A DNA stretch of 64,000 bases. Origin: Ruminococcus sp. YE71. Its GTDB lineage: Bacteria > Bacillota > Clostridia > Oscillospirales > Ruminococcaceae. Below, piece by piece: positions 1-64,000 of the stretch; positions within the stretch are counted from its first letter, which is position 1, and each line of letters opens with the position of its first letter. The notes under the pieces were generated by a model. It ran no database searches, had not been told where the DNA came from, and was given only the letters and a program-made list of their open reading frames with translations. The translations under genes and the position numbers were made by a program. The stretch spans positions 248,001 through 312,000 of the forward strand of contig NZ_FPIR01000002.1 in NCBI RefSeq assembly GCF_900119155.1. The letters run 5' to 3'.

Positions 1-86
1 ACCCCGACGAGCAGCACAGCGGCGGCAACGGTCAGTATCAGCACGACAAGTACGGGCTTTTTCAGCTTAACGGTCTTGATATACAT
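1..86 (-). CDS. N-terminal fragment of an unidentified membrane-anchored protein
   Basis: The gene runs off the left edge and only its first 28 codons are visible. The ATG at 86 is preceded by a good GAGGAG ribosome site six bases upstream. The fragment starts MYIKTVKLKKPVLVVLILTV: a short basic stretch followed by a run of V, L, I and A residues. That is a signal anchor or the first membrane helix, so the product is exported or membrane bound. Nothing more can be said about function from 28 residues. Confidence 0.6.
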   Translation of the reverse strand, partial: MYIKTVKLKKPVLVVLILTVAAAVLLVG

Positions 87-165
87 ATGTATCTCCTCGC
101 TTAAATGGATTTGCTGTAATATATGCGCCGAAGCGGACAAATAGAACAAGCCCGACGGAGCAAGA

Positions 166-194
166 TTGACAAACCCATGACCGTGTGGTAGAAT
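166..194 (+). promoter_or_regulatory. Sigma-A-type promoter
   Basis: TTGACA at 166-171, 17-bp spacer, TAGAAT at 189-194. It lies about 100 bp upstream of the small gene at 301 and just before a palindromic R2 element. Confidence 0.6.
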
Positions 195-198
195 AGTA

Positions 199-283
199 AA
201 TAATAAATAAGAGAGAATAAATAAGAAATAAGGTGTCCGCTGCGCGGATGCTGCCTTCTTTCTTATCGCTTATTCTTATTTCA
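199..283. repeat. R2 palindromic element, copy a
   Basis: Imperfect palindrome with AATAAGAAATAAGG on the left, GTGTCCGC and GCGGA near the centre, and a CTTATCGCTTATTCTTATTT right arm. It belongs to the dispersed R2 family seen at about ten sites in the window, and it lies in the 5' leader of the gene at 301. Confidence 0.6.
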
Positions 284-300
284 TATTTTTGGAGGTTTAT

Positions 301-600
301 ATGAAGATCGAGATAGAGCTTGATGATATTGACTACGGCAGCGTGGCGGCGGCGCTCATGCCCGTGGTGGGGGAGAAGCTGAAGGACGCTCAGAACCCCA
401 TGATACGGATGCTGGCTGCAAGGGCAGGGGACAGCGATTTCATCGTCAGGACGGTGAACGCTTTGCCCCAGGATTTCAAGGATAAGCTCATCGTCAGCCT
501 GCTCAATAAGAACGAGGAGCGGATGAGGGCTTCGGTCACTAAATTTGCACTCTCTAAGGGCATGAGATTCAGGATACGCTCCGTCAGGGCTTCCCTCTGA
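301..600 (+). CDS. Small hypothetical protein (99 aa)
   Basis: The ATG at 301 is chosen because GGAGG sits at 291-295; an upstream in-frame ATG at 289 has no such site. The product is a soluble, charged 99-residue protein with no signal peptide or membrane helix. The first ten residues are strongly acidic and beta-like (MKIEIELDDI) and the C-terminus is basic (RFRIRSVRASL). No family is recognised. It has its own promoter at 166 and looks monocistronic; the next gene begins about 310 bp downstream under another promoter. Confidence 0.65.
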   Translation: MKIEIELDDIDYGSVAAALMPVVGEKLKDAQNPMIRMLAARAGDSDFIVRTVNALPQDFKDKLIVSLLNKNEERMRASVTKFALSKGMRFRIRSVRASL

Positions 601-748
601 GTACCTCGGAAATACTTCTGTAAAAGGGTAATAATATTTTTGCTTATTTTGGCACATTTTCACTCGGTTTTCTTCGTGAAAGTTGCACAAAAAGGTATGT
701 GGGAATTTTATTAAACTAACGAAATTCAATTTTTTGGTCAAAATCTCT

Positions 749-776
749 TTGACAATTTCAAATTATGTGGTAAAAT
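749..776 (+). promoter_or_regulatory. Promoter of the minD-mgsA unit
   Basis: TTGACA at 749-754, a 16-bp spacer and TAAAAT at 771-776 in AT-rich DNA. The 601-912 gap contains this promoter and a ~130-nt leader with a small hairpin (CCGCAGA/TCTGCGG, about 836-858). I recognise no riboswitch in the leader. Confidence 0.6.
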
Positions 777-912
777 ATATATTAGGTAACACTGTGCGGT
801 GGGGTGCGCCCTGCTGTTTCAGTCGTCATAATACCCCGCAGAAAGATTCCTCTGCGGACGGTACTTGCCATGTATGGCATTGATGCCGTATACGAAAGGG
901 GCAGATCTATAT

Positions 913-1650
913 ATGTCGAAAATCATCGCTGTTACTTCCGGCAAGGGAGGAACCGGCAAGTCCTCTATCAGCGCGTGCCTCGGTTACGCACTCGCTAAGC
1001 AGGGCAACCGTACTCTTATCATCGAGCTCGACTTCGGTCTGAGATGTATGGATATAATGCTCGGTATGCAGGGAAATATCACCTACGATCTCGGTGACGT
1101 TATCGAAGGCACCTGCGACGTTTACAAGGCTACTACTACTGTTAAGCTCGCATCGAACCTGTCGGTGCTCTGCGCTCCGTCAGACCCGTTCGTTGAGCTG
1201 AGAGCTGAGGATATCGAGAATATCACTACCGAGATGAGAAAGTACTTTGACTACATCATCGTTGACACCTCGGCGGGTATCAACGGCTCGGTATTCAACA
1301 TTGTTACGAATTCCGACCTCATCCTTATCGTTACGACTCCCGACCCTGTCTGCGTAAGAGACGCACGCATGATGTCGGATGAGTTCTACAAGAGAGGCAA
1401 CCAGAAGCAGAGACTTCTTATAAATAAAGCAAACAAGCGCATTTTCGAGTATGAGGATATGGACGACCTCGATGCTATCATCGACACCGTAGGCGTTCAG
1501 CTTCTCGGCGTTATCCCCGAGGATTCGGCGATCCCGCTGGCAACAGGAAAGGGCGCACCGCTGTCGTCGAGCTCGATGGGTTTCATCGCATTCTCGGCGA
1601 TCTCAAGAAGAATTAAGGGCGAGCACATCCCGCTCTCCATCAAAGCATAA
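913..1650 (+). CDS. minD: MinD/ParA-family ATPase, probable septum-site protein MinD
   Basis: A 245-residue P-loop ATPase of the MinD/ParA class. In bacteria with a complete Min system, MinD binds the membrane as an ATP dimer and recruits MinC to keep the division ring away from poles. The deviant Walker A motif KGGTGKSS is at residues 11-18, the switch region [10 protein letters not shown] follows, and VDTSAG matches the MinD switch II. The ATG at 913 is used because homologues start at this point ([13 protein letters not shown]). Clostridial min clusters often end in mgsA, which is the next gene here, but neither minC nor minE is adjacent. The C-terminus ([15 protein letters not shown]) lacks an obvious membrane-targeting amphipathic helix. 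A chromosome or cargo-positioning ParA is the alternative. Confidence 0.75.
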
Positions 1651-1718
1651 TTATAGAACATCACCGCGGCTTACGGGTCGCGAAATTACCTGTGAAGAAC
1701 ATTGAGGGGGTATCGACA

Positions 1719-2132
1719 TTGAATATAGCATTGATCGCTCATGATACCAAAAAGGAGCTTATGGTACAGTTCTGCATCGCATACTGCGGAGTTCTGAGCC
1801 GAAACACTCTTTGCGCTACCGGTACAACGGGCAAGCTCGTTTCTGAAGCTACTGGGCTCAGGATACAGCGTTATATGAGCGGAGTACAGGGCGGCGCACA
1901 GCAGATAGCGGCACGTATCTCCTGCAACGAGATCGACCTTCTGCTGTTCTTCAGAGACCCTATAAGCGCAAAGCCGCACGAGCCGAGCGAGGCTGACCTT
2001 CTCAGATTGTGCGACGTGCATAATATCCCTGTCGCTACCAATATAGCTACTGCCGAGGCGCTCATCCATGCCCTTGACAGAGGCGACCTCGACTGGAGAA
2101 ATATCGTTAACCCGACTTCTGCCGAGTACTGA
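1719..2132 (+). CDS. mgsA: Methylglyoxal synthase
   Basis: Converts dihydroxyacetone phosphate to methylglyoxal and phosphate in the cytoplasm, a bypass of lower glycolysis used under phosphate limitation. The TTG at 1719 is preferred over the GTG at 1692 because GAGGGG lies nine bases upstream. It gives a 137-residue protein, the usual length in Firmicutes, starting MNIALIAHD. Conserved family blocks are visible in order: [27 protein letters not shown] with the catalytic Asp, [13 protein letters not shown], and [13 protein letters not shown]. It follows the MinD-like gene by 68 bp and probably shares its transcript. Confidence 0.93.
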
Positions 2133-2142
2133 TGACAGGATA

Positions 2143-2171
2143 TTGTCTGTAAACAATTATTTGATTATCTG
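2143..2171 (+). promoter_or_regulatory. Possible promoter of the T-box/hisS unit
   Basis: TTGTCT at 2143-2148, a 17-bp spacer, and TATCTG at 2166-2171, just after the mgsA stop and just before the T-box leader. The -10 match is weak. Confidence 0.35.
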
Positions 2172-2416
2172 ATAAAGACGCTGACGAGGGAAAGCAGCGT
2201 CGGCAGAGGCAGCTGCAAAGCGAGGACGGTACGGTGTGAGCGTCCGCAGTCTGCGCCGATGATTATGACACCCTCCGAGTCCGTGCGTGATAAAGCGTAT
2301 GCGTATCCTCTGCGTTAAAGAGATGATGAGTGCGTCGGGGGCATTTTCCCGACGAATAAGGGTGGTATCACAGCCGCGGCTGTCCCTTGTATTGCGGGGG
2401 ACTGCCGCTTTTTTTC
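2172..2416 (+). ncRNA. T-box leader, histidine specific, with terminator
   Basis: A tRNA-sensing leader RNA. The T-box core AATAAGGGTGGTATCAC is at 2355-2371, followed by a terminator (GCGGC/GCCGC stem with TGTCCC/GGGGGA, then T7) at about 2375-2416. Upstream is a long stem I with the apical GGTGTGAG block (2233-2240) and a specifier region TGA-CAC-CCTCCGAG. The specifier CAC at 2269-2271 is a histidine codon, which fits hisS downstream. Uncharged tRNA-His is expected to favour the antiterminator and read-through into the DUF218 gene and hisS. The specifier was placed by eye from the family layout. Confidence 0.88.
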
Positions 2417-2480
2417 GATAAGAGATCAGGGAAACGGTATCGCTTTCGGCGATGGTTTTCTTGACTTTTGAACTGTTTTT

Positions 2481-3074
2481 ATGAGATTAACTGAACTGAA
2501 AGAAAACCTGCTCTCTGAGGCGGTCGTTGACAGGCTGCTGTTCGGGGGGCTGGAATATCGGGGACAGTCGGGCGACCTTGTGATGGTGCCGGGGAGCAGG
2601 AAGGCCTGCGAGTACAGAGTGCCGTTTGCACATGAGATATTCGGGCAGACGCGCGCGGAAAAATATCTGTTCTGCGGCGGCAGGGTGCAGATGACTAAGT
2701 TCGGGGAAATGCCCGAGTATCAGTCGATGCTCAGAGCCGCGGATGAACTCGGTATCGGACGGGAGAACATCCTCACCGAGACCAAGTCTATGACTACAGA
2801 AGAGAATTTTCTGCTGTCGGAGCCCATTCTCGGGCGCGTAGAAGGTTGCGGACGGATAGTCCTCGTCACGACCGCTTACCACATGAGACGGGCTGTGCTT
2901 CTCGCACGGGCGATACTTCCGCAGTATACCTTCGTCACCGCACCTGCCGACTTCGGCAGTACAAGACGCTCGAACTGGATGCTCACCGATAAGGGCAGAC
3001 GCACTGCGAAAGAGGAGTGCATGAAGCTCGCATACTACGCAAACATTGGCAAGATCGAAAACATTGACATATGA
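2481..3074 (+). CDS. DUF218 (YdcF/SanA/ElyC-like) protein
   Basis: A 197-residue soluble protein resembling the DUF218 fold. Supporting blocks are GRENILTETKSMTTEENFLLSE (the conserved S-x-T-x-EN patch, residues about 92-113) and VLVTTAYHMRRAVLLAR (about 131-147), both characteristic of YdcF/SanA proteins. Some relatives bind S-adenosylmethionine or act in envelope maintenance, but no reaction can be assigned here. Many relatives carry membrane helices and this one does not. It has a weak ribosome site, lies between the histidine T-box and hisS with a 14-bp gap to hisS, and should therefore be induced by histidine starvation with it. Confidence 0.7.
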   Translation: MRLTELKENLLSEAVVDRLLFGGLEYRGQSGDLVMVPGSRKACEYRVPFAHEIFGQTRAEKYLFCGGRVQMTKFGEMPEYQSMLRAADELGIGRENILTETKSMTTEENFLLSEPILGRVEGCGRIVLVTTAYHMRRAVLLARAILPQYTFVTAPADFGSTRRSNWMLTDKGRRTAKEECMKLAYYANIGKIENIDI

Positions 3075-3088
3075 AAGGAAAGTGAAAA

Positions 3089-4411
3089 ATGGCACAGTTA
3101 TTGATCCAGAGACCTACGGGCACGAGGGACGTCGTACCCTCGCAGATGTACAAGTGGAATACCGTTGAGGGACTGGTGAAGTCCCACGCTGAGGCTTACG
3201 GCTTTAAGGAGATACGCATCCCGACCTTCGAGAGCACTGCGCTCTACGTCCGCTCGGTGGGCGATACGACCGACGTTGTTCAGAAGGAGATGTACACCGT
3301 TTCGGCGGCAGGCGACGAGGATTTCACTCTGCGCCCCGAGGGAACGGCAGGCACCGTCCGCGCTATCATCCAGAACGGACTGCTCAATGAGGGTCTCCCC
3401 CAGAAGCTGTTCTACATCCTCTCCTGCTTCCGTCACGAGAAGGCACAGGCGAACCGCTACAGAGAATTCCACCAGTTCGGCGTGGAAATGGCAGGCACGA
3501 AAGACCCCCGCGCAGACGCTGAGGTCATCTCGCTGGCGAGGGGCATCCTCGACGCGGCAGGTCTTGAGCAGGTTAAGCTGTACATCAACTCCATCGGCTG
3601 TCCGACTTGCAGAGCAAAGTTCCAGAGCGCACTGAGAGAGTACTTCGGACAGCACCTCGACAAGCTCTGCGATACCTGCAAGGGCAGACTTGAACGCAAC
3701 CCCATGAGAATACTCGACTGCAAGAGCGAGATATGCTCTTCCATCGCGGCTGAGGCGCCCATCATCCTCGACTACCTGTGCGAGGAGTGCAGCGAGCACT
3801 TCGACAAGCTCAAGAGCTACCTCGACGCTATGGACATCAAGTACGAGGTGAACCCGCACATCGTCCGCGGTCTGGACTACTACACCAAGACGGTGTTCGA
3901 GTTCGTGGCTGAGGGCATCGGTGCGCAGAGCACTGTATGCGGCGGCGGACGCTACGATGGTCTTATCGAGACGCTGAGCGACAAGCCGTGTCCTGCGCTG
4001 GGCTTCGGCATGGGACTGGAGAGACTCATCACCACGATGGAGAGCCTGAACGTTGAGTTCGCACAGGAGGAGACCTGTGATATCTACGTGGGTTCGATGG
4101 GCGACGACGCTTCGGTGAAGGCTATGCAGATATGCCGTGCGCTGAGAGCGGACGGTGTGAGAGCCGAGTGCGACGTTGTCGGCAGGAGCGTAAGAGCGCA
4201 GATGAAGTATGCGGATAAAGTCAAGGCGAAGTTCTCGGTAATCATCGGCGGAAACGAGCTTGAAGCAGGCGTTGCGAAGCTGAGGAATATGGTAAGCGGC
4301 GAAGAGACGGACATCCCCCTCGACGACAGATTCGGTCAGGTGTTCAATGCCATGCTGATAGCACAGCAGCTGAGCGGCGAAGAATTTGAAGGCCTGGAAC
4401 TTCTGAAATAA
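3089..4411 (+). CDS. hisS: Histidyl-tRNA synthetase
   Basis: Class II aminoacyl-tRNA synthetase charging tRNA-His in the cytoplasm; 440 residues, normal for the family. Motifs in order: RPTGTRDVVPSQ near the N-terminus, LRPEGTAG (motif 2 region start), CFRHEKAQANRYREFHQFG (motif 2), the histidine-specific VRGLDYYTKTVFEF, CGGGRYDGL, and GFGMGLERL (motif 3). The C-terminal anticodon-binding domain follows from about residue 330. AGGAAAG precedes the ATG. It is the second gene behind the His T-box leader. In many Firmicutes aspS follows directly; here a repeat and three other genes intervene. Confidence 0.97.
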   Translation: MAQLLIQRPTGTRDVVPSQMYKWNTVEGLVKSHAEAYGFKEIRIPTFESTALYVRSVGDTTDVVQKEMYTVSAAGDEDFTLRPEGTAGTVRAIIQNGLLNEGLPQKLFYILSCFRHEKAQANRYREFHQFGVEMAGTKDPRADAEVISLARGILDAAGLEQVKLYINSIGCPTCRAKFQSALREYFGQHLDKLCDTCKGRLERNPMRILDCKSEICSSIAAEAPIILDYLCEECSEHFDKLKSYLDAMDIKYEVNPHIVRGLDYYTKTVFEFVAEGIGAQSTVCGGGRYDGLIETLSDKPCPALGFGMGLERLITTMESLNVEFAQEETCDIYVGSMGDDASVKAMQICRALRADGVRAECDVVGRSVRAQMKYADKVKAKFSVIIGGNELEAGVAKLRNMVSGEETDIPLDDRFGQVFNAMLIAQQLSGEEFEGLELLK

Positions 4412-4438
4412 TAAGAGATAAGGTGTCCGCAAGAGCGC
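4410..4438 (+). repeat. R2 palindromic element, half copy b
   Basis: AATAAGAGATAAGGTGTCCGC directly after the hisS stop, matching the left arm of R2 copies a and i. The right arm is missing and an R1 element begins immediately afterwards. Confidence 0.5.
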
Positions 4439-4440
4439 AC

Positions 4441-4590
4441 AAATGAACTTTCCGAGCTCAAAATAAAAGGTCATCACAAAACAGGGGCGTATCAGTGGGT
4501 CAAGCGCCACCGCGCTTGGCAGAGTCCGGAGGCGGCAGCCTTCGGTCAAGAGCTCGAGAGTGAAACTCTCGATTGCCGCAGGCAAGAAAG
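4441..4590 (+). repeat. R1 structured intergenic repeat, copy 1
   Basis: About 150 bp nearly identical to copies at 15224, 17553 and 31706, all in the same orientation relative to flanking plus-strand genes. It contains the hairpin CAAGCGC-cacc-GCGCTTG and an outer stem GCGGCA...TGCCGC enclosing CGAGAGT-GAA-ACTCTCG. Copy 1 continues into a second module (about 4613-4740) bounded by ATGAAATCGG and CCGATTTCAT, then a TTTTGGC-GAA-GCCAAAA hairpin at about 4742-4760. The 4412-4834 gap holds nothing else. Confidence 0.85.
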
Positions 4591-4834
4591 CACACCCAAA
4601 GCAGCTCCTCCCCATGAAATCGGTAAACCCTGAAACACGTCCCGAAAGGCGCAAAATGAGAGAACATCACAAATGTTCGAGAACACAGTATTTGCCGATT
4701 TCATTTCGTGAGAGAGCGAAGCGATTCGAGCGAAGACCCGATTTTGGCGAAGCCAAAACAGATCCCCTGCCCGACCCGACCAAAGACACCAACCCCTAAA
4801 AATAATCAACCAAAAAAATAAACGGAGGAAGATC

Positions 4835-5161
4835 ATGGCAGACGAAAGCAAAAGATGTGTCATCTGCGAGAATATACCCCTCGTGACGATACACAATCCG
4901 CAGGAGTATTTCCTGTGTCTGGACAGCTTTATCAGGATGGTCATGCATAACGACCTTGAGATCGTTTATCAGACCTGTCCGCTCGATAAGGTGTACGTTG
5001 ACGGCAAGTGGTACAAGAGGAAGATATTCCACCAGTTCAAGTGCCCTGCCTGCGGAAGCATCTACGGAATGTACTGCGACGTTGCCGAGGGCGGCGAGAT
5101 AAAGATGAACGATAAGGTGTTCATTCCCGAGGAGTACAAAAATGTTTCTGCTGATACCTAA
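4835..5161 (+). CDS. Small Cys-rich, probably zinc-binding protein (108 aa)
   Basis: A 108-residue soluble protein beginning MADESKRCVICENIPLV. Two CxxC pairs (CVIC at residues 8-11, CPACG at about 73-77) suggest a bound zinc, so a zinc-ribbon-like fold is likely; I do not recognise the family. GGAGG lies ten bases upstream of the ATG. It is the first gene of a three-gene unit: the next gene overlaps its end by 20 bp and the third overlaps by a few bases. This cassette sits between hisS and aspS, which are commonly adjacent in Firmicutes. Confidence 0.75.
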   Translation: MADESKRCVICENIPLVTIHNPQEYFLCLDSFIRMVMHNDLEIVYQTCPLDKVYVDGKWYKRKIFHQFKCPACGSIYGMYCDVAEGGEIKMNDKVFIPEEYKNVSADT

Positions 5162-5672
5162 GAAGGTAAGGATAGAGACCAAGATGACCCCGAATCAGTG
5201 CAGGACACGCCTTAACCGCGAGATGGAGGACTACACACGCCGACCCAGCTTCGTGGCGGCAAGCGAGTTCATCAAGAAGCATAAGCTGACAAGCTGCTAC
5301 TTCGGGAGCACCGATAAGACGGGCAGGACGGAAATATTCTATCACCGCGCGAAAAAGCACGACGGCTCGTCGGCAGGGTTCTACGGGGTCATTTCAAAGC
5401 CCGACGATAAGGCGGCTGACGGTACGAGAGCCGTGTTCACGGGGCATATCAGACGCAATATAGGCGTGATGGTGGTCGCTTGGCTGTGGACGCTGGTCTG
5501 CATCGCTCTGGTGCTGGCGCTCGCCGCACTTAAAGAATACGTCGGCGCAGGAGTGACGGGGGCTGTCATGGTCATCGGTCTGCTCTTGATGGCTTACGAC
5601 CGCTCGGAATCGTATATCAGAAGTTATCTTGACACTTTCGCGAAAGCGGACAAGAAGGAGGATGATGGCTGA
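5142..5672 (+). CDS. Hypothetical protein with two membrane helices
   Basis: A 176-residue protein whose first ~105 residues are soluble and basic, followed by two hydrophobic segments (about residues 108-130 and 133-153) and a short charged tail ending KADKKEDDG. The expected topology is a cytoplasmic N-domain on a helical hairpin. The ATG at 5142 has GAGGAG seven bases upstream, inside the preceding gene, implying translational coupling. Its stop overlaps the start of the DUF2130 gene (TGATGA). No family is recognised. Confidence 0.75.
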   Translation: MFLLIPKKVRIETKMTPNQCRTRLNREMEDYTRRPSFVAASEFIKKHKLTSCYFGSTDKTGRTEIFYHRAKKHDGSSAGFYGVISKPDDKAADGTRAVFTGHIRRNIGVMVVAWLWTLVCIALVLALAALKEYVGAGVTGAVMVIGLLLMAYDRSESYIRSYLDTFAKADKKEDDG

Positions 5673-7114
5673 TGACAGAGCTGAAATGCCCGAAATGCGG
5701 GCAGGTGTTCACCGTTGATGAGAGCGACTACGCCGCGCTATTACAGCAGGTGCGGACGCATGAGTTCAACGATGAGCTGGAAAAACGTCTCAATGATAAG
5801 CTGAAGGACGAAAGAACTATCGCACAGCAGAAGTTCGACAGCGAGATGGAACGCCTGAAGGCCGAGCAGGAAAAGGCGCTACTGGATAAGGACAGCGTGA
5901 TAGCTGAGCTGAAACGCGATGCAGAGCTTGCGCAGGAAAGGCAGGAACACGCACTCTCGGAACAGAGCGCAGAACTTGCACGGAAACAGAACGCCGAGCT
6001 GGAAAAGATAGGAAAGTCTGTCGCGGACAGGGATTCGCAGATAGCCGACCTGAAACATAAGCTCGAAATGGCGGATTCGGACGCGAAACTCCGACTCGCA
6101 GAGGCGAACGCCGAAAAGGATAAGAAGATAAACGAGCTTGAAAATACTATCTCCTCGATGAACAAGGATAAGTCCGTCATGGAGGAGAAGTTCGAGCTGG
6201 AAAAGAAGAACGTCAGGATAGAGCTTGAAAGCGAACTGGATTCCCAGAAGACCAGGTATGAGACCCTGCTCAAGCACAAGGAAGAAGAGCTTGAACAGGA
6301 GAAGAACTACAAGAAGATGCTCACCACAAAAATGGTGGGCGAGAGCCTTGAACGGCACTGCGAGGACGAGTTCAACAAGCTCAGGATGACGGCGTTCCCC
6401 AACGCTTATTTCGCAAAGGACAACGCGATAAGCGAGTCGGGGAGCAAGGGCGACTACATCTACCGCGAGGAGATAGACGGCGTGGAACTCATCTCCATCA
6501 TGTTCGAGATGAAGAACGAGAACGACACCACAAAGACCAAACATCACAACAAGGACTTCTTCAAGGAGCTGGACAAGGACAGACGCGAGAAGAACTGCGA
6601 GTACGCCGTTCTGGTCTCGATGCTGGAACAGGACAGCGAGTTCTACAACGCGGGTATCGTGGACGTGTCCTACGAGTACGGGAAGATGTATGTCATCCGT
6701 CCCCAGTTCTTCATACCCATGATAACTCTGCTGAGGAACGCGGCTATGAAGTCGCTGGAAACCAAGAAACAGCTGGAAGAAGCCAGACGTCAGAACATCG
6801 ACCTGACCAACTTCGAGAACAATATGGAGAGCTTCAAGACGGGCTTTGCGAGAAACTACAATCTCGCAAGCACTCAGTTCGAGAAGGCTATCAAGGAGAT
6901 AGACGACTCCATCAAGAAGCTGGAGGACGTGAAGAGAGACCTGAAAAAGTCGGCTGATAACCTGCGGCTCGCAAACGACAAGGCGCAGAAACAGCTCACC
7001 ATCAAGAAGCTCACCAAGAACGCTCCGAGCGTGAAGGATATGCTGGAAGCTCAGAAGCAGGCGGCTCTCACGGTCTCGGAGGACGATGACGACGAAGAAG
7101 ACATCACTGACTAA
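5672..7114 (+). CDS. DUF2130 coiled-coil protein, nuclease-like core
   Basis: A 480-residue protein with a CPKCG zinc-knuckle start (residues 6-10), a long coiled coil (about 35-220), then a DUF2130 domain (about 205-375) and a second helical region with an acidic tail. Within DUF2130, the block SGSKGDYIY...ISIMFEMKNEND has the D...ExK spacing of PD-(D/E)xK nucleases, similar in outline to RmuC. DUF2130 is a defined family of unknown role; DNA cleavage or binding is inference. It is the last gene of the three-gene cassette and lies 25 bp upstream of aspS, which may be read through from it. Confidence 0.85.
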   Translation: MTELKCPKCGQVFTVDESDYAALLQQVRTHEFNDELEKRLNDKLKDERTIAQQKFDSEMERLKAEQEKALLDKDSVIAELKRDAELAQERQEHALSEQSAELARKQNAELEKIGKSVADRDSQIADLKHKLEMADSDAKLRLAEANAEKDKKINELENTISSMNKDKSVMEEKFELEKKNVRIELESELDSQKTRYETLLKHKEEELEQEKNYKKMLTTKMVGESLERHCEDEFNKLRMTAFPNAYFAKDNAISESGSKGDYIYREEIDGVELISIMFEMKNENDTTKTKHHNKDFFKELDKDRREKNCEYAVLVSMLEQDSEFYNAGIVDVSYEYGKMYVIRPQFFIPMITLLRNAAMKSLETKKQLEEARRQNIDLTNFENNMESFKTGFARNYNLASTQFEKAIKEIDDSIKKLEDVKRDLKKSADNLRLANDKAQKQLTIKKLTKNAPSVKDMLEAQKQAALTVSEDDDDEEDITD

Positions 7115-7139
7115 TATATTATAAAGAGGAAGAGATCAT

Positions 7140-8918
7140 ATGGAAATGAAACTTGACACAATGAAGGGTCTGAAAAGGACTCACTACTGCGCGGAGGTCC
7201 CGCTGGACGGCGGCGAGGTAGTCGTATGCGGTTTTGCGGACAGGGTAAGAGATGTGGGAAACATCATCTTCATCAACCTGCGCGACCGCACGGGACTTGT
7301 CCAGCTGGCGTTCAACGACGAGACCGACAGGGAAGTATTCGCTAAGGCTCAGCAGGTCAAGAGCGAGTACGTGCTGATGGCGAAGGGGGTTATCCGCGAC
7401 AGAGACCAGGCTAACCCAAACATGAAGACGGGTAAGGTAGAGGTGGCTGTCACCGACCTGCGCATCCTTTCGAAGGCGCAGACCACTCCTTTCGAGGTCA
7501 CGAACTCCGACAAGGTAAACGACGAGCTGAAACTCCGCTACCGTTACCTCGACCTGAGAAACCCCAAGCTGACAAAGAACCTCATCATGCGTCACGAGAT
7601 CGCAAAGGCGGCAAGAGAGTACTTCTACTCCAACGGCTTCCTTGAGATCGAGACCCCGATGATGATGCGTTCGACCCCCGAAGGCGCAAGAGACTATCTG
7701 GTGCCTTCGAGAGTACACAAGGGCAGCTTCTACGCTCTGCCCCAGTCGCCCCAGATCTACAAGCAGCTGCTGATGGTATCGGGCTACGACCGCTACGTGC
7801 AGATCGCACGCTGCTTCCGCGACGAGGATCTGCGTGCTGACAGACAGCCCGAGTTCACCCAGATCGACCTTGAAATGAGCTTCGTGGACGTTGACGACCT
7901 TATCGCTACGGGCGAGGGCTTCCTTGCACACGTTGTGAAGACCGTGCTCGGAAAGGAAGTTACTCTGCCGCTGCCGAGACTGACCTTCGCGGATTCGATG
8001 AACCGCTACGGCTCGGACAAGCCCGACACCCGCTTCGGCATGGAGATACAGGACATCACCAAGGCTGTCGAGGGCATCGAGTTCCCCGTGTTCACGGGCG
8101 CTGTTGAAGCAGGCGGTTCGGTGCGTGCCATCGTTGCCGAGGGCGGCGCTGCTACCTACACCCGCAAGGAGATCGACAAGCTCACCGAGCACGCAAAGGG
8201 CATCGGTGCGAAGGGTCTTGCATACATCCGCTGGACTTCCGAGGGCGCAAACTGCTCCTTCAAGAAGTTCTTAAAGGACGGCGACCTCGAAAAGATAACC
8301 AACGCACTGGGCGCTAAGGAAGGCGACCTCGTGCTCATCGCGGCGGACAAGGACAAGGTCGTTCTGCCTGTACTGGGCGCACTGCGTCTCATCGTGGCTA
8401 AGAGACTCGACATCATCCCTGCCGACAAGCTCAACTTCCTCGTTATCACCGAGATGCCTTTCTTCGAGTACGACGACGAGAGCGGCAAGTGGCTGGCTAT
8501 GCATCATCCGTTCACCATGCCGATGGAGGAGTGTCTCAAAGACCTCGACAGCGACCCTGCTTCGGTACGTGCGCAGGCGTTCGACTTCGTGCTCAACGGC
8601 ACCGAGCTTTCCAGCGGTTCCATGCGTATCACCGACTTCGAGCTCCAGCAGAAGATGTTCGAGGCGCTGGGTCTCACCGACGAGGAGATCGCGGCGAAGT
8701 TCGGCTTCTTAGTGGACGCTTACCGCTACGCTTCGCCCCCGCACGGCGGCATGGGCTTCGGTCTCGACAGACTTGCCATGATGCTCTGCGGCGCGGATTC
8801 TCTCCGCGACGTCGTAGCCTTCCCGAAGGTGCAGAACGCCTCCGAGCTTATGAGCGCGTGCCCGTCTGTTGTTGACAGCGAGCAGCTTGACGAGCTTGGT
8901 ATCGCAATAAAAGAATAA
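7140..8918 (+). CDS. aspS: Aspartyl-tRNA synthetase
   Basis: Class IIb synthetase of the bacterial type charging tRNA-Asp; 592 residues. It has the N-terminal OB-fold anticodon domain (about 15-110), motif 1 around KLRYRYLDLRNPKL, motif 2 CFRDEDLRADRQPEFTQID, the bacterial GAD insertion domain (about 290-420), and motif 3 GFGLDRLAMML near the end. The QPEFTQ signature is typical of AspRS. AGAGGAAG precedes the ATG. No T-box or separate promoter is visible immediately upstream, so expression probably depends on the hisS/cassette transcript. A strong terminator follows. Confidence 0.97.
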   Translation: MEMKLDTMKGLKRTHYCAEVPLDGGEVVVCGFADRVRDVGNIIFINLRDRTGLVQLAFNDETDREVFAKAQQVKSEYVLMAKGVIRDRDQANPNMKTGKVEVAVTDLRILSKAQTTPFEVTNSDKVNDELKLRYRYLDLRNPKLTKNLIMRHEIAKAAREYFYSNGFLEIETPMMMRSTPEGARDYLVPSRVHKGSFYALPQSPQIYKQLLMVSGYDRYVQIARCFRDEDLRADRQPEFTQIDLEMSFVDVDDLIATGEGFLAHVVKTVLGKEVTLPLPRLTFADSMNRYGSDKPDTRFGMEIQDITKAVEGIEFPVFTGAVEAGGSVRAIVAEGGAATYTRKEIDKLTEHAKGIGAKGLAYIRWTSEGANCSFKKFLKDGDLEKITNALGAKEGDLVLIAADKDKVVLPVLGALRLIVAKRLDIIPADKLNFLVITEMPFFEYDDESGKWLAMHHPFTMPMEECLKDLDSDPASVRAQAFDFVLNGTELSSGSMRITDFELQQKMFEALGLTDEEIAAKFGFLVDAYRYASPPHGGMGFGLDRLAMMLCGADSLRDVVAFPKVQNASELMSACPSVVDSEQLDELGIAIKE

Positions 8919-8933
8919 TTCGGTCTGACCAAA

Positions 8934-8963
8934 GGGCGGGAGCTTTCTCCCGCCCTTTTTTGC
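8934..8963 (+). terminator. Rho-independent terminator after aspS
   Basis: GGGCGGGAG-cttt-CTCCCGCCC followed by TTTTTT, 16 bp after the aspS stop. Confidence 0.92.
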
Positions 8964-8982
8964 GGGGAGAGTGCAGGTTTTA

Positions 8983-9043
8983 CTGGGGGAAACCTTTCTG
9001 AAGAAAGGTTCTCCCCCAGACCCCTTTCCAAAGACTTTTAATA
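8983..9043 (+). repeat. R3 hairpin repeat, arm 1
   Basis: GGGGGAAACC hairpin with AAGAAAGG loop arm, then CCCAGACCCCTTTCCAAAGACTTTTAATA. The reverse complement recurs at 9233-9292, so the two arms bracket about 190 bp. Confidence 0.7.
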
Positions 9044-9235
9044 TGTCGTCTGATAGATGTGGTCGGGAAGATAGACTATCACCGTTTCAAGAGTGACTAT
9101 CTGATAAATACCGCAAATGAAGCGTTACGCTCTTGTGTACGTCTTTTTGGCAAGGGACTGTCCATTGAAGAGAAGAGCGCAACTCTTCCCAATCTGCACA
9201 AAGTAAGGAAGAATCACCCAAAAGCCAAAAAGTAT
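9044..9235 (+). pseudogene. Possible coding remnant between R3 arms
   Basis: One plus-strand frame stays open for about 65 codons to the TAA near 9234, reading through IDYHRFKSDYLINTANEALR and ending KNHPKAKKY. It lacks an ATG start and a ribosome site and begins inside the repeat arm. Composition looks protein-like, but an open frame of this length can arise by chance. I recognise no family; it may be the remains of a mobile-element gene or cargo carried between the inverted R3 arms. Confidence 0.25.
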
Positions 9236-9292
9236 TAAAAGTTTTAGTGAGGGGGGGTTGGGGAAGACCCTTTTTCAAAAGGGTCTCCCCCA
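9233..9292 (-). repeat. R3 hairpin repeat, arm 2 (inverted)
   Basis: TATTAAAAGTTTTAGTGAGGGGG then a GGGGAAGACCC/GGGTCTCCCC hairpin: the reverse complement layout of the arm at 8983. The 8919-9338 gap holds the aspS terminator, both arms and the remnant between them. Confidence 0.7.
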
Positions 9293-9338
9293 AGAAGTAC
9301 CCGCAGTCAGCAAAAAAGGCGGAGAGAAACTCTCCGCC

Positions 9339-9989
9339 TTAGGTGGTTTTGTTGAAGCTCGGGCATAAGTCTTTCAGCTCGCATTGGCCGCAGCGCTGTC
9401 CGCGTGCTTTGCAGGTCTCGCGTCCGAAGAGGACGAGGCGGTGGCAGAAGTCGGAGGACTTCTCGGGGGGGAGCAGTTCGCGGAGCTCGGTCTCGGTCTT
9501 GACGGGGTCTTTCGTCGTCGTGAAGCCCAGCCTTCCGCAGATGCGTATGCAGTGGGTGTCGGCGACCACGGCAGGCTTCCCGAACACGTCCCCGAGTATG
9601 AGGTTCGCGGTCTTGCGCCCGATGCCGGGGAGGGTGGTCAGCTCTTCAAGGGTGTCGGGTATCTCGCCGCCGAAGTCTTCCATCAGTTTGCGGCACATCC
9701 CCACCACCGACTGCGCCTTGGTCTTGTAGAGACCGCAGGGCTTGATGATCTCCGCGACATCTTCCACGTCGGCAGCCGCGAAATCTTCGATACTCGTGTA
9801 TTTTGCGAACAGCTCCTTCGTGACGATGTTCACCCTCGCGTCGGTACACTGAGCGGAGAGCCGTCCTGCTATCATCAGTTCGTGGGGCTTCTGATAGGTG
9901 AGGGAGCAGAGCGCGTCGGGATATTTTTGTTCGAGGAGAGCTATGACCTGTTCGGCGCGGCCGCGTTTTTTCGCTTTCGACTCTCTCAC
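9339..9989 (-). CDS. nth: Endonuclease III
   Basis: Base-excision-repair DNA glycosylase/AP lyase removing oxidised pyrimidines; 216 residues. The helix-hairpin-helix LPGIGRKTANLILG contains the catalytic Lys, VADTHCIRI provides the catalytic Asp, and the C-terminal Cys pattern CKARGQRCGQCELKDLC matches the 4Fe-4S cluster loop. Translation starts at GTG 9989, overlapping the stop of the upstream gene as GTGA, so the two are translationally coupled. The N-terminal MRESKAKKRGRAEQ is typical of Firmicutes Nth. Confidence 0.95.
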   Translation of the reverse strand: MRESKAKKRGRAEQVIALLEQKYPDALCSLTYQKPHELMIAGRLSAQCTDARVNIVTKELFAKYTSIEDFAAADVEDVAEIIKPCGLYKTKAQSVVGMCRKLMEDFGGEIPDTLEELTTLPGIGRKTANLILGDVFGKPAVVADTHCIRICGRLGFTTTKDPVKTETELRELLPPEKSSDFCHRLVLFGRETCKARGQRCGQCELKDLCPSFNKTT

Positions 9990-10393
9990 AGACCCAGTTC
10001 CTCGCCGTACCAGCCGATGACCTCAACGCCTATCGACTCGCCGTATTCGAGCTCAAGCCTGTCTTTGAGATAGCCCGAGCTGTCGGCGACAACGAAACGG
10101 ATGTAGACCTCACCCTCGTCAAGCTCCACGAAGGTGTCGGTGATGGACAGTGCCTTCGAGAACTCCTTCGGGTCGGGGCGGAGCTTTCCGCAGCCCTTTG
10201 CGTCGCGGAGGATGACCTCGGCGATCTTTTCGAGGTTGCGGTCTACCTTCGCGAGAGCGTCGGCGATAACGGCGATGTTATCCATTATCTCCTGTTCCTC
10301 CTCCACGTAGAAGAGCACAGTGACATCCTTATCCCACAGCTTATAGGGCAGCTCGAACGCTTCCTGTTTTTCATTGTACTTTATCTGACTCAT
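9986..10393 (-). CDS. Hypothetical acidic protein (135 aa) upstream of nth
   Basis: The start at 10393 (MSQIKYNEKQEAF) is chosen because GGAGG lies eight bases upstream; the frame stays open further 5' but into an R2 repeat. The product is a soluble alpha/beta protein rich in D and E, ending VEVIGWYGEELGL. The layout vaguely recalls small DUF2004/DUF6985-type proteins, but I cannot confirm this. It overlaps nth by four bases and is probably co-transcribed with it. Confidence 0.65.
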   Translation of the reverse strand: MSQIKYNEKQEAFELPYKLWDKDVTVLFYVEEEQEIMDNIAVIADALAKVDRNLEKIAEVILRDAKGCGKLRPDPKEFSKALSITDTFVELDEGEVYIRFVVADSSGYLKDRLELEYGESIGVEVIGWYGEELGL

Positions 10394-10413
10394 AGAAATA
10401 CCTCCGAAGAATT

Positions 10414-10475
10414 GGATAAGAGATGAGAGAGAAGGTATCGCCTGCGGAGCGGACACATCATCTCTTACCTCTGAT
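10414..10475. repeat. R2 palindromic element, copy c
   Basis: GGATAAGAGATGAGAGAGAAGGTATCG on one side and GCGGACACATCATCTCTTACCTC on the other, in the leader of the minus-strand gene at 10393. Confidence 0.55.
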
Positions 10476-10641
10476 CCGAATTTTTTGCTGTTTTCATTTT
10501 ACCATAAAAATCAATAAATGTCAATCACGAAAAGGGGCGATAATAGACTATTTTTATAAAAAAGATCGGAGTGGGGAACAGTAGTTGTACAAAGTGCTGC
10601 ATTATGTATGAATTTATATGTGTGCCATTCCAAAAATGAAT

Positions 10642-10670
10642 TTTACAAACCATTTAAAGTGGTATATAAT
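10642..10670 (+). promoter_or_regulatory. Promoter of the ATP synthase operon
   Basis: TTTACA at 10642-10647, an exact 17-bp spacer, and TATAAT at 10665-10670 in very AT-rich DNA. It gives a leader of about 170 nt before atpB. The 10394-10849 gap otherwise holds R2 copy c and an open frame without a ribosome site that I reject. No atpI gene is present. Confidence 0.8.
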
Positions 10671-10849
10671 AAAGATAAAGTATGGAAATATCTACTTTAT
10701 ATATTTTCATTTTCTACGGCATTTCACAATAACGACGATTTTACCGATAAGATGATCGCCAGAAAGATTTGTTTGCTGCGGTCAGCCTGTCGGTTTTTTG
10801 TTTGCGTGCGGTGCGGTGGAAAGTGGAATATCACAGGAGGTGAAACTTT

Positions 10850-11596
10850 ATGGTACTTTCAGATATCGCGTCGGTACAGCCGACATTGTTTGCAGGAAAG
10901 AGCATTTCCGAGGAGATACTGGAGCAGATAAATTGTGAGGTCATATTCCGCATACCTATACCGGGAGTTTCGGGCGGTATACCCGTTTATGAATCCACGA
11001 TAATCACCTGGCTCATCATGGCAGTGGTCACTGTGCTGTGTGCGCTCGCAACGAGGAATCTGAAGCTCGTGCCCGACAAGAAGCAGCTGGTGCTCGAAGC
11101 CGCTGTGGGCTGGATACGCAACTTCTGCCGCGAGAATATGGGCGAGGGCGGAATGAGATACTTCCCGTATCTCGGAACGGTACTCATCTACATCGGCGTG
11201 TCGAACGTTATCGGTCTGATCGGTCTCAAACCCCCGACAAAGGATCTGAGCGTCACGATGGCACTGGCTCTCATGAGCATCTGCCTTATCGAGGGAGCGA
11301 ACTTCCGTCACAGAGGCGTGAAGGGCTTCTTCAAGTCGCTGCTCAAGCCTACGCCCGTCATGCTGCCGATGAACATCCTCGAGATAGGCATACGTCCGCT
11401 GTCGCTCTGTCTGCGACTTTTCGGTAACGTTGTTGCAGCGTTCATCATCATGGAGCTGCTGAAGATAGTATGTCCTGTCGTACTGCCGCTGCCGTTCTCT
11501 CTCTACTTCGATATTTTCGACGGCTGTTTGCAGGCATACATTTTCGTGTTCCTGACCTCGCTGTTCATACACGAATCCATTGAGGACGAAGAGTGA
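10850..11596 (+). CDS. atpB: ATP synthase Fo subunit a
   Basis: Membrane subunit that forms the two ion half-channels against the c-ring; 248 residues with five to six helices. The essential Arg lies in PLSLCLRLFGNVVAAFI (helix 4/5), and the C-terminal helix with LQAYIFVFLTSLFI is typical. AGGAGGTGA precedes the ATG. It is the first gene of the atp operon; atpI, often found in this position in Firmicutes, is absent. The 129-bp gap to atpE contains an R2 palindrome. Confidence 0.95.
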   Translation: MVLSDIASVQPTLFAGKSISEEILEQINCEVIFRIPIPGVSGGIPVYESTIITWLIMAVVTVLCALATRNLKLVPDKKQLVLEAAVGWIRNFCRENMGEGGMRYFPYLGTVLIYIGVSNVIGLIGLKPPTKDLSVTMALALMSICLIEGANFRHRGVKGFFKSLLKPTPVMLPMNILEIGIRPLSLCLRLFGNVVAAFIIMELLKIVCPVVLPLPFSLYFDIFDGCLQAYIFVFLTSLFIHESIEDEE

Positions 11597-11603
11597 GAAT
11601 CAA

Positions 11604-11695
11604 ATAAGAAATAAGAAAAGCGGTCTGTGCAGGTCACGGCATCTGAAAACTGCTCGCCGCATCTGTCTGATCTCTTATTTCTGCTTTCTAATTTC
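11604..11695. repeat. R2 palindromic element, copy d (inside atp operon)
   Basis: AAATAAGAAATAAGAAAAGCGG and CTCTTATTTCTGCTTTCTAATTTC arms with a ~50-nt GC-richer centre, between atpB and atpE. Transcribed as a hairpin in the operon mRNA. Confidence 0.55.
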
Positions 11696-11725
11696 TACTT
11701 TAAAGTAAAAGAGGAGTGTATTATT

Positions 11726-11944
11726 ATGAATATTGCAATCGGAGCTGCTATCGCAGTTTTAACGGGTTTTGGTGCAGGTATCGGTATCGGTATCGCTACA
11801 GGTCATGCCTGTGACGCTATCGCACGTCAGCCTGAGGCTAAGGGTGCTATCAATACCGCGCTGCTGCTCGGCTGCGCACTTGCCGAGGCTACCGCTATCT
11901 ACGGTCTGCTGATAGCTATCATGCTCATATTCGTTGTTAAGTGA
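11726..11944 (+). CDS. atpE: ATP synthase Fo subunit c
   Basis: The rotor-ring proteolipid, 72 residues in two membrane helices joined by the polar loop ARQPEA (residues 33-38). The ion-binding carboxylate is Glu54 in ALAEATAIYG. Sodium-type c subunits such as that of Ilyobacter carry Gln in helix 1 and Ser next to the Glu; the aligned residues here are Ile21 and Ala55, which points to proton coupling (inference). The ATG at 11726 has GAGGAG upstream; the longer frame extends into the R2 repeat. Confidence 0.95.
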   Translation: MNIAIGAAIAVLTGFGAGIGIGIATGHACDAIARQPEAKGAINTALLLGCALAEATAIYGLLIAIMLIFVVK

Positions 11945-11964
11945 TTCGGAAGGAATGAGACAAT

Positions 11965-12456
11965 ATGTTAAACATTAATCCATGGGATATTCTGTGGACA
12001 GTGATAAACCTGCTCGTGTTCTTCCTGCTTCTCAGAAAATTCCTGTTCAAGCCCGTCACAAAGATAATGGACGAGCGTCAGGCTAAGATACAGAAGGATA
12101 TCGAGACTGCTGAGAAAACACTTGCAGAGGCTGATTCCACTAAGGCACAGCTCGACGAGCGTCTGGCTAAGGCGGACGACGAGGCTGACAAGATAATCGC
12201 AAACGCTAAGAAGAGAGCCGAAAAGCAGGGCGAGGATATCGTCGCTAACGCTGAGGAAGAGGCTGCCGAGCTTCTTGCAGGCGCAAGAAAGACCATCGAG
12301 CGTGAGCGTGAGCAGGCTGTCGAGAACGCACGCGAGGAGATAGCTGAGCTTGCTGTTATGGCGGCTTCGCAGGTCCTCAAGCGCAATATCGATAAGGACA
12401 GCAACAAGGAATTCGCCAAGCAGATACTGGCGGAGGTAGGTGCAGGCAATGACTGA
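11965..12456 (+). CDS. atpF: ATP synthase Fo subunit b
   Basis: Peripheral-stalk subunit, 163 residues: one N-terminal membrane helix (about 8-27, [20 protein letters not shown]) followed by a long charged coiled coil to the C-terminus. Length is normal and there is no fused delta domain, unlike the b-delta fusion of mycobacteria. It overlaps the next gene by eight bases. Its C-terminus normally contacts the C-terminal domain of delta, which here is attached to alpha. Confidence 0.95.
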
Positions 12457-14260
12457 CGAATTTAAGAGCCTTGCCGAGAAACTTCCCGAGCTTATCGAGA
12501 GCTATGAGCGTAAGAAGCGTTCGGGAGGGTCGGAATACAGATTATACTGCGCCGAAAAGCCCGACGATGCACTCGTAGAGGAGTTCGAGCGTTCGATAGC
12601 CAAAAAGGTCGGCAAGGAGAACGTTAAGCTCGACGTCATCATCGACGAGAGCCTTATCGGCGGTTATATGCTCGACATCGACGGCATCACCTACGACAAG
12701 AGCGTGAAGAGCGCTGTCAAAGACCTGAAATCAGGCGTGCTGGAACGTCTTGAAGGCGTCAGCAGCGACGGCAGCGTCATCTCTATGATAAAGAGCGAGA
12801 TAGGCGATTTCGAGGCGAAGGTCTCGGTGGCGGAGACGGGCGTTATCACCAATATCCGCGACGGTATCGTAAATCTCACGGGACTCGACAACGCCATGTA
12901 CGGCGAGCTGCTTGAGTTCGAGACGGGCGTCAGGGGCATGGTGCAGAACATCAACCGCGATTCTGTGGGCGTTGTTCTGTTCGGTTCAGAGGACGGCCTG
13001 ACCGAGGGTTCGAGGGCTATCCGCACAAAGAAGCGTGCAGGCGTCCCCGTGGGCGAGAAGTTCATCGGGCGCGTTATCGACGCTCTCGGTACGCCTATCG
13101 ACGGCAGCGATCCCATCGAAGCGGACGATTACTACCCCGTTGAGGCAGAAGCCCCCGGCGTCTGCGTGAGAAAGAGCGTTTCGGTGCCGTTGCAGACGGG
13201 CATACTGGCGATTGATTCCATGTTCCCGATAGGCCGTGGTCAGCGTGAGCTCATCATCGGCGACCGTCAGACGGGCAAGACCTCTATCGCTACCGATACC
13301 ATCATCAACCAGAAGGGTCAGAACATGATCTGCATCTACGTCGCTATCGGTCAGAAGGCTTCTACCGTGGCGAAGGTAGTCAGCGATTTCAAGAAGCACG
13401 GCGCTATGGATTACACCATCGTCGTGGCGGCTATGGCTTCGGACTTCGCACCGCTCCAGTGGATAGCGCCTTATTCGGGCACGGCTATGGCGGAGTACTT
13501 CATGAAGCAGGGCAAGGACGTTCTCATCGTGTACGATGACCTGTCAAAGCACGCCGTTGCTTACAGAGCCATGAGCCTTCTGCTGGAAAGAAGCCCCGGA
13601 CGTGAGGCATACCCCGGTGACGTATTCTATCTGCATTCGAGACTGCTTGAGCGCTCTTCGAGACTGGATGACGAGCACGGCGGCGGTTCTATCACCGCTC
13701 TGCCTATCATCGAGACTCAGGCGGGCGACGTTTCGGCTTACATCCCGACAAACGTAATATCCATCACCGACGGACAGATATTCCTGGAGACTCAGCTGTT
13801 CAACGCGGGCGTCAGACCTGCGGTCAACGTTGGTCTTTCGGTATCGCGTGTGGGCGGTGCGGCTCAGACCAAGGCGATGAAGAAGGTCTCGGGTACTCTG
13901 CGTATGGATCTGGCACAGTATCGCGAGATGGAAGTGTTCACACAGTTCTCCTCTGACCTGGACAAGGCGACAAAGGATATGCTGGACTTCGGCGACCGAC
14001 TCATGGAGCTCCTCAAACAGCCCCTCTACCGTCCTCTGCCGATGTACGAGCAGGTCATCCTGCTCTGTGCGGCTAACCACAAGCTGTTGCAGGACGTGCC
14101 GCTGAAAGAAGTTGTGTTCTTCCGCGGCGAGCTGATGGAGTACATCAAGGCGGCTTATCCCGAGATAATCGCAGAGCTGAACGAGAAGAAAGTTCTCTCT
14201 CCCGAGCTTGAAGAGGAGATAATCGGCGCTGTCAAGGACTTCAAGACCAAGGATAAGTGA
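12449..14260 (+). CDS. atpA: ATP synthase F1 delta(C-terminal)-alpha fusion protein
   Basis: A 603-residue protein, about 100 longer than normal alpha. Residues 1-~103 match the C-terminal part of the delta subunit: a last-helix remnant ([13 protein letters not shown]), [21 protein letters not shown], then [18 protein letters not shown], corresponding to the D-x-SLIGG ... iDGSv signature of AtpH. From about residue 108 the sequence is ordinary alpha: [25 protein letters not shown], Walker [10 protein letters not shown] at about 271-279, and [21 protein letters not shown]. The N-terminal six-helix domain of delta is missing and no other atpH is in the operon. The ATG at 12449 has GGAGG eleven bases upstream; the GTG at 12440 is too close to it. 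Alpha is present three times per F1, delta normally once, so the fusion raises a stoichiometry question. Confidence 0.92.
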
Positions 14261-14327
14261 GCCGAATAAACCAAAAGCGACACTATATTCATTATCATCA
14301 ACACAGGCACCAAAGGAGTGAATACCG

Positions 14328-15212
14328 ATGGCAAATATGCGTGAGATAAAAGAGCGCATTATCAGCATCAAGGATATAATGAAGATAACCAATGCCATGT
14401 ATCTCATTTCCTCATCAAAGCTGAAAAAGGCGAGAGCGGCGCTGGAACGCACCGAGCCGTACTCTGACAGCCTGCAATACACCATCCACCACATCCTCAA
14501 ACACGCCGAGGTGGCTGAGCATCCGTTCTTCGACAGGGGGCGTAACAAGCCCGACGATGAGAAGATGTACGGCTACATCGTCATCACAGGCGACAAGGGA
14601 CTTTGCGGCGCGTACAACCACAACATACTCAAACTCGCCGAGCAGGAGCTGAAAAAGCACAAGAACAACACGCTGTATGTTATCGGTTCGGTGGGTAGGA
14701 ACTATTTTCTGAGGACGGGTCAGAATGTTGACGCGGAGTTTCTGTACTCGGCGCAGGACCCGAAGCTGTACTACGCAAGGCGCATTCAGGAGACGCTGAC
14801 CGAGCTGTTTCTGGCGGGGCGGCTGGACGAAGTACACGTCATCTACACGGATATGCAGCGAAACACCGAGATACCGAGGACGTTCAAGCTGCTGCCTCTT
14901 GACCGTGAGGATTTTGCGGAAGCGAATTCCGACGAGGAGGACAGGCATGACATAGCGGTATTCGAGCCGTCGCCCGAGGAAGTGCTTGACACGCTTGTAC
15001 CGAACTACATCAAGGGTGTGATATTCGGAGCGCTGACGGAGAGTTTCTGTTCCGAGCAGAATGCGAGAATGTCGGCGATGGATGCTGCGACGACGAGTGC
15101 GAAGGACATGATAGCCGAGCTGACGCTGGATTATAACCGAGCAAGACAAGCCGCGATAACGCAGGAAATAACGGAAATAGTCGGCGGAGCAAGAGCACAG
15201 AAGCACACATAA
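14328..15212 (+). CDS. atpG: ATP synthase F1 subunit gamma
   Basis: Central-stalk rotor, 294 residues. The N-terminal helix MREIKERIISIKDIMKITNA and the C-terminal helix ending AAITQEITEIVGGA form the shaft; ITGDKGLCGAYN is the conserved Rossmann-like block. SEQNARMSAMDAATTSAKDM is the signature near the C-terminus. AAAGGAG precedes the ATG. A 527-bp gap with an R1 repeat follows, so gamma and beta are separated unusually widely for an atp operon. Confidence 0.95.
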   Translation: MANMREIKERIISIKDIMKITNAMYLISSSKLKKARAALERTEPYSDSLQYTIHHILKHAEVAEHPFFDRGRNKPDDEKMYGYIVITGDKGLCGAYNHNILKLAEQELKKHKNNTLYVIGSVGRNYFLRTGQNVDAEFLYSAQDPKLYYARRIQETLTELFLAGRLDEVHVIYTDMQRNTEIPRTFKLLPLDREDFAEANSDEEDRHDIAVFEPSPEEVLDTLVPNYIKGVIFGALTESFCSEQNARMSAMDAATTSAKDMIAELTLDYNRARQAAITQEITEIVGGARAQKHT

Positions 15213-15223
15213 AAAAGTACGCC

Positions 15224-15372
15224 ATGAAGCATCCGTGCTCAAAATAAGAAACCCGCACAAAACAGGGGCGTATAAGTTGGTCAAGCGCCACCGCGCTTGG
15301 CAGAGTCCGGAGGCGGCAGCCTTTGGTCAAGAGCTCGAGAGTGAAACTCTCGATTGCCGCAGGCAAGAAAAG
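15224..15372 (+). repeat. R1 structured repeat, copy 2 (between atpG and atpD)
   Basis: Full 150-bp core beginning ATGAAGC and TCCGTGCTCAAAATAA, with the same two hairpin blocks as copy 1. A second module (about 15417-15540) bounded by ATGAAATCGG and GCCGATTTCAT follows, sharing long identical stretches with copy 1, then a GTCGGTC-GCAA-GACCGAC hairpin at about 15548-15566. The remaining 170 bp to atpD show no clear gene or strong promoter. Confidence 0.85.
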
Positions 15373-15730
15373 CACCAACCGCAAACACCCCCACAGCGCA
15401 CAAAATGACAACCCACCCCATGAAATCGGCAAAAACAGAACACGCCCCGAAAGGCGCGAAATGAGAGAACATCACAAATGTTCAAGAACACAGAATTTGC
15501 CGATTTCATTTCGTGAGAGAGCGCAGCGATTCGAGCGAACCCCCCAAGTCGGTCGCAAGACCGACAAACCGCACACAACATCGCAACCATACGCCCAAAG
15601 GCTGAAATAAGCTCAAAGCCACGGTGCGAGCAAGCCCCTGCGCGGGCAGCAAGAAAACGGTTCGGACGAGTACGGCAGGATGCGCATAAAAATAACATCA
15701 GATAGGTCATAATCACTTTACGAAAGGTGA

Positions 15731-17134
<1,404 letters not shown>

Positions 17135-17137
17135 GCT

Positions 17138-17533
17138 ATGGCGACCTTTAAGCTCGACATACTGGCGGCTGACCGCAATTTCTTCCACGGGGAGTGCGAG
17201 TCACTGCAATTTCCCTGCACGGACGGCATGAGGGGAGTTCTTCCCGGGCATGAAGCGATGATATGCTGTCTGACGTCGGGAGAGCTGAGATTCAAGGTGA
17301 ACGGCGAGTGGCAGAGGGCGATAGTCTCGGACGGATTTCTGGAGGTCATGCCTGATTTTGTGAGGATATTCGCAGATTCGGTGGAGAGACCCGAGGAGAT
17401 AGACCGCAAGCGAGCCGAAGCCGCGAAGGAGCGTGCCGAGGAGCGTCTGAGACAGCAGTTATCGACGAGACAGTACGCGCACACACAGATGGCACTGAAA
17501 CGCGCCATGGCCCGAATCAACGCAACAAAATAA
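17138..17533 (+). CDS. atpC: ATP synthase F1 subunit epsilon
   Basis: Rotor foot and regulatory subunit, 131 residues: an N-terminal beta-sandwich (FKLDILAADRNFFHGECESL ... GVLPGHEAMICCLTSGEL) and a C-terminal helical pair (about 88-131) rich in Arg, Lys and Glu. It starts 3 bp after atpD, with GAGGAG inside the end of that gene. Last gene of the atp operon; an R1 repeat follows. Confidence 0.93.
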   Translation: MATFKLDILAADRNFFHGECESLQFPCTDGMRGVLPGHEAMICCLTSGELRFKVNGEWQRAIVSDGFLEVMPDFVRIFADSVERPEEIDRKRAEAAKERAEERLRQQLSTRQYAHTQMALKRAMARINATK

Positions 17534-17552
17534 GAAATACAAGAAATGCACC

Positions 17553-17702
17553 CATGAACCTTCCGTGCTCAAAATAAAAACCCAGCACTAAACAGGGGCG
17601 TATAAGTGGGTCAAGCGCCACCGCACTTGGCAGAGTCCGAAGGCGGCAGCATTTGGTCAAGAGTTCGAGAGTGAAACTCTCGATTGCCGCAGGCAAGAAA
17701 AG
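17553..17702 (+). repeat. R1 structured repeat, copy 3
   Basis: The core is the same length as copies 1 and 2 with about eight substitutions, one of which (GCGCTTG to GCACTTG) mispairs the first hairpin. The second module is reduced to CATGAAATCGGCAAAC and is followed by the GTCGGTC-GCAA-GACCGAC hairpin (about 17769-17788), the same as in copy 2. Confidence 0.85.
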
Positions 17703-17830
17703 CGACAATCACAAACCCCAAAAAAGCGCACCAAATAACAGTTCCACATCATGAAATCGGCAAACCCCCAAGTCGGTCGCAAGACCGACAAAAAAGCGCT
17801 CCCACAACAAACAAAAACACCCAAAAAACC

Positions 17831-17863
17831 GCGGTCTGTCCGTACTCAGCGAACAGACCGCAT
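17831..17863 (+). terminator. Hairpin, possible terminator of the atp operon
   Basis: GCGGTCTGT at 17831-17839 pairs perfectly with ACAGACCGC at 17853-17861. The 3' tract ATTGTGTTGTCTTC is only moderately U-rich. The 17534-18048 gap holds R1 copy 3, this hairpin and the lysC promoter. Confidence 0.5.
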
Positions 17864-17952
17864 TGTGTTGTCTTCGACTGTCCGCAGCACGCGTACAACA
17901 GTACGCACATCAAGTACATAAAAAATTTACAATTACTTGTACTGTTTGCACA

Positions 17953-17981
17953 TTGACTATTTTAACGCAATAAACTATAAT
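17953..17981 (+). promoter_or_regulatory. Promoter of lysC
   Basis: TTGACT at 17953-17958, a 17-bp spacer, TATAAT at 17976-17981. The resulting leader is only about 60 nt, too short for a lysine riboswitch. Confidence 0.8.
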
Positions 17982-18048
17982 AGAAAAGGTCAAAAAAATA
18001 ATGAAACCGAACCGAGAAAAATGGTCGGTAAGTAAGGAGTTTTGTATT

Positions 18049-19368
18049 GTGGTAAAGGTAGTAAAGTTCGGCGGAAGCTCGCTCGCAAGCGCAGAACAGT
18101 TCCGTAAGGTGGCAGAGATAATCCACGCTGATGAGTCGAGAAGATATGTTGTTCCTTCCGCTCCCGGCAAACGCTTCAAGGATGATACCAAGGTCACCGA
18201 TATGCTCTACGGCTGCTATGAGCTGGCTGTAAAGGGCAAGAATTTCGAGAAGGAATTCGAGGCTATCAAGAAGAGATACAACGACATTATCGATGAGCTG
18301 AACGTTGACGTTGACCTCACTCAGGAGTTCGAGACCGTCAAGGCTTGCTTCATCGGACGCGCAGGCCGCGATTACGCCGCTTCGAGAGGTGAGTACCTCA
18401 ACGGTATCGTGCTTGCCGCTTACCTCGGCTATGAGTTCGTTGACCCCGCTGAGATGATCTACTTCCGCGATGACGGTAATTTCGATTCCGCTCGCACCCT
18501 CAAGGCTGTCGGTGAGAGACTTATGACTATTGAACGCGCGGTAGTTCCCGGTTTCTACGGCTCCATGCCTAACGATACTATCAAGACTTTCTCGCGCGGC
18601 GGTTCCGATATCACAGGCTCTATCGTGGCGGCCGGCACAGGCGCTGACCTCTACGAGAACTGGACCGACGTTTCGGGCTTCCTTATCTGCGATCCCCGCA
18701 TCGTTGACGAGCCCGAGCCTATCCGCACCATCACCTACAAGGAGCTCAGAGAGCTCGCTTACATGGGCGCTACCGTTCTTCACGAGGACGCTATCTTCCC
18801 CGTTCGCAAGGCAGGTATCCCGATAAACATCAAGAACACCAACAAGCCCGCAGATCCGGGTACTTTCATCGTTGAGTCCACCAGCCAGAAGCCGCTCTAT
18901 ACCATCACAGGTATCGCAGGCAAGAAGGGCTTCGCTGTTGTCAACGTCGAGAAGGACATGATGAACGGTGAGCTCGGTTTCTGCCGCAAGGTGCTTGAAC
19001 AGTTCGAGAAGAACGGCATCAGCATCGAGCATATGCCTTCGGGTATCGACACCATGAGCGTTGTCGTTCATCAGGAAGAGTTCGGCGATCACGAGCAGGA
19101 GATCCTCTCGGGTATCCACAGAAACGTTCAGCCCGATGTTATCGACATCGAGACCGACCTCGCACTTATCGCAGTTGTGGGCAGAGGCATGAAGAGCGAG
19201 CGCGGTACCGCAGGACGCATCTTCTCGGCACTCGCACACGCTCACGTTAACGTAAAGATGATCGACCAGGGCTCCAGCGAGCTGAACATCATCATCGGCG
19301 TAAGCGAGAAGGACTTCGAGAAGGCAGTCAAGGCTATTTACGATATCTTCGTGCTTCAGAGACTGTAA
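18049..19368 (+). CDS. lysC: Aspartokinase
   Basis: Phosphorylates aspartate, the first step to lysine, threonine, methionine and diaminopimelate. The GTG at 18049 (MVKVVKFGGSSLASAEQF) has AAGGAG nine bases upstream and starts right at the conserved KFGGSS block; an ATG at 18001 lies inside the leader. 439 residues: kinase domain to about 300, then two ACT domains (GIAGKKGFAVVNVEKDM; LALIAVVGRGMKSERGTAGR) for allosteric control. It resembles the longer monofunctional aspartokinase III/YclM type. It has its own promoter and terminator. Confidence 0.93.
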   Translation: MVKVVKFGGSSLASAEQFRKVAEIIHADESRRYVVPSAPGKRFKDDTKVTDMLYGCYELAVKGKNFEKEFEAIKKRYNDIIDELNVDVDLTQEFETVKACFIGRAGRDYAASRGEYLNGIVLAAYLGYEFVDPAEMIYFRDDGNFDSARTLKAVGERLMTIERAVVPGFYGSMPNDTIKTFSRGGSDITGSIVAAGTGADLYENWTDVSGFLICDPRIVDEPEPIRTITYKELRELAYMGATVLHEDAIFPVRKAGIPINIKNTNKPADPGTFIVESTSQKPLYTITGIAGKKGFAVVNVEKDMMNGELGFCRKVLEQFEKNGISIEHMPSGIDTMSVVVHQEEFGDHEQEILSGIHRNVQPDVIDIETDLALIAVVGRGMKSERGTAGRIFSALAHAHVNVKMIDQGSSELNIIIGVSEKDFEKAVKAIYDIFVLQRL

Positions 19369-19394
19369 TAATGGATAATTGATAATAATTATGC

Positions 19395-19424
19395 CCCCGT
19401 GAGAGACACTCGCGGGGTCATTTT
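19395..19424. terminator. Terminator between convergent lysC and SDR gene
   Basis: CCCCGTGAG pairs with CTCGCGGGG (one internal mismatch) and is followed by TCATTTT; it is placed between two converging genes. Confidence 0.65.
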
Positions 19425-19447
19425 ATCTTGTCATTTTATCTTATTGT

Positions 19448-20149
19448 TCAGATCCACGCTCCGTCAACGCGGAGGGTCTGACCGCAGATGTAGGCGGACT
19501 TTTCCGAGCAGAGGAAGCTCACCGCGTCGGCGACTTCCTGCGGTGTGCCTGCGCGTGAGAGGGGGATGTCGCCGATGAGGGCTTCGCGCTCGTCGGCGTT
19601 CAGCTGTGAGTTCATGCGCGTGTCGATGAACCCGGGGGAGACGCAGTTGACGCGGATGCCGCTGGGGGCGACTTCCTTCGCGAGCGCCTTCGTGAAGCCG
19701 ATGATACCCGCCTTCGCCGCCGAGTACGCCACCTCACAGCTTGCGCCCACCTCGCCCCAAACACTTGCGATGTTCACGATAACGCCGCTGTGGCGGCTTA
19801 TCATCTGCGGCAGGAGGAGCCTTGTCAGCTCCATCGCACCAAGCAGGTCGGTGTTCATCAGCGCGGCGAGCTGTGGGGCGGTCATGTCCTGAAACAGCCC
19901 GATGTGCTCACTGCCGCCGTTGTTGACGAGGATGCCGACCTCGCCGCACTCTTCAAGGGATGCCGAAAGGCTCTCAGGCCGTGAAAGGTCGAAGGAGACA
20001 GCCTTTCCGCCCAGCTCTTCCGCGAGCCGTTCGGCGGTGTCCCTGCCGCTGTGATACCCGATGATTACCCTGTGACCCTCGCCTGCCAGCGTCCTTGCCA
20101 CAGCCGAGCCGATGCCGCCGCTCGCACCCGTGACAAGTGCGGTGCTCAT
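19448..20149 (-). CDS. Short-chain dehydrogenase/reductase, FabG-like
   Basis: A 233-residue NAD(P)-dependent oxidoreductase of the classical SDR family. The cofactor motif is TGASGGIGSA (residues 7-16), VNNGG replaces the usual NNAG, and the catalytic YSAAK follows IVNIASVWGE with the active-site Ser. SPGFIDTRM is typical of 3-oxoacyl-ACP reductases, but substrate cannot be fixed; there are no other fatty-acid genes nearby. It overlaps the thioredoxin reductase gene by four bases (ATGA), so the two are coupled. Confidence 0.88.
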   Translation of the reverse strand: MSTALVTGASGGIGSAVARTLAGEGHRVIIGYHSGRDTAERLAEELGGKAVSFDLSRPESLSASLEECGEVGILVNNGGSEHIGLFQDMTAPQLAALMNTDLLGAMELTRLLLPQMISRHSGVIVNIASVWGEVGASCEVAYSAAKAGIIGFTKALAKEVAPSGIRVNCVSPGFIDTRMNSQLNADEREALIGDIPLSRAGTPQEVADAVSFLCSEKSAYICGQTLRVDGAWI

Positions 20150-21036
20150 CTCAGGTACTCCTCAGCCGAGATGGCACAGTTCGCGCCGTCCGAAGCCGCC
20201 GTGATGACCTGACGCAGAGCCTTTGTGCGCACGTCGCCTGCCGCGAACAGTCCCTCAGCGGAAGTCCTGCCGTCCTCGCCAGCCCTTATATAGCCGCCCT
20301 CAAGCTCGACCACGCCCTCAAGGGGCTTGGTGTTGGGTATCTGACCGATAGCGGTGAACACGCCGTCCACGGGGATCGAACGGCTCTCGCCCTTCTGCTC
20401 GACAACGATGGCGGAAACCTTGCCCTCGCCCGTTATCTCGGTGGGAACAGCTTCGAGGACGAGCTCGATGTTCGGGGTCTCGGCTATCTTCTTTTGCAGG
20501 CTCATATTGCCGCGGAACTCGGCGCGGCGGTGGATGAGGTAGACCTTCTCAGCCAGCTTTGCGAGGTAGAGCGCGTCCCCGAGAGCGGTATCGCCGCCGC
20601 CGATGACCGCCACCGTCTTGCCCTTGTAGAACATACCGTCGCAGACCGCACAGTAGCTGACGCCCTTCATATCCGCGCCCTTGATGCCGAGCCTGCGGTT
20701 GGAAGCGCCTGCCGCGTAGATAACGGCTCTGCCGCTGATGACCGAACCGTCTTCGAGGTGAACGTCCCAGCCGTCGGCGGTCTTTTCGAGGGTGCTGACT
20801 TCACCCTCGGCGAACTCCGCACCGAGAGCCTCGGCGTGCTCGCGGAACTTCGCCCCGAGGTCGTAGCCGCCCATACCGTACAGACCGAGGTAGTTGTCCA
20901 CGCGGTCGGTAACGGCTATCTGCCCCGTTCCCATGAACTCACGCTCCACAACAACGAACGAGAGCTCGGCACGGCTTGCATACACCGCCGCAGACAATCC
21001 CGCAGGTCCGCTCCCGACGATAACAACATCATACAT
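20146..21036 (-). CDS. trxB: Thioredoxin reductase (NADPH/FAD)
   Basis: A 296-residue flavoprotein of the low-molecular-weight TrxR group that passes electrons to thioredoxin. The FAD motif is VGSGPAGLSAAVYASRA, the NADPH motif VIGGGDTALGDALYLA, and the C-terminal FAD block LFAAGDVR. The redox disulfide is CAVC (around residue 133-136) rather than the common CATC. AGGAGG precedes the ATG. Cotranscribed with the SDR downstream; a perfect 14-bp palindrome lies in its leader. Confidence 0.92.
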   Translation of the reverse strand: MYDVVIVGSGPAGLSAAVYASRAELSFVVVEREFMGTGQIAVTDRVDNYLGLYGMGGYDLGAKFREHAEALGAEFAEGEVSTLEKTADGWDVHLEDGSVISGRAVIYAAGASNRRLGIKGADMKGVSYCAVCDGMFYKGKTVAVIGGGDTALGDALYLAKLAEKVYLIHRRAEFRGNMSLQKKIAETPNIELVLEAVPTEITGEGKVSAIVVEQKGESRSIPVDGVFTAIGQIPNTKPLEGVVELEGGYIRAGEDGRTSAEGLFAAGDVRTKALRQVITAASDGANCAISAEEYLR

Positions 21037-21057
21037 AAACCTGTCCTCCTTAAAATA

Positions 21058-21071
21058 AATTTAGCTAAATT
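21058..21071. promoter_or_regulatory. Palindromic operator candidate upstream of trxB
   Basis: AATTTAGCTAAATT is a perfect 14-bp inverted repeat between the promoter and the trxB ribosome site, with a related TTTAG-type stretch next to it. The regulator is unknown. Confidence 0.4.
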
Positions 21072-21087
21072 GAATTTGCCTAAACTA

Positions 21088-21116
21088 AATATACCACAAA
21101 ACTCCCCATTTGTCAA
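21088..21116 (-). promoter_or_regulatory. Promoter of trxB-SDR
   Basis: On the minus strand, TTGACA (21111-21116), a 17-bp spacer and TATATT (21088-21093). Confidence 0.7.
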
Positions 21117-21138
21117 GAGGGAGAGAAAAATTTTTTTC

Positions 21139-21222
21139 AGATAAGAAATAAGGTATCGCCGTCGGCGATAAGTCAAAGCCGACAAAACGCCGCATTTATT
21201 ACCTCTTATCTCTTATCTCGAA
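21139..21222. repeat. R2 palindromic element, copy e
   Basis: AGATAAGAAATAAGGTATCGCC on the left, CTCTTATCTCTTATCTCG on the right. The right arm forms the last codons (EIRDKR) and stop of the minus-strand gene at 21199. Confidence 0.6.
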
Positions 21223-21558
21223 GTAGTATCTGCGGTTCGAGGCGGGGAAGTCGTCCATAACGCCGTGTTCGGGGTCGTAGAAAACGCCCTCGCAGAAGAG
21301 CGACCAGTGCCAGCATCGGGGAGTTTCAAGGCTCAGCATACAGAGCGGCGGAAGTGCCGACTTGTCCGCGACCTGCACGCGCTCATCCGAGACATAAAAG
21401 CCGCGGGAACGCAGGAAAGATTTCATCTCTTTAAGGGTGGTCTCGCGGTCGTTGCAGAGGATGCGTGCGACCTCGCCGACGGGGATGCCGGTCACCATCG
21501 CCAGCACAGCCTGTCCGCACTGCAGGTCGGTGGGCTCGTGAACATAGTTGACAGTCAT
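21199..21558 (-). CDS. C39-like cysteine peptidase family protein (119 aa)
   Basis: A small soluble protein with a papain/C39-like layout: LQCGQAVLAMVTG (Cys and helix, residues about 13-25), a middle Leu/Arg region, and HWSLFCEGVFYDPEHG with the expected His and Asp. C39 domains normally cleave double-glycine leaders on transporters; this is a free-standing 119-residue version without membrane parts, so substrate and even activity are open. The ATG at 21558 has GAGGTGA upstream. Its last codons come from an R2 palindrome arm. Confidence 0.65.
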   Translation of the reverse strand: MTVNYVHEPTDLQCGQAVLAMVTGIPVGEVARILCNDRETTLKEMKSFLRSRGFYVSDERVQVADKSALPPLCMLSLETPRCWHWSLFCEGVFYDPEHGVMDDFPASNRRYYFEIRDKR

Positions 21559-21635
21559 CAATATCACCTCAAACAGATGATACCACATAATGATGTACCT
21601 GTGTTGAACAAATTTAAAATTCGGGAAAATAATAC

Positions 21636-21664
21636 TTGAAAACTCTGACGGAATATGGTATAAT
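21636..21664 (+). promoter_or_regulatory. Promoter of the 21700 gene and proS
   Basis: TTGAAA at 21636-21641, a 17-bp spacer, TATAAT at 21659-21664. Confidence 0.75.
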
Positions 21665-21699
21665 CAAAAGATAGGATATGTAATGAGAGGGGTGTTTGC

Positions 21700-22002
21700 G
21701 TGGATAATGAAGTTGTAAAGCTTCTGGTGAGGGTGATGCTCACGTCGATGGGACTGATGGCGGTCATCATGGTGTGCTGCGTCGTTACGCCGAGGCTCGC
21801 GAAATTCATCGACTCCCACAGGAAAACACCGCCTGCGGACAGCACGCCCGACGGTACTCCAGAGGTGCGCGGAGCTTTCGACGCTCAGAGCGACCCCGAG
21901 TACGACCTTAATTACAAGATATACAATAAAGATATATATGGAGTTGATTTTAGACATGGCAAAGAAAAACAAAATGGTAGAAGCGATAACCTCGATGGAT
22001 GA
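21700..22002 (+). CDS. Small single-helix membrane protein, OadG-like in outline
   Basis: A 100-residue product from a GTG at 21700. One strong N-terminal membrane helix (about residues 7-31, [20 protein letters not shown]) is followed by a hydrophilic Pro/Asp-rich tail. The helix-plus-tail plan recalls the gamma subunits of sodium-pumping decarboxylases, but no decarboxylase genes are near. It overlaps the proS start by 47 bp in another frame, which makes the 3' end of the annotation less certain. It shares the promoter at 21636 with proS. Confidence 0.5.
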
Positions 22003-23401
22003 GGATTTCGCACAGTGGTACACCGACATCTGCAAGAAGGCAGAGCTCGTTGAGTACACCAGCGTAAAGGGCTGTATGGTCATCCGTCCTTACGGCTACG
22101 CTATCTGGGAGAACATCCAGCACGACCTCGACCGCCGCTTCAAGGAGCTGGGTCACGAGAACGTTTGTATGCCGATGTTCATCCCCGAGAGCCTGCTCAA
22201 CAAGGAGAAAGACCACGTTGAGGGATTCGCTCCCGAAGTTGCATGGGTGACTTACGGCGGCTCGGAGAAGCTCGAAGAGCGCCTTTGCGTGCGCCCGACC
22301 TCCGAGACACTGTTCTGTGAGCACTACGCTAATATCGTTCACTCCTACCGCGACCTGCCGAAGCTGTACAACCAGTGGGTGTCGGTAGTTCGCTGGGAAA
22401 AGACAACCCGTCCGTTCCTGCGTTCGAGAGAGTTCCTGTGGCAGGAAGGTCACACCATCCACGAGACTGCCGATGAAGCTGTTCACGAGACCGAGCAGAT
22501 GCTCAACGTTTACGCGGACTTCTGCGAGCAGACCCTCGCTATGCCTGTAGTAAAGGGCAAGAAGACCGAGAGCGACAAGTTCGCGGGCGCGGTATCCACC
22601 TACGCTATCGAGGCGCTGATGCACGACGGCAAGGCGCTCCAGGCAGGTACTTCCCACTACTTCGGCGACGGCTTCGCAAAGGCTTTCGGCATCCAGTTCA
22701 CAGGCCGTGAGAACAAGCTGGAGTATCCGCACCAGACTTCCTGGGGCGTTACCACACGTCTTATCGGCGCTGTTATCATGACACACGGCGACGACAGCGG
22801 ACTTGTACTGCCCCCTGCGGTGGCACCTGTTCAGGCTGTTATCCTGCCGATCCAGCAGTTCAAGGAAGGCGTTCTCGAAAAGGCTAACGAACTTGCCGAC
22901 GTTCTGAAAGCGGCAGGCATCCGCGTCAAGGTCGATGACCGCGACCAGTCCCCGGGATGGAAGTTCGCTGAGCACGAGATGCGCGGCGTTCCTGTACGTA
23001 TCGAGGTAGGCCCGAAGGACATCGAGAACGGTCAGTGCGTTGTTGCTGTCCGCTACAGCGGCGAGAAGATGAACGTTGCGTTCGGCGAGCTCTCCGAGAA
23101 GGTGACCGACCTACTGAACAACGTCATCCCGAAGGGTATGTACGACAAGGCTGCTGCAAACCGCGCAAACAAGACCTACAAGTGTACCACCATCGACGAG
23201 ATAAACGCGGCTCTTACCGAAAAGGGCGACGGCTTCATCGAGGCTATGTGGTGCGGCGACGAGGCCTGCGAGGACAAGGTGAAGGAGCTGACAGGCGCAG
23301 GTTCGCGCTGTATCCCCTTCGAGCAGCATGAGATCTCCGATAAGTGCGTATGCTGCGGAAAGCCTGCGAAGTGCATGGTTCTCTGGGGCAAGGCATACTG
23401 A
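21956..23401 (+). CDS. proS: Prolyl-tRNA synthetase (archaeal/eukaryal type)
   Basis: Class II synthetase charging tRNA-Pro; 481 residues, without the bacterial editing insertion and with the C-terminal zinc-type extension, so ProRS type 3. Visible blocks: [73 protein letters not shown], and a C-terminal Cys cluster (CGDEACEDK ... CVCCGK). The ATG at 21956 has GGAG twelve bases upstream; the earlier ATG at 21938 has none. Confidence 0.95.
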
Positions 23402-23468
23402 TCTCGGATAAGAAATTAAAGACGAGAGATGCGGCGTCCGCTCGGCGGACATATCCGTTATCTTGATC
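23402..23468. repeat. R2 palindromic element, copy f
   Basis: GGATAAGAAATTAAAGACGAGAG, a GCGTCCGC/GCGGAC centre, and CCGTTATCTTGATCC, directly after the proS stop. Confidence 0.5.
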
Positions 23469-23529
23469 CCCGATCCTGTTGTGTATTGCTATAAATGATG
23501 AGTTATCATACGGAATGCGTGATTTATTT

Positions 23530-23586
23530 GGGGAGACCCTTTTGAAAAAGGATCCTCCCCCAAGCCCCCTCCCTAAAACTTCTGAT
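23530..23586 (+). repeat. R3 hairpin repeat, arm 3
   Basis: GGGGAGACCCTTTTGAAAAAGG hairpin, then CCCCCAAGCCCCCTCCCTAAAACTT, the same layout as the arm at 8983. Confidence 0.65.
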
Positions 23587-23588
23587 TC

Positions 23589-23677
23589 TTTTTGGCAGGG
23601 GGCAGCTGCTTTTCAAAAAGGATAGTCAAATGGGGTCATTCGCCGCATTTTGAAAGAATGTCTGCCCCCTGCCAAAA
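23589..23677. repeat. Central stem between R3 arms 3 and 4
   Basis: TTTTTGGCAGGGGGCAG pairs with CTGCCCCCTGCCAAAAA, closing a loop of about 55 nt. Together with the R3 arms on both sides it makes a nested inverted-repeat unit of about 210 bp in the 23402-23834 gap. Confidence 0.6.
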
Positions 23678-23678
23678 A

Positions 23679-23740
23679 GTTTTAAAAGTCTTTGGAAAGG
23701 GGTCTGGGGAAGAACCTTTCTTCAGAAAGGTTTTCCCCAG
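23679..23740 (-). repeat. R3 hairpin repeat, arm 4 (inverted)
   Basis: AGTTTTAAAAGTCTTTGGAAAGGGG then a GGGGAAGAACC/GGTTTTCCCC hairpin, reverse complement of arm 1. Confidence 0.65.
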
Positions 23741-23834
23741 CAGGTCACGCAGTCAGCACGGTAAATCATCATTTGCGGCAATACATAGCGAAATGGGGGA
23801 TATTTTGCTGACTTTTGCTGGGAGGGCACTTTCT

Positions 23835-24248
23835 TTGAACTACAGGCGCAGGGTTTTCTATTATGAAACGGACAAGATGGGTATCGTCAACCATTCCAAC
23901 TACATCAGGTGGATGGAGGAAACGAGGATAGTCTACCTCGAAAAGGTCGGCGCACCTTTCGACATGATAGAGGAAATGGGGCTGGTATGCCCTGTGCTGG
24001 GGCTTTCCGCCGAGTACGTCGGCATGGTGCGCTTCGGCGATACCGTGACGGTAGAAGCGCATATCACAGATTTTTCGGGCGCCCGTATGCACGTTGGCTA
24101 CACCATGTACAAGGAGGATGGCTCGGTGTGCTTCAGGGGCGAGAGCAGACACTGCTTCATGAAGGACGGCAGGGTAGTCAGCCTGAAAAAGAAATACCCC
24201 GAGCTTTACGAGAAGATTGTTTCGGGTGATACCGATGAGACCGTTTAA
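23835..24248 (+). CDS. Acyl-CoA thioesterase, 4HBT hot-dog family
   Basis: A 137-residue hot-dog-fold thioesterase. The motif YYETDKMGIVNHSNYIRWMEE near the N-terminus carries the catalytic Asp and the N-H-x-x-Y pattern of the YbgC/4-hydroxybenzoyl-CoA thioesterase group. The TTG at 23835 (MNYRRRVFYYETDK) is chosen because GGAGG lies at 23821-23825 and homologues start here; an upstream ATG at 23793 has no ribosome site. It is followed 13 bp later by the phosphoribosyltransferase gene. The acyl substrate is unknown. Confidence 0.88.
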   Translation: MNYRRRVFYYETDKMGIVNHSNYIRWMEETRIVYLEKVGAPFDMIEEMGLVCPVLGLSAEYVGMVRFGDTVTVEAHITDFSGARMHVGYTMYKEDGSVCFRGESRHCFMKDGRVVSLKKKYPELYEKIVSGDTDETV

Positions 24249-24261
24249 GAGGTGACTGAAA

Positions 24262-24795
24262 ATGACATACACATTACACGTTGCAGGGCTTACGAGGGAA
24301 CTGCCTTTGTGTCCTGTGAATGACAGTCTTGACATAGCGGCGTTCGTCATCTTTTCGGATGTCGAGCTGACCGTTGCCTGTGCGGCTGAGCTGCTGAAAA
24401 AGGTCGGCGAGTTCGATGTTATCGTGACCGCCGAATCGAAGGGCATACCGCTTGCGTATGAGTGTGCGCGGCAGTCGGGAAAGCAGTACATCGTAGGCAG
24501 AAAATCCACAAAGCTGTACATGACCGACCCTATCTCGGTGAACGTGAAGTCCATCACCACCGCGAAGATGCAGACGCTGTACCTTTCGCAGGAGGACGCG
24601 GCACAGCTCAGAGGCAGGCGCGTGCTGATAATCGACGACGTTATAAGCACGGGCGAATCGCTGATCGCGCTTGAAAAGCTGGTCGAAGCCGCCGAGGGAA
24701 ACATCGTTTGCAAGGCAGCAGTCCTCGCAGAGGGCAAAGCCGCCGACCGCGACGACATCGTATTTCTCGAAAAACTCCCCGTATTCCCGAAGTGA
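24262..24795 (+). CDS. apt: Adenine phosphoribosyltransferase-like protein
   Basis: A 177-residue type I phosphoribosyltransferase. The PRPP motif VLIIDDVISTGES is at about residues 116-128, and FDVIVTAESKGIPLAYECAR matches the Apt block that precedes it. The function expected is salvage of adenine to AMP, but this copy diverges from the standard Apt N-terminus, so a xanthine or regulatory PRTase is possible. It forms a two-gene unit with the thioesterase and ends at a strong terminator. Confidence 0.78.
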   Translation: MTYTLHVAGLTRELPLCPVNDSLDIAAFVIFSDVELTVACAAELLKKVGEFDVIVTAESKGIPLAYECARQSGKQYIVGRKSTKLYMTDPISVNVKSITTAKMQTLYLSQEDAAQLRGRRVLIIDDVISTGESLIALEKLVEAAEGNIVCKAAVLAEGKAADRDDIVFLEKLPVFPK

Positions 24796-24797
24796 GA

Positions 24798-24830
24798 AAA
24801 AAGGCTGTACTGTTCCGTACAGCCTTTTTT
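24798..24830 (+). terminator. Terminator after apt
   Basis: AAAGGCTGTAC-tgttcc-GTACAGCCTTTTTT. Confidence 0.92.
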
Positions 24831-24861
24831 AGATAAGGGATAAGTATCGCTTCTTATCCCG
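24831..24861. repeat. R2-like short palindrome, copy g
   Basis: AGATAAGGGATAAGTATCGCTTCTTATCCC, a minimal R2-type hairpin right after the apt terminator. Confidence 0.4.
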
Positions 24862-24892
24862 CAAGCAAAGTGTGGATTTGCGCAAAACCTAC

Positions 24893-24921
24893 TTGACAGC
24901 ATTGATATAATAGTGTAAAAT
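24893..24921 (+). promoter_or_regulatory. Promoter of the CBS/DUF21 gene
   Basis: TTGACA at 24893-24898, a 17-bp spacer, TAAAAT at 24916-24921. Confidence 0.78.
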
Positions 24922-24963
24922 AGAAGATAGTACTTCGTTTGTATCTGGGTCAGGAGAGCGTAT

Positions 24964-26349
24964 ATGGATAGTATTGCACGACAATATCTTATCATCGGGG
25001 CGGCTGTCTTTGCGGCAGTCTGCCTTTTTATGCACATTCTCGGACTTGCCATGCAGACCGTGACCCGTTTCCCCGACGCAAAACTCGAACGTATGGGCGG
25101 GGACAAAAGGGCAGCGGCTATCGCCGCTTTGCAGGAACGCTCCGAGCTTACCCGATTCAAGGTCATCCTCGTGCAGATTTTCTGCGGTGCTTTCTGCGCC
25201 GCCGCCGAATGGATACTGCTCGGGAATTTCGTCAAGCGCGAATGCTATGAGTTCTACAGAAATCTCAGCGGCGGTCTCTACTCGGATTCGATACAGATGG
25301 TGACCGCTGTCACGGCGGCTCTGCCCATCGCACTCATGATGATACTCTACGGAGCGCTCGTGACCGAACTTCCGAGACGCGCCGCCAAAACAGGCTCGCT
25401 CTCGGGCGAGAACGGCGAGAGATTCGCTCTGCGGACGGTGGGTTTTCTGCGGCTGATGCTGGGGGTGTTCGCTCCCGTGACTTTCCTCGGAAGGGGATTT
25501 CTGGCACTGCTGTCAAAGCCCTTCGGAGTTCAGCCCGAGGTCATCGACGAAACGGGCGAAGACCTGATACAGCTTATCGACGCCCAGAGCGAGGACGGCG
25601 GTATCGAAGAGGAACAGGCGGAGATGATATCGAACATCTTCGAGTTCGGCGACCTTGAACTGCATGAGGTCATGACTCACAGGACTGAGGTCTGTGCCGC
25701 GGAGATATCTTCGTCGGTGGGCGACGTGGTAAAGCTCGCTGTGGATACGGGCTTCTCACGCATACCCGTTTACAGAGAGACTGTGGACGACATCTGCGGG
25801 GTCATCTATGTGAAAGACCTGCTGCCGCTGGTGCTACAGTCCGACTGCTCGGATATACCCGCCTCAAAATATATGCACAAGATAAAATACGTCCCCGAAT
25901 CGGGAAGCTGCGGCGAACTGTTCACCTACTTCACCGAGAACAACCGTCAGATAGCGGTGGTGCTCGATGAGTACGGCGGAACGGCGGGAGTCGTGACGAT
26001 GGAAGACCTTCTGGAACGCATCGTCGGCAATATCCGCGACGAGTACGACGAGGACGAGGATGAGGAAATAGAAGAGATAACACCTCATACATACGATATC
26101 TCAGGCAGCGCCGACCCCGATGAGGCTATGGAACGTCTCGGTTCGCCGCTGCCCGAAGACCACGATTACGATACTATGGGCGGCTTCGTGACCGACCTGC
26201 TGGGATTTATTCCCGAGGAAGGTCAGACGCCTGCGGTGCGCTACGGCAACATCACTTTCGGAGTCATCTCCGCAAGGGACAACCGCATCGTCAAGCTGAG
26301 AGCCGTCATAGATAAGGAGCGAAAGGAGACAGACAACGGTGAAAGCTAA
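24964..26349 (+). CDS. DUF21/CBS/CorC-type membrane protein (hemolysin-like, CNNM relative)
   Basis: A 461-residue membrane protein. The N-terminal half holds several helices (about 5-30, 64-88, 105-135, 150-180) corresponding to a divergent DUF21 domain. Then come EEEQAEMISNIFEFGDLELHEVMTHR, two CBS domains (SRIPVYRETVDDICGVIYVKDLL; IAVVLDEYGGTAGVVTMEDLLE), an acidic segment, and a C-terminal CorC/HlyC domain. Related proteins are magnesium/cobalt exporters or CBS-gated transporters; haemolysis is a historical name. The downstream lipoprotein gene overlaps its end by 11 bp. Confidence 0.88.
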   Translation: MDSIARQYLIIGAAVFAAVCLFMHILGLAMQTVTRFPDAKLERMGGDKRAAAIAALQERSELTRFKVILVQIFCGAFCAAAEWILLGNFVKRECYEFYRNLSGGLYSDSIQMVTAVTAALPIALMMILYGALVTELPRRAAKTGSLSGENGERFALRTVGFLRLMLGVFAPVTFLGRGFLALLSKPFGVQPEVIDETGEDLIQLIDAQSEDGGIEEEQAEMISNIFEFGDLELHEVMTHRTEVCAAEISSSVGDVVKLAVDTGFSRIPVYRETVDDICGVIYVKDLLPLVLQSDCSDIPASKYMHKIKYVPESGSCGELFTYFTENNRQIAVVLDEYGGTAGVVTMEDLLERIVGNIRDEYDEDEDEEIEEITPHTYDISGSADPDEAMERLGSPLPEDHDYDTMGGFVTDLLGFIPEEGQTPAVRYGNITFGVISARDNRIVKLRAVIDKERKETDNGES

Positions 26350-27559
26350 GGCTCTGCTGCCGATAACAGCGGCAGTGGTGTTCGCGTCATGCTCCGTTTC
26401 AGAGATAATGCCCGAAAGCCCCGAGGAAAAGCTCGCTTCGGCGATAGAAACGGCGGCTGAGAAAAAGACCGAGTCGGTGACACTTGCCGACCCCGATGAA
26501 CTCTACGGCTTCATACCCGAGACACCTGCTTCGGCGGCGTATTTCCTCGAAAACTGTTCCGACGATGTTCGGGGGATATATATGCGGCTGTACAGCGGCA
26601 TCTTCAACCATGACACAGAGATAAAACTGCCTTCGGGAGTGATAGGGAACGAGGATTTTTCAGACCTTCTCTCCATGACGGTTATGACGAGTCCCTGGTC
26701 TGACGCGATGGACAGCAAGTACAGCGTCTCGATAGCGTCGGACGAAACGGTGGAAAGCCTGACGGCCGCCTTTTCGGGCAGTTCGGAGGACTCGAAGGAA
26801 CACTACGACGCTGTTGTGAAACGCGCATACGAGATAGCTGAGCAGGCGGTGGGTTACGACTCCGACTACGAAAAGCTATGCTACATACACGATACGATAA
26901 TCTTCGGCTGTCAGTACGAGCCGTCCGCCCCCGACGCTCACAGCGCATACGGTGCACTCATCGGCGGCAAGGCTGTCTGTGAGGGCTACGCAAAGGCGTT
27001 CTCGCTGATATGCGAGCTGTCGGGGATAACCGCCCTGCCTGTCAGCGGCATCGCAGTCAGTCCCGAGAGCGGCAGTCAGCCGCATATGTGGAACAAGGTG
27101 CTGCTGGACGGCGAATGGTATAACGTTGATGTTACCTGGGACGACCCTACGGGCAGCGACGACCCGCTGAATATTCGCTACGACTACCTGCTGGTAAGCG
27201 ATGAATACATCTCGGCTTCGCATACCGAAAAGAAGAATGTGTTCATGCCCGAGCCTGCCGCAGGCAACAGCTTCGGCAGCTGGTACTACCGCACGGGCAA
27301 CGTCATTACCGCCGATACCGACATCGGTCAGGTGGCTGCAAGATTCCTGAACGGCTGCTTCTACAGCGGTTCGGACAGAACGCTGAGGATCTACTGTGAG
27401 GACAGCGAGACCTACGAACGCGTCTGCGACGAATGGTTCGGCGAGGGCAGCGGCAGCTTCAAATCAATGCTCACAAGCTACGCCTCACTCGGCGAAAGCA
27501 TCAGCTACTCCTTCTCGAACGAACCGAGAACGAGAGTGATAACAGTGACGATACTTTGA
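26339..27559 (+). CDS. Lipoprotein with transglutaminase-like domain
   Basis: A 406-residue secreted lipoprotein: a short signal with lipobox VFASC (Cys18), then a transglutaminase-like domain. The triad is visible as Cys in GKAVCEGYAKAFSLIC, His in PHMWNKVLLDGEWY, and Asp in VDVTWDDP (about residues 213-265). A C-terminal domain of about 120 residues follows. Such proteins act on the cell surface as peptidases or cross-linkers; substrate is unknown. Translation starts at GTG 26339 within the preceding gene, so the two are coupled. Confidence 0.85.
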   Translation: MKAKALLPITAAVVFASCSVSEIMPESPEEKLASAIETAAEKKTESVTLADPDELYGFIPETPASAAYFLENCSDDVRGIYMRLYSGIFNHDTEIKLPSGVIGNEDFSDLLSMTVMTSPWSDAMDSKYSVSIASDETVESLTAAFSGSSEDSKEHYDAVVKRAYEIAEQAVGYDSDYEKLCYIHDTIIFGCQYEPSAPDAHSAYGALIGGKAVCEGYAKAFSLICELSGITALPVSGIAVSPESGSQPHMWNKVLLDGEWYNVDVTWDDPTGSDDPLNIRYDYLLVSDEYISASHTEKKNVFMPEPAAGNSFGSWYYRTGNVITADTDIGQVAARFLNGCFYSGSDRTLRIYCEDSETYERVCDEWFGEGSGSFKSMLTSYASLGESISYSFSNEPRTRVITVTIL

Positions 27560-27560
27560 A

Positions 27561-27618
27561 CAGATAAGATATGAGAGATAAGGGGGCCGCTTCCGCTCTT
27601 CTCATTTCCCATCTGATT
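27561..27618. repeat. R2 palindromic element, copy h
   Basis: AGATAAGATATGAGAGATAAGG, GGCCGC centre, CTCATTTCCCATCTGATTC, in the leader of fhs. Confidence 0.45.
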
Positions 27619-27654
27619 CTTCTACTATATAAAAACTATTTGGAGGTTAACATC

Positions 27655-29325
27655 ATGCTTACAGATATCGAGATCGCTCAGCAGGCGAAAATGCTCAGAA
27701 TAGGCGAGATCGCGAAGTCGCTCGGCATCGCGGAGGAGGACTTTGAGCCTTACGGACACTACAAGGCAAAGCTCTCGGAACAGCTCTACGTCAAGACCGC
27801 AGACAAGCCCGACGGCAAGCTCATACTCGTGACCGCTATCAACCCGACCCCCGCAGGCGAGGGCAAGACCACCGTTTCGGTAGGTCTTGCTGAGGGTATG
27901 GCAAAGACGGGCAGGAACGCGATACTCGCACTTCGCGAGCCGTCCCTCGGACCCGTGTTCGGCATCAAGGGCGGCGCGGCAGGCGGCGGCTACGCTCAGG
28001 TAGTCCCGATGGATGACATCAACCTGCACTTCACAGGCGATATGCACGCCATCACCGCTGCGAACAACCTGCTCTGCGCACTTATCGACAACCACATCCA
28101 TCAGGGCAACGTTCTGCGCATCGACCAGAGACGTATTCTCTTCAAGCGCTGCATGGACATGAACGACCGCGCCCTCAGAAGTGTTATCGTGGGTCTCGGC
28201 GGCAAGGTGAACGGCTTCCCGAGAGAGGACGGCTTCCAGATAACCGTCGCTTCCGAGATAATGGCGATACTCTGTCTTGCGGCTGACCTTGCAGACCTGA
28301 AGGCTCGTCTCGAACGCATCCTCGTGGGCTACGACCTGGACGGCAACCCCGTTTACGCGGGTCAGCTTCAGGGCTGCGGCGCTATGGCAGCGCTCTTAAA
28401 GGACGCTCTCAAGCCGAACCTCGTACAGACTCTTGAAAACACCCCCGCCATCATGCACGGCGGACCTTTCGCAAATATCGCACACGGCTGCAACTCGGTA
28501 AGAGCCACCAAGCTCTGCCTGAAACTCGCAGACTACACCATCACCGAAGCAGGCTTCGGTTCCGACCTCGGCGCGGAGAAGTTCTTCGACATCAAGTGCC
28601 GCTACGCAGGTCTGAAGCCCAACTGCGTCGTTCTGGTGGCGACCATCCGCGCTCTGAAATACAACGGCGGCGTTGCAAGGGCAGACCTCAAGACCGAGAA
28701 TGTCGAGGCTCTGAAAAAGGGCTCTGTCAACCTGCGCACCCACATCGAGAATATGCAGAAGTTCGGCGTGCCTGTAGTCGTTGCGATAAACCGTTTCGCA
28801 GACGACACCGACGCAGAGATAGCTGTTATCGAGGAAGTTTGCAGTCAGTGCGGCGTTGAGTTCTCGCTGACCGAGGTGTTCGCTAAGGGCGGCGAAGGTG
28901 CTGCCGACCTTGCCGACAAGGTCGTGAACGCTATCGAGACAAAGCCCTCGCAGTACAAGCCGCTGTACGATACAGCGCTCCCCGTGAAGGAGAAGATAGG
29001 CACCATCGCACGCGAGATATACCGCGCTGACGGCGTTATCTACACCGCTCAGGCAGAGAAGGCGCTCAAAGAGATCGAGGCACTCGGCAAGACCGACCTG
29101 CCTATCTGCGTTGCCAAGACCCAGTACAGCCTGTCGGACGACCCGACCAAGCTCGGCAAGCCCGAGGGCTTTGAGATAACCGTCCGCGACATGAAGCTGT
29201 CGTCGGGCGCGGGATTCATCGTGGTTTACACGGGCGACATCATGACCATGCCCGGACTGCCGAAAGCACCTGCCGCAAACAATATCGACGTTGACAACGC
29301 AGGAAATATCTCGGGTCTGTTCTGA
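27655..29325 (+). CDS. fhs: Formate-tetrahydrofolate ligase
   Basis: ATP-dependent synthesis of 10-formyl-tetrahydrofolate from formate, feeding purine and formyl-Met synthesis (and the Wood-Ljungdahl methyl branch in acetogens). 556 residues, the standard length. The P-loop is [19 protein letters not shown] near residue 65, and [12 protein letters not shown] and [20 protein letters not shown] are typical family blocks. The ATG at 27655 has GGAGG nine bases upstream. No tetrahydrofolate riboswitch is visible in the short leader. Confidence 0.97.
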
Positions 29326-29404
29326 TTTAACGAAAAAAATAAACTGACGATAACGCATCAAAAATGCGGACAGATCTGATACAAACCGATCGGAGGAACG
29401 CGAA

Positions 29405-30583
29405 ATGGAAGAGCATTCGGCGATAAGAGCCAAAAACGACCGCAAAAGTATGCAGGCGGCGATAGTAGTTCTGCTGGTGATAGTCTGCGGACTTGCAAAC
29501 CTTGCTTATCTGTTCATGGAGAAGTATGCGCCGACGCTCAGCCGCGATGTTTTCGGGTTCTATCAGGAGTATGTTTTCCCCGTGCTTTCGACGCCCTTTG
29601 CGTTCTTTACCGATAAAGTGCCGTTCTCGCTGGGCGAGATACTTATCATCATCGGGCTGTGCTGCGTGCCGCTGTCGATAATCATCGGCATCGTCACCGC
29701 CATAGTCAAGAAGAACGACAGCGAAGCGAAGAAGAAGGTCGGGAAGGTCATCGGGCTGTTCTACGCATGGGTGTTCGTGTACGTGCTGTTCACCGAGACG
29801 TTCAACTGCTTCCTGCTCTACCACGCACCGACTTTTGCCGAGCTGTACGGTTATCCGCAGGATAAGTACACCGCGGCACAGCTCGAACAGCTGGCGGATT
29901 TCCTCATCACACGGTCGAACGACCTGGCTATGCAGGTCAAGCGCGATGAGAACGGTCAGTTCGTGCTGACTGCCGATCTGGACAAGACCGCGAAGACTTC
30001 CCTCAAGGCGCTGAAAAAAGAATACCCCCTGCTGGGCGGCTACTACACCACGCCGAAAAAGGTGAAGAATTCCTTCTTCATGAGTCAGCAGTACCTGATG
30101 GGTATCTACTTCCCCTTCACGATGGAGGCGAACTACAATACCGAGATGTACGCGCTGAATATGCCCGACACCGTCTGCCACGAGCTGGCACATACGAAGG
30201 GCTTTATCCGCGAGGATGAGGCGAACTTCATCTCCTTCCTCGCCTGTGAGGGCAGCGATAACACCGATTACCGCTACAGCGGCTACGTCAGGGCGCTGAA
30301 ATACGTCATGAGCAAGTGCGACGAGAACTGCTCGGAGGATGTGAAAAACAGGCTTTACAGCCGTATCTCCGACGGCGTCCGCGCCGACTGGAACGGCAAT
30401 TCCGAGTACTGGAAGTCGGTTCAGGAGTCGGACAAGGGTCTGCTGGATTCAAAAAAGGTCGCGGAAGCGTCCGATAAGGCGATGGAAGCGTCGCTGAAAA
30501 TAAACGGCGTTGAGGACGGAAAGAAGTCCTACGGCAGAATGGTTGACCTTCTGCTGGACTGGTATTTTATGGAACAGGAGTGA
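29405..30583 (+). CDS. DUF3810 family membrane metallopeptidase-like protein
   Basis: A 392-residue protein with three N-terminal membrane helices (about 17-38, 72-97, 110-135) and a C-terminal domain containing VCHELAHTKGFIREDEANF. HELAH plus the downstream Glu fits the HExxH...E zinc site of gluzincin-like peptidases. This is the DUF3810 pattern; the natural substrate is unknown. CGGAGG precedes the ATG. It is immediately followed by tsaE, whose GTG/TTG start region overlaps its stop. Confidence 0.85.
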   Translation: MEEHSAIRAKNDRKSMQAAIVVLLVIVCGLANLAYLFMEKYAPTLSRDVFGFYQEYVFPVLSTPFAFFTDKVPFSLGEILIIIGLCCVPLSIIIGIVTAIVKKNDSEAKKKVGKVIGLFYAWVFVYVLFTETFNCFLLYHAPTFAELYGYPQDKYTAAQLEQLADFLITRSNDLAMQVKRDENGQFVLTADLDKTAKTSLKALKKEYPLLGGYYTTPKKVKNSFFMSQQYLMGIYFPFTMEANYNTEMYALNMPDTVCHELAHTKGFIREDEANFISFLACEGSDNTDYRYSGYVRALKYVMSKCDENCSEDVKNRLYSRISDGVRADWNGNSEYWKSVQESDKGLLDSKKVAEASDKAMEASLKINGVEDGKKSYGRMVDLLLDWYFMEQE

Positions 30584-30588
30584 CGGGA

Positions 30589-31029
30589 TTGAGGTTCGTT
30601 ACAAATTCGGCGGATGAAACGGTCGCACTCGGCGAGAAGATAGGCAGACTGCTCCGCGGCGGTGAGGTCATAGCCTACCGCGGCGACCTCGGCGCGGGAA
30701 AGACGACCATCACACGGGGCATCTCCCTCGGGATGGGGCTGGGCGACGAGGTGACGAGCCCGACTTTCGCACTGGTGAACGAGTATCACGGTGATAAGCT
30801 GTCGCTCTACCACTTCGATATGTACCGCATAACCTCGGCGGAAGACCTCGAAACCACAGGCTTTTTCGACTTCATGAACGAGGACAGCGTGATAGCTGCC
30901 GAGTGGAGCGAGAACATTGAGGACGAGCTCCCCGAGGACACCATTTTTATCGAGCTTCGCCGCGTGAGCGACGATGTGCGCGAGATAATCATAACAGGAG
31001 ACGATCGCTTTGAAGCTATTGGCAATTGA
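30589..31029 (+). CDS. tsaE: tRNA t6A biosynthesis ATPase TsaE
   Basis: P-loop ATPase that works with TsaB and TsaD to place threonylcarbamoyl on A37 of ANN-decoding tRNAs. Walker A is RGDLGAGKTTITRG, and TSPTFALVNEY is the family signature; 146 residues. The TTG at 30589 (MRFVTNSADETVALGE) has AGGAG eight bases upstream, whereas the GTG at 30580 coincides with the ribosome site itself. It overlaps tsaB by 20 bp. Confidence 0.93.
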   Translation: MRFVTNSADETVALGEKIGRLLRGGEVIAYRGDLGAGKTTITRGISLGMGLGDEVTSPTFALVNEYHGDKLSLYHFDMYRITSAEDLETTGFFDFMNEDSVIAAEWSENIEDELPEDTIFIELRRVSDDVREIIITGDDRFEAIGN

Positions 31030-31693
31030 TACATCGGGCAAGGTAGCGTCTGCCGCCGTGACGGACGGGGGAGTCGTGCTTGCCGAAAAGAGCGTTTACA
31101 CCAAGCTGACCCATTCGCAGATAATACTGCCGATGGTGCAGGAACTGCTGGACGACTGCGGACTGACCCTCGGCGAGCTGGACGGCATCGCCTGCGCGAA
31201 GGGACCCGGTTCTTACACGGGACTGCGCATCGGCATCGCGGCGGTGAAGGGCATCGCGATGGGGTGCGGGCAGCTGAAATGCGCGGGTATCTCGACGCTT
31301 GAAGCGCTGGCGCAGAACTGTGCGGCATACCGCGGCAGGATCGTGAGCGTGATGGCGGCGAGGAAGGGCGTCATTTACCTTGGCGTGTACGAGTCGGACG
31401 GGGAGCGCGTGAAGTGCGTTTTGCCCGATAAGGTTTGTTCCGAGGATGAGCTGAACGGGCTCGATCTGGATGAAGCTGTCATCACGGGCGATTGCTGTGA
31501 GGATATAAAGGCGAGATTTTTCGCGGATAAGGCGGCTGTGAAGTGTGCGCCGTTTGCGGACAGACTGCAAAAAGCGTCGTCGCTGTGTGCGATATTCGAG
31601 GCAGATCCCGATCGGGCAACAGAAGCCGACGACCTAGCTGCCGCATACCTCCAGGACACAAAAGCCGAAAAAGACAAAGCCCACAGAACATAA
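31010..31693 (+). CDS. tsaB: tRNA t6A biosynthesis protein TsaB
   Basis: ASKHA-fold scaffold of the t6A complex, 227 residues, normal length. LLAIDTSGKVASAAV at the N-terminus and AKGPGSYTGLRIGIAAVKGI are the conserved family blocks. Translation starts at TTG 31010 (MKLLAIDTSG), with GGAG nine bases upstream inside tsaE. Rare start codons in both tsaE and tsaB suggest tuned low expression. An R1 repeat begins 13 bp after its stop. Confidence 0.93.
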   Translation: MKLLAIDTSGKVASAAVTDGGVVLAEKSVYTKLTHSQIILPMVQELLDDCGLTLGELDGIACAKGPGSYTGLRIGIAAVKGIAMGCGQLKCAGISTLEALAQNCAAYRGRIVSVMAARKGVIYLGVYESDGERVKCVLPDKVCSEDELNGLDLDEAVITGDCCEDIKARFFADKAAVKCAPFADRLQKASSLCAIFEADPDRATEADDLAAAYLQDTKAEKDKAHRT

Positions 31694-31705
31694 AATAAGA
31701 GGCTC

Positions 31706-31855
31706 AAATGAAGCTTCCGTGCTCAAAATAAAAAACCTGCACAAAAAAGGGGCGTATTAGTGGGTCAAGCGCCACCGCGCTTGGCAGAGTCCAGAGGCGG
31801 CAGCCTTTGGTCAAGAGCTCGAGAGTGAAACTCTCGATTGCCGCAGACAAGAAAG
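31706..31855 (+). repeat. R1 structured repeat, copy 4
   Basis: Full core with the same hairpins as copies 1-3. The second module is reduced to CCATGAAATCGGCAAAC and the 3' hairpin here is TTTCAGC-GAA-GCTGAAA (about 31899-31915), different from those of the other copies. Confidence 0.85.
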
Positions 31856-31985
31856 CACACGAAAGAACAACCACACCATGAAATCGGCAAACCCCCGATT
31901 TCAGCGAAGCTGAAACACCCCCCTGAAAACACAAACAAACGAAAAAGAACTCAATAAAATAAACCCACGAAAAGGAGAACCCACT

Positions 31986-32429
31986 ATGAAAATAGCGATT
32001 GGAAACGACCACGCAGCCCCCGAGCTGAAACTCGCCTGCGCAAAGTACCTGGAAGAACAGGGCTTTGAAGTCATGGACATGGGCGTTGCGGCAGGCGAAA
32101 AGTGCGACTATCCCGACGCGGCACGCAGGGTCTGTAAGATGGTGCTGAGCGGTATGGCAGACCTCGGGATACTTATCTGCGGTACGGGCATCGGAATGTC
32201 GATGGCGGCAAATAAGTTCAAGGGCATCCGCGCAGCCTGCTGCTCGGATACGTTCTCGGCAAGGCTGACACGCGAACATAACAACGCAAACGTGCTGTGC
32301 TTCGGCGCAAGAGTGGTCGGCGAAGGTACGGCTCTCGACCTTTGCGACGTGTTCGTAAAGACACCCTACTCGGGTGAGGAACGCCACGAAAAACGCATAG
32401 CTAAAATCACGGCTATCGAAAATGAATAA
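31986..32429 (+). CDS. rpiB: Ribose-5-phosphate isomerase B
   Basis: Interconverts ribose 5-phosphate and ribulose 5-phosphate in the pentose phosphate pathway; 147 residues. MKIAIGNDHAAPELK is the N-terminal phosphate-binding signature and LICGTGIGMSMAANKFKGIRA contains the active-site Cys and the anion hole. AAAGGAG precedes the ATG. It lies behind an R1 repeat and 12 bp upstream of the DUF1292 gene. A galactose-6-phosphate isomerase subunit is less likely because no partner subunit is present. Confidence 0.93.
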   Translation: MKIAIGNDHAAPELKLACAKYLEEQGFEVMDMGVAAGEKCDYPDAARRVCKMVLSGMADLGILICGTGIGMSMAANKFKGIRAACCSDTFSARLTREHNNANVLCFGARVVGEGTALDLCDVFVKTPYSGEERHEKRIAKITAIENE

Positions 32430-32441
32430 GGAGGAAGAAAA

Positions 32442-32762
32442 ATGAGCGAAAACATCGATCTGAACCAGGAACTTGAAGATGCAGAGGTAGAGGTAGTTAC
32501 CCTGACAGATGAGGAAGGAAACGAAAACGAGTATGAACTCGTTGACGTTATCGGCTTCGAGGAGAAACAGTACGCTGTTCTCATCCCTTACGCAGAGACC
32601 GAGGAAGAGGCTGAGGAAAGCGCTGAGGTCGTTATCCTTGAGATAATCGAGGGCGATGAGGAAGACCAGCTGGTGTCTGTTACTGATGAGCGCGTGCTGA
32701 CCGAGGTCTACGAGCTCTTCAAGGATCTGCACGAGGATGACTTCAACTTCGTTGAGGACTGA
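32442..32762 (+). CDS. DUF1292 family acidic protein
   Basis: A 106-residue, very acidic protein (runs of D and E throughout). VVTLTDEEGNENEYELVDVIGFEEKQYAVLIPY matches DUF1292 (YrzB-like), a small Firmicutes family of unknown role. AGGAGG lies upstream of the ATG. Cotranscribed with rpiB and closed by a strong terminator. Confidence 0.9.
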   Translation: MSENIDLNQELEDAEVEVVTLTDEEGNENEYELVDVIGFEEKQYAVLIPYAETEEEAEESAEVVILEIIEGDEEDQLVSVTDERVLTEVYELFKDLHEDDFNFVED

Positions 32763-32780
32763 GACTGACTGATAATGTAC

Positions 32781-32821
32781 AAAACAGCCGCTCGGATGTG
32801 CGTCCGAACGGCTGTTTTTCT
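32781..32821. terminator. Bidirectional terminator
   Basis: ACAGCCGcTCGGA ... TCCGAACGGCTGT flanked by A-rich and T-rich tracts, between converging genes. Confidence 0.9.
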
Positions 32822-32829
32822 GTATTGAG

Positions 32830-34236
32830 TTATCCCTCGGGTTCGGGTTCTGAATTGTTCAGGCGGTCTTCCTGCATGATGAAGTTGTCGATCTCGACAA
32901 CGCCCGTCGAACCGTCCGAGTATGTGAACTCGACATACTCGCCGTAGTCATCTTTAATTTGCTTCCAGTCGGTGACGAGCCCCTTTTCTTTCAGATAGAT
33001 AAGAACCGCTTCGACATCGGTAAGGCGCTCTTTGGCGGTCTTCTGGTACCTGTACTTTTCAGTCCGGGTGACTTCGCTGAGGGCACTGTCCACCTTCTGC
33101 TTGTCGGACGGTTTGTCTTCGATGATGCTGATAATGACGGGCACAGAGATGTGTGTCACGCCGTCGGCGGTGTAGGCGGCTCTGAACTCGAACTCGCCTG
33201 CCGTGTCGGTGTTGAACTGGTAGATGCCCGTGTAGATGCCGTCCTTTGCTATGTCATCGTAGGTGAGCTCGGGCTCGCCCGTGTCCACAAGCACCGACGC
33301 ATAGACGAACTCGCCGTCCTTTTTCCGTTCGAGCTGTATCTCGTCGGGGGTGTCGCCGTTCAGGGGAGTGGCATAGAAAAGCACCATGCCGCTGTCCTTT
33401 CCGACGAAAAGGGTGGTGCGGTCGGGCTCCATGGTTATGTCCTCGCTTTCGTCAACGTCGGGACGGGGAGCAGGTTCGGATGATGAACTGTCGGGGTCGG
33501 ATGAACCGCCGTTAAGATCGACCTCCTTGCCCGTACACCACTCGGGTTCGAGCTGAAACATCATATCTTCGCGGTCGGGCAGATAGCATCGCCAGAACAG
33601 CTTCGCCTTGCCGTCCTCAACGCGGATGTCCCAGAAATCGTAGGAGAAGCACTTGACCGTGGGGTCGTCGCGGAAGCGTCGGCAGACGACGCGGCGCTGA
33701 GTCGCGATGAGGTCGAAGTTTTTTAGGAAAGACTCCTCATCCGTGCCGCCGAGATACTTCGCGAAGCCGTTGCCCGCGTCGCGGAAATTCCTCGGGATAA
33801 GGTAGAGCTGATCCGCGCGGACGAGCAGGTAAAGGTCGGTGTCCTCAACCGTCTCGACTGGGGAGTTCTCGCGGGTGGGGTCGAAGCGTTCGGAGATGTA
33901 GCCGTCGAAGTCCTCGGCTTCGGGCACGAGCAGCAGGGTGTAGGGCTCGGCGGTGTCGGGAGCGGTGTAGCCGTCAACGAATTTGCGGTTGTCCCAGTTC
34001 TCGATAGCGGCCATAGCGAGGATCTCGTTATCAGTAACATCCTCATTGAGCGTTTCGGAGAATTCATAGTGGATGCGGTCGGCGGTAAGTCTCGGCGAAG
34101 GTGCGTTGGGGTCGGTGCCCGAACTGCCTGCCATCGCCTGAGCTTTTTCCTTGGTAGCGGTATCGCTGTCGGTGCTTCCGCAGGCGGTGAGCATCGCGGC
34201 TGCCAGCAGAACAGCGAGGAATCTTGTCTTTTTCAT
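32830..34236 (-). CDS. Large putative lipoprotein of unknown function
   Basis: A 468-residue lipoprotein. The start at 34236 gives a clean signal with lipobox LTAC (Cys20), and AAAGGGGAC lies upstream. After a Thr/Ser-rich linker there is a folded region (about 70-265), an acidic Ser-rich linker (around 270-300), a beta-rich Ig-like region (about 300-390, DTAGEFEFRAAYTADG), and a charged C-terminal domain. No enzymatic motif was seen. It probably faces the outside of the membrane. Confidence 0.7.
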   Translation of the reverse strand: MKKTRFLAVLLAAAMLTACGSTDSDTATKEKAQAMAGSSGTDPNAPSPRLTADRIHYEFSETLNEDVTDNEILAMAAIENWDNRKFVDGYTAPDTAEPYTLLLVPEAEDFDGYISERFDPTRENSPVETVEDTDLYLLVRADQLYLIPRNFRDAGNGFAKYLGGTDEESFLKNFDLIATQRRVVCRRFRDDPTVKCFSYDFWDIRVEDGKAKLFWRCYLPDREDMMFQLEPEWCTGKEVDLNGGSSDPDSSSSEPAPRPDVDESEDITMEPDRTTLFVGKDSGMVLFYATPLNGDTPDEIQLERKKDGEFVYASVLVDTGEPELTYDDIAKDGIYTGIYQFNTDTAGEFEFRAAYTADGVTHISVPVIISIIEDKPSDKQKVDSALSEVTRTEKYRYQKTAKERLTDVEAVLIYLKEKGLVTDWKQIKDDYGEYVEFTYSDGSTGVVEIDNFIMQEDRLNNSEPEPEG

Positions 34237-34337
34237 GATAATGTCCCCTTTCGGAAAAATGATGGTACGTGTGAAACATCCTTCAACAATATATGACGCA
34301 AAACGCGGCGGAGATATTACACCCTTATTGAAAAAAG

Positions 34338-34366
34338 TTGATTTTTTTTTCACGGTGTGCTATAAT
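34338..34366 (+). promoter_or_regulatory. Promoter of recG
   Basis: TTGATT at 34338-34343, a 17-bp spacer, TATAAT at 34361-34366. Confidence 0.72.
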
Positions 34367-34397
34367 AATGATATGATCCATCAACGGAGGTGCGGAT

Positions 34398-36440
34398 ATG
34401 AACGATAAGCTCGAACGCAGTATAGTATATGTCAAAGGTGTAGGCCCGAAACGCGCCGAACTTTTTGCAAAGCTGGGCGTGACCTCGGTCTACGACCTGT
34501 TACAGTACTGCCCGAGAGATTATGTTGACCTGTCCTCGCCCGTTGAGCTGAGGGGTCTTGATAACTTCGGGGAAGAGCCTGTGGTGATAAGGGCGCGGCT
34601 GGTCAGGAAAATGCCGCCTGCACACATCCGCAAGGGCATGACCGTCCTGCACGCCGTCTTTACCGACGATACCGACGATGTTACCGTCACCATGTTCAAC
34701 ACCGAATATCTGTTCGCGTCGCTGAAGGAGGGTCAGAGCTACATCCTCTACGGAAGGCTCGGCGGCAACATTTTCCGCAGGGAGATGTCCTCGCCCACCA
34801 TTTATCCTGCCGATTCCCCCGACCTTATCCAGCCCGTCTATCCGCTGACCGAGGGGCTGACCCAGAACGTCCTGCGCAAGGCGGTCAGGTGTGCCCTCGA
34901 CCTCATCTCGGACGAAGTCACCGAGATTATGCCCCCTCACGTCTGCGGCAAGCTGAGCCTTTGCTCGCTCATCACCGCCTGGGAGAACATCCACTTCCCG
35001 AAGAGCATGGACAGCGCCGCCGAAGCAAGGCGCAGGCTCATCTTCGACGAGCTGTTCGTTCATGCGCTGGCAGTCGCGTACCGCCGCGAGAACGAGAACA
35101 GCCACTCAAACTTCATCATGAAATACTGCGACCTGGACGATTTCGCGGGGTCGCTGCCCTTTAAACTGACCAACGCCCAGCAGAAGGCGCTCGACGACTG
35201 CGTTATGGGTATGTGCAGTCCCGAGCGGATGAACAGGCTGATTCAGGGCGACGTCGGTTCGGGCAAGACAGTGGTGGCGGCAGGCGCGGCGTACTTCGCG
35301 CACAAGAACGGCTACCAGTCCTGCGTCATGGCGCCCACCGAAATACTGGCAGGTCAGCACTACGATACTTTCCGCAGGCTGCTTGAACCGCTGGGGGTGA
35401 GGGTCGGTCTGCTGAAGGGCTCGCTGACACCGAAGAAGAAAAAGGAGATGCAGACCGCCATCTCGCTGGGCGAGTACGACGTGGTGGTGGGCACTCATGC
35501 CCTCATCTCCGAGAACGTGAAGTTTTTCAGGCTGGCGCTGGTCATCACCGACGAACAGCACCGCTTCGGCGTGGAGCAGCGTGCGGCGCTCTCCGCAAAG
35601 GGCAACGACCCTCACCGCATCGTCATGAGCGCGACTCCGATACCGAGGACGCTGGCGCTCATCTACTACGGCGAGCTCGCCATCTCCATCATCGACGAGC
35701 TGCCCCTCGGCAGAAAACCCATCTCGACCTACGCCATCTCGGGCAGGATCCGCAGCAGGGCTTACGGCTTCGTGAAGAAGCAGCTGGACGACGGACATCA
35801 GGCGTACATCGTCTGTCCCGCGGTGGAGGAGAGCGAGCTGGACATCAAGGACGTGAAGAGCTACTACGAGGAGCTGAGCGCAGGGGAGTTCTCGGGGTAC
35901 AGTCTCGGGCTGCTCCACGGCAAGATGACGGGCGCCGAAAAGGACGAGGTCATGAGCCGTTTCAAGGAAGGGGAGATACAGCTTCTGGTGGCGACTACCG
36001 TTGTGGAAGTCGGCGTTGACGTGCCGAACGCCACGGTCATCGTCATCGAGAACGCCGACCGTTTCGGGCTGTCGCAGCTGCACCAGCTGCGCGGACGAGT
36101 GGGACGCGGCGGCTTCGAGTCCTTCTGCATACTCATCACCGAGAACGCCACCCCTGATGTGATAAAGCGCATGAAGCTGATAAGCTCGACCAACGACGGC
36201 TTCAAGATAGCCGAGGAGGACCTGAAACTCCGCGGTCCGGGAGATTTCTTCGGCAAGCAGCAGCACGGTCTGCCCGATTTCCGCATCGCCGACCTCGCCC
36301 GTGACGTGGAGGTTTTCAGGCAGGCGCAGATAATGGCAGAGCGCGTAATCCTCTCCGACCCGACCCTCTCACATCCCGAGAACAAGGTCCTGAAAGACCT
36401 TGCCCTGCGGCTGATAGAAAAAGGCTCGGAAATGAACTGA
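34398..36440 (+). CDS. recG: ATP-dependent DNA helicase RecG
   Basis: Superfamily 2 helicase that regresses stalled forks and branch-migrates Holliday junctions; 680 residues, normal length. Order: N-terminal wedge/OB domain (about 1-165), then Walker A GDVGSGKTVVAAGA, the DEQH box ITDEQHRFGVEQ, SATPIPRTLALIYYGEL, and the C-terminal helicase domain with RFGLSQLHQLRGRVGRG. CGGAGG precedes the ATG. It has its own promoter and stands alone. An R2 palindrome follows. Confidence 0.97.
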   Translation: MNDKLERSIVYVKGVGPKRAELFAKLGVTSVYDLLQYCPRDYVDLSSPVELRGLDNFGEEPVVIRARLVRKMPPAHIRKGMTVLHAVFTDDTDDVTVTMFNTEYLFASLKEGQSYILYGRLGGNIFRREMSSPTIYPADSPDLIQPVYPLTEGLTQNVLRKAVRCALDLISDEVTEIMPPHVCGKLSLCSLITAWENIHFPKSMDSAAEARRRLIFDELFVHALAVAYRRENENSHSNFIMKYCDLDDFAGSLPFKLTNAQQKALDDCVMGMCSPERMNRLIQGDVGSGKTVVAAGAAYFAHKNGYQSCVMAPTEILAGQHYDTFRRLLEPLGVRVGLLKGSLTPKKKKEMQTAISLGEYDVVVGTHALISENVKFFRLALVITDEQHRFGVEQRAALSAKGNDPHRIVMSATPIPRTLALIYYGELAISIIDELPLGRKPISTYAISGRIRSRAYGFVKKQLDDGHQAYIVCPAVEESELDIKDVKSYYEELSAGEFSGYSLGLLHGKMTGAEKDEVMSRFKEGEIQLLVATTVVEVGVDVPNATVIVIENADRFGLSQLHQLRGRVGRGGFESFCILITENATPDVIKRMKLISSTNDGFKIAEEDLKLRGPGDFFGKQQHGLPDFRIADLARDVEVFRQAQIMAERVILSDPTLSHPENKVLKDLALRLIEKGSEMN

Positions 36441-36528
36441 TACGGATAAGAAGTCAGAAATAAGAGATAAGAGACAAGGTGTCCGCGGAGTGATACCTTA
36501 TCTCTTTTTTTCTGATTTTTTATTGTGC
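36441..36528. repeat. R2 palindromic element, copy i
   Basis: GGATAAGAAGTCAGAAATAAGAG...AAGGTGTCCGCGG and ATACCTTATCTC then T7, between converging genes; the right arm with its T-run could also terminate recG transcription. Confidence 0.65.
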
Positions 36529-37158
36529 GAGTTCGTTTTTCATGAGCTCGTCCGCGTCGTTCAGGGCGGTGAAGATGACGTTTGCGTCGAGTATGCCCGG
36601 GACGGGGGCGGCGGGGACGTGTTCGTAGCGGCGGAGGACTTCGCTCTGCCAGTCGGTGAGCTGTTCGGCGGTGACCGAGGTCACGGCACGGGGAACGGCT
36701 TTTTTCAGCTCGGCGAGTATCGGCGGTGTGTAGGGCAGGGTGAGCAGGATGTCCTCAAGCTTCGAGAGTTCCGCCCATTTCCTGCGGCTGAGCTCGTTCC
36801 GCGGTATGCCCGAAGCCAGCATCCTATCGAAGAGGAACGGCTGCACCGTGTTGTCCCATGCGATGTCGGTGAACAGGTGCATCAGCACCCCTTTCAGCAG
36901 GTCGGGGCGGTCGGCGAACTCTTCCTCGTGCCCGAGCCGATAGGTGTGTATGTTTTCCAGCCATTCGCCGATATCACGGGAGCGCAGGTGAGCCCTGTAG
37001 CGCACCTCCTGCGGCGCCATCCCCACGCCGATGTTCACCGCGTCGGGGGCGATGCTGCCCAGCAGGAAGTCGGGCAGGCTGCCGACGCACCGTTCCGTGC
37101 CGCTGTGCGACTTTGCGAACAGGTCGGCTATCATCAGGTGTATCAGCGATGACGGCAT
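36520..37158 (-). CDS. Zinc-dependent phospholipase C-like protein
   Basis: A 212-residue all-helical protein resembling the bacterial zinc-dependent phospholipase C / S1-P1 nuclease fold. Candidate metal ligands are His in SSLIHLMIAD, Asp in GSIAPDAVN, and HLFTDIAWD. It has no signal peptide and appears cytoplasmic, so it is not a classical secreted toxin; many such Firmicutes proteins are uncharacterised. Its ATG lies one base after the ricT stop, with GGAGGG inside ricT, so it is the last gene of the ricT cluster. Confidence 0.72.
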   Translation of the reverse strand: MPSSLIHLMIADLFAKSHSGTERCVGSLPDFLLGSIAPDAVNIGVGMAPQEVRYRAHLRSRDIGEWLENIHTYRLGHEEEFADRPDLLKGVLMHLFTDIAWDNTVQPFLFDRMLASGIPRNELSRRKWAELSKLEDILLTLPYTPPILAELKKAVPRAVTSVTAEQLTDWQSEVLRRYEHVPAAPVPGILDANVIFTALNDADELMKNELAQ

Positions 37159-37159
37159 A

Positions 37160-38026
37160 TCACTTGCCCTCCAGCTGTTTGAGCGCTCTCAGCTCGTTTT
37201 TGTCGAGCTTCACCACGCCGTCCTTGATGACCTCAACATCGTCCTTCTTGACGGTGAGGATGTTGTCGCTCTTGTCGGGCTTGACTTTGAGGATGCCTGT
37301 CAGCAGGTTTACGTCGATGACGGTGCCCTTGCCCTCCGAGGTCTTGACTACCGCGCCCACCTTCGGGGTCGTGCGCAGAAGATCCTGATACGCTTCGCTC
37401 TCGTACTTCAGGCAGCACATGAGTCTGCCGCAGCTGCCCGACAGCTTGGTGGGGTTGAGGGACAGGGACTGTTCCTTAGCCATCTTGACCGAAACGGGGT
37501 GGAAGTCGCCGAGGAAACGCGAGCAGCAGAAGGGCTGACCGCAGATGCCGAGTCCTCCCAGCAGTTTCGCTTCGTCGCGGACGCCTATCTGTCTCAGCTC
37601 GATACGTGTGCGGAACACGCCTGCAAGGTCTTTAACCAGCTCGCGGAAATCCACGCGGTTCTTCGCGGTGAAGTAGAAGAGCAGCTTGTTGTTGTCGAAG
37701 GTGCATTCAACGTCCACGAGATCCATTTTCAGGCCGTGCTTTTTGATCTTCTCCTCGCATATCGCGAAGGCTTCTTTTTCCTTCTTCTTGTTGCGCTCGA
37801 TAGTTTCAAGGTCGCGTTTGGTAGCGATGCGGATAATGGTCTTGAGCGGCGAGGTGAGTTGCTCCTCGGGCATCTCGCGTATCTCGATAACAACGTCGCC
37901 GCACTCGACTCCGCGAACCGTCTCAACGATGACCTTATCGCCCTTGACGACATTGATATCGCCGGGCGCAAAGTAATATATCTTGCCCACTCTCTTGAAG
38001 CGGACACCTATGTATTTAACGTCCAT
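37160..38026 (-). CDS. ricT: RicT/YaaT, PSP1-domain iron-sulfur protein
   Basis: PSP1-domain protein of 288 residues. In Bacillus, YaaT joins RicA and RicF in a complex that promotes RNase Y mRNA processing and affects phosphorelay signalling. Clustered cysteines GGLGICGQPFCCSRFL and LSGSCGRLMCCLKYE are the iron-sulfur ligands of the family. The start at 38026 (MDVKYIGVRFKRVG) has GGAGG upstream; upstream extension reads into an R2 repeat. It belongs to the darA-holB-ricT order conserved in Firmicutes. Confidence 0.93.
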   Translation of the reverse strand: MDVKYIGVRFKRVGKIYYFAPGDINVVKGDKVIVETVRGVECGDVVIEIREMPEEQLTSPLKTIIRIATKRDLETIERNKKKEKEAFAICEEKIKKHGLKMDLVDVECTFDNNKLLFYFTAKNRVDFRELVKDLAGVFRTRIELRQIGVRDEAKLLGGLGICGQPFCCSRFLGDFHPVSVKMAKEQSLSLNPTKLSGSCGRLMCCLKYESEAYQDLLRTTPKVGAVVKTSEGKGTVIDVNLLTGILKVKPDKSDNILTVKKDDVEVIKDGVVKLDKNELRALKQLEGK

Positions 38027-38053
38027 ATATTGACCTCCGTGAAAGATTTTTAT

Positions 38054-38113
38054 GAAAGAGATTAGAAATAAGAGATACTGCACGACCCTTTCGGAAAACA
38101 TCTCTTATTTATT
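38054..38113. repeat. R2 palindromic element, copy j (between holB and ricT)
   Basis: AGATTAGAAATAAGAGATACTG and AACATCTCTTATTTATTCTG arms inside the conserved holB-ricT gene pair. Confidence 0.5.
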
Positions 38114-38118
38114 CTGCG

Positions 38119-39093
38119 TCAGCTTTTTATCAGCGCCGCTGTGAGGGCGTTTACGAGGATGCTTGTCAGGCAGTTTGCCGAGGCGCGTCCCGAGAAGTCG
38201 CCGAGGATGTCGAAGGCGGCTGTCAGGCGCTTGGTGGAGCGCTTTGCGGCGAGGGCTTTGCAGGCTTCCTGTGAGAACACGTAGGGAGTCTGGGTTCCCG
38301 TGTGTATCCGCAGAGCGTCGCGGACGGCTCTCTGCATGAAAGTCATCAGCCGTATGAAGCTGTCGCGCTTCTGGTCTGCCATCGTGAACAGTTTCAGCAG
38401 TTCGTACTCGTCGTTCTCGGCAAGCGCCTGAACAGCCGCCGCCGCGATGTCCGCGAGTTTGCGGACTTTTTCGTCTGACACGTAGTCGAGGCAGGCGCCG
38501 ATATTGCCGCCGCACCGTCTGACCGCCTCCTCGGAAAGCTGAGGGTCACAGCCCTGTTCGGCGAGGTACGCCGCGGTCTGTGCAGGCTCGGTCTCCTCGA
38601 CTGTGAGGTGGAGGGTTCGCGAGATTATCGTCGCGAGGAAAGTCTCCTTCGAGCGGGCGGTGAGTATCATCACCGTGTGGTCGGGCGGCTCTTCGATGAG
38701 CTTCAGCAGGATGTTCTGCACCTGAATGAGCGTCTGGCGCGAGCGGTCGAGGTCGGGGATTATGTAGACCTTCAGCCGCGCCTCGTTCGGCGAAACGACC
38801 GCGTCGGAGACCACTGCACGGATGTCCTCGACCTTGTAGTTGCCCGTGTCGGAGCTTTGCACGGTCATGACATCGGGGTGCTGTCCCTGTTCGATAAGTC
38901 GGCAGGCGCGGCACTGCCCGCAGAACGTTCCGTCGCCGCGCTCGCAGAGAAGCTGTGAGGCGAGGACTTTTGCGAGGGTGCGTTTGCCGAGCCCATGTTC
39001 GCCGCAGATGATGACCGAGTGCGGTTCGCGGTCAGCCGCGATGAGCCTTGCGGTCAGCTCTGTCTGGGTCTCGTTTCCGATGAAGTTTATCAT
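38119..39093 (-). CDS. holB: DNA polymerase III subunit delta'
   Basis: Clamp-loader AAA+ subunit, 324 residues. The P-loop-like GEHGLGKRTLAKVLA is followed by the zinc module CGQCRACRLIEQGQHPD and the sensor region NILLKLIEEPPDHTVMILTA. The SRC sensor is altered to ISRTLHL, as in many delta' proteins. It overlaps darA by four bases (ATGA). The order darA-holB-ricT is as in Bacillus, without tmk. Confidence 0.93.
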   Translation of the reverse strand: MINFIGNETQTELTARLIAADREPHSVIICGEHGLGKRTLAKVLASQLLCERGDGTFCGQCRACRLIEQGQHPDVMTVQSSDTGNYKVEDIRAVVSDAVVSPNEARLKVYIIPDLDRSRQTLIQVQNILLKLIEEPPDHTVMILTARSKETFLATIISRTLHLTVEETEPAQTAAYLAEQGCDPQLSEEAVRRCGGNIGACLDYVSDEKVRKLADIAAAAVQALAENDEYELLKLFTMADQKRDSFIRLMTFMQRAVRDALRIHTGTQTPYVFSQEACKALAAKRSTKRLTAAFDILGDFSGRASANCLTSILVNALTAALIKS

Positions 39094-39413
39094 ACCTGCT
39101 CGAACCTTTCGATATCGGTGACGAAAATGGTCGCGCCGCCGATAGCTACCTCAACGGGGTACGAGCCTGTGCCCTCGGTCTCAAGTATCGCCGAGGAAGG
39201 CACATACTGCTTGCGCTTGCGTGAGTATTCGCGGCAGGTCTCGACTATCGTGTCCACCTGACTGTCGTCACAGCAGATGATGAAGGTCGTGTTTCCTGCC
39301 GAGAGAAAACCGCCCGTAGACGCGAGCTTTGTGGCGCGTATGCCCTTTTTCAGCAGAGCCTTCGAGACGGCGTAGTTATCGTCGTTATTGACTATAGCGT
39401 AAACTAATTTCAT
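39090..39413 (-). CDS. darA: Cyclic di-AMP receptor DarA (PII-like)
   Basis: PII-like trimeric c-di-AMP-binding protein, 107 residues. MKLVYAIVNNDDNYAVSKAL at the N-terminus and LASTGGFLSAGNTTFIIC are the typical blocks including the nucleotide-binding loop; VEVAIGGATIFVTDIERFEQ forms the C-terminal strand. CGGAG precedes the ATG. Its output is not established. The KtrAB potassium transporter in the same window is also of a c-di-AMP-controlled class. Confidence 0.93.
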   Translation of the reverse strand: MKLVYAIVNNDDNYAVSKALLKKGIRATKLASTGGFLSAGNTTFIICCDDSQVDTIVETCREYSRKRKQYVPSSAILETEGTGSYPVEVAIGGATIFVTDIERFEQV

Positions 39414-39477
39414 AGCGTTTCTCCGTTTGAAATAATATTCCCTTTTTAAAAAGGTGTTCTATGCTGACGGATCGGGA

Positions 39478-39918
39478 TCAGATCAATACCATTCTCATCA
39501 GGACCGTTCCTTTGTTGTTTTCGAGTTCTTCAAACCCCATTTTCTTATACAACGCGTAGCCTACGCTCATCACTTCGGGCTTTGTAGTAAAACGGACTTC
39601 CTCAAAGCCCGAACCGCGGCATTTATCCAGCAGGGCATTTATCATAGGTCTTGCATAGCCGAGCCCTCTGTATTCGGGTTTGATGAATAATCGCCTTGCT
39701 TCCGCTTTTTTATCATCTATCCTCTTGAACGCGATCGTTGCAACAGGCTTTTCGCCGTCATATCCGAGCAGCAGAGCTCCGTCCCGATAAAAACCTTCTA
39801 GATCTGCCAGTTCTTTTTCAAGGGATATAAAGCAGGATTCCGCACCCTTTATTTTTGAATACTCACGGATCAGTTCTTTTGCGGCTTCGTGATCATCACA
39901 TTCTCTTATTTCGATCAT
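39478..39918 (-). CDS. GNAT-family acetyltransferase
   Basis: A 146-residue GCN5-related N-acetyltransferase. The acetyl-CoA block RRLFIKPEYRGLGYARPMINALL has R-x-x-G-x-G/A spacing, and VGYALYKKMGFEE is the C-terminal motif. The start at 39918 (MIEIRECDDHEAA) has GGAG upstream. Codon use and base composition look more AT-rich than in neighbouring genes, which may mean recent acquisition. Substrate unknown. Confidence 0.85.
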   Translation of the reverse strand: MIEIRECDDHEAAKELIREYSKIKGAESCFISLEKELADLEGFYRDGALLLGYDGEKPVATIAFKRIDDKKAEARRLFIKPEYRGLGYARPMINALLDKCRGSGFEEVRFTTKPEVMSVGYALYKKMGFEELENNKGTVLMRMVLI

Positions 39919-39995
39919 CTGTCTATCTCCATACATTATTGCTTCGGATACGGCTCTCTATAGTAAAAAGAGAAAAAATAATATTCCACCTTATA

Positions 39996-41321
39996 TTATA
40001 ACACATCTATCCCGAAAATACCATACCTTTTTAAAATTTTTATTATTTCGCCCGTTATCCGTTCGCCAGCCATGACTGCGGCGACCGACGGCTGACAGGA
40101 CATGGCTGTCCGAGCGCATATCCTGCCCTCGGCTTCGTCGCAGGGGATGTTCACGCAGGGGGAGAGCATGGCTTCGCGCAGGGAGAGCACCCGCTCGGGG
40201 CGCACGGCGAAGAGCTCGGCGCTGTCGGGGTGAAGGATGGCTTCGCGCTGTTCAAGCCCCGTGAGGAACACTTCAAGACGGGCGAAGTCCTCGGCGGTGT
40301 TGTATGGCGAGAGCATCAGCACCACCGCGTCGGGGTCGGAGTACTCGCACTCCATGCGGCTTTCGCGCATCATATCCGCAAGCTCGCCGCCATCGTACCC
40401 GAAGCGCGAAGCGGCGATGGTTATCTTCATGGGCTCTGAGGAAAGGTCGCCGATGCCGCGGCGGCGCATGAGCGACTTGACTTCCGCGGTGCGCTCACAG
40501 CAGGCTCTCAGACGTTCGGGGAGCGAGCCGTGAAGTTCCTCGGCGCAGAGGGCGAGGGACTCCATGATGAGGTAGGATGGGCTTGTGGAGCCGAGCATCG
40601 CCATCGCGGGTTTCGCCAGGTCTCTGAGGTCGGCAGGCGCGTCGGACGAGATGTGCAGATAGCCGCCGCCCGTGTAGACGGGGAGCGTCTTGTGCGCCGA
40701 ATCGCAGACGATGTCCGCGCCGCAGTCGAGGGGATGCTTGTCCCCGACGAAGTGCAGGTACGCGCCGTGAGCGTTGTCCACTGCGAGAAGTGCGCCGTAC
40801 TCGCGGCAGACCGCCGCGATGCCACGTATGTCTGCCATGCCGCCGAGGTAGTCGGGGGAGGTGACGTAAACCGCGTCGATGCCGCCGCGAGAAAGGGCCG
40901 CACGGACGTCCTCGGGGGTGACGGCACACTCGCAGAGGAGGGTCCGCGGCGAGGACGGGTAAATCCACTCGGGTTCGATGCCCAGCAGGGTACAGCCGTT
41001 TATGAAGGCGCGGTGGCAGTTGCGCGGTGATGCGACGGTGATGTCGCGCCCGAAGTGCTGTCTCAGCATACAGAGCGCCGCCTTGATAGACAGGCTCGAC
41101 CCCTCAGCCGACCAGCAGGTGGCCGCCGACCCGAAAGCCTGTGAAGTCAGCCCTTCGCCCTCGGCGATGACGCCGTCCGCTTCAAACAGGAAGTCCGCAC
41201 CCTTTATCTCGGTAAGGTCGAGCGGTTCGAGACCGTGCAGCGGCACACCCTTATGCCCCGGCATATGGAATCTCGACACTCCCGAAGCGGCATACTTCCT
41301 CACAAATCCGTTAAGTCCCAA
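39996..41321 (-). CDS. PLP-dependent Orn/Lys/Arg decarboxylase-like enzyme
   Basis: A 441-residue fold-type I PLP enzyme of the Orn/Lys/Arg decarboxylase group (YaaO/SpeA-like). FHMPGHKGVPLHGL is the N-terminal signature, LLAVDNAHGAYLHF holds the PLP-pyridine Asp, and CDSAHKTLPVYTGGGYLH carries the Schiff-base Lys. The TTG at 41321 (MGLNGFVRKYAASG) is preferred because AAAAGGGGTG lies seven bases upstream. Relatives make cadaverine or agmatine for polyamines; the preferred amino acid is not determined. It resembles the gene often found near tmk-holB in Firmicutes. Confidence 0.88.
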   Translation of the reverse strand: MGLNGFVRKYAASGVSRFHMPGHKGVPLHGLEPLDLTEIKGADFLFEADGVIAEGEGLTSQAFGSAATCWSAEGSSLSIKAALCMLRQHFGRDITVASPRNCHRAFINGCTLLGIEPEWIYPSSPRTLLCECAVTPEDVRAALSRGGIDAVYVTSPDYLGGMADIRGIAAVCREYGALLAVDNAHGAYLHFVGDKHPLDCGADIVCDSAHKTLPVYTGGGYLHISSDAPADLRDLAKPAMAMLGSTSPSYLIMESLALCAEELHGSLPERLRACCERTAEVKSLMRRRGIGDLSSEPMKITIAASRFGYDGGELADMMRESRMECEYSDPDAVVLMLSPYNTAEDFARLEVFLTGLEQREAILHPDSAELFAVRPERVLSLREAMLSPCVNIPCDEAEGRICARTAMSCQPSVAAVMAGERITGEIIKILKRYGIFGIDVL

Positions 41322-41399
41322 CAGACACACCCCTTTTAAAAAGATCACTTATCTAATTATAACACGGCGGGGGAGTTGATGAAAGCGGAATTTGTGAAC

Positions 41400-41440
41400 A
41401 AAAAACCGCCCCGAAGGCGGTGAGACCTTCGGGGCGGTGT
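41400..41440 (-). terminator. Terminator of the micropeptide gene
   Basis: ACCGCCCCGAAGG pairs with CCTTCGGGGCGGT; read on the minus strand it ends in a run of T. Confidence 0.88.
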
Positions 41441-41447
41441 CCGCGGG

Positions 41448-41564
41448 TCAGTTGCAGCCGCAGCCGCAGCCGTTGTTGCCGCATCCGCAGTCGTTTCCGC
41501 CGCATCCGCCGCAGCATACGAGAAGGACAAGAATGATGATCCACCAGTTGTTATTGTTGCACAT
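41448..41564 (-). CDS. Cys/Gly-rich membrane micropeptide (38 aa)
   Basis: A 38-residue product: MCNNNNWW, then the hydrophobic helix IIILVLLV, then a tail made almost only of Cys, Gly and Asn (CCGGCGGNDCGCGNNGCGCGCN), containing ten cysteines in all including Cys2. AAAGGAG lies upstream of the ATG and a perfect terminator follows the stop, so this is an expressed unit. A single short helix with a Cys-rich tail suggests a membrane-anchored metal- or disulfide-handling peptide, but no family is recognised. Spore-coat-like small proteins (YjcZ type) have a similar plan. Confidence 0.7.
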   Translation of the reverse strand: MCNNNNWWIIILVLLVCCGGCGGNDCGCGNNGCGCGCN

Positions 41565-41713
41565 AGTCGTTTCTCCTTTGAGTGTAGTTATTTGAGCTTC
41601 GGGCTTTCGCCGTCGGCTCATATTACATATTATGCGGAAAGGAAAAATGCGTTACGGTCGGAGACCGTTCACCGAAAATTTACAAGATGTCCTACAAGAT
41701 TTCGGCAAAATGC

Positions 41714-41742
41714 TTGACTTTACGCGGTTAGTGTTGTATAAT
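41714..41742 (+). promoter_or_regulatory. Promoter of metK
   Basis: TTGACT at 41714-41719, a 17-bp spacer, TATAAT at 41737-41742, directly upstream of the riboswitch. Confidence 0.82.
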
Positions 41743-41756
41743 ATACCTAACGCATA

Positions 41757-41920
41757 TGATATGCGCCTTATCAAGAGCGGCGGAGGAACAGGTCCTGTGA
41801 AGCCCGGCAACCATTCACACGATAGTGAAACGGTGCTAATTCCTGCGGAAGAGATTCCGAGAGATGAGGAAAACAAAGCAAGCAGACGTTCGCTTCGGGT
41901 TTTCCGAGGCGTTTTTTTAT
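41757..41920 (+). ncRNA. SAM-I (S-box) riboswitch with terminator
   Basis: CTTATCAAGAGCGGCGGAGG at 41768 onward, CTGTGAAGCCCGGCAACC at 41794-41812, and GGTGCTAATTCC at 41832-41843 are the conserved S-box blocks. A terminator CGCTTCGG-gtttt-CCGAGGCG with T7 follows at about 41891-41917. S-adenosylmethionine binding should switch metK off. Confidence 0.95.
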
Positions 41921-41949
41921 GGTAAAGTTTTCAGATAGGAGAGTATTTT

Positions 41950-43125
41950 ATGTCAAAGCTTTTATTTACATCAGAATCGGTCACAGAGGGACATCCCGAT
42001 AAGATCTGCGACTGCGTTTCCGACGCTATCCTCGACGCACTGCTCGAGCAGGACGCCGAGTCGAGAGTTGCCTGCGAGACCGTCACCACCACAGGCATGG
42101 TAATGTGCATGGGCGAGATCAGCACCAAGGCGCAGATCGACATCCCCTCGATCGTCAGAAAGACCGTATGCGACATCGGCTACACCGACGATGACTACGG
42201 CATCAACGGCAGCACCTGCGCGGTGTTCACCACCATCGACAAGCAGAGCGCAGACATCGCGATGGGCGTTGACGATTCCCTTGAGGGCAGAGACGAGCAC
42301 AAGGGCGATATCGGCGCGGGCGACCAGGGCATGATGTTCGGCTATGCCTGCAACGAGACCCCCGAGCTGATGCCGCTGCCCGTTTCGCTGGCACACAAGC
42401 TGGCTAAGCGCCTCTCCGAGATCCGCAAGTCGGGCGAACTGACCTACCTCAGACCCGACGGCAAGACTCAGGTCACTGTCGAGTACGGCGACGACAGCAA
42501 GCCCGTCCGCGTTGACGCAGTAGTCGTTTCGACTCAGCACGACGACGATGTCACCCTCGACACCATCCGCGCAGACATGATCGAGAAGGTCGTGAAGGCG
42601 GTTATCCCCGCAGATCTTCTCGACGGCGAGACCAAGTACTTCATCAACCCGACAGGACGCTTCGTTATCGGCGGACCTCACGGCGACAGCGGTCTGACAG
42701 GCAGAAAGATAATCGTTGACACCTACGGCGGCATGGGCAGACACGGCGGCGGCGCATTCTCGGGCAAGGATCCGACAAAGGTTGACCGCTCGGCGGCGTA
42801 TGCGGCAAGAAAGGTCGCTAAGAACATCGTGGCGGCAGGACTTGCGGACAAGTGCGAGGTTCAGCTTGCTTACGCTATCGGTGTGGCTTCCCCCGTTTCT
42901 GTCAGAGTTGACAGCTTCGGCACAGGCAAGGTCAGCGACGAAAAGCTCGGCGAGGCTGTTACAAAGGTGTTCGACCTGAGACCCTCGGCTATCATCGAGG
43001 AGCTCGACCTCAGAAAGCCCCAGTACCGTGCTCTTGCGGCTTACGGTCACATGGGACGCGAGGAGCTGGGCGTCAAGTGGGAGCTGACCGACAAGGTCGA
43101 TGCTCTCAAGGCGGCTCTTAACTAA
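41950..43125 (+). CDS. metK: S-adenosylmethionine synthetase
   Basis: Makes S-adenosylmethionine from methionine and ATP; 391 residues. [34 protein letters not shown] and [19 protein letters not shown] are the conserved active-site blocks. AGGAG precedes the ATG and the S-box riboswitch upstream gives feedback control by its product. A terminator follows and the gene is monocistronic. Confidence 0.97.
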
Positions 43126-43136
43126 GCAGTCATTAC

Positions 43137-43172
43137 ATCCCGACGGTGTTTCGCGGCACTGTCGGGATATTT
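43137..43172 (+). terminator. Terminator after metK
   Basis: ATCCCGAC ... GTCGGGAT with further pairing inside, followed by ATTTAT; the U-tract is short. Confidence 0.7.
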
Positions 43173-43239
43173 ATGTTCATATTATTATATCATCGCTGAA
43201 ATAAACAGAAAATTTACGATTTGCAAATGTTTCCTGCTA

Positions 43240-43268
43240 TTGACGAGGGTAACGCCGTGTGCTATAAT
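43240..43268 (+). promoter_or_regulatory. Promoter of the MFS gene
   Basis: TTGACG at 43240-43245, a 17-bp spacer, TATAAT at 43263-43268. Confidence 0.78.
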
Positions 43269-43343
43269 TGATTGGTCGGATGATTTGAAGAAAACTGCAT
43301 TTCATATTTTTATACAGAGCATTTATTTCGGGGGAAGAATGGT

Positions 43344-44516
43344 ATGGAGAAAAAAAGTTCAAGGCTCACGGCGATGCTTTTCTGCGGGATAGTCATGACC
43401 ATCACAGCCGCTTCGGATGCGCTGAGAGGGGTGTTCCTTCCGCAGTTCAGAAGCGCGTTTTCGCTGACGGAACCGCAGTCGGGACGCATCATCATGGTGA
43501 GCTACATCGGCAACCTGCTGTTTCTGTCGGTGGGCGGATACCTGTCCGACCGATTGCCGAGGAAGCGGTTCATCGGGGGAGTGCTGCTGCTGTGGTCGGC
43601 GGCGCTTGCAACATACGTCTTTACGGAAAATTATTATATCCTGCTCGCCGCGATGATGTTCTCGATGGGCGGCTCGACGATGATCTCGACCTCGGTCAAC
43701 ATCATCACACCGATGCTTTTCGCGCCGCCTGCGCTGTACGTCAACCTGTTTAATTTCTTGCAGGGAGTGGGGATATTCACCTCGCAGAACGTGGGGGGAC
43801 GCTTCGCGGAGAAGATGAGCGCATGGCACGGGGCGAACGCGATACTGCTGACAGCGGCGCTGGTCAGCTTTGCGCTGCTCATGACGATGAAGCTGCCCGA
43901 CCCCGAAAAGCCGCAGGACTCGAAGAAAAGCGGCGGCTACATCGGCATCATCAAAGACCCTGCGACGCTGCTGCTGATACTCGTCTGCGGCTGCTACTTC
44001 ATCGCGGAGCACGGACTGATGAACTGGCTGACCTCATACGGCAGCGTGCATCTCGGGTTCACGGTGCAGAAAGCGGCGATGTATCTGTCGCTGTTTTACG
44101 GCGGACTGACGGTGGCGAGGCTGATTCTTGCGCCGTTCATCGACCGTGTGGGCGTCTTCAGGATGCTGCTGATATGCTCGGCGGCAGGCGCGGTGCTGCA
44201 CTCCCTTGGAGTCGCTTTCGGGAAGAGCGGACTGCTGTTCTTCGGGGCTTCGGGACTGGCGTTCTCGGTCATCTATCCGCTGCTGGTGATGCTGATAGGC
44301 AGCTTCTACGACCCCTCGCAGGCAGGCACGGCGACGGGCTTTGTGCTGAGCGTCGCGACATTTTTCGACATCGGCTTCAACGCCTTTTTCGGCGGACTGG
44401 TCGAGAAGGCAGGCTACGGCAAGGCGATGATAGTGCTGCCCGTGTGTGCGGTGCTGATGGCGGCATTCCTTTATGTGCTGAAATTCTGCGTGAAACGTTC
44501 AAAGGATATACGCTGA
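43344..44516 (+). CDS. Major facilitator superfamily transporter
   Basis: A 390-residue, twelve-helix MFS permease. The loop 2/3 motif reads GGYLSDRLPRKRFIGG (G-x-x-x-D-R-x-x-R/K type) and the two halves are joined by a short cytoplasmic segment around residues 190-205 (PDPEKPQDSKKSGG). The overall plan resembles sugar or oligosaccharide permeases such as FucP, but substrate cannot be read. GGGGGAAG lies upstream of the ATG. Monocistronic, with its own promoter and terminator. Confidence 0.85.
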   Translation: MEKKSSRLTAMLFCGIVMTITAASDALRGVFLPQFRSAFSLTEPQSGRIIMVSYIGNLLFLSVGGYLSDRLPRKRFIGGVLLLWSAALATYVFTENYYILLAAMMFSMGGSTMISTSVNIITPMLFAPPALYVNLFNFLQGVGIFTSQNVGGRFAEKMSAWHGANAILLTAALVSFALLMTMKLPDPEKPQDSKKSGGYIGIIKDPATLLLILVCGCYFIAEHGLMNWLTSYGSVHLGFTVQKAAMYLSLFYGGLTVARLILAPFIDRVGVFRMLLICSAAGAVLHSLGVAFGKSGLLFFGASGLAFSVIYPLLVMLIGSFYDPSQAGTATGFVLSVATFFDIGFNAFFGGLVEKAGYGKAMIVLPVCAVLMAAFLYVLKFCVKRSKDIR

Positions 44517-44525
44517 AAATACGGA

Positions 44526-44562
44526 AAAACACCTTCGATGGGTATATCGGAGGTGTTTTTGC
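44526..44562 (+). terminator. Terminator after the MFS gene
   Basis: AACACCTtCGAT ... ATCGgAGGTGTT followed by TTT. Confidence 0.85.
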
Positions 44563-44624
44563 ATAAACAGACGGTTTTGATAACGCTCAAATTTGTGGAA
44601 ATCTACAAAGTTTCGGCATACATA

Positions 44625-44655
44625 TTGACCCTTACGCAGCGTAATAGTTTATACT
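44625..44655 (+). promoter_or_regulatory. MerR-type promoter with operator dyad
   Basis: TTGACC at 44625-44630 and TATACT at 44650-44655 are separated by 19 bp, the over-long spacer of MerR-controlled promoters. Centred in the spacer is a perfect dyad TTACGC-A-GCGTAA (44632-44644). The regulator encoded 25 bp downstream should bind here. Confidence 0.85.
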
Positions 44656-44680
44656 ATAATCACACGAGGAGGTGAGGCGG

Positions 44681-45412
44681 ATGAAGACCGTCAATGAGGT
44701 GAGCAAGCTGACAGGAGTGAGTATACGCACTCTGCAATACTACGACAAGCTCGGGCTGTTAACGCCTTCGATGCGCACGGAGGCAGGCTACAGGCTGTAT
44801 GACGATACGGCTCTGGAGAGATTGCAGCAGATACTGCTGTTCCGCGAGCTGGAGTTTTCACTCGCCGAGATAAAGGACATCCTCGACGCTCCCGATTTCG
44901 ACAGGGAAAGGGCGCTTGCACAGCAGATAGAGCTCCTGACCCTGAAAAAAGAGCGCCTTGAGGGCATAATCGCCTTCGCTCGTGAAATACAGCAAAAAGG
45001 AGATAGAAAAATGGATTTTGAGATTTTTGACAACAGGAAAGTCAGGGAATATGCCGAACGTGCAAAAGCCGAGTGGGGCAGCACGAAGGAATTCGCCGAG
45101 TACGAAGAGAAGTCGAAAGACCGTTCGGAGGAGGACAGCATGAACATCGCAGAGGGGCTCATGGGCATTTTCGCGGAGTTCGGCAGACTGCGAGGTGCGG
45201 ACGCCGACTCGGCTGATGCGGCAGCCCTCGTGAAGAAGTTGCAGGGCTACATTTCGGAGAACTACTACAGCTGTTCGGACGAGATGCTGGCGTCCCTCGG
45301 GCAGATGTACGCCGCGGACGGGGAGTTCAAGGCGAATATCGATAAGGCAGGCGGAGATGGCACGGCGGAATTCGCGAGCCGCGCCATCGCCGAGTACGTC
45401 AGCGGCAGATAA
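44681..45412 (+). CDS. MerR-family regulator with TipAS-type effector domain
   Basis: A 243-residue transcription activator. The N-terminal winged helix MKTVNEVSKLTGVSIRTLQYYDKLGLLTPSMRT is typical MerR, followed by a dimerisation coiled coil (about 75-110) and a C-terminal TipAS-like helical domain (about 120-243, EYAERAKAEWGSTKEFAEYE). TipAS domains bind lipophilic drugs or peptide antibiotics in relatives. GGAGGTGAGG precedes the ATG at 44681. No pump or other target gene follows in the same unit, so it may mainly control itself or genes elsewhere. Confidence 0.93.
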   Translation: MKTVNEVSKLTGVSIRTLQYYDKLGLLTPSMRTEAGYRLYDDTALERLQQILLFRELEFSLAEIKDILDAPDFDRERALAQQIELLTLKKERLEGIIAFAREIQQKGDRKMDFEIFDNRKVREYAERAKAEWGSTKEFAEYEEKSKDRSEEDSMNIAEGLMGIFAEFGRLRGADADSADAAALVKKLQGYISENYYSCSDEMLASLGQMYAADGEFKANIDKAGGDGTAEFASRAIAEYVSGR

Positions 45413-45416
45413 TAAT

Positions 45417-45456
45417 AAGGAGATGGCTTCCCGAAGCGGGAGGTCATCTCCTTTCT
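45417..45456. terminator. Terminator between converging genes
   Basis: AAGGAGATG at 45417-45425 pairs with CATCTCCTT at 45445-45453. Confidence 0.75.
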
Positions 45457-45480
45457 GATATATTCGCAAAAGCCGTTTTC

Positions 45481-46194
45481 TCAGATAACGCCGACCGCGT
45501 GAGCGACTGCAAGAAGCCCCGCGCCGAACACGACAAGCCCGATGCAGACAGAAAAAACAAGCTCGGAAACGTCGGGTCTGTAGATGTTGGCTGGCGCTTC
45601 GGGGTCTATCCTCAGCTCGCAGAAATCGCCCACCTGCGGAATGCCGCTGCGGTTCGGGGTACTGTCGATGACTCTGAACTGCTCGCCGCCGAAACGGTAC
45701 TCCCAGACCGCGGAGCTTATCTCGCAGCCGTCGATGCGCCTTTCGGAGAGCTTCACGCACCTCGCGGTCACCGAGTGCGAGCAGCGGCGGAGCTTAACCG
45801 CGTTCACGATGAAGGGGAGCATGGTCACAGCCGCGCCGAGAATTACCAGCGACACCGCGCTGACGATGGAGAGCTCGCTGATGAACCCTACAGCCGAAAA
45901 TCTTTCCAGTCTGCCGAGAGCGTGCGAGATGAAGGGTATCGCCGCAAGAATTCCGCCTGCGGTGATGACTGCGGTCTTGCTGATGTGCTTGCCGAAGGGT
46001 CTGTTCCTGCGCGTGCTGCAAAGGATGAAACCCGCACAGATGAACACCGCACCGAGACAAAGTGCGCTCAGCGGTTCGGATGACTTTCTCGCAACGTATG
46101 CAAGCGGCATCCCTGCGGCAAGCACGCCCGTAACAGCCAGCTTGGTGGTGTACGAGGTGTTCGTCCTCTTGTTGTTGTTCATGCCGTATCTCAT
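45481..46194 (-). CDS. Membrane protein with extracytoplasmic beta domain, DUF3592-like
   Basis: A 237-residue membrane protein: two pairs of helices (about 19-38 and 43-60; 73-95 and 103-127), a beta-type soluble domain (SVTARCVKLSERRIDGCE ... GDFCELRIDPEAPANIY) and a final helix (about 213-234). The beta-domain layout resembles DUF3592. The start at 46194 (MRYGMNNNKR) has GGAGG upstream. Function unknown. Confidence 0.65.
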   Translation of the reverse strand: MRYGMNNNKRTNTSYTTKLAVTGVLAAGMPLAYVARKSSEPLSALCLGAVFICAGFILCSTRRNRPFGKHISKTAVITAGGILAAIPFISHALGRLERFSAVGFISELSIVSAVSLVILGAAVTMLPFIVNAVKLRRCSHSVTARCVKLSERRIDGCEISSAVWEYRFGGEQFRVIDSTPNRSGIPQVGDFCELRIDPEAPANIYRPDVSELVFSVCIGLVVFGAGLLAVAHAVGVI

Positions 46195-46227
46195 TGAGCT
46201 CACTCCTCCCGTCATTGGAATAAACAC

Positions 46228-46256
46228 ATTATACCACACCAAAACCGCGAAATCAA
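46228..46256 (-). promoter_or_regulatory. Promoter of the 46194 gene
   Basis: Minus strand TTGATT (46251-46256), a 17-bp spacer, TATAAT (46228-46233). Confidence 0.75.
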
Positions 46257-46361
46257 GTGAACTTAAACGTTTGAGAAGGTATCAATACCCGATAAAACGG
46301 TTATGAACAATATTTCCCGTAATTGTGAAAAACTTACGGGTTGTTGGTTACTTTTTTTAAT

Positions 46362-46421
46362 TTGGGGAAACCCTTTTAAAAAAGGGTTTCCCCAAAACCC
46401 CCTTCCTAAAACTTTTAATAT
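46362..46421 (+). repeat. R3 hairpin repeat, arm 5 (solitary)
   Basis: TTGGGGAAACCC ... GGGTTTCCCCAA is a near-perfect hairpin, followed by CCCCCTTCCTAAAACTTTTAATA as in the other R3 arms. No inverted partner is nearby. The 46195-46531 gap holds only this and the promoter. Confidence 0.7.
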
Positions 46422-46531
46422 TGGGTGAACTTTGATATGAAGGGGACGTTTGGCTCCCTGCGCTAAATAAGATCATCATCTGTTTTGCAGGGCAGAAATA
46501 TAAGGCGGGTTTCCTCAAGTTGGCTCCGCAG

Positions 46532-47176
46532 TCAGATCTTAAAGCATTTCTGGATGTCTCGGATCTCGCCTATGACGAAAGCTATGTCGCCTTCTTCCAT
46601 GACGGTCTCGGGGTTGGGGAGGAAGACTTTGTCACCGCGCTTGAAGGTCAGGATGTTTATGTTATACTTCTTTCTGATGTCCACCTGGATGAGGGTCTTG
46701 TTCCACCATTCCTTGGGGACTTTCAGCTCGTAGATCGAGTAGTTGTTATCGAGCTCGATGAAGTCGAGGATAGTCTCGGACGCGTATTTTGTTGCGATGC
46801 GGATAGCCGTCTGTTTCTCGGGGTAAGCGACCTCATCGGCGCCCACCATGCGGAGAAATTTCATCTGAACGTCGTTGGTAGCTCTTGCGGTGACGTGCTT
46901 TGCGCCGAGTTCTTTGAGGTTGCAGGTCGTTTCGAGGGAAACCTGAAACAGACCGCCCACCGCTACGATGCATATGTCGAAATTTCCGACGCCGAGGGTG
47001 CGGAGAAACTCGGTATCGGTGCTGTCGCCGATCCTTGCGCTGGTGACGTAGGGCAGGATGTCGTCGATGCGTTCCTCGCTGATGTCCACAGCCATGACCT
47101 CACAGTTGAGCTCGTTCATCCTTTTGGCGATGTGGCTTCCAAACTCGCCTACACCGACTATAAGAGCAGATGTCAT
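46532..47176 (-). CDS. ktrA: Potassium uptake regulatory subunit KtrA
   Basis: Cytoplasmic RCK protein gating the KtrB channel; 214 residues. The N-terminal Rossmann motif ALIVGVGEFGSHIAKRM binds ATP/ADP or NAD(H); a C-terminal RCK-C domain (about 130-214, YELKVPKEWWNKTLIQVDIR) is the site of c-di-AMP binding in relatives. It follows ktrB by 20 bp in the same transcript. Ribosome site AGGAG is present. Confidence 0.93.
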   Translation of the reverse strand: MTSALIVGVGEFGSHIAKRMNELNCEVMAVDISEERIDDILPYVTSARIGDSTDTEFLRTLGVGNFDICIVAVGGLFQVSLETTCNLKELGAKHVTARATNDVQMKFLRMVGADEVAYPEKQTAIRIATKYASETILDFIELDNNYSIYELKVPKEWWNKTLIQVDIRKKYNINILTFKRGDKVFLPNPETVMEEGDIAFVIGEIRDIQKCFKI

Positions 47177-47196
47177 AATGTTATTCTCCTTTCATA

Positions 47197-48540
47197 TCAG
47201 CCGACGGAGATCTTTTCCATCGGGAGCTTTGACTTGATGCTTTCGGAGGAGGGCAGAGCGGCGTAGATGAGCGTCAGCGCACCCACACGTCCGAAGAACA
47301 TGAGTACCATGAGTATCACCCTTGAGACAGAAGAAAGGGTGCTTGTGATGCCGAGGGTAAGACCAACGGTTCCCACTGCCGAGCCTGTCTCGAACAGGCA
47401 GGTGAGCAGCGGCAGACCCTCTATCCTGCTGATGACGATACCGCTCGAAATAAACAGCGTGAGGTAGGTGAAGAGGATAGCCGCAGCGTTTCTGACGGCT
47501 TCTTCGGGGAGTCGGCGCTTGAAGCACTGAACGTCGTTGCGGCGGCTGAATACGGTTATCGCCGCGAGGAACAGTACTGCTATGGTGGCAGTCTTCATAC
47601 CGCCTGCGGTCGATCCTGGCGAACCGCCGACCAGCATGAGCATTATCATGATGAGCGTGCCCGACTCTTCCATCTGAGCGAGATCCTGGGTGTTGAAGCC
47701 TGCGGTCCTCGTGGTCACCGACTGGAATACCGAGCTGATGAATCTGTCACCGAAGGTAAGGTCGGCGTATTCGCAGAAGAAAAAGTAAACTGCGGGCAGA
47801 ACAATGAGCACCAGCGAAGTCAGCAGAACGACCTTGCTTTGCAGGCTGTACTTCTGGAGCTTGTGCTTGTGGGTGCCGATGTCGTTCCAGACGAGGAAGC
47901 CGATACCGCCGACGATTATCAGGAGCATTATCACGGTGTTGACGTAGATGTCATCGTGGTAGGTGCAGAGGGAGGAGAATTTCTCCCTGACGCCCATGAG
48001 GTCGAAGCCCGCGTTGCAGAATGCCGATACCGAATGCCACAGCGCGTACCACAGACCCTTCGCAACGCCGAAGTCGCGGATGAAGGCAGGTGCCAGCAGA
48101 GCGGCTCCGATAAGTTCTATCAGTGCGGAGGTCTTCAAGATGAATCCCGTGAGCCTTACGATGCCGCCCACCTGCGGCGCGGATATCGAATCCTGCATCG
48201 TGCTTCGCTGGGAAAGACCTATCTTCTTGCCCGACAGCCGCATTATCGCGAGACCGATGGTGATGACGCCCATGCCGCCTATCTGTATCATCGTGAGTAT
48301 CACTGCTTTGCCGAAGAGCGACCAGTATGTGGCGGTGTCCCTTACCACCAGACCCGTAACGCAGGTCGCCGAGACTGCCGTGAACATACAGTCGAGAAAC
48401 GGCGTGACGGTGCGTGCCTGCGATGATATGGGCAGCATCAGCAGCAGCGAACCCAGCAGTATCATCCCGAAAAATCCGATGATGATTATCTGAAACGAGT
48501 TCAGATGTTTGTTTTTCAGCGATTTGTTCTTTTTTTGCAT
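47197..48540 (-). CDS. ktrB: Potassium transporter KtrB/TrkH family
   Basis: Potassium (or sodium-coupled potassium) translocating subunit, 447 residues with four M1-P-M2 repeats. Selectivity-filter-like loops are seen as SATCVTGLVV, SVSAFCNAGFDL, TTRTAGFNT and GSAVGTVGLT, each with the central Gly. Cytosolic N-terminus MQKKNKSLKNKHLNSF. With ktrA it forms an operon. No ydaO-type c-di-AMP riboswitch is visible upstream. Confidence 0.93.
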   Translation of the reverse strand: MQKKNKSLKNKHLNSFQIIIIGFFGMILLGSLLLMLPISSQARTVTPFLDCMFTAVSATCVTGLVVRDTATYWSLFGKAVILTMIQIGGMGVITIGLAIMRLSGKKIGLSQRSTMQDSISAPQVGGIVRLTGFILKTSALIELIGAALLAPAFIRDFGVAKGLWYALWHSVSAFCNAGFDLMGVREKFSSLCTYHDDIYVNTVIMLLIIVGGIGFLVWNDIGTHKHKLQKYSLQSKVVLLTSLVLIVLPAVYFFFCEYADLTFGDRFISSVFQSVTTRTAGFNTQDLAQMEESGTLIMIMLMLVGGSPGSTAGGMKTATIAVLFLAAITVFSRRNDVQCFKRRLPEEAVRNAAAILFTYLTLFISSGIVISRIEGLPLLTCLFETGSAVGTVGLTLGITSTLSSVSRVILMVLMFFGRVGALTLIYAALPSSESIKSKLPMEKISVG

Positions 48541-48791
48541 ATTTGCACCTCTATAAATTTGTTCTTTTTTGATTATAACATATTTCGGGTGAAAAATCTG
48601 ATATGTTTCGGAATATAATGTTAAGATTATATGAACTAAGGAAAAATATGTCAGAAAAATGTTATGTTAAGCGTTTTCGGAAGGACAGTTTTCTGCCTTA
48701 TCGCATCGCCCAAAACACGGCGCGATTTCTTGACTATATTTATTGATAACATCGAATAACGTTTACATTAAAAAAATTTGGCGGAAGGCTA

Positions 48792-48820
48792 TTGACTTGA
48801 TTTTTCTTTTGGTGTAAAAT
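48792..48820 (+). promoter_or_regulatory. Promoter of the GH130 gene
   Basis: TTGACT at 48792-48797, a 17-bp spacer, TAAAAT at 48815-48820. A short GTCCG-ataa-CGGAC hairpin follows near the start point. The 48541-48880 gap holds nothing else I can name. Confidence 0.75.
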
Positions 48821-48880
48821 AGACCTGTCCGATAACGGACTTTATGGACAATAAGACATCATGCAGGAGGAGTAAACTAA

Positions 48881-50053
48881 ATGATACACGATAAATATTA
48901 CCAGCTGCTGGGCGAACAGGACAAGATGCTCTCGAAGAAGAACCCGAAAAGCAGCTTCTACAACGGGATATACGACCGCTACGTCAACCCCGTGCTGACA
49001 AGGGCTCACATCCCGCTGCACTGGAGATACGACCTCTCGGCAGAGACCAACCCGTATTTTCAGGAGCGACTCGGCATCAACGCGGTGTTCAACGCGGGCG
49101 CGGTCAAGCTGAACGGCCGCTACTGCCTTATCGCACGCGTTGAGGGCAGCGACAGAAAGAGCTTTTTCGCGGTGGCGGAGAGCGACTGCGGCACTGAGGG
49201 CTTCCGATTCCGCGACTATCCCGTCGTTCTTCCCGAACTGACCGACGACGAGACCAACGTCTACGATATGCGCCTGACTCAGCACGAGGACGGCTGGATA
49301 TACGGCGTTTTCTGCGTGGAGAAGAGCGCAGGCACCGACGACCTTTCCGAGGCTGTGGCTTCGGCAGGCATCGCACGCACGAAGGATCTGACCAACTGGG
49401 AGCGTCTGCCCGACCTTGTGACCCTTCGCAGTCCCCAGCAGAGAAACGTTACCCTGCTGCCCGAATTCGTTGACGGGAAGTATGCATTCTACACCCGACC
49501 GATGGACGGCTTTATCGAGACAGGTTCGGGCGGAGGCATCGGCTTCGGACTGGCTGAGGACATCACCCACGCTGTTATCGACGAGGAGCGCATGACCAGC
49601 ATCCGCCGCTACCACACCATCACCGAGAGCAAGAACGGCGCAGGCGCGACGCCAATAAAGACCGAACGCGGCTGGCTGCACATCGCACACGGCGTGAGAA
49701 ACACCGCGGCAGGTCTGCGCTATGTCATCTACTGCTTCGTCACCGATCTGAAGGAGCCCTGGAAGGTCATCGCCGAGCCGGGCGGATATCTCATCGCTCC
49801 GTTCGGGGACGAGAGGGTCGGAGATGTTTCAAACGTGGTGTTCACAAACGGTGCCATCGCCGACGACAACGGCGACCTGTACATCTACTACGCTTCCTCG
49901 GACACACGTCTGCACGTCGCAAAGTCCACGGTGGACAAGCTCCTCGACTACGCTTTCAACACCCCTGCCGACGCACTCCGCACTGCAAAATGCGTCGAGC
50001 AGCGCTGCGGACTCATCAGCCGCAATCTTGACCTGCTGGCAGGCAAGGAATGA
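48881..50053 (+). CDS. 4-O-beta-D-mannosyl-D-glucose phosphorylase (GH130)
   Basis: A 390-residue GH130 phosphorylase that cleaves mannosyl-beta-1,4-glucose with phosphate to mannose 1-phosphate and glucose, the last step of beta-mannan use after epimerisation of mannobiose. The sequence closely matches my memory of the R. albus enzyme RaMP1, and the catalytic Asp lies in NVYDMRLT (about residue 129). [14 protein letters not shown] and [18 protein letters not shown] are typical. There is no signal peptide, so it acts in the cytoplasm. GGAGGAG precedes the ATG. It has its own promoter and terminator; the epimerase and mannanase genes are not adjacent. Confidence 0.92.
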
Positions 50054-50071
50054 TCTGTATCTGATTATACT

Positions 50072-50105
50072 GACCCCGCAGTTTCCTGCTGCGGGGTCTT
50101 TTTGT
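50072..50105 (+). terminator. Terminator after the GH130 gene
   Basis: GACCCCGCAG ... CTGCGGGGTC followed by TTTTT. Confidence 0.92.
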
Positions 50106-50178
50106 CGCTGATGATGACAGCTGTGCGGAGATTTTGACCGTTATTATCACGAAAATGCGAAATACTGCGACAAAGTCC

Positions 50179-50207
50179 TTGACACGGACGCTGACATCGG
50201 TTATAAT
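50179..50207 (+). promoter_or_regulatory. Promoter of the XRE/UDP-glucose dehydrogenase gene
   Basis: TTGACA at 50179-50184, an exact 17-bp spacer, TATAAT at 50202-50207; close to consensus. Confidence 0.88.
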
Positions 50208-50233
50208 AATAGTACGGCACATAAAACCGATGT
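50194..50233. promoter_or_regulatory. Inverted-repeat operator candidate over the -10 and start point
   Basis: ACATCGGTT (50194-50202) and AACCGATGT (50225-50233) are perfect 9-bp inverted arms 22 bp apart; the left one touches the -10 box. A further TGTCA...TGACA pair lies at 50233-50249. The XRE domain of the gene below may bind here. Confidence 0.5.
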
Positions 50234-50270
50234 GTCACCGATAATGACATCTGATACGGGAGGTCTTTCC

Positions 50271-51764
50271 ATGAAACATATATCCCTACAGCTGCTGGCG
50301 GAGACCGTGAGCAGCAAAAGAAAGGCGATGGGTCTTTCACAGTCCGCACTCGCAGAAAAAACTGGTATCAGCCGCACCATGTTCACAAGGCTCGAACAGG
50401 GGGATTACAGTCCGTCCATCGACCAGCTGCTCGCCCTTTCGGAGGTGCTCGGGTTCGACTATGCCGACCTTTTTGTTGAGGACACCGCCGAGGTGAAGCC
50501 TGTCGGACGAAAGAAGATAGCCGTCGCAGGTACGGGCTACGTGGGTCTGTCGCTGGCAGTCCTGCTGTCTCAGCACAATGACGTCACCGCCGTTGACATC
50601 GTTCCCGAGAAGGTCGAGAAGCTGAACAGCCGCAAGAGCCCCATTCAGGACGACTTCATCGAACAGTACCTCGCCGAATACGACGAGCGCGGACTTTCCC
50701 TCACCGCCACCGCGGACGGGGAGAGCGCCTACAGGGACGCGGACTTCATCATCGTCGCCGCTCCCACCAACTACGACCCAAAGACCAACTTCTTCGACTG
50801 CTCAGCGGTCGAGGCTGTGCTGGGGCTGATAAAGAAAGCGACCGCCGACCGCGAGAAGCAGCCGACAGTCGTTATAAAATCCACCATCCCCGTGGGCTAC
50901 ACCATGCAGGTGCGCGGAAAAATGGGGATGGACAACATCATTTTCAGCCCCGAATTCCTGCGGGAGTCGAAGGCGCTGTACGACAATCTCTACCCCAGCC
51001 GCATCATCGTCGGCTCGGACGAGAAGAACATGACAGCCGCCGAGGAATTCGCGGCGATGCTCCGGCAGGGGGCGGTGAAGCAGAACATCCCCGTGCTGTT
51101 CATGCCCACCACCGAAGCCGAAGCCACCAAGCTGTTCGTGAACACTTATCTCGCCCTGCGCGTCAGCTACTTCAACGAGCTGGACACCTACGCCGAGGTC
51201 AAGTCGCTGAACACAAGGGACATCATCCACGGCGTCTGCCTTGACCCCCGCGTGGGCGACTTCTACAACAATCCGTCCTTCGGCTACGGCGGCTACTGCC
51301 TGCCGAAGGATACCAAGCAGCTGCTCGCAAACTATCAGAATGTTCCGCAGAACATGATGACCGCGATAGTCGAGAGCAACCGCACCCGAAAGGATTTCAT
51401 CGCAGACCGCGTGCTTGAGATTGCAGGCACTTACGGCAACAGCGCGTCCTACTCTGCCGAGCAGGAGAGCAGGCAGAAGGAGATAGTTGTGGGCGTGTTC
51501 AGACTGACGATGAAGTCGAACTCGGACAATTTCCGTCAGAGCAGTATTCAGGGCGTCATGAAGCGCATCAAGGCGAAGGGCGCGACGGTCATCATCTACG
51601 AGCCGACCCTCGAAAACGGCAGTACGTTCTTCGGGTCGCTGGTGGTCAACGACCTGAAAAAGTTCAAGAAAAAGTGCGGATGCATCATCGCGAACCGCTA
51701 CGACAGCGCACTCGATGATGTGGAAGAAAAGGTCTACACCCGCGACCTTTTCAGGAGGGATTGA
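50271..51764 (+). CDS. XRE DNA-binding domain fused to UDP-glucose 6-dehydrogenase
   Basis: A 497-residue fusion. Residues ~5-68 are a complete XRE/Cro helix-turn-helix ([20 protein letters not shown] ... [20 protein letters not shown]). From ~80 on it is a nucleotide-sugar dehydrogenase: Rossmann [18 protein letters not shown], the central STIPVGYT and SPEFLRES blocks, and the catalytic Cys in [15 protein letters not shown]. It should oxidise UDP-glucose to UDP-glucuronate with NAD. The ATG at 50271 has GGGAGG upstream. The next gene is a UDP-glucuronate 4-epimerase. Inverted repeats over its own promoter suggest autoregulation, perhaps sensed through substrate or NADH (inference). Confidence 0.92.
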
Positions 51765-51767
51765 ATC

Positions 51768-52838
51768 ATGAGCAAAGTTAAGATAGGGCTGAACGGAAAG
51801 AGCATCCTTGTGACGGGTTCGCCGGGGTTCATCGGCGCGAATCTGGTGCTGAGACTGCTGAGGGAGATGACCTCGGGTACAGTTGTGAGCCTTGACAATA
51901 TGAACGACTACTACGACCCGAAGCTGAAGGAATACCGTCTCGGTCTCATCGGGAAAGCCGCGGAAAATTCGCCTGTTAAGCACGTTTTCGTGAAGGGCTC
52001 CATCGCGGACAAGGCGCTTGTGGACGAGCTGTTCGGTTCATATCATTTCGACATTGTTGTGAACCTTGCGGCGCAGGCAGGGGTGCGGTACTCCATCGAC
52101 CATCCCGACGTGTACATCGAGTCGAACATCATCGGTTTCTACAACATCCTCGAAGCGTGCAGGCATTATCCTGTCGAGCATCTTGTTTACGCAAGTTCGT
52201 CGAGCGTTTACGGCGGCAACAAGAAAGTGCCGTTTTCCACCGACGACAAGGTCGATAATCCCGTCAGCCTTTATGCCGCGACGAAGAAGAGCAACGAGCT
52301 TCTTGCCCACAGTTATTCAAAGCTGTACAACATCCCGTCCACGGGGCTGAGGTTTTTCACGGTGTACGGGCCTGCGGGCAGACCTGATATGTTTTATTTT
52401 TCCGCAACGAACACGCTTGCGAAGGACGGCAGGATAAAGATATTCAACTACGGCAACTGCAAGCGTGATTTCACGTATGTTGACGACATTGTCGAGGGAG
52501 TTTTCCGTGTGATGCAGGGAGCGCCCGAGAAGGCTACAGGCGAGGACGGTCTGCCGATGCCGCCGTATGCGGTGTACAACATTGGCGGCGGAACGCCCGA
52601 GAATCTGCTGGATTATATCAGCACGTTGCAGGAGGAGCTTGTGAGAGCGGGTGTACTTCCTGCCGATTATGATTTTGAGGGGCATAGGGAGCTTGTGGGG
52701 ATGCAGCCCGGGGATGTGCCTGTGACGTATGCGGACAGTAAGGCATTGGAAGATGATTACGGATTCAGACCGACGATTGGCATCCGAGAAGGTCTTCGCA
52801 AATTTGCGGAGTGGTATAAAGACTATTATATAAGATAG
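51768..52838 (+). CDS. UDP-glucuronate 4-epimerase-like NAD-dependent epimerase
   Basis: A 356-residue extended SDR. ILVTGSPGFIGANLVLRLL is the NAD motif (Gly-x-x-Gly-x-x-Gly with Ser-Pro), and SSSSVYGG with YAATKKSNE gives the catalytic Ser, Tyr and Lys. NYGNCKRDFTYVDDIV is typical of UDP-glucuronate/UDP-galacturonate epimerases. It lies 3 bp after the dehydrogenase gene, with AGGAGGG at its end, so the two probably make UDP-galacturonate for surface polysaccharide. Confidence 0.9.
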   Translation: MSKVKIGLNGKSILVTGSPGFIGANLVLRLLREMTSGTVVSLDNMNDYYDPKLKEYRLGLIGKAAENSPVKHVFVKGSIADKALVDELFGSYHFDIVVNLAAQAGVRYSIDHPDVYIESNIIGFYNILEACRHYPVEHLVYASSSSVYGGNKKVPFSTDDKVDNPVSLYAATKKSNELLAHSYSKLYNIPSTGLRFFTVYGPAGRPDMFYFSATNTLAKDGRIKIFNYGNCKRDFTYVDDIVEGVFRVMQGAPEKATGEDGLPMPPYAVYNIGGGTPENLLDYISTLQEELVRAGVLPADYDFEGHRELVGMQPGDVPVTYADSKALEDDYGFRPTIGIREGLRKFAEWYKDYYIR

Positions 52839-52854
52839 TATAACCGTCCCGTGA

Positions 52855-52921
52855 GCGCCAGAGCAGAAAAAAAGTTTAGGAGGGGTGTAGCCCCCCTCCT
52901 AAACTTTTTTGACTCTGGCGT
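52855..52921 (+). terminator. Long hairpin terminator after the epimerase gene
   Basis: Nested stem: CGCCAGAG/CTCTGGCG outside and GTTTAGGAGGGG/CCCCTCCTAAAC inside, with T6 after the inner stem. A second hairpin GGCACTTTTGTC/GACAAAGGTGCC follows at about 52942-52970. Confidence 0.85.
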
Positions 52922-52977
52922 GGAAACTTTATTGCTTCTTTTTGGCACTTTTGTCGGTGAGACAAAGGTGCCTTTCT

Positions 52978-54318
52978 TTACTCTTTTTTCAGTTTATTAT
53001 ATACCGTCAGCCGCATCGTTATATAACTTGCCAGTCCGCCTATCATGTTCGATATCGGCTCGGCTATGAATACTCCCGTGACTCCCATCCCAACTCTCGG
53101 CAGTATCAGCGTTAACGGTATCACAATGATGACTTTCCTCAAAAGCGAGAAAAATATCGCGTGCCCCGCATCTCCTAACGCCTGAAATGTGGATTGCCCC
53201 GCAAATTGGAACGACATGAATACAAACCCGAAAAAATAGATCTTTATCGCATCAATTCCCGGTGCGATAAGCGCCGCATCTTTCGAGAATATCCTGAACC
53301 AGAACCCAGGGAATATTACAATGGTCAGCCACGCCGATATCGTGTAGACCGCGCCTGCAAGCGTGTTGAACCTGATCGACTGCCGCACACGGTCGTATTT
53401 CTTCGCTCCGTAGTTGTAGCTCATTACAGGCTGCGCACCGTTCACAAGTCCGCTGATCGGCAGGAAAAATACATCCCTCACCGAGTTCAGAACGGTCATT
53501 ATCCCGACGTAAATGTCGCCGCCAAAGGTCTGTAAGGTCGCGTTGCAGGCGGCTTGCACGATGCAGGCTGTTCCCGACATCACGAAGTTTGAAGTCCCCA
53601 GCCTGCAAATGTTTTTTGCGATGCCGCCGTCGATCCTGATGTTCTCCCTCCGCAGCGGAAGAGCCGCTTTTTTCGTCAGAAAACGCAGTATCCATACCGC
53701 CGAAACGACCTGACTTATGACCGTCGCTGTCGCCGCGCCCGAGATGCCGAGCTTCAGCACGAAAATGAAGATCGGGTCGAGGATGATGTTCAGCACCGCG
53801 CCGATCATCGTCGTCAGCATACCCGTCCTCGGGAAACCCTGTGCGCTGATGTAGCTGTTCAGACCCGTCGTCAGCATCGAGAATACCGTCCCGATCAGGT
53901 AGAATTTCAGGTAGTCGAAGGCGTAGACGCAGGAACTGTCGCTCGCCCCCAGCAGGTACAGTATCGGCTTGCAGAAAATGTAGCCCGTAATCGTCAGGAC
54001 TGCCGAACTTATCAGCAGAAGTGCGCAGGACGTTCCCATGATGCGCTCGGCACGCTGTTTGTCGCCTGCACCGTTCGCTATCGAAAACAGCGGCACACCG
54101 CCTATCCCGAACAGCGCGGCGAAGGATACGATGAAGGTGATGACGGGAAAAGTCAGCCCGACCCCCGTCAGCGCCATGCTGTTCTCGCCGTCCATGTGGC
54201 CGATGAAGATGCGGTCAACGACGTTATACAGAAGCTGAACGAGCTGTGCCAGCATCAGCGGCAGAGCCTGCGACAGGGTTATCTTCCAGATCGTACCTTT
54301 TGAAAAATCTCTGTTCAT
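52978..54318 (-). CDS. MATE-family efflux protein
   Basis: A 446-residue, twelve-helix MATE pump that exports drugs or metabolites with sodium or protons. SQALPLMLAQLVQLLYNVVDRIFIG is the first-helix signature, QGFPRTGMLTTMIGAVLNIILDPIFIF is the N-half loop 5 block, and the C-half repeats it in divergent form. The start at 54318 (MNRDFSKGTIWK) overlaps the stop of a 13-codon upstream frame. Substrate is unknown. Confidence 0.92.
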   Translation of the reverse strand: MNRDFSKGTIWKITLSQALPLMLAQLVQLLYNVVDRIFIGHMDGENSMALTGVGLTFPVITFIVSFAALFGIGGVPLFSIANGAGDKQRAERIMGTSCALLLISSAVLTITGYIFCKPILYLLGASDSSCVYAFDYLKFYLIGTVFSMLTTGLNSYISAQGFPRTGMLTTMIGAVLNIILDPIFIFVLKLGISGAATATVISQVVSAVWILRFLTKKAALPLRRENIRIDGGIAKNICRLGTSNFVMSGTACIVQAACNATLQTFGGDIYVGIMTVLNSVRDVFFLPISGLVNGAQPVMSYNYGAKKYDRVRQSIRFNTLAGAVYTISAWLTIVIFPGFWFRIFSKDAALIAPGIDAIKIYFFGFVFMSFQFAGQSTFQALGDAGHAIFFSLLRKVIIVIPLTLILPRVGMGVTGVFIAEPISNMIGGLASYITMRLTVYNKLKKE

Positions 54319-54356
54319 CCACGCGCCTTCTTTTCGGGCGTGATCTCTGATCTCAT
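54315..54356 (-). CDS. Leader peptide frame coupled to the MATE gene (13 aa)
   Basis: ATG at 54356 with GGAGG eight to nine bases upstream opens a 13-residue frame, MRSEITPEKKARG. Its TGA overlaps the MATE start codon (ATGA), which itself has only a weak ribosome site. The arrangement suggests translational coupling or attenuation of the pump, as for some antibiotic-resistance leaders; inference only. Confidence 0.5.
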   Translation of the reverse strand: MRSEITPEKKARG

Positions 54357-54481
54357 GCAAAGACCTCCGTTTTATCAGAAAGATACGGAAGCCCTGCCGA
54401 AACAAGACTTCCATTAGTATTATAGCACCATTATGTTTAAGGTCAATGACGGTTGTCTGAACAGTTTTCGCATCCCAGCGC

Positions 54482-54516
54482 AAAAAAACGGCTGTACCGC
54501 AAAAGTACAGCCGTTT
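54482..54516 (-). terminator. Terminator of the GH74 gene
   Basis: AACGGCTGTAC pairs with GTACAGCCGTT; on the minus strand it is followed by T7. Confidence 0.92.
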
Positions 54517-54528
54517 GATATGGTTATT

Positions 54529-57144
54529 TTACTTTATGGGAAGGTCGGACTTTTTGTAGATGCCCAGAACGACCTTCTGAACAGCCTCAGCGTCTGCCTT
54601 GGTCACGCCGTCGCCGTTTCCGACAACGTCAGCGTTCTTCTTGCCGCTTTCGGTCAGCTTGTACTTGCTCGGCTGATCGAGAGACTGACGGATGAGGACA
54701 GCGTCTGCGAGGTCAACTTCGCCGTCGCAGTTTGCGTCGCCGTAGATTATCGTTTCGTCCTGCGGGTCGGGATCGTGTGTGGAATCAGCGATCTTGCCGT
54801 ATACGATACCGCAGCCGACAGTTGACATATACACCTTGCCGAATTCATCCATGTCGCCTACGAGGTAGTTGCCGTTGCCCGTGCCGCCGTAGAGGTGGTC
54901 GGTGTTGATGCAGTCCCAGGTCTTGCCGCCGTCGGTAGAACGGTAGATGCCCTCGGGGTCGGATGCGGAAGGCTTGCCGTAGATGAACAGGGTGTTGATT
55001 CCGCCCTCCTTCTCGGGAGCGCCGTAGCCTACGGTCTTTGCGTAGGAAACGTTGTCGAGCTTTTCTACCTTAGCGCCCTTGTTGGAGACCTTGTACATAC
55101 CGTACCAGCCTGCTGCCACGATTATCGAACCGTCGCCGAGGTAAGCGGGGTCGCCTGTGCTGTCGCACATATCGTATCTGCAAAGAGTCTGAGCGGTGAA
55201 GGTAGCGCCGTAGTCGGTGCTGACAAAGAAGCCGTAGTGGGATTCTTCAAGCGTCGGCTCGGTCTTGGTCTTGTCTGAAGCCCAGTAGTCGTTATGCTTA
55301 ACGCCCGAAGCGTAAACTATCGAGGGATCTTTCGGATCAACGAGAGTGTAAACGGTCTTGGAAGCGTCGATACCGCTGGCTTTGGTCCAGGTCGCGCCGA
55401 AGTCGTCCGAGTAGTTTACAGCGCCGTTAACGCTCGAATTGATGATCCTGTACTTGTTCTTGGAGAGCTGAGTGATGGAGAGCTTTCCGCCCGAGCAGGA
55501 CGGGGTGAATTCATTCCATGTCTTGCCTCTGTCGAGGGTGTAATATCCCTTGCTAAGGTCGTTTGAGGTCCTTGCCCAGACGTCGGTATTCTGCGGGCAA
55601 ACAGCGATCGCAGAGGTCGAACCCATGTTCGGCTGATACTGGAGGCCGATCTTATCCTCGCTCTCGTGAACGAAGCCGTCGTAGTCGCCTATCGCAGAGA
55701 GGTCAAGACCGTCGGGAGTGCTCACGAAGTCAAGCGAAACAACCTCCTCGATGCCGTCGGGGTGGAATGTGAAGGTCGGGAGCTTGTCCTGGTCGGTGCT
55801 CCAGAGGTTCTCACAGATGAACACGCCGTTGCCCGAGGTGATGAACATTCTGTCGGAGTTGCGCGGGTCGGTAACTACTGTACCCGACCAGTGGATAGCC
55901 TTGTCTCTTATCCATTCGTAGCCGCCGTCCTGGAGGTAGTTGGATACGAGGGGCTGGTTCCAGCCGTGGGTCTGTCCCGGCGAGAAATTCTCCCAGGTCT
56001 CACCGCCGTCGAAGGAGCGGAAGTACTGGTCGCCCCAGCAAGCGCCGTGCTGGTCGGTCCATTCCTGCCAGAGCTGAGCCTGCCACTTGCCGCAGCTTCC
56101 TGCGATGAGGTGGTCGGGGTTATTGGGGTCTGCCCAGATGGAGCCGAGACCGAAGGTCGATTCAAATATCTGAGATACCTTGCCTGTCTTCGGGGAGTAC
56201 TTGTATCCGCCGCCGCTGGAGCCGTCGAATGCCAGTCCCGAGATGTAGGAGATGAGCAGGTCGCCGTTTGCGTCGATGTTTATTCTCGAAGGAAGAAGGT
56301 TGGTGGGGAGATCCTTGCTGAGCTCGGTGAACTTGTCGTCCTTGACGTTTGCAACATGAACGTTCGCAACGCCCTTCTTGGAAGTGCCGACATATACCTT
56401 GCCGCCTGTGATAGCGATGTTCGCAACGCCGTTCTGGGTGTTGTAAGCGCCTTCCGATACTGCACGGGCGTAAATGTCTACCCATGTCGGCCACTTGGTC
56501 TTGTTGTCGAACAGTCCGAGGGCATCGTATCCGAGAACGGGCTCCCAGGTCTCGCCGCCGTCGGTGGACTTGATGAGCGCGGACTTGGAATCCATGTCGG
56601 AAGTAACGTCGCCGCCTGCGTAGATGATGTTCGGGTTGTCGGGGTCAACAGCTATGGATTCGCCGCACTGTCTGCCGTCGCCGTTGCCCATTACCTTGAT
56701 AAGGCTGGTAACGTCGATCTCCTTGAAGGTCTTGCCGCCGTCGGTGGTCTTGAAGATGACGGTCTTTTCAGCCGAGAAGTAAGCGCAGCCGCAGAGGAAG
56801 TAAACGGTATCGTCGTCTGTGGGGTCGATAGCCATAGCGTCAACGCTGAGGAGACCGCGGTCAGCCTCGTTGATGAAGCCGAAGAGCTGATCCCAGGATT
56901 CAGTGTCGTAGTTGTACTTGTAAGCGCCGCCTACGTCGGTACGTGCGTACATCACCGACTTGCCCGTAACGATACCCGAAACGAAGCCGCCGCCGCCGAT
57001 CTTGAGGGTGCCCCATTCCATGGTCGATGAGATGTCAGCGGCAGAAGCCGTGATCGCGGGAACGCCCGCGCCTGCAAAGGACATTGTCGAAGCTGTAACG
57101 CTAAGAGCCATCAGTCCCGAGATAATTTTTTTACATAAATTCAT
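54529..57144 (-). CDS. Secreted GH74 xyloglucanase with C-terminal dockerin
   Basis: An 871-residue secreted enzyme. A signal peptide (about 1-36, ending SASA/A) is followed by two seven-bladed propellers of GH74 built from Asp-box-like repeats (TDGGKTF, TDGGETW, FDGGETWENFSP, TDYGATF). The catalytic Asp pair fits ARTDVGGAYK (Asp70) and IGDYDGFVHE (Asp487). The C-terminal ~65 residues form a type I dockerin with two calcium loops (DANCDGEVDLAD; DVVGNGDGVTKAD). It cleaves plant xyloglucan and should dock on a cohesin protein. GGAGGG precedes the ATG. It has its own promoter. Confidence 0.94.
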   Translation of the reverse strand: MNLCKKIISGLMALSVTASTMSFAGAGVPAITASAADISSTMEWGTLKIGGGGFVSGIVTGKSVMYARTDVGGAYKYNYDTESWDQLFGFINEADRGLLSVDAMAIDPTDDDTVYFLCGCAYFSAEKTVIFKTTDGGKTFKEIDVTSLIKVMGNGDGRQCGESIAVDPDNPNIIYAGGDVTSDMDSKSALIKSTDGGETWEPVLGYDALGLFDNKTKWPTWVDIYARAVSEGAYNTQNGVANIAITGGKVYVGTSKKGVANVHVANVKDDKFTELSKDLPTNLLPSRINIDANGDLLISYISGLAFDGSSGGGYKYSPKTGKVSQIFESTFGLGSIWADPNNPDHLIAGSCGKWQAQLWQEWTDQHGACWGDQYFRSFDGGETWENFSPGQTHGWNQPLVSNYLQDGGYEWIRDKAIHWSGTVVTDPRNSDRMFITSGNGVFICENLWSTDQDKLPTFTFHPDGIEEVVSLDFVSTPDGLDLSAIGDYDGFVHESEDKIGLQYQPNMGSTSAIAVCPQNTDVWARTSNDLSKGYYTLDRGKTWNEFTPSCSGGKLSITQLSKNKYRIINSSVNGAVNYSDDFGATWTKASGIDASKTVYTLVDPKDPSIVYASGVKHNDYWASDKTKTEPTLEESHYGFFVSTDYGATFTAQTLCRYDMCDSTGDPAYLGDGSIIVAAGWYGMYKVSNKGAKVEKLDNVSYAKTVGYGAPEKEGGINTLFIYGKPSASDPEGIYRSTDGGKTWDCINTDHLYGGTGNGNYLVGDMDEFGKVYMSTVGCGIVYGKIADSTHDPDPQDETIIYGDANCDGEVDLADAVLIRQSLDQPSKYKLTESGKKNADVVGNGDGVTKADAEAVQKVVLGIYKKSDLPIK

Positions 57145-57201
57145 TTTCTAACCCTCCAATGGAACATGATAGTGCATTTTCCTTCTTATAAATGCATTGT
57201 T

Positions 57202-57230
57202 ATTTTATCATAATATTTTACTGATTTCAA
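57202..57230 (-). promoter_or_regulatory. Promoter of the GH74 gene
   Basis: Minus strand TTGAAA (57225-57230), a 17-bp spacer, TAAAAT (57202-57207). Confidence 0.72.
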
Positions 57231-57375
57231 TAATATTTTTTGAATAATCTTAACATAAATCATTGAAACCGCACAATATGGCTTTTTTGCGGTACAGCTG
57301 CCGTTTTCGTCCTGTAAATATCTTCACCTATGCGAATATTTTCGCACACATAGGACATCATCATCCCGAAAAATG

Positions 57376-57408
57376 AAAAACGGCAGTCCCCGAAGGAACT
57401 GCCGAAAA
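57376..57408 (-). terminator. Terminator of the pectate lyase gene
   Basis: CGGCAGT...ACTGCCG; on the minus strand the stem is followed by a run of T. Confidence 0.88.
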
Positions 57409-57428
57409 TCATTCGTATTAAGAAAGTA

Positions 57429-59891
57429 TCACTTGTTGATAGTAACGGTGAACGCTCTCTTGTTGATGTTGGAGATGTCCCATTCGCCGTTGATCTTAGC
57501 GCCGACTACCAGCTTGTAGGTGCCTGCGGGGATGTTCGTTCTGGTGTAGGTCAGAACGTTGCCCTGTGCCAGCAGTCTCCACTTGCCTGCGGAGTAGTAA
57601 GCAATACAGTACTTATCAGCGCCCTCGATAGCGTTCCATGTGAGCCTTAATGTGCTTCCCTGTACTTCTGCGTTTGCGATGGGGTACTTGGAAACGTCGG
57701 GCTGGGACGAGCTCTCGGAAGAACTGTCGGAAGAAGTCTCGGAAGAGCTGTCGGGTGTCTGCGAGCTGCTGGAAGAGCCGCCCTCAGCCGCCAGTACAAT
57801 GTAGAACAGGTTAGCGGAATCAGCCTTTGTGAGGGTGTGGCTGCCTGCGGAAACATCTGTGGTGATGACGCCGTTGGAAGCGGTCAGCTTGGTGCCGTCG
57901 AGCTTGATGGTGGCTGCGCTCTCAGCGAACACGAGTGTGAGCTTGCCTGCGGAAGGAGCTGTGAAGCTGATGCTGGTAGCAGTTTCGAGCTTGAGGCACT
58001 GGGTCAGGGTCAGACCGCCGTAGTTAACGGTACCCTTGGAAGTGGAGAGGTTGCCTGTGATGCTGAAGAAGCTGCTTGTCTTGCCGTCGGTAGTGAAGTT
58101 CTGAACGTAGGTTCCCGAAACAGGCTGCGAGGTCGAGGAAGTGTCGGTCTGCGAGCTGGAAGAATCGGGAGTGGACGATGTATCGGTCTGGGAGCTGGAG
58201 GTATCGGAGCTCGAAGAGGAATCATCGGGGATAGTGGAATCCGAGAATCCCGAGCCGATAGCCTTGATGGAATCCTTGTAGTTAACGAGTGCGGACTTGA
58301 GTCCTGTGTTAACAGCGTAGCTTGTGTCATCGACGGAGTTGTCGAAGGTCCACTTGAAGTCGCCGCCCTGAACGCGTCCTGCGTTAGCGGTAACGGTCTT
58401 GACAACATCTGCGGGGCTCTGAGCGGTGTACTTGTACATCACGCTGGAGGTATCGAAGTTGTTGTAGGTGCTGCCGCCCTGCTTTGCCTTTACGGAAGAG
58501 GGGACCTTTTCGGTAGCGCTGGAAGCCTCGTAAGCGTCGAACTCGGTGGAGTTCTGCTGATAGGTAACGTAGCCCTTGGTCTTGTCGCCTGTTACGGTGT
58601 TGTTGTAAGCCTTGATAACGCCGCCGTTCTCGCCCGAGAAGGTGCCGCCTGTAGCATTGTCCGAGCCCTGCATGGAGATGAGCATCGGGTACTTGCAGTT
58701 GCGGAAGTAGTTGTTCTCAACGAAAGCCGAGCCGCCGAGGGTCATGCCGACGCCGTACTTGGCGTTACCGTCGAAGTAGTTGTTGTAGATGTGAACCGAG
58801 CAGGTCCTGATCCTCGGATGACGGGAATCGGAGTGGTCGTACCAGTTGTGGTGATAGGTGATGTAGTTCTCGGTAGTCTCGGACTTCATACCCTGGAGAT
58901 TGCACTTTCCGTTGTCCCAGAAGTGGTTGTAGGAGTGGGTGATGTAGGTGGAAGTCTTGGTGTCGAGAGCGCCGTCGCCCTTTACCTGGTCAGCGTCCGA
59001 ACCTGCGTCGCCGTAGAACATATCGCAGTTGTGTACCCAAACGTGGTCGTTCTTCTGCTGGAGACCTACGTTGTCGCCCTCGGAGCTGTTGCAGTTCATG
59101 AAGCCGAGGTTTCTTACCTCAACGTTCGAGGAGTTCTTGATAACACAGCCGAAGCCGTTGAATGTAGCGTCCTTGCCGATACCCTCGATGGTCAGACCGC
59201 AGGTCACGGTGTCAACGTACAGGTCGCCGCTGGGCATATTTGCGGGGTCGAGGACGTTTCCGATGAAGCGGATGCAGACAGGGCCGCACTTGGAATTGCT
59301 CTTTAAGTTGGTCAGGATGTTCTGCACGCCCTTGAGGGAAGTGGCAGTACCCTTCTTGTCGGGAAGAGTAACGGTCACGGAATCCTTGGTAGCGTTGGTA
59401 ACGTAAACAACGGTAGCGTTGGATTTCAGGGTGCCGTCATCGTTATAAGCTCCCGAAGAGGTGCCGTTTACGAAGCCGAAGCCCGAACGGTCGTGAGCGG
59501 TGGTGGTGACCTTTACCTCAGCGGACTTTGAAGCGTCTTCCTTGCCGCTTATGATAGGAACTATTTTTAAGGTGTGGCTGCCTGCCTTGAGACCGAGTGC
59601 ATCTGCACGGAAGCAGGAAGCGTACTGACGGATGAGCATACTGTCGATCTTGCTGCCGTCGGCGTATACATTGTAGCCCGTAGCTCCCGAAACTGCCGAC
59701 CATTCTGCGTAAGCGCCCTCAGCGTAGCCTGACGAAGCTGTTACAGATACCGAAGCGGTGCTTGCAGCGCTTGCCACGATGCCGAACGGACCCTGACCCG
59801 ATGCTGCCATATACTGTGCAACGCCCATGGTCGAAAGGATAGTTGCGGTCGCAACTGCTGCTGCCATTGATCTTTTCATGATAGCTTTCAT
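57429..59891 (-). CDS. Secreted pectate lyase (PL1) with carbohydrate-binding modules
   Basis: An 820-residue secreted enzyme. Signal peptide to about residue 43, then an FnIII-like segment (AEWSAVSGATGYNVYADG, ~60-80). The PL1 parallel beta-helix is at ~140-470: DGALDTKTSTYITHSYN carries calcium-binding Asp, HHNWYDHSDSRHPRIR the catalytic Arg. A Ser/Thr/Asp linker is followed by a beta domain found on many pectate lyases (~600-710), a second linker, and a C-terminal CBM37-like module (~735-820; IEGADKYCIAYYSAGKWRLL). It cuts polygalacturonate by beta-elimination. AAGGAG precedes the ATG. Confidence 0.92.
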   Translation of the reverse strand: MKAIMKRSMAAAVATATILSTMGVAQYMAASGQGPFGIVASAASTASVSVTASSGYAEGAYAEWSAVSGATGYNVYADGSKIDSMLIRQYASCFRADALGLKAGSHTLKIVPIISGKEDASKSAEVKVTTTAHDRSGFGFVNGTSSGAYNDDGTLKSNATVVYVTNATKDSVTVTLPDKKGTATSLKGVQNILTNLKSNSKCGPVCIRFIGNVLDPANMPSGDLYVDTVTCGLTIEGIGKDATFNGFGCVIKNSSNVEVRNLGFMNCNSSEGDNVGLQQKNDHVWVHNCDMFYGDAGSDADQVKGDGALDTKTSTYITHSYNHFWDNGKCNLQGMKSETTENYITYHHNWYDHSDSRHPRIRTCSVHIYNNYFDGNAKYGVGMTLGGSAFVENNYFRNCKYPMLISMQGSDNATGGTFSGENGGVIKAYNNTVTGDKTKGYVTYQQNSTEFDAYEASSATEKVPSSVKAKQGGSTYNNFDTSSVMYKYTAQSPADVVKTVTANAGRVQGGDFKWTFDNSVDDTSYAVNTGLKSALVNYKDSIKAIGSGFSDSTIPDDSSSSSDTSSSQTDTSSTPDSSSSQTDTSSTSQPVSGTYVQNFTTDGKTSSFFSITGNLSTSKGTVNYGGLTLTQCLKLETATSISFTAPSAGKLTLVFAESAATIKLDGTKLTASNGVITTDVSAGSHTLTKADSANLFYIVLAAEGGSSSSSQTPDSSSETSSDSSSESSSQPDVSKYPIANAEVQGSTLRLTWNAIEGADKYCIAYYSAGKWRLLAQGNVLTYTRTNIPAGTYKLVVGAKINGEWDISNINKRAFTVTINK

Positions 59892-59967
59892 AATAATCAG
59901 TTCTCCTTTTTAAATATTTAATACGTTTGCAGTCTGAAGCCGAGCCGTTGCTCGCTTTCTGAGTTAA

Positions 59968-59996
59968 ATTATATAACAAAAGAATACGGTATTCAA
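59968..59996 (-). promoter_or_regulatory. Promoter of the pectate lyase gene
   Basis: Minus strand TTGAAT (59991-59996), a 17-bp spacer, TATAAT (59968-59973). The 59892-60221 gap holds only this promoter and the next one. Confidence 0.72.
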
Positions 59997-60138
59997 TAAC
60001 AAAATTCAGAACTATTTATTCCCGAATTGTAAACTTTTAGTACAAATTGATAAAAATCATCTGCGCATTGATAAAAAAATGACAAACACGATGATATTAC
60101 GGCTTTCGTTTTGAATCACATTTTGGATATATCAGATA

Positions 60139-60167
60139 TTGACTTTCGCATGGTTATATAGTATAAT
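60139..60167 (+). promoter_or_regulatory. Promoter of the 60222 lipoprotein gene
   Basis: TTGACT at 60139-60144, a 17-bp spacer, TATAAT at 60162-60167. Confidence 0.8.
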
Positions 60168-60221
60168 ATTACCATAGACGCCAAGCCCGTTCTATATAAA
60201 ATATTGTAAAGGAGATACATA

Positions 60222-61403
60222 ATGAAAAAAATTCTTGCAGGCGTGACAGCGCTAATTATCATGGGAACATTATTTACAGGCTGCGGACAGGTCGGCGGCT
60301 CCGATGACGAAAAGGAGAGCACATCCTCCTCCGAGACCGCTTCCGAAAAGGAAGCCGACAGCGAAGAGAAACGCGACGAGGATTCTTCCGAGGACGCTTC
60401 GGTGACCGAGGACAGCTCGGAGGACAGCGCAGATACTTCCTCGGAAAGTTCGGAGAGCAGCGCTGCCGAGCCGTCGGAGGATTACGAAGAAGCTCTGAAA
60501 AAATATTTTGAAGCTGTGAACAACAGCGACTACGAGAATCTCGTCAGGATGATGTACCCCACAAAGGTCGTTGACAGCCTTATCGCGATGAGTTCCGCTG
60601 AGTGGACCGATCTTTTTTCACAGATCGGCGCCACGAAGGGAAAATACGTGATAACTAACATAACCAAGGAAGGCGAAATGACTTCCGATGAGCTCGACAC
60701 GCTCATGCAGACGCTGGATCAGCTGGCGGTCTTTGCGGATAAGATAGAAGAATACGGCGGCGATGTCAATTCGCTGACCGACGAACAGCGCGAAGAGCTG
60801 TTCAAAGTCGTCTATACGGATGACGCCTCCGCCGCAGACGGAAAGCACAAGTATACCGTCACAAAGGGCTATGATGTCACCGTTTCCTACACCAGAGACG
60901 GCGAGGAAGACGAGGACTACTTCTACATATACTATATAGACGGCGAAGGCTGGAAAATGGAGAGCTCCATGAGGAAGTATGTCAAGAAGTCGAGACAGGC
61001 TTCCCTGAACAGCACTGCCAAGAGCATCTTCAACGCCGTCGCTATAACGATGGCAGATCTTGAAAGCGATGGTGCAGACCTGAAGGGCAGTTACATCATC
61101 GGTTCTGACGACAGCATGACCTACAATGTTCCTTCCTCGCTCAACGTTGCCGACATCAGAAAGTCTGCCGAGGAATACTTCGATGATATCAAGGATTACG
61201 ATTACTTCGTCGTTATCCTTGATGGCGCGTGCTCTTATATCGGCGTGTATAAGGACGCCACTTATGCCACTGTCGGCACCTATCCCGTTTTTACGATCCC
61301 GAAGGCTGTGAACGACGGTCACCTTGAAACAGAGTCCGAAAAGGATCTCGACAAGTATTCGCTTGAAGATCTTTTCGCGATGGCTAAGAAAATAATAGGC
61401 TGA
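60222..61403 (+). CDS. Lipoprotein with acidic Ser-rich stalk and pilin-head-like domain
   Basis: A 393-residue lipoprotein: signal with lipobox FTGC (Cys21), a ~65-residue low-complexity stalk of Ser, Glu and Asp, a helical domain of the DUF4878/NTF2-like plan (EEALKKYFEAVNNSDYENLVRMMYP, ~88-240), and a C-terminal part (SLNSTAKSIFNAVAITMADLE ... YFDDIKDYDYFVVILDG) that resembles the head of Ruminococcus type IV pilin-like proteins. AAAGGAG precedes the ATG. Function is unknown; exposure on the outer face of the membrane is expected. Confidence 0.72.
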   Translation: MKKILAGVTALIIMGTLFTGCGQVGGSDDEKESTSSSETASEKEADSEEKRDEDSSEDASVTEDSSEDSADTSSESSESSAAEPSEDYEEALKKYFEAVNNSDYENLVRMMYPTKVVDSLIAMSSAEWTDLFSQIGATKGKYVITNITKEGEMTSDELDTLMQTLDQLAVFADKIEEYGGDVNSLTDEQREELFKVVYTDDASAADGKHKYTVTKGYDVTVSYTRDGEEDEDYFYIYYIDGEGWKMESSMRKYVKKSRQASLNSTAKSIFNAVAITMADLESDGADLKGSYIIGSDDSMTYNVPSSLNVADIRKSAEEYFDDIKDYDYFVVILDGACSYIGVYKDATYATVGTYPVFTIPKAVNDGHLETESEKDLDKYSLEDLFAMAKKIIG

Positions 61404-61409
61404 TACAAG

Positions 61410-61448
61410 GCGGGAGCGTGGTTGCCATCATGCTCCCGCTGCTTTTTA
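61410..61448 (+). terminator. Terminator after the lipoprotein gene
   Basis: GCGGGAGC ... GCTCCCGC, followed by TGCTTTTTAT. Confidence 0.85.
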
Positions 61449-61555
61449 TACGGACAGGCGTGCCGTGCCTTGTGTTATTTGACGATCATCATACCCTGAA
61501 ATTTGTTACAGTTGACAAATCTTGCGGTATAACGCGGTTATTTTGACGGAAAGTC

Positions 61556-61584
61556 TTGTAAACGATAACAAGATGTGATATGAT
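61556..61584 (+). promoter_or_regulatory. Promoter of the 61638 surface-protein gene
   Basis: TTGTAA at 61556-61561, a 17-bp spacer, TATGAT at 61579-61584. Confidence 0.6.
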
Positions 61585-61637
61585 TATGAATGATCGGATG
61601 TCCGCACGGACATATCATTTCAAGGGAGGAAACAACA

Positions 61638-63728
61638 ATGAAAAAACAGATCACAAAACGCACTCTCGCGGGACTGACGGCAGTCCTCTGCGCGGCAGGC
61701 AGTTTTCCTGCGGCTGCGGCAGGCGGCATCATCGGCGGGAATGCGCTGACTGTGTATGCGGTAACGGCAGAGACAGAGGAAGAGATCCCTCATTACGCAT
61801 CGGTCTATGAGGTCGCAACGCTTGAGGAATTCCTCGCCGCCGCAAACGCCGCAAATGACGGCGATACGGTAAAGCTGACCGATTCCTTCACCGTCGAAGG
61901 CAGCTATACGATCAACAGCGGCAGCTCCTTCACGGTCGATTTCAACGGCAATACCATCAACTTCGACGGCACGGGCAGCGGCAAGATACAGAGCTATCTC
62001 TACATCGACAACATCGACGCTCACATCACGTTCCTCGACCACGGCCACGGCGGCGGAATGTTCGCTGTCAATCAGAACGTCGTGCGTTTCCTGAAGGTGA
62101 ACAAGGGCACAGTCGAGCTGCTCAGCGGCGTGTACACGGGCGGACTTGACATCGTCAGGACCGATTCAAACGGCGCTTCGGTCTATGTCAGAGGCGGCAG
62201 CTACGACCTGCAAAATGACGATGACGACGGTCCTTTCTACAAGAGCGGCTCGGGAGTTTTCGTGGTCTCGGGCGGTTATTACACCTCGCGCAGCAACGTG
62301 AAGAAGGTCGAGCAGGACCTTGTTGAGGGCTACGAATTCTACGAAACGGGCGATGAAGAGTACGGTACTGGCGTTCACAAGATAGGCGCTGTATCCATCA
62401 CGGGCGCTGCCGTTGAGAGCGTTGCCGATCAGGTGTACACGGGAAGTACGGTCACTCCGTCCCTCACAATCACCGACGGCGAAAAGACGCTGACCGAAAA
62501 TATCGACTACACGGTCTCCTACGCGGACAATACCGAGGTGGGGACTGCCACGGCGTATATCAGCGGCATCGGCGATTATTACGGCACGATAACTCAGGCT
62601 TTCAAGATCAAGGAGCTCCCCGCGGTCGATCGCCCCGAGGACTTGCAGGCGGCTTTCGGTCAGACTCTTGCCGATGTTGAACTGCCTGCCGAGAAGGACG
62701 GAAAATGGTCGTGGGAGGACAGCACCCTCAGCGTCGGCGATGTGGGCACGAAGGAATTCAAGGCGACTTTCACCCCGAACGACACCGAGCACTACCTGAC
62801 CCTGACGAACGTAAGTCTGAGCGTAACCGTTCACCACACCTATACAAAGCAGGAAGCGGCGGAGCCGACCTGCACGGCTGACGGAAATATCGAGTACTAC
62901 ATCTGTTCCGACGGCAGGTATTATACCGACGACAAGGGCGAGAACGAGGTGGCGCTTGCGGATACCGTCATCCCTGCGACGGGTCACAGCTTCGGAAAGC
63001 CAGTATGGAAATGGAGCAGCGATCTTTCGGCGGCGGCTGTCTATGTCGTCTGCGAGGATTGCGGAAAGGTCGCGGGAAAGACTGCTGAGGTGACTTCGGA
63101 GACCGTTCAGCCCACATACACCTCGGCAGGAAAGACCGTTTACACCGCCGCTGTGAAGTATAAGGACAGGACCTACACCGACACCAGAACGGTCAGGATC
63201 CCGAAGCTCGCCTACACCGCCCCGACCATCACCTATCATTTAGGCGGCGAGATCAGCTGGACGTCGGTCGAGGGCGCTGAGGAATACGCGGTAGTCGCAT
63301 ATCTGAACGGCAAATGGAAGATCCTCGCCAGGGGAAACGCCAACAGCTACACCTTCAACGGTCTCAGGGCAGGGGAGCGGTACAAGGTCGCAGTCATCGC
63401 GAAGGTCGGCGGCGAGTGGGTCGCCGATGCTTCAAATGCGATCACCGTGATCTCCGAACAGGGCGACTGCGGTATTCTCATGGTCGGCGCGAATGTAGAC
63501 GGCAATTCGATAAGGGTCAACTGGACTGCGGTCAAAGGCGCGGATAAGTATGGTATAGCGTACTACTATAACGGCAAGTGGATCCTTTTCACCCAGGTCG
63601 ATGCACTGAGCTGCACGATAAAAAATGTTCCCGCAGGTACTTACAGGATCGCAGTATGCGCCAGGATCGACGGCAAATGGGAGACTTCCTCGTTTGCTAA
63701 GAGAAGTATTGTCGTTGAAGTGAAATAA
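61638..63728 (+). CDS. Secreted multidomain surface protein with two CBM37-like modules
   Basis: A 696-residue secreted protein. The ATG at 61638 has GGGAGG ten bases upstream; a signal peptide runs to about residue 40. Next is a beta-helix-like region (~50-230, VKLTDSFTVEGSYTINSGSS), an Ig-like repeat (SITGAAVESVADQVYTGSTV), a second beta domain, and a Cys-containing domain (VCEDCGKVAGKTAEV, ~460-520). The end has two related modules of about 80 residues: EEYAVVAYLNGKWKILARGN and DKYGIAYYYNGKWILFTQVD. These resemble the CBM37 modules of R. albus and match the pectate lyase tail. No catalytic motif was seen, so it may be a wall- or fibre-binding protein. Confidence 0.8.
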   Translation: MKKQITKRTLAGLTAVLCAAGSFPAAAAGGIIGGNALTVYAVTAETEEEIPHYASVYEVATLEEFLAAANAANDGDTVKLTDSFTVEGSYTINSGSSFTVDFNGNTINFDGTGSGKIQSYLYIDNIDAHITFLDHGHGGGMFAVNQNVVRFLKVNKGTVELLSGVYTGGLDIVRTDSNGASVYVRGGSYDLQNDDDDGPFYKSGSGVFVVSGGYYTSRSNVKKVEQDLVEGYEFYETGDEEYGTGVHKIGAVSITGAAVESVADQVYTGSTVTPSLTITDGEKTLTENIDYTVSYADNTEVGTATAYISGIGDYYGTITQAFKIKELPAVDRPEDLQAAFGQTLADVELPAEKDGKWSWEDSTLSVGDVGTKEFKATFTPNDTEHYLTLTNVSLSVTVHHTYTKQEAAEPTCTADGNIEYYICSDGRYYTDDKGENEVALADTVIPATGHSFGKPVWKWSSDLSAAAVYVVCEDCGKVAGKTAEVTSETVQPTYTSAGKTVYTAAVKYKDRTYTDTRTVRIPKLAYTAPTITYHLGGEISWTSVEGAEEYAVVAYLNGKWKILARGNANSYTFNGLRAGERYKVAVIAKVGGEWVADASNAITVISEQGDCGILMVGANVDGNSIRVNWTAVKGADKYGIAYYYNGKWILFTQVDALSCTIKNVPAGTYRIAVCARIDGKWETSSFAKRSIVVEVK

Positions 63729-63747
63729 TATGAACATCGCCATAACG

Positions 63748-63787
63748 TAAAAAACGGCGGCAGCTCCTTTCGGGGCTGCCGTTTTTT
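63748..63787 (+). terminator. Terminator after the surface-protein gene
   Basis: AACGGCGGCAGC ... GGGCTGCCGTT followed by TTTTTT. Confidence 0.9.
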
Positions 63788-63914
63788 GTGTGAAAAACGT
63801 GCTGAAAAGCGGTGGCTTCTCCTTGCTTGCGACGCAAAAAGCATGATATACTGCGGTTTTAAATAAATATACCGTTATTACGGAATATCCTTTTAAGAAC
63901 TTTGAGAAAAAGAA

Positions 63915-63942
63915 TTGCCCAAAGATGAAAGAATGTTAAAAT
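63915..63942 (+). promoter_or_regulatory. Possible promoter for a gene beyond the window
   Basis: TTGCCC, a 16-bp spacer, TAAAAT, in the AT-rich last 200 bp where no gene starts. Confidence 0.3.
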
Positions 63943-64000
63943 CGTATTAAGGCTGCCATGGTAAAGTGGCAAAATGATTGTTCATTTTGTTGATTATCGT

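Follow-up and report, generated by a model that had tools for sequence, protein, structure and literature searches.

Few enzymes are known to act directly as repressors of their own genes. A helix-turn-helix (HTH) domain attached to a working nucleotide enzyme is present in the repressor NadR, which carries an NMN adenylyltransferase; both its enzyme and its regulon differ from those of the protein described here, in which an XRE-type HTH domain is fused to a UDP-glucose dehydrogenase. A way of working similar to the one proposed below is reported for PutA of Escherichia coli and Salmonella (PMC5293562), and no kinship between the two proteins is claimed. PutA, as described there, is a proline-oxidising flavoenzyme with a ribbon-helix-helix domain that also represses putP, whereas the fusion combines XRE and UDP-glucose dehydrogenase parts; neither ribbon-helix-helix nor proline dehydrogenase domains are found among the Pfam matches of the fusion (E ≤ 0.001). 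Common to both is a DNA-binding domain carried by an enzyme with intact catalytic residues together with operators at the own promoter, which in the case of the fusion are recognized by sequence only. BzdR, as reported, consists of a DNA-binding domain and a shikimate-kinase-like domain that has lost its activity, binds benzoyl-CoA, and controls benzoate genes. The fusion is unlike BzdR in that its catalytic residues are intact (68/68 fusions) and its likely target is its own gene; a shikimate-kinase-like domain is absent from its Pfam matches.

With regard to DNA architecture, two operators bracketing the gal promoters and a repressing loop of 113 bp are described for GalR (PMC4693257). GalR is a dedicated regulator and not an enzyme, whereas the loop postulated for the fusion is deduced from operator spacing alone. 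An account of an HTH-UDP-glucose dehydrogenase fusion was not found in a search that covered the open literature and few subscription journals.

Domain Organization of the Fusion Protein

The fusion gene is located on the forward strand at positions 50271..51764 of the window, which is the whole 64,000-nucleotide stretch of DNA from Ruminococcus sp. YE71 that was analysed, and encodes 497 amino acids (stop codon included in the coordinates). Its start is the ATG at 50271, which is also the start of most homologues and is preceded by the ribosome-binding site GGGAGG (50258..50263, + strand, read directly); the upstream GTG of the longest reading frame is not used. Position 50179, given as the gene start in the first-pass annotation, had to be corrected, as it belongs to the -35 box of the promoter.

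The same annotation had described a full XRE HTH joined to a UDP-glucose dehydrogenase with intact Rossmann and catalytic Cys motifs, and on these points it was right. The HTH domain comprises residues 16-65 (50316..50465, +) and is matched by Pfam HTH_3 (PF01381) with 45.3 bits against a cut-off of 23 (E 8.7e-12). In an AlphaFold2 model, for which 24 of the 68 fusion sequences served as input and which is poor in the enzyme part, residues 1-70 form a helical domain with pLDDT values of 81-93. Recognition helix 3, SRTMFTRLE, corresponds to residues 34-42 (50370..50396, +), is modelled as a helix from residue 35 to 42, and covaries with the operators at residues 34 and 36-39.

A short linker connects the HTH domain to the dehydrogenase part, which extends over residues 81-497 (50511..51761, +) according to solved structures and over residues 81-486 according to Pfam. 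It contains, in this order, the domains PF03721, PF00984, and PF03720, all scoring over their cut-offs. Among the NCBIfam models, TIGR03026 is matched over its cut-off, while the equivalog NF011631 reaches 533 bits versus a cut-off of 757. The best sequence matches among solved proteins are the UDP-glucose dehydrogenases 3phl and 1dli of the same family (E 1e-146 and 2e-137), with alignments that run from residue 81 or 82 to the C-terminal end of the fusion; HTH and enzyme are covered together by none of the 37 sequences among the matches listed. The Rossmann glycines are intact, and residues T166, E228, E232, K287, N291, C343 (the catalytic Cys, encoded at 51297-51299), and D347 are identical in all 68 fusions (67 homologues and that of the window); the roles of this Thr, the two Glu, and the Lys, Asn, Cys, and Asp are presumed to be those of their counterparts in the Streptococcus enzyme. 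In view of this invariance, the fused dehydrogenase is probably enzymatically active. An insertion in the C-terminal domain, seen in comparison with the solved structures, was considered as a fusion-specific trait and discarded, because stand-alone relatives contain the insertion as well, in similar length.

A Conserved Pair of Predicted Operators

The promoter of the fusion gene consists of the -35 box TTGACA (50179..50184, +) and the -10 box TATAAT (50202..50207, +), both read directly and separated by a 17-bp spacer, which agrees with the near-consensus promoter noted initially. Many homologues have near-consensus promoters at similar places. In a scan of named bacterial genomes, 80 of 92 relatives were kept, among them 67 full fusions, 11 stand-alone dehydrogenases, one broken fusion (L051), and one locus cut by a contig end (L069); the last three groups (13 of the 80 loci) were left out before the motif search. 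The motif was trained on the 130 bp that immediately precede the start codons of the 67 fusions and of the fusion in the window (68 sequences).

The palindromic motif search in these 68 fusion promoters recovered the 17-bp palindrome TGTYRYTnnnARYRACA with a log-likelihood of 477, compared to 22-32 in five shuffled sets, where it has to be considered that the shuffles were run from 40 starting points versus 120 and that independence is overstated, the loci being related. In the window, two predicted operators match this motif. Operator O1, TGTCACCGATAATGACA, is located at 50233..50249, past the -10 box and ahead of the ribosome-binding site, and scores 19.2 bits. Operator O2, TGTCGCTGATGATGACA, at 50103..50119, scores 20.6 bits although it lies 130 bp upstream of O1, outside the region on which the matrix was trained; by eye, it adjoins the apparent terminator of the upstream gene.

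After promoters that were at least 80% alike had been dropped, 53 representatives were left. At a threshold of at least 12 bits, O1 is present in 38 of these, an upstream site in 31, and both in 27; the upstream site is situated wholly outside the training region in 28 of the 53, including all 27 two-site representatives, while the sites of L060, L066, and L071 lie inside. In the control, 50 column-shuffled matrices yielded 0.6 on average and 12 at most, and another draw with a wider region gave 0.36 and 3, respectively. When all 68 promoters are considered at 12 bits, 57 contain a site (40 both, 17 one) and 11 contain none. Five fusions lack any site of at least 7 bits; L053 and L058 have a damaged helix 3, and the helices of L052, L067, and L068 are undamaged. 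Weaker palindromes of the TGTTA type are found in L067 and L068, and none in L052.

The motif was also applied to eight fusions with dissimilar promoters that had not been seen in training. Four of them (L102, L103, L105, and L135) reach 12 bits, and L098, L107, L136, and L137 stay below. L103 displays the pair pattern, its two palindromes being separated by 132 bp, and in the distant fusion L137, two TGTTA-type palindromes 116 bp apart are recognizable by eye. Additional copies occur occasionally: L029, L031, L034, L038, and L045 carry a third operator approximately 33 bp upstream of O2, near positions -190 to -193 relative to the ATG, and an operator-like site within the coding sequence, at +424 from the fusion start, was noticed in L017 and L035, where it may be a codon coincidence.

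Spacing of the Operators and Proposed Mechanism

The distance between O1 and O2 is 130, 131, or 132 bp in 21 of the 27 two-site representatives, and 122, 136, 146, 158, 161, and 163 bp in the remaining six. In the pairs spaced by 130-132 bp, the promoter sits between the two sites. The intervening sequence of these 21 pairs is poorly conserved, with a median identity of 44% when aligned and, for the first 53 bp between the sites compared without gaps, a near-random value of 0.32 versus 0.28 after shuffling; it is therefore the distance and not the sequence that is kept. The gap from the -10 box to O1 is 25 bp in 13 of 34 representatives, as in the window, and 26 bp in 14 of them. Thus, as is typical of loop-formers, two operators are found around a promoter at conserved spacing; with O1 behind the predicted transcription start and O2 in front of it, both fixed with respect to the promoter, the layout is that of a loop-closing repressor.

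Based on sequence comparison, the UDP-glucose dehydrogenase fusion would in all likelihood also act as repressor of its own gene, using O1 and O2 on either side of the promoter, a probable DNA loop, and the state of the enzyme as the switch. The N-terminal XRE domain, as a dimer, would bind both 17-bp palindromes, of which O1 follows closely on the transcription start and O2 is in most cases found 130-132 bp upstream of O1. A dimeric state, as is usual for bacterial dehydrogenases of this type, would fit the occupation of each palindrome by one dimer. Two bound dimers would probably touch via the enzyme part and thereby close a loop over the promoter. Bridging of O1 and O2 would need a higher oligomer. 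Occupancy of the enzyme by substrate, product, or NAD(H) would be the natural switch for release. The autoregulation suggested by the first-pass annotation is, thus, well supported by the comparison of homologues, albeit through O1 and O2 and not through the inverted repeat to which it had been ascribed.

Autorepression might also be achieved without a loop, O1 blocking transcription and O2 serving as an independent auxiliary site that hinders the polymerase or raises the local amount of protein. This arrangement deserves serious consideration, even if it is not the one we favour. It would be compatible with the detection at 12 bits of both sites in only 40 of 68 promoters and of one site in 17, and with the fixed gap of 25-26 bp between the -10 box and O1 (27/34), in view of which each site could be anchored to the promoter separately. 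Furthermore, with 10.5 bp per turn, 130-132 bp correspond to 12.4-12.6 turns; this is a non-whole number on relaxed DNA, so a simple loop is not favoured, although such a distance could be reconciled with looping by supercoiling or by a different geometry. Nothing clear emerged by hand concerning helical phasing among the six outlying spacings. Against independent sites stands the preservation of 130-132 bp in 21 of 27 pairs despite an unconserved spacer, and the distant L137 again has two palindromes, 116 bp apart.

Activation instead of repression of the own promoter is unlikely. O2 does lie upstream of the -35 box, which is a location used by activators, but O1 downstream of the -10 box occupies the position of a repressor site, and a promoter that matches the consensus should need no help.

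Correspondence between Recognition Helix and Operator

Fusions with a Met-Phe helix (SRTMFT or NRTMFT), which is the kind present in the window, have TGTC half-sites in 14 of 15 loci, while TGTC half-sites are absent from 41 of the 42 loci with other helices (57 loci with a site in total; the exceptions are L017, which is tied, and L065). The other main helix class, NRS..S[RK]LE, is mostly accompanied by TGTTGC or TGACGC. When the variable columns of residues 2-80 from 41 representatives were tied to the variable bases of the operator and ranked by z against shuffled labels, residues 39, 38, 37, 36, and 34 were leading (21.8-11.0), followed by residue 21 with 7.2; among 203 variable columns of the enzyme, z was at most 4.8. 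If the share of variance is taken as it stands, residue 64 (0.48) ranks above residues 39, 36, and 34, for which reason the tie between helix and operator, as far as it can be read from covariation, is strong but not clean. If the HTH domain and the promoter were merely linked, one would not expect helix 3 in particular to stand out.

Three genomes contain paralogues of differing helix class, each with matching operators, namely, R. flavefaciens 007c (L010/L032), R. flavefaciens ATCC 19208 (L075/L026), and one metagenome-assembled genome (L021/L041). The paralogues L047 and L055 of strain YAD2003 share one helix class and the same operators; therefore, paralogues are not always insulated from each other. 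L026 and L047 are sisters according to the enzyme and unlike in HTH and operators. Judging from such sequences, the HTH domain and the operators, which are placed side by side, seem to travel together by recombination, with the consequence that the agreement between them counts fewer independent events than loci. A sign test on well-supported tree branches was left with three pairs, too few for significance, and a tree of the HTH domain without helix 3 was poorly resolved, with one supported pair. R. flavefaciens Y1 possesses, besides the intact fusion L008, a second copy that is broken (L051:4001-5419; match from residue 24, 108-amino acid frame).

Taken further, the proposal would be that of an active, loop-forming, metabolite-sensing self-repressor, some duplicates of which possess mutually exclusive helix-operator pairs, each sensing its product and controlling only itself. 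In this extended form it could well apply, but it is advanced with reserve. Paralogues with different operators would represent a ready set of non-interfering single-protein feedback regulators. The dozens of natural helix-operator pairs make a recognition code, as well as the ligand switch, directly testable.

Specificity of the Operators

Upstream of stand-alone dehydrogenases, a site of at least 12 bits was found in none of 54 relatives (sets of 31 and 23; up to 400 bp upstream; best score 9.9), which are 61-79% identical to the fused protein and of which L070 and L106 are apparently one locus. Dropped from this control were L001, L104 (a fusion), and L118, without a readable motif, and L149, without upstream sequence. 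The entire 175 kb of the first 31 stand-alone loci contain a single 14-bit site, in L076 and away from the gene start. Of the 108 sites of at least 14 bits in the 571 kb of the 67 fusion loci, 98 are concentrated within 420 bp ahead of the fusion.

In the genome of the window, six perfect matches to TGTCAYN5RTGACA exist besides O1; four are in open reading frames, L090 overlaps the end of a reading frame, and L086 is placed between frames. With one mismatch allowed, 61 sites were counted versus 22 for the reversed pattern. The idea of a wider regulon in this genome was dropped, though a small one may exist, the one-mismatch sites inspected having been L091-L093 and O2. A strict operator-pair pattern, which missed 6 of the 10 fusion genomes, had matches in 7 of 396 genomes of the family. 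In G000, G303, G269, and G398, the pair is found at the promoter of the fusion and nowhere else; in G399, G322, and G352, it is not at a fusion, and the reversed control likewise hit three genomes (G092, G125, and G361). Paired TGTCGCC...GGCGACA sequences at G322:C6:55284-55432 and G352:C55:24159-24304, with no fusion detected nearby, look repetitive and not like operators.

These distributions bear on the question of whether the operators might serve a separate XRE regulator, the fused HTH domain being a passenger. XRE proteins are widespread, with binding sites that resemble one another, and binding of the operators by the fusion is only predicted; still, this explanation is quite improbable in light of the absence of sites from all 54 stand-alone relatives, the operator bases that track helix 3 of the fused domain itself, the paralogues of three genomes with different and matching operators, and the lack of operators at L053 and L058 with their damaged helices.

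Just as little can be expected from, and slightly less credit is given to, an interpretation of the palindrome as a leader RNA hairpin acting on translation, stability, or termination. O1 is part of the predicted leader, and its symmetric copies would, by eye, form a 7-bp hairpin with a 3-base loop. O2, with the same motif, however, ends 59 bp before the -35 box of the window and is outside the predicted transcript; in L063, L066, and L071, the listed site is found only at -89 to -93, before the predicted promoters; a search of positions 49900-50500 against Rfam gave nothing over the gathering score and two hits below it, neither credible; and the covariation of the motif bases with helix 3 speaks for a DNA site.

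The inverted repeat to which attention had been drawn at first consists of the 9-bp arms ACATCGGTT (50194..50202) and AACCGATGT (50225..50233). As stated in the first-pass annotation, the left arm touches the -10 box, overlapping it by one base. When the 130-bp promoter is shuffled with its dinucleotides preserved, a perfect 9-bp dyad with a loop of up to 30 bases appears in 0.75% of cases, and an equally good dyad is contained in 4% of the 130-bp stretches of the window (sampled every 50 bp), so the repeat is somewhat unusual without being rare. With one mismatch allowed, arms are seen at scattered positions in 6 of the 67 homologous fusions. The comparison of homologous promoters proposed together with the repeat speaks against it and revealed another, conserved upstream dyad. 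That the first-noted repeat is the operator is next to inconceivable, given that neither arm occurs exactly in any of the 67 homologous fusions (up to 400 bp upstream) and that the right arm has just one base, its last, in common with O1 (the first base of the latter).

Distribution and Genomic Context

Within the genus, the full fusion is encoded in 5 of 13 genomes. In the family, a close dehydrogenase is present in 77 of 396 genomes and the full fusion, defined by a match from residue 1, in 10; the corresponding figures for the class are 80 and 5 of 381 genomes, the five fusions belonging to five family codes. Ruminococcus is the title genus of 31 of the 67 named fusion records, including 14 of R. 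flavefaciens; the others derive from different or unplaced bacteria, for the most part Clostridia according to their titles, with many metagenome-assembled genomes. If the proposed circuit is true, sugar-nucleotide metabolism would join the processes governed by self-repressing enzymes, and it would do so in many species. UDP-glucuronate, the expected product of the fused enzyme, commonly feeds surface polysaccharides, and the circuit may set the amount of surface polysaccharide in gut and rumen bacteria.

In the window, the fusion gene is followed after 3 bp by a gene for an NAD-dependent epimerase (51768..52838, +; Pfam Epimerase, E 5.7e-51), which by position is part of the same operon; it is likely a UDP-glucuronate 4-epimerase and likely transcribed together with the fusion. 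The co-control of this epimerase that had been suggested fits the layout of the window, yet among the 67 homologous fusion loci, a relative of the epimerase follows immediately in 27 and at a greater distance in 14; none was found in 23 loci where 1 kb or more behind the fusion was in view, and 3 loci end too early to show it. As an adjacent epimerase is limited to these 27 loci, the common target would be the fusion gene itself, and genes of UDP-uronate metabolism behind it, where present and if the pathway is assigned properly, would be further targets.

Other genes are encountered at this position as well. An unfused second UDP-glucose dehydrogenase is encoded directly behind the fusion at L034:4861-6084, L056:5546-6769, and L060:5523-6746; that of L060, the only one compared, is 61% identical to the enzyme of the window. 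The sequence at its cofactor site is AITTT versus AVDIV in the fused enzyme, so that it might have another cofactor preference. Behind the fusion of L043 (5498-7416), a galactokinase-like kinase and a nucleotidyl transferase are encoded, which suggests salvage of uronic acid to UDP-galacturonate; such a kinase is also found in L056. In the window, a strong inverted repeat flanked by runs of A and T follows the epimerase gene at 52869-52912 and is, by eye, probably a terminator. Further downstream, on the reverse strand (54529-57144), a large protein is encoded whose N-terminus is signal-like and whose C-terminus resembles a dockerin and which, judged by eye, is probably a cellulosome glycoside hydrolase.
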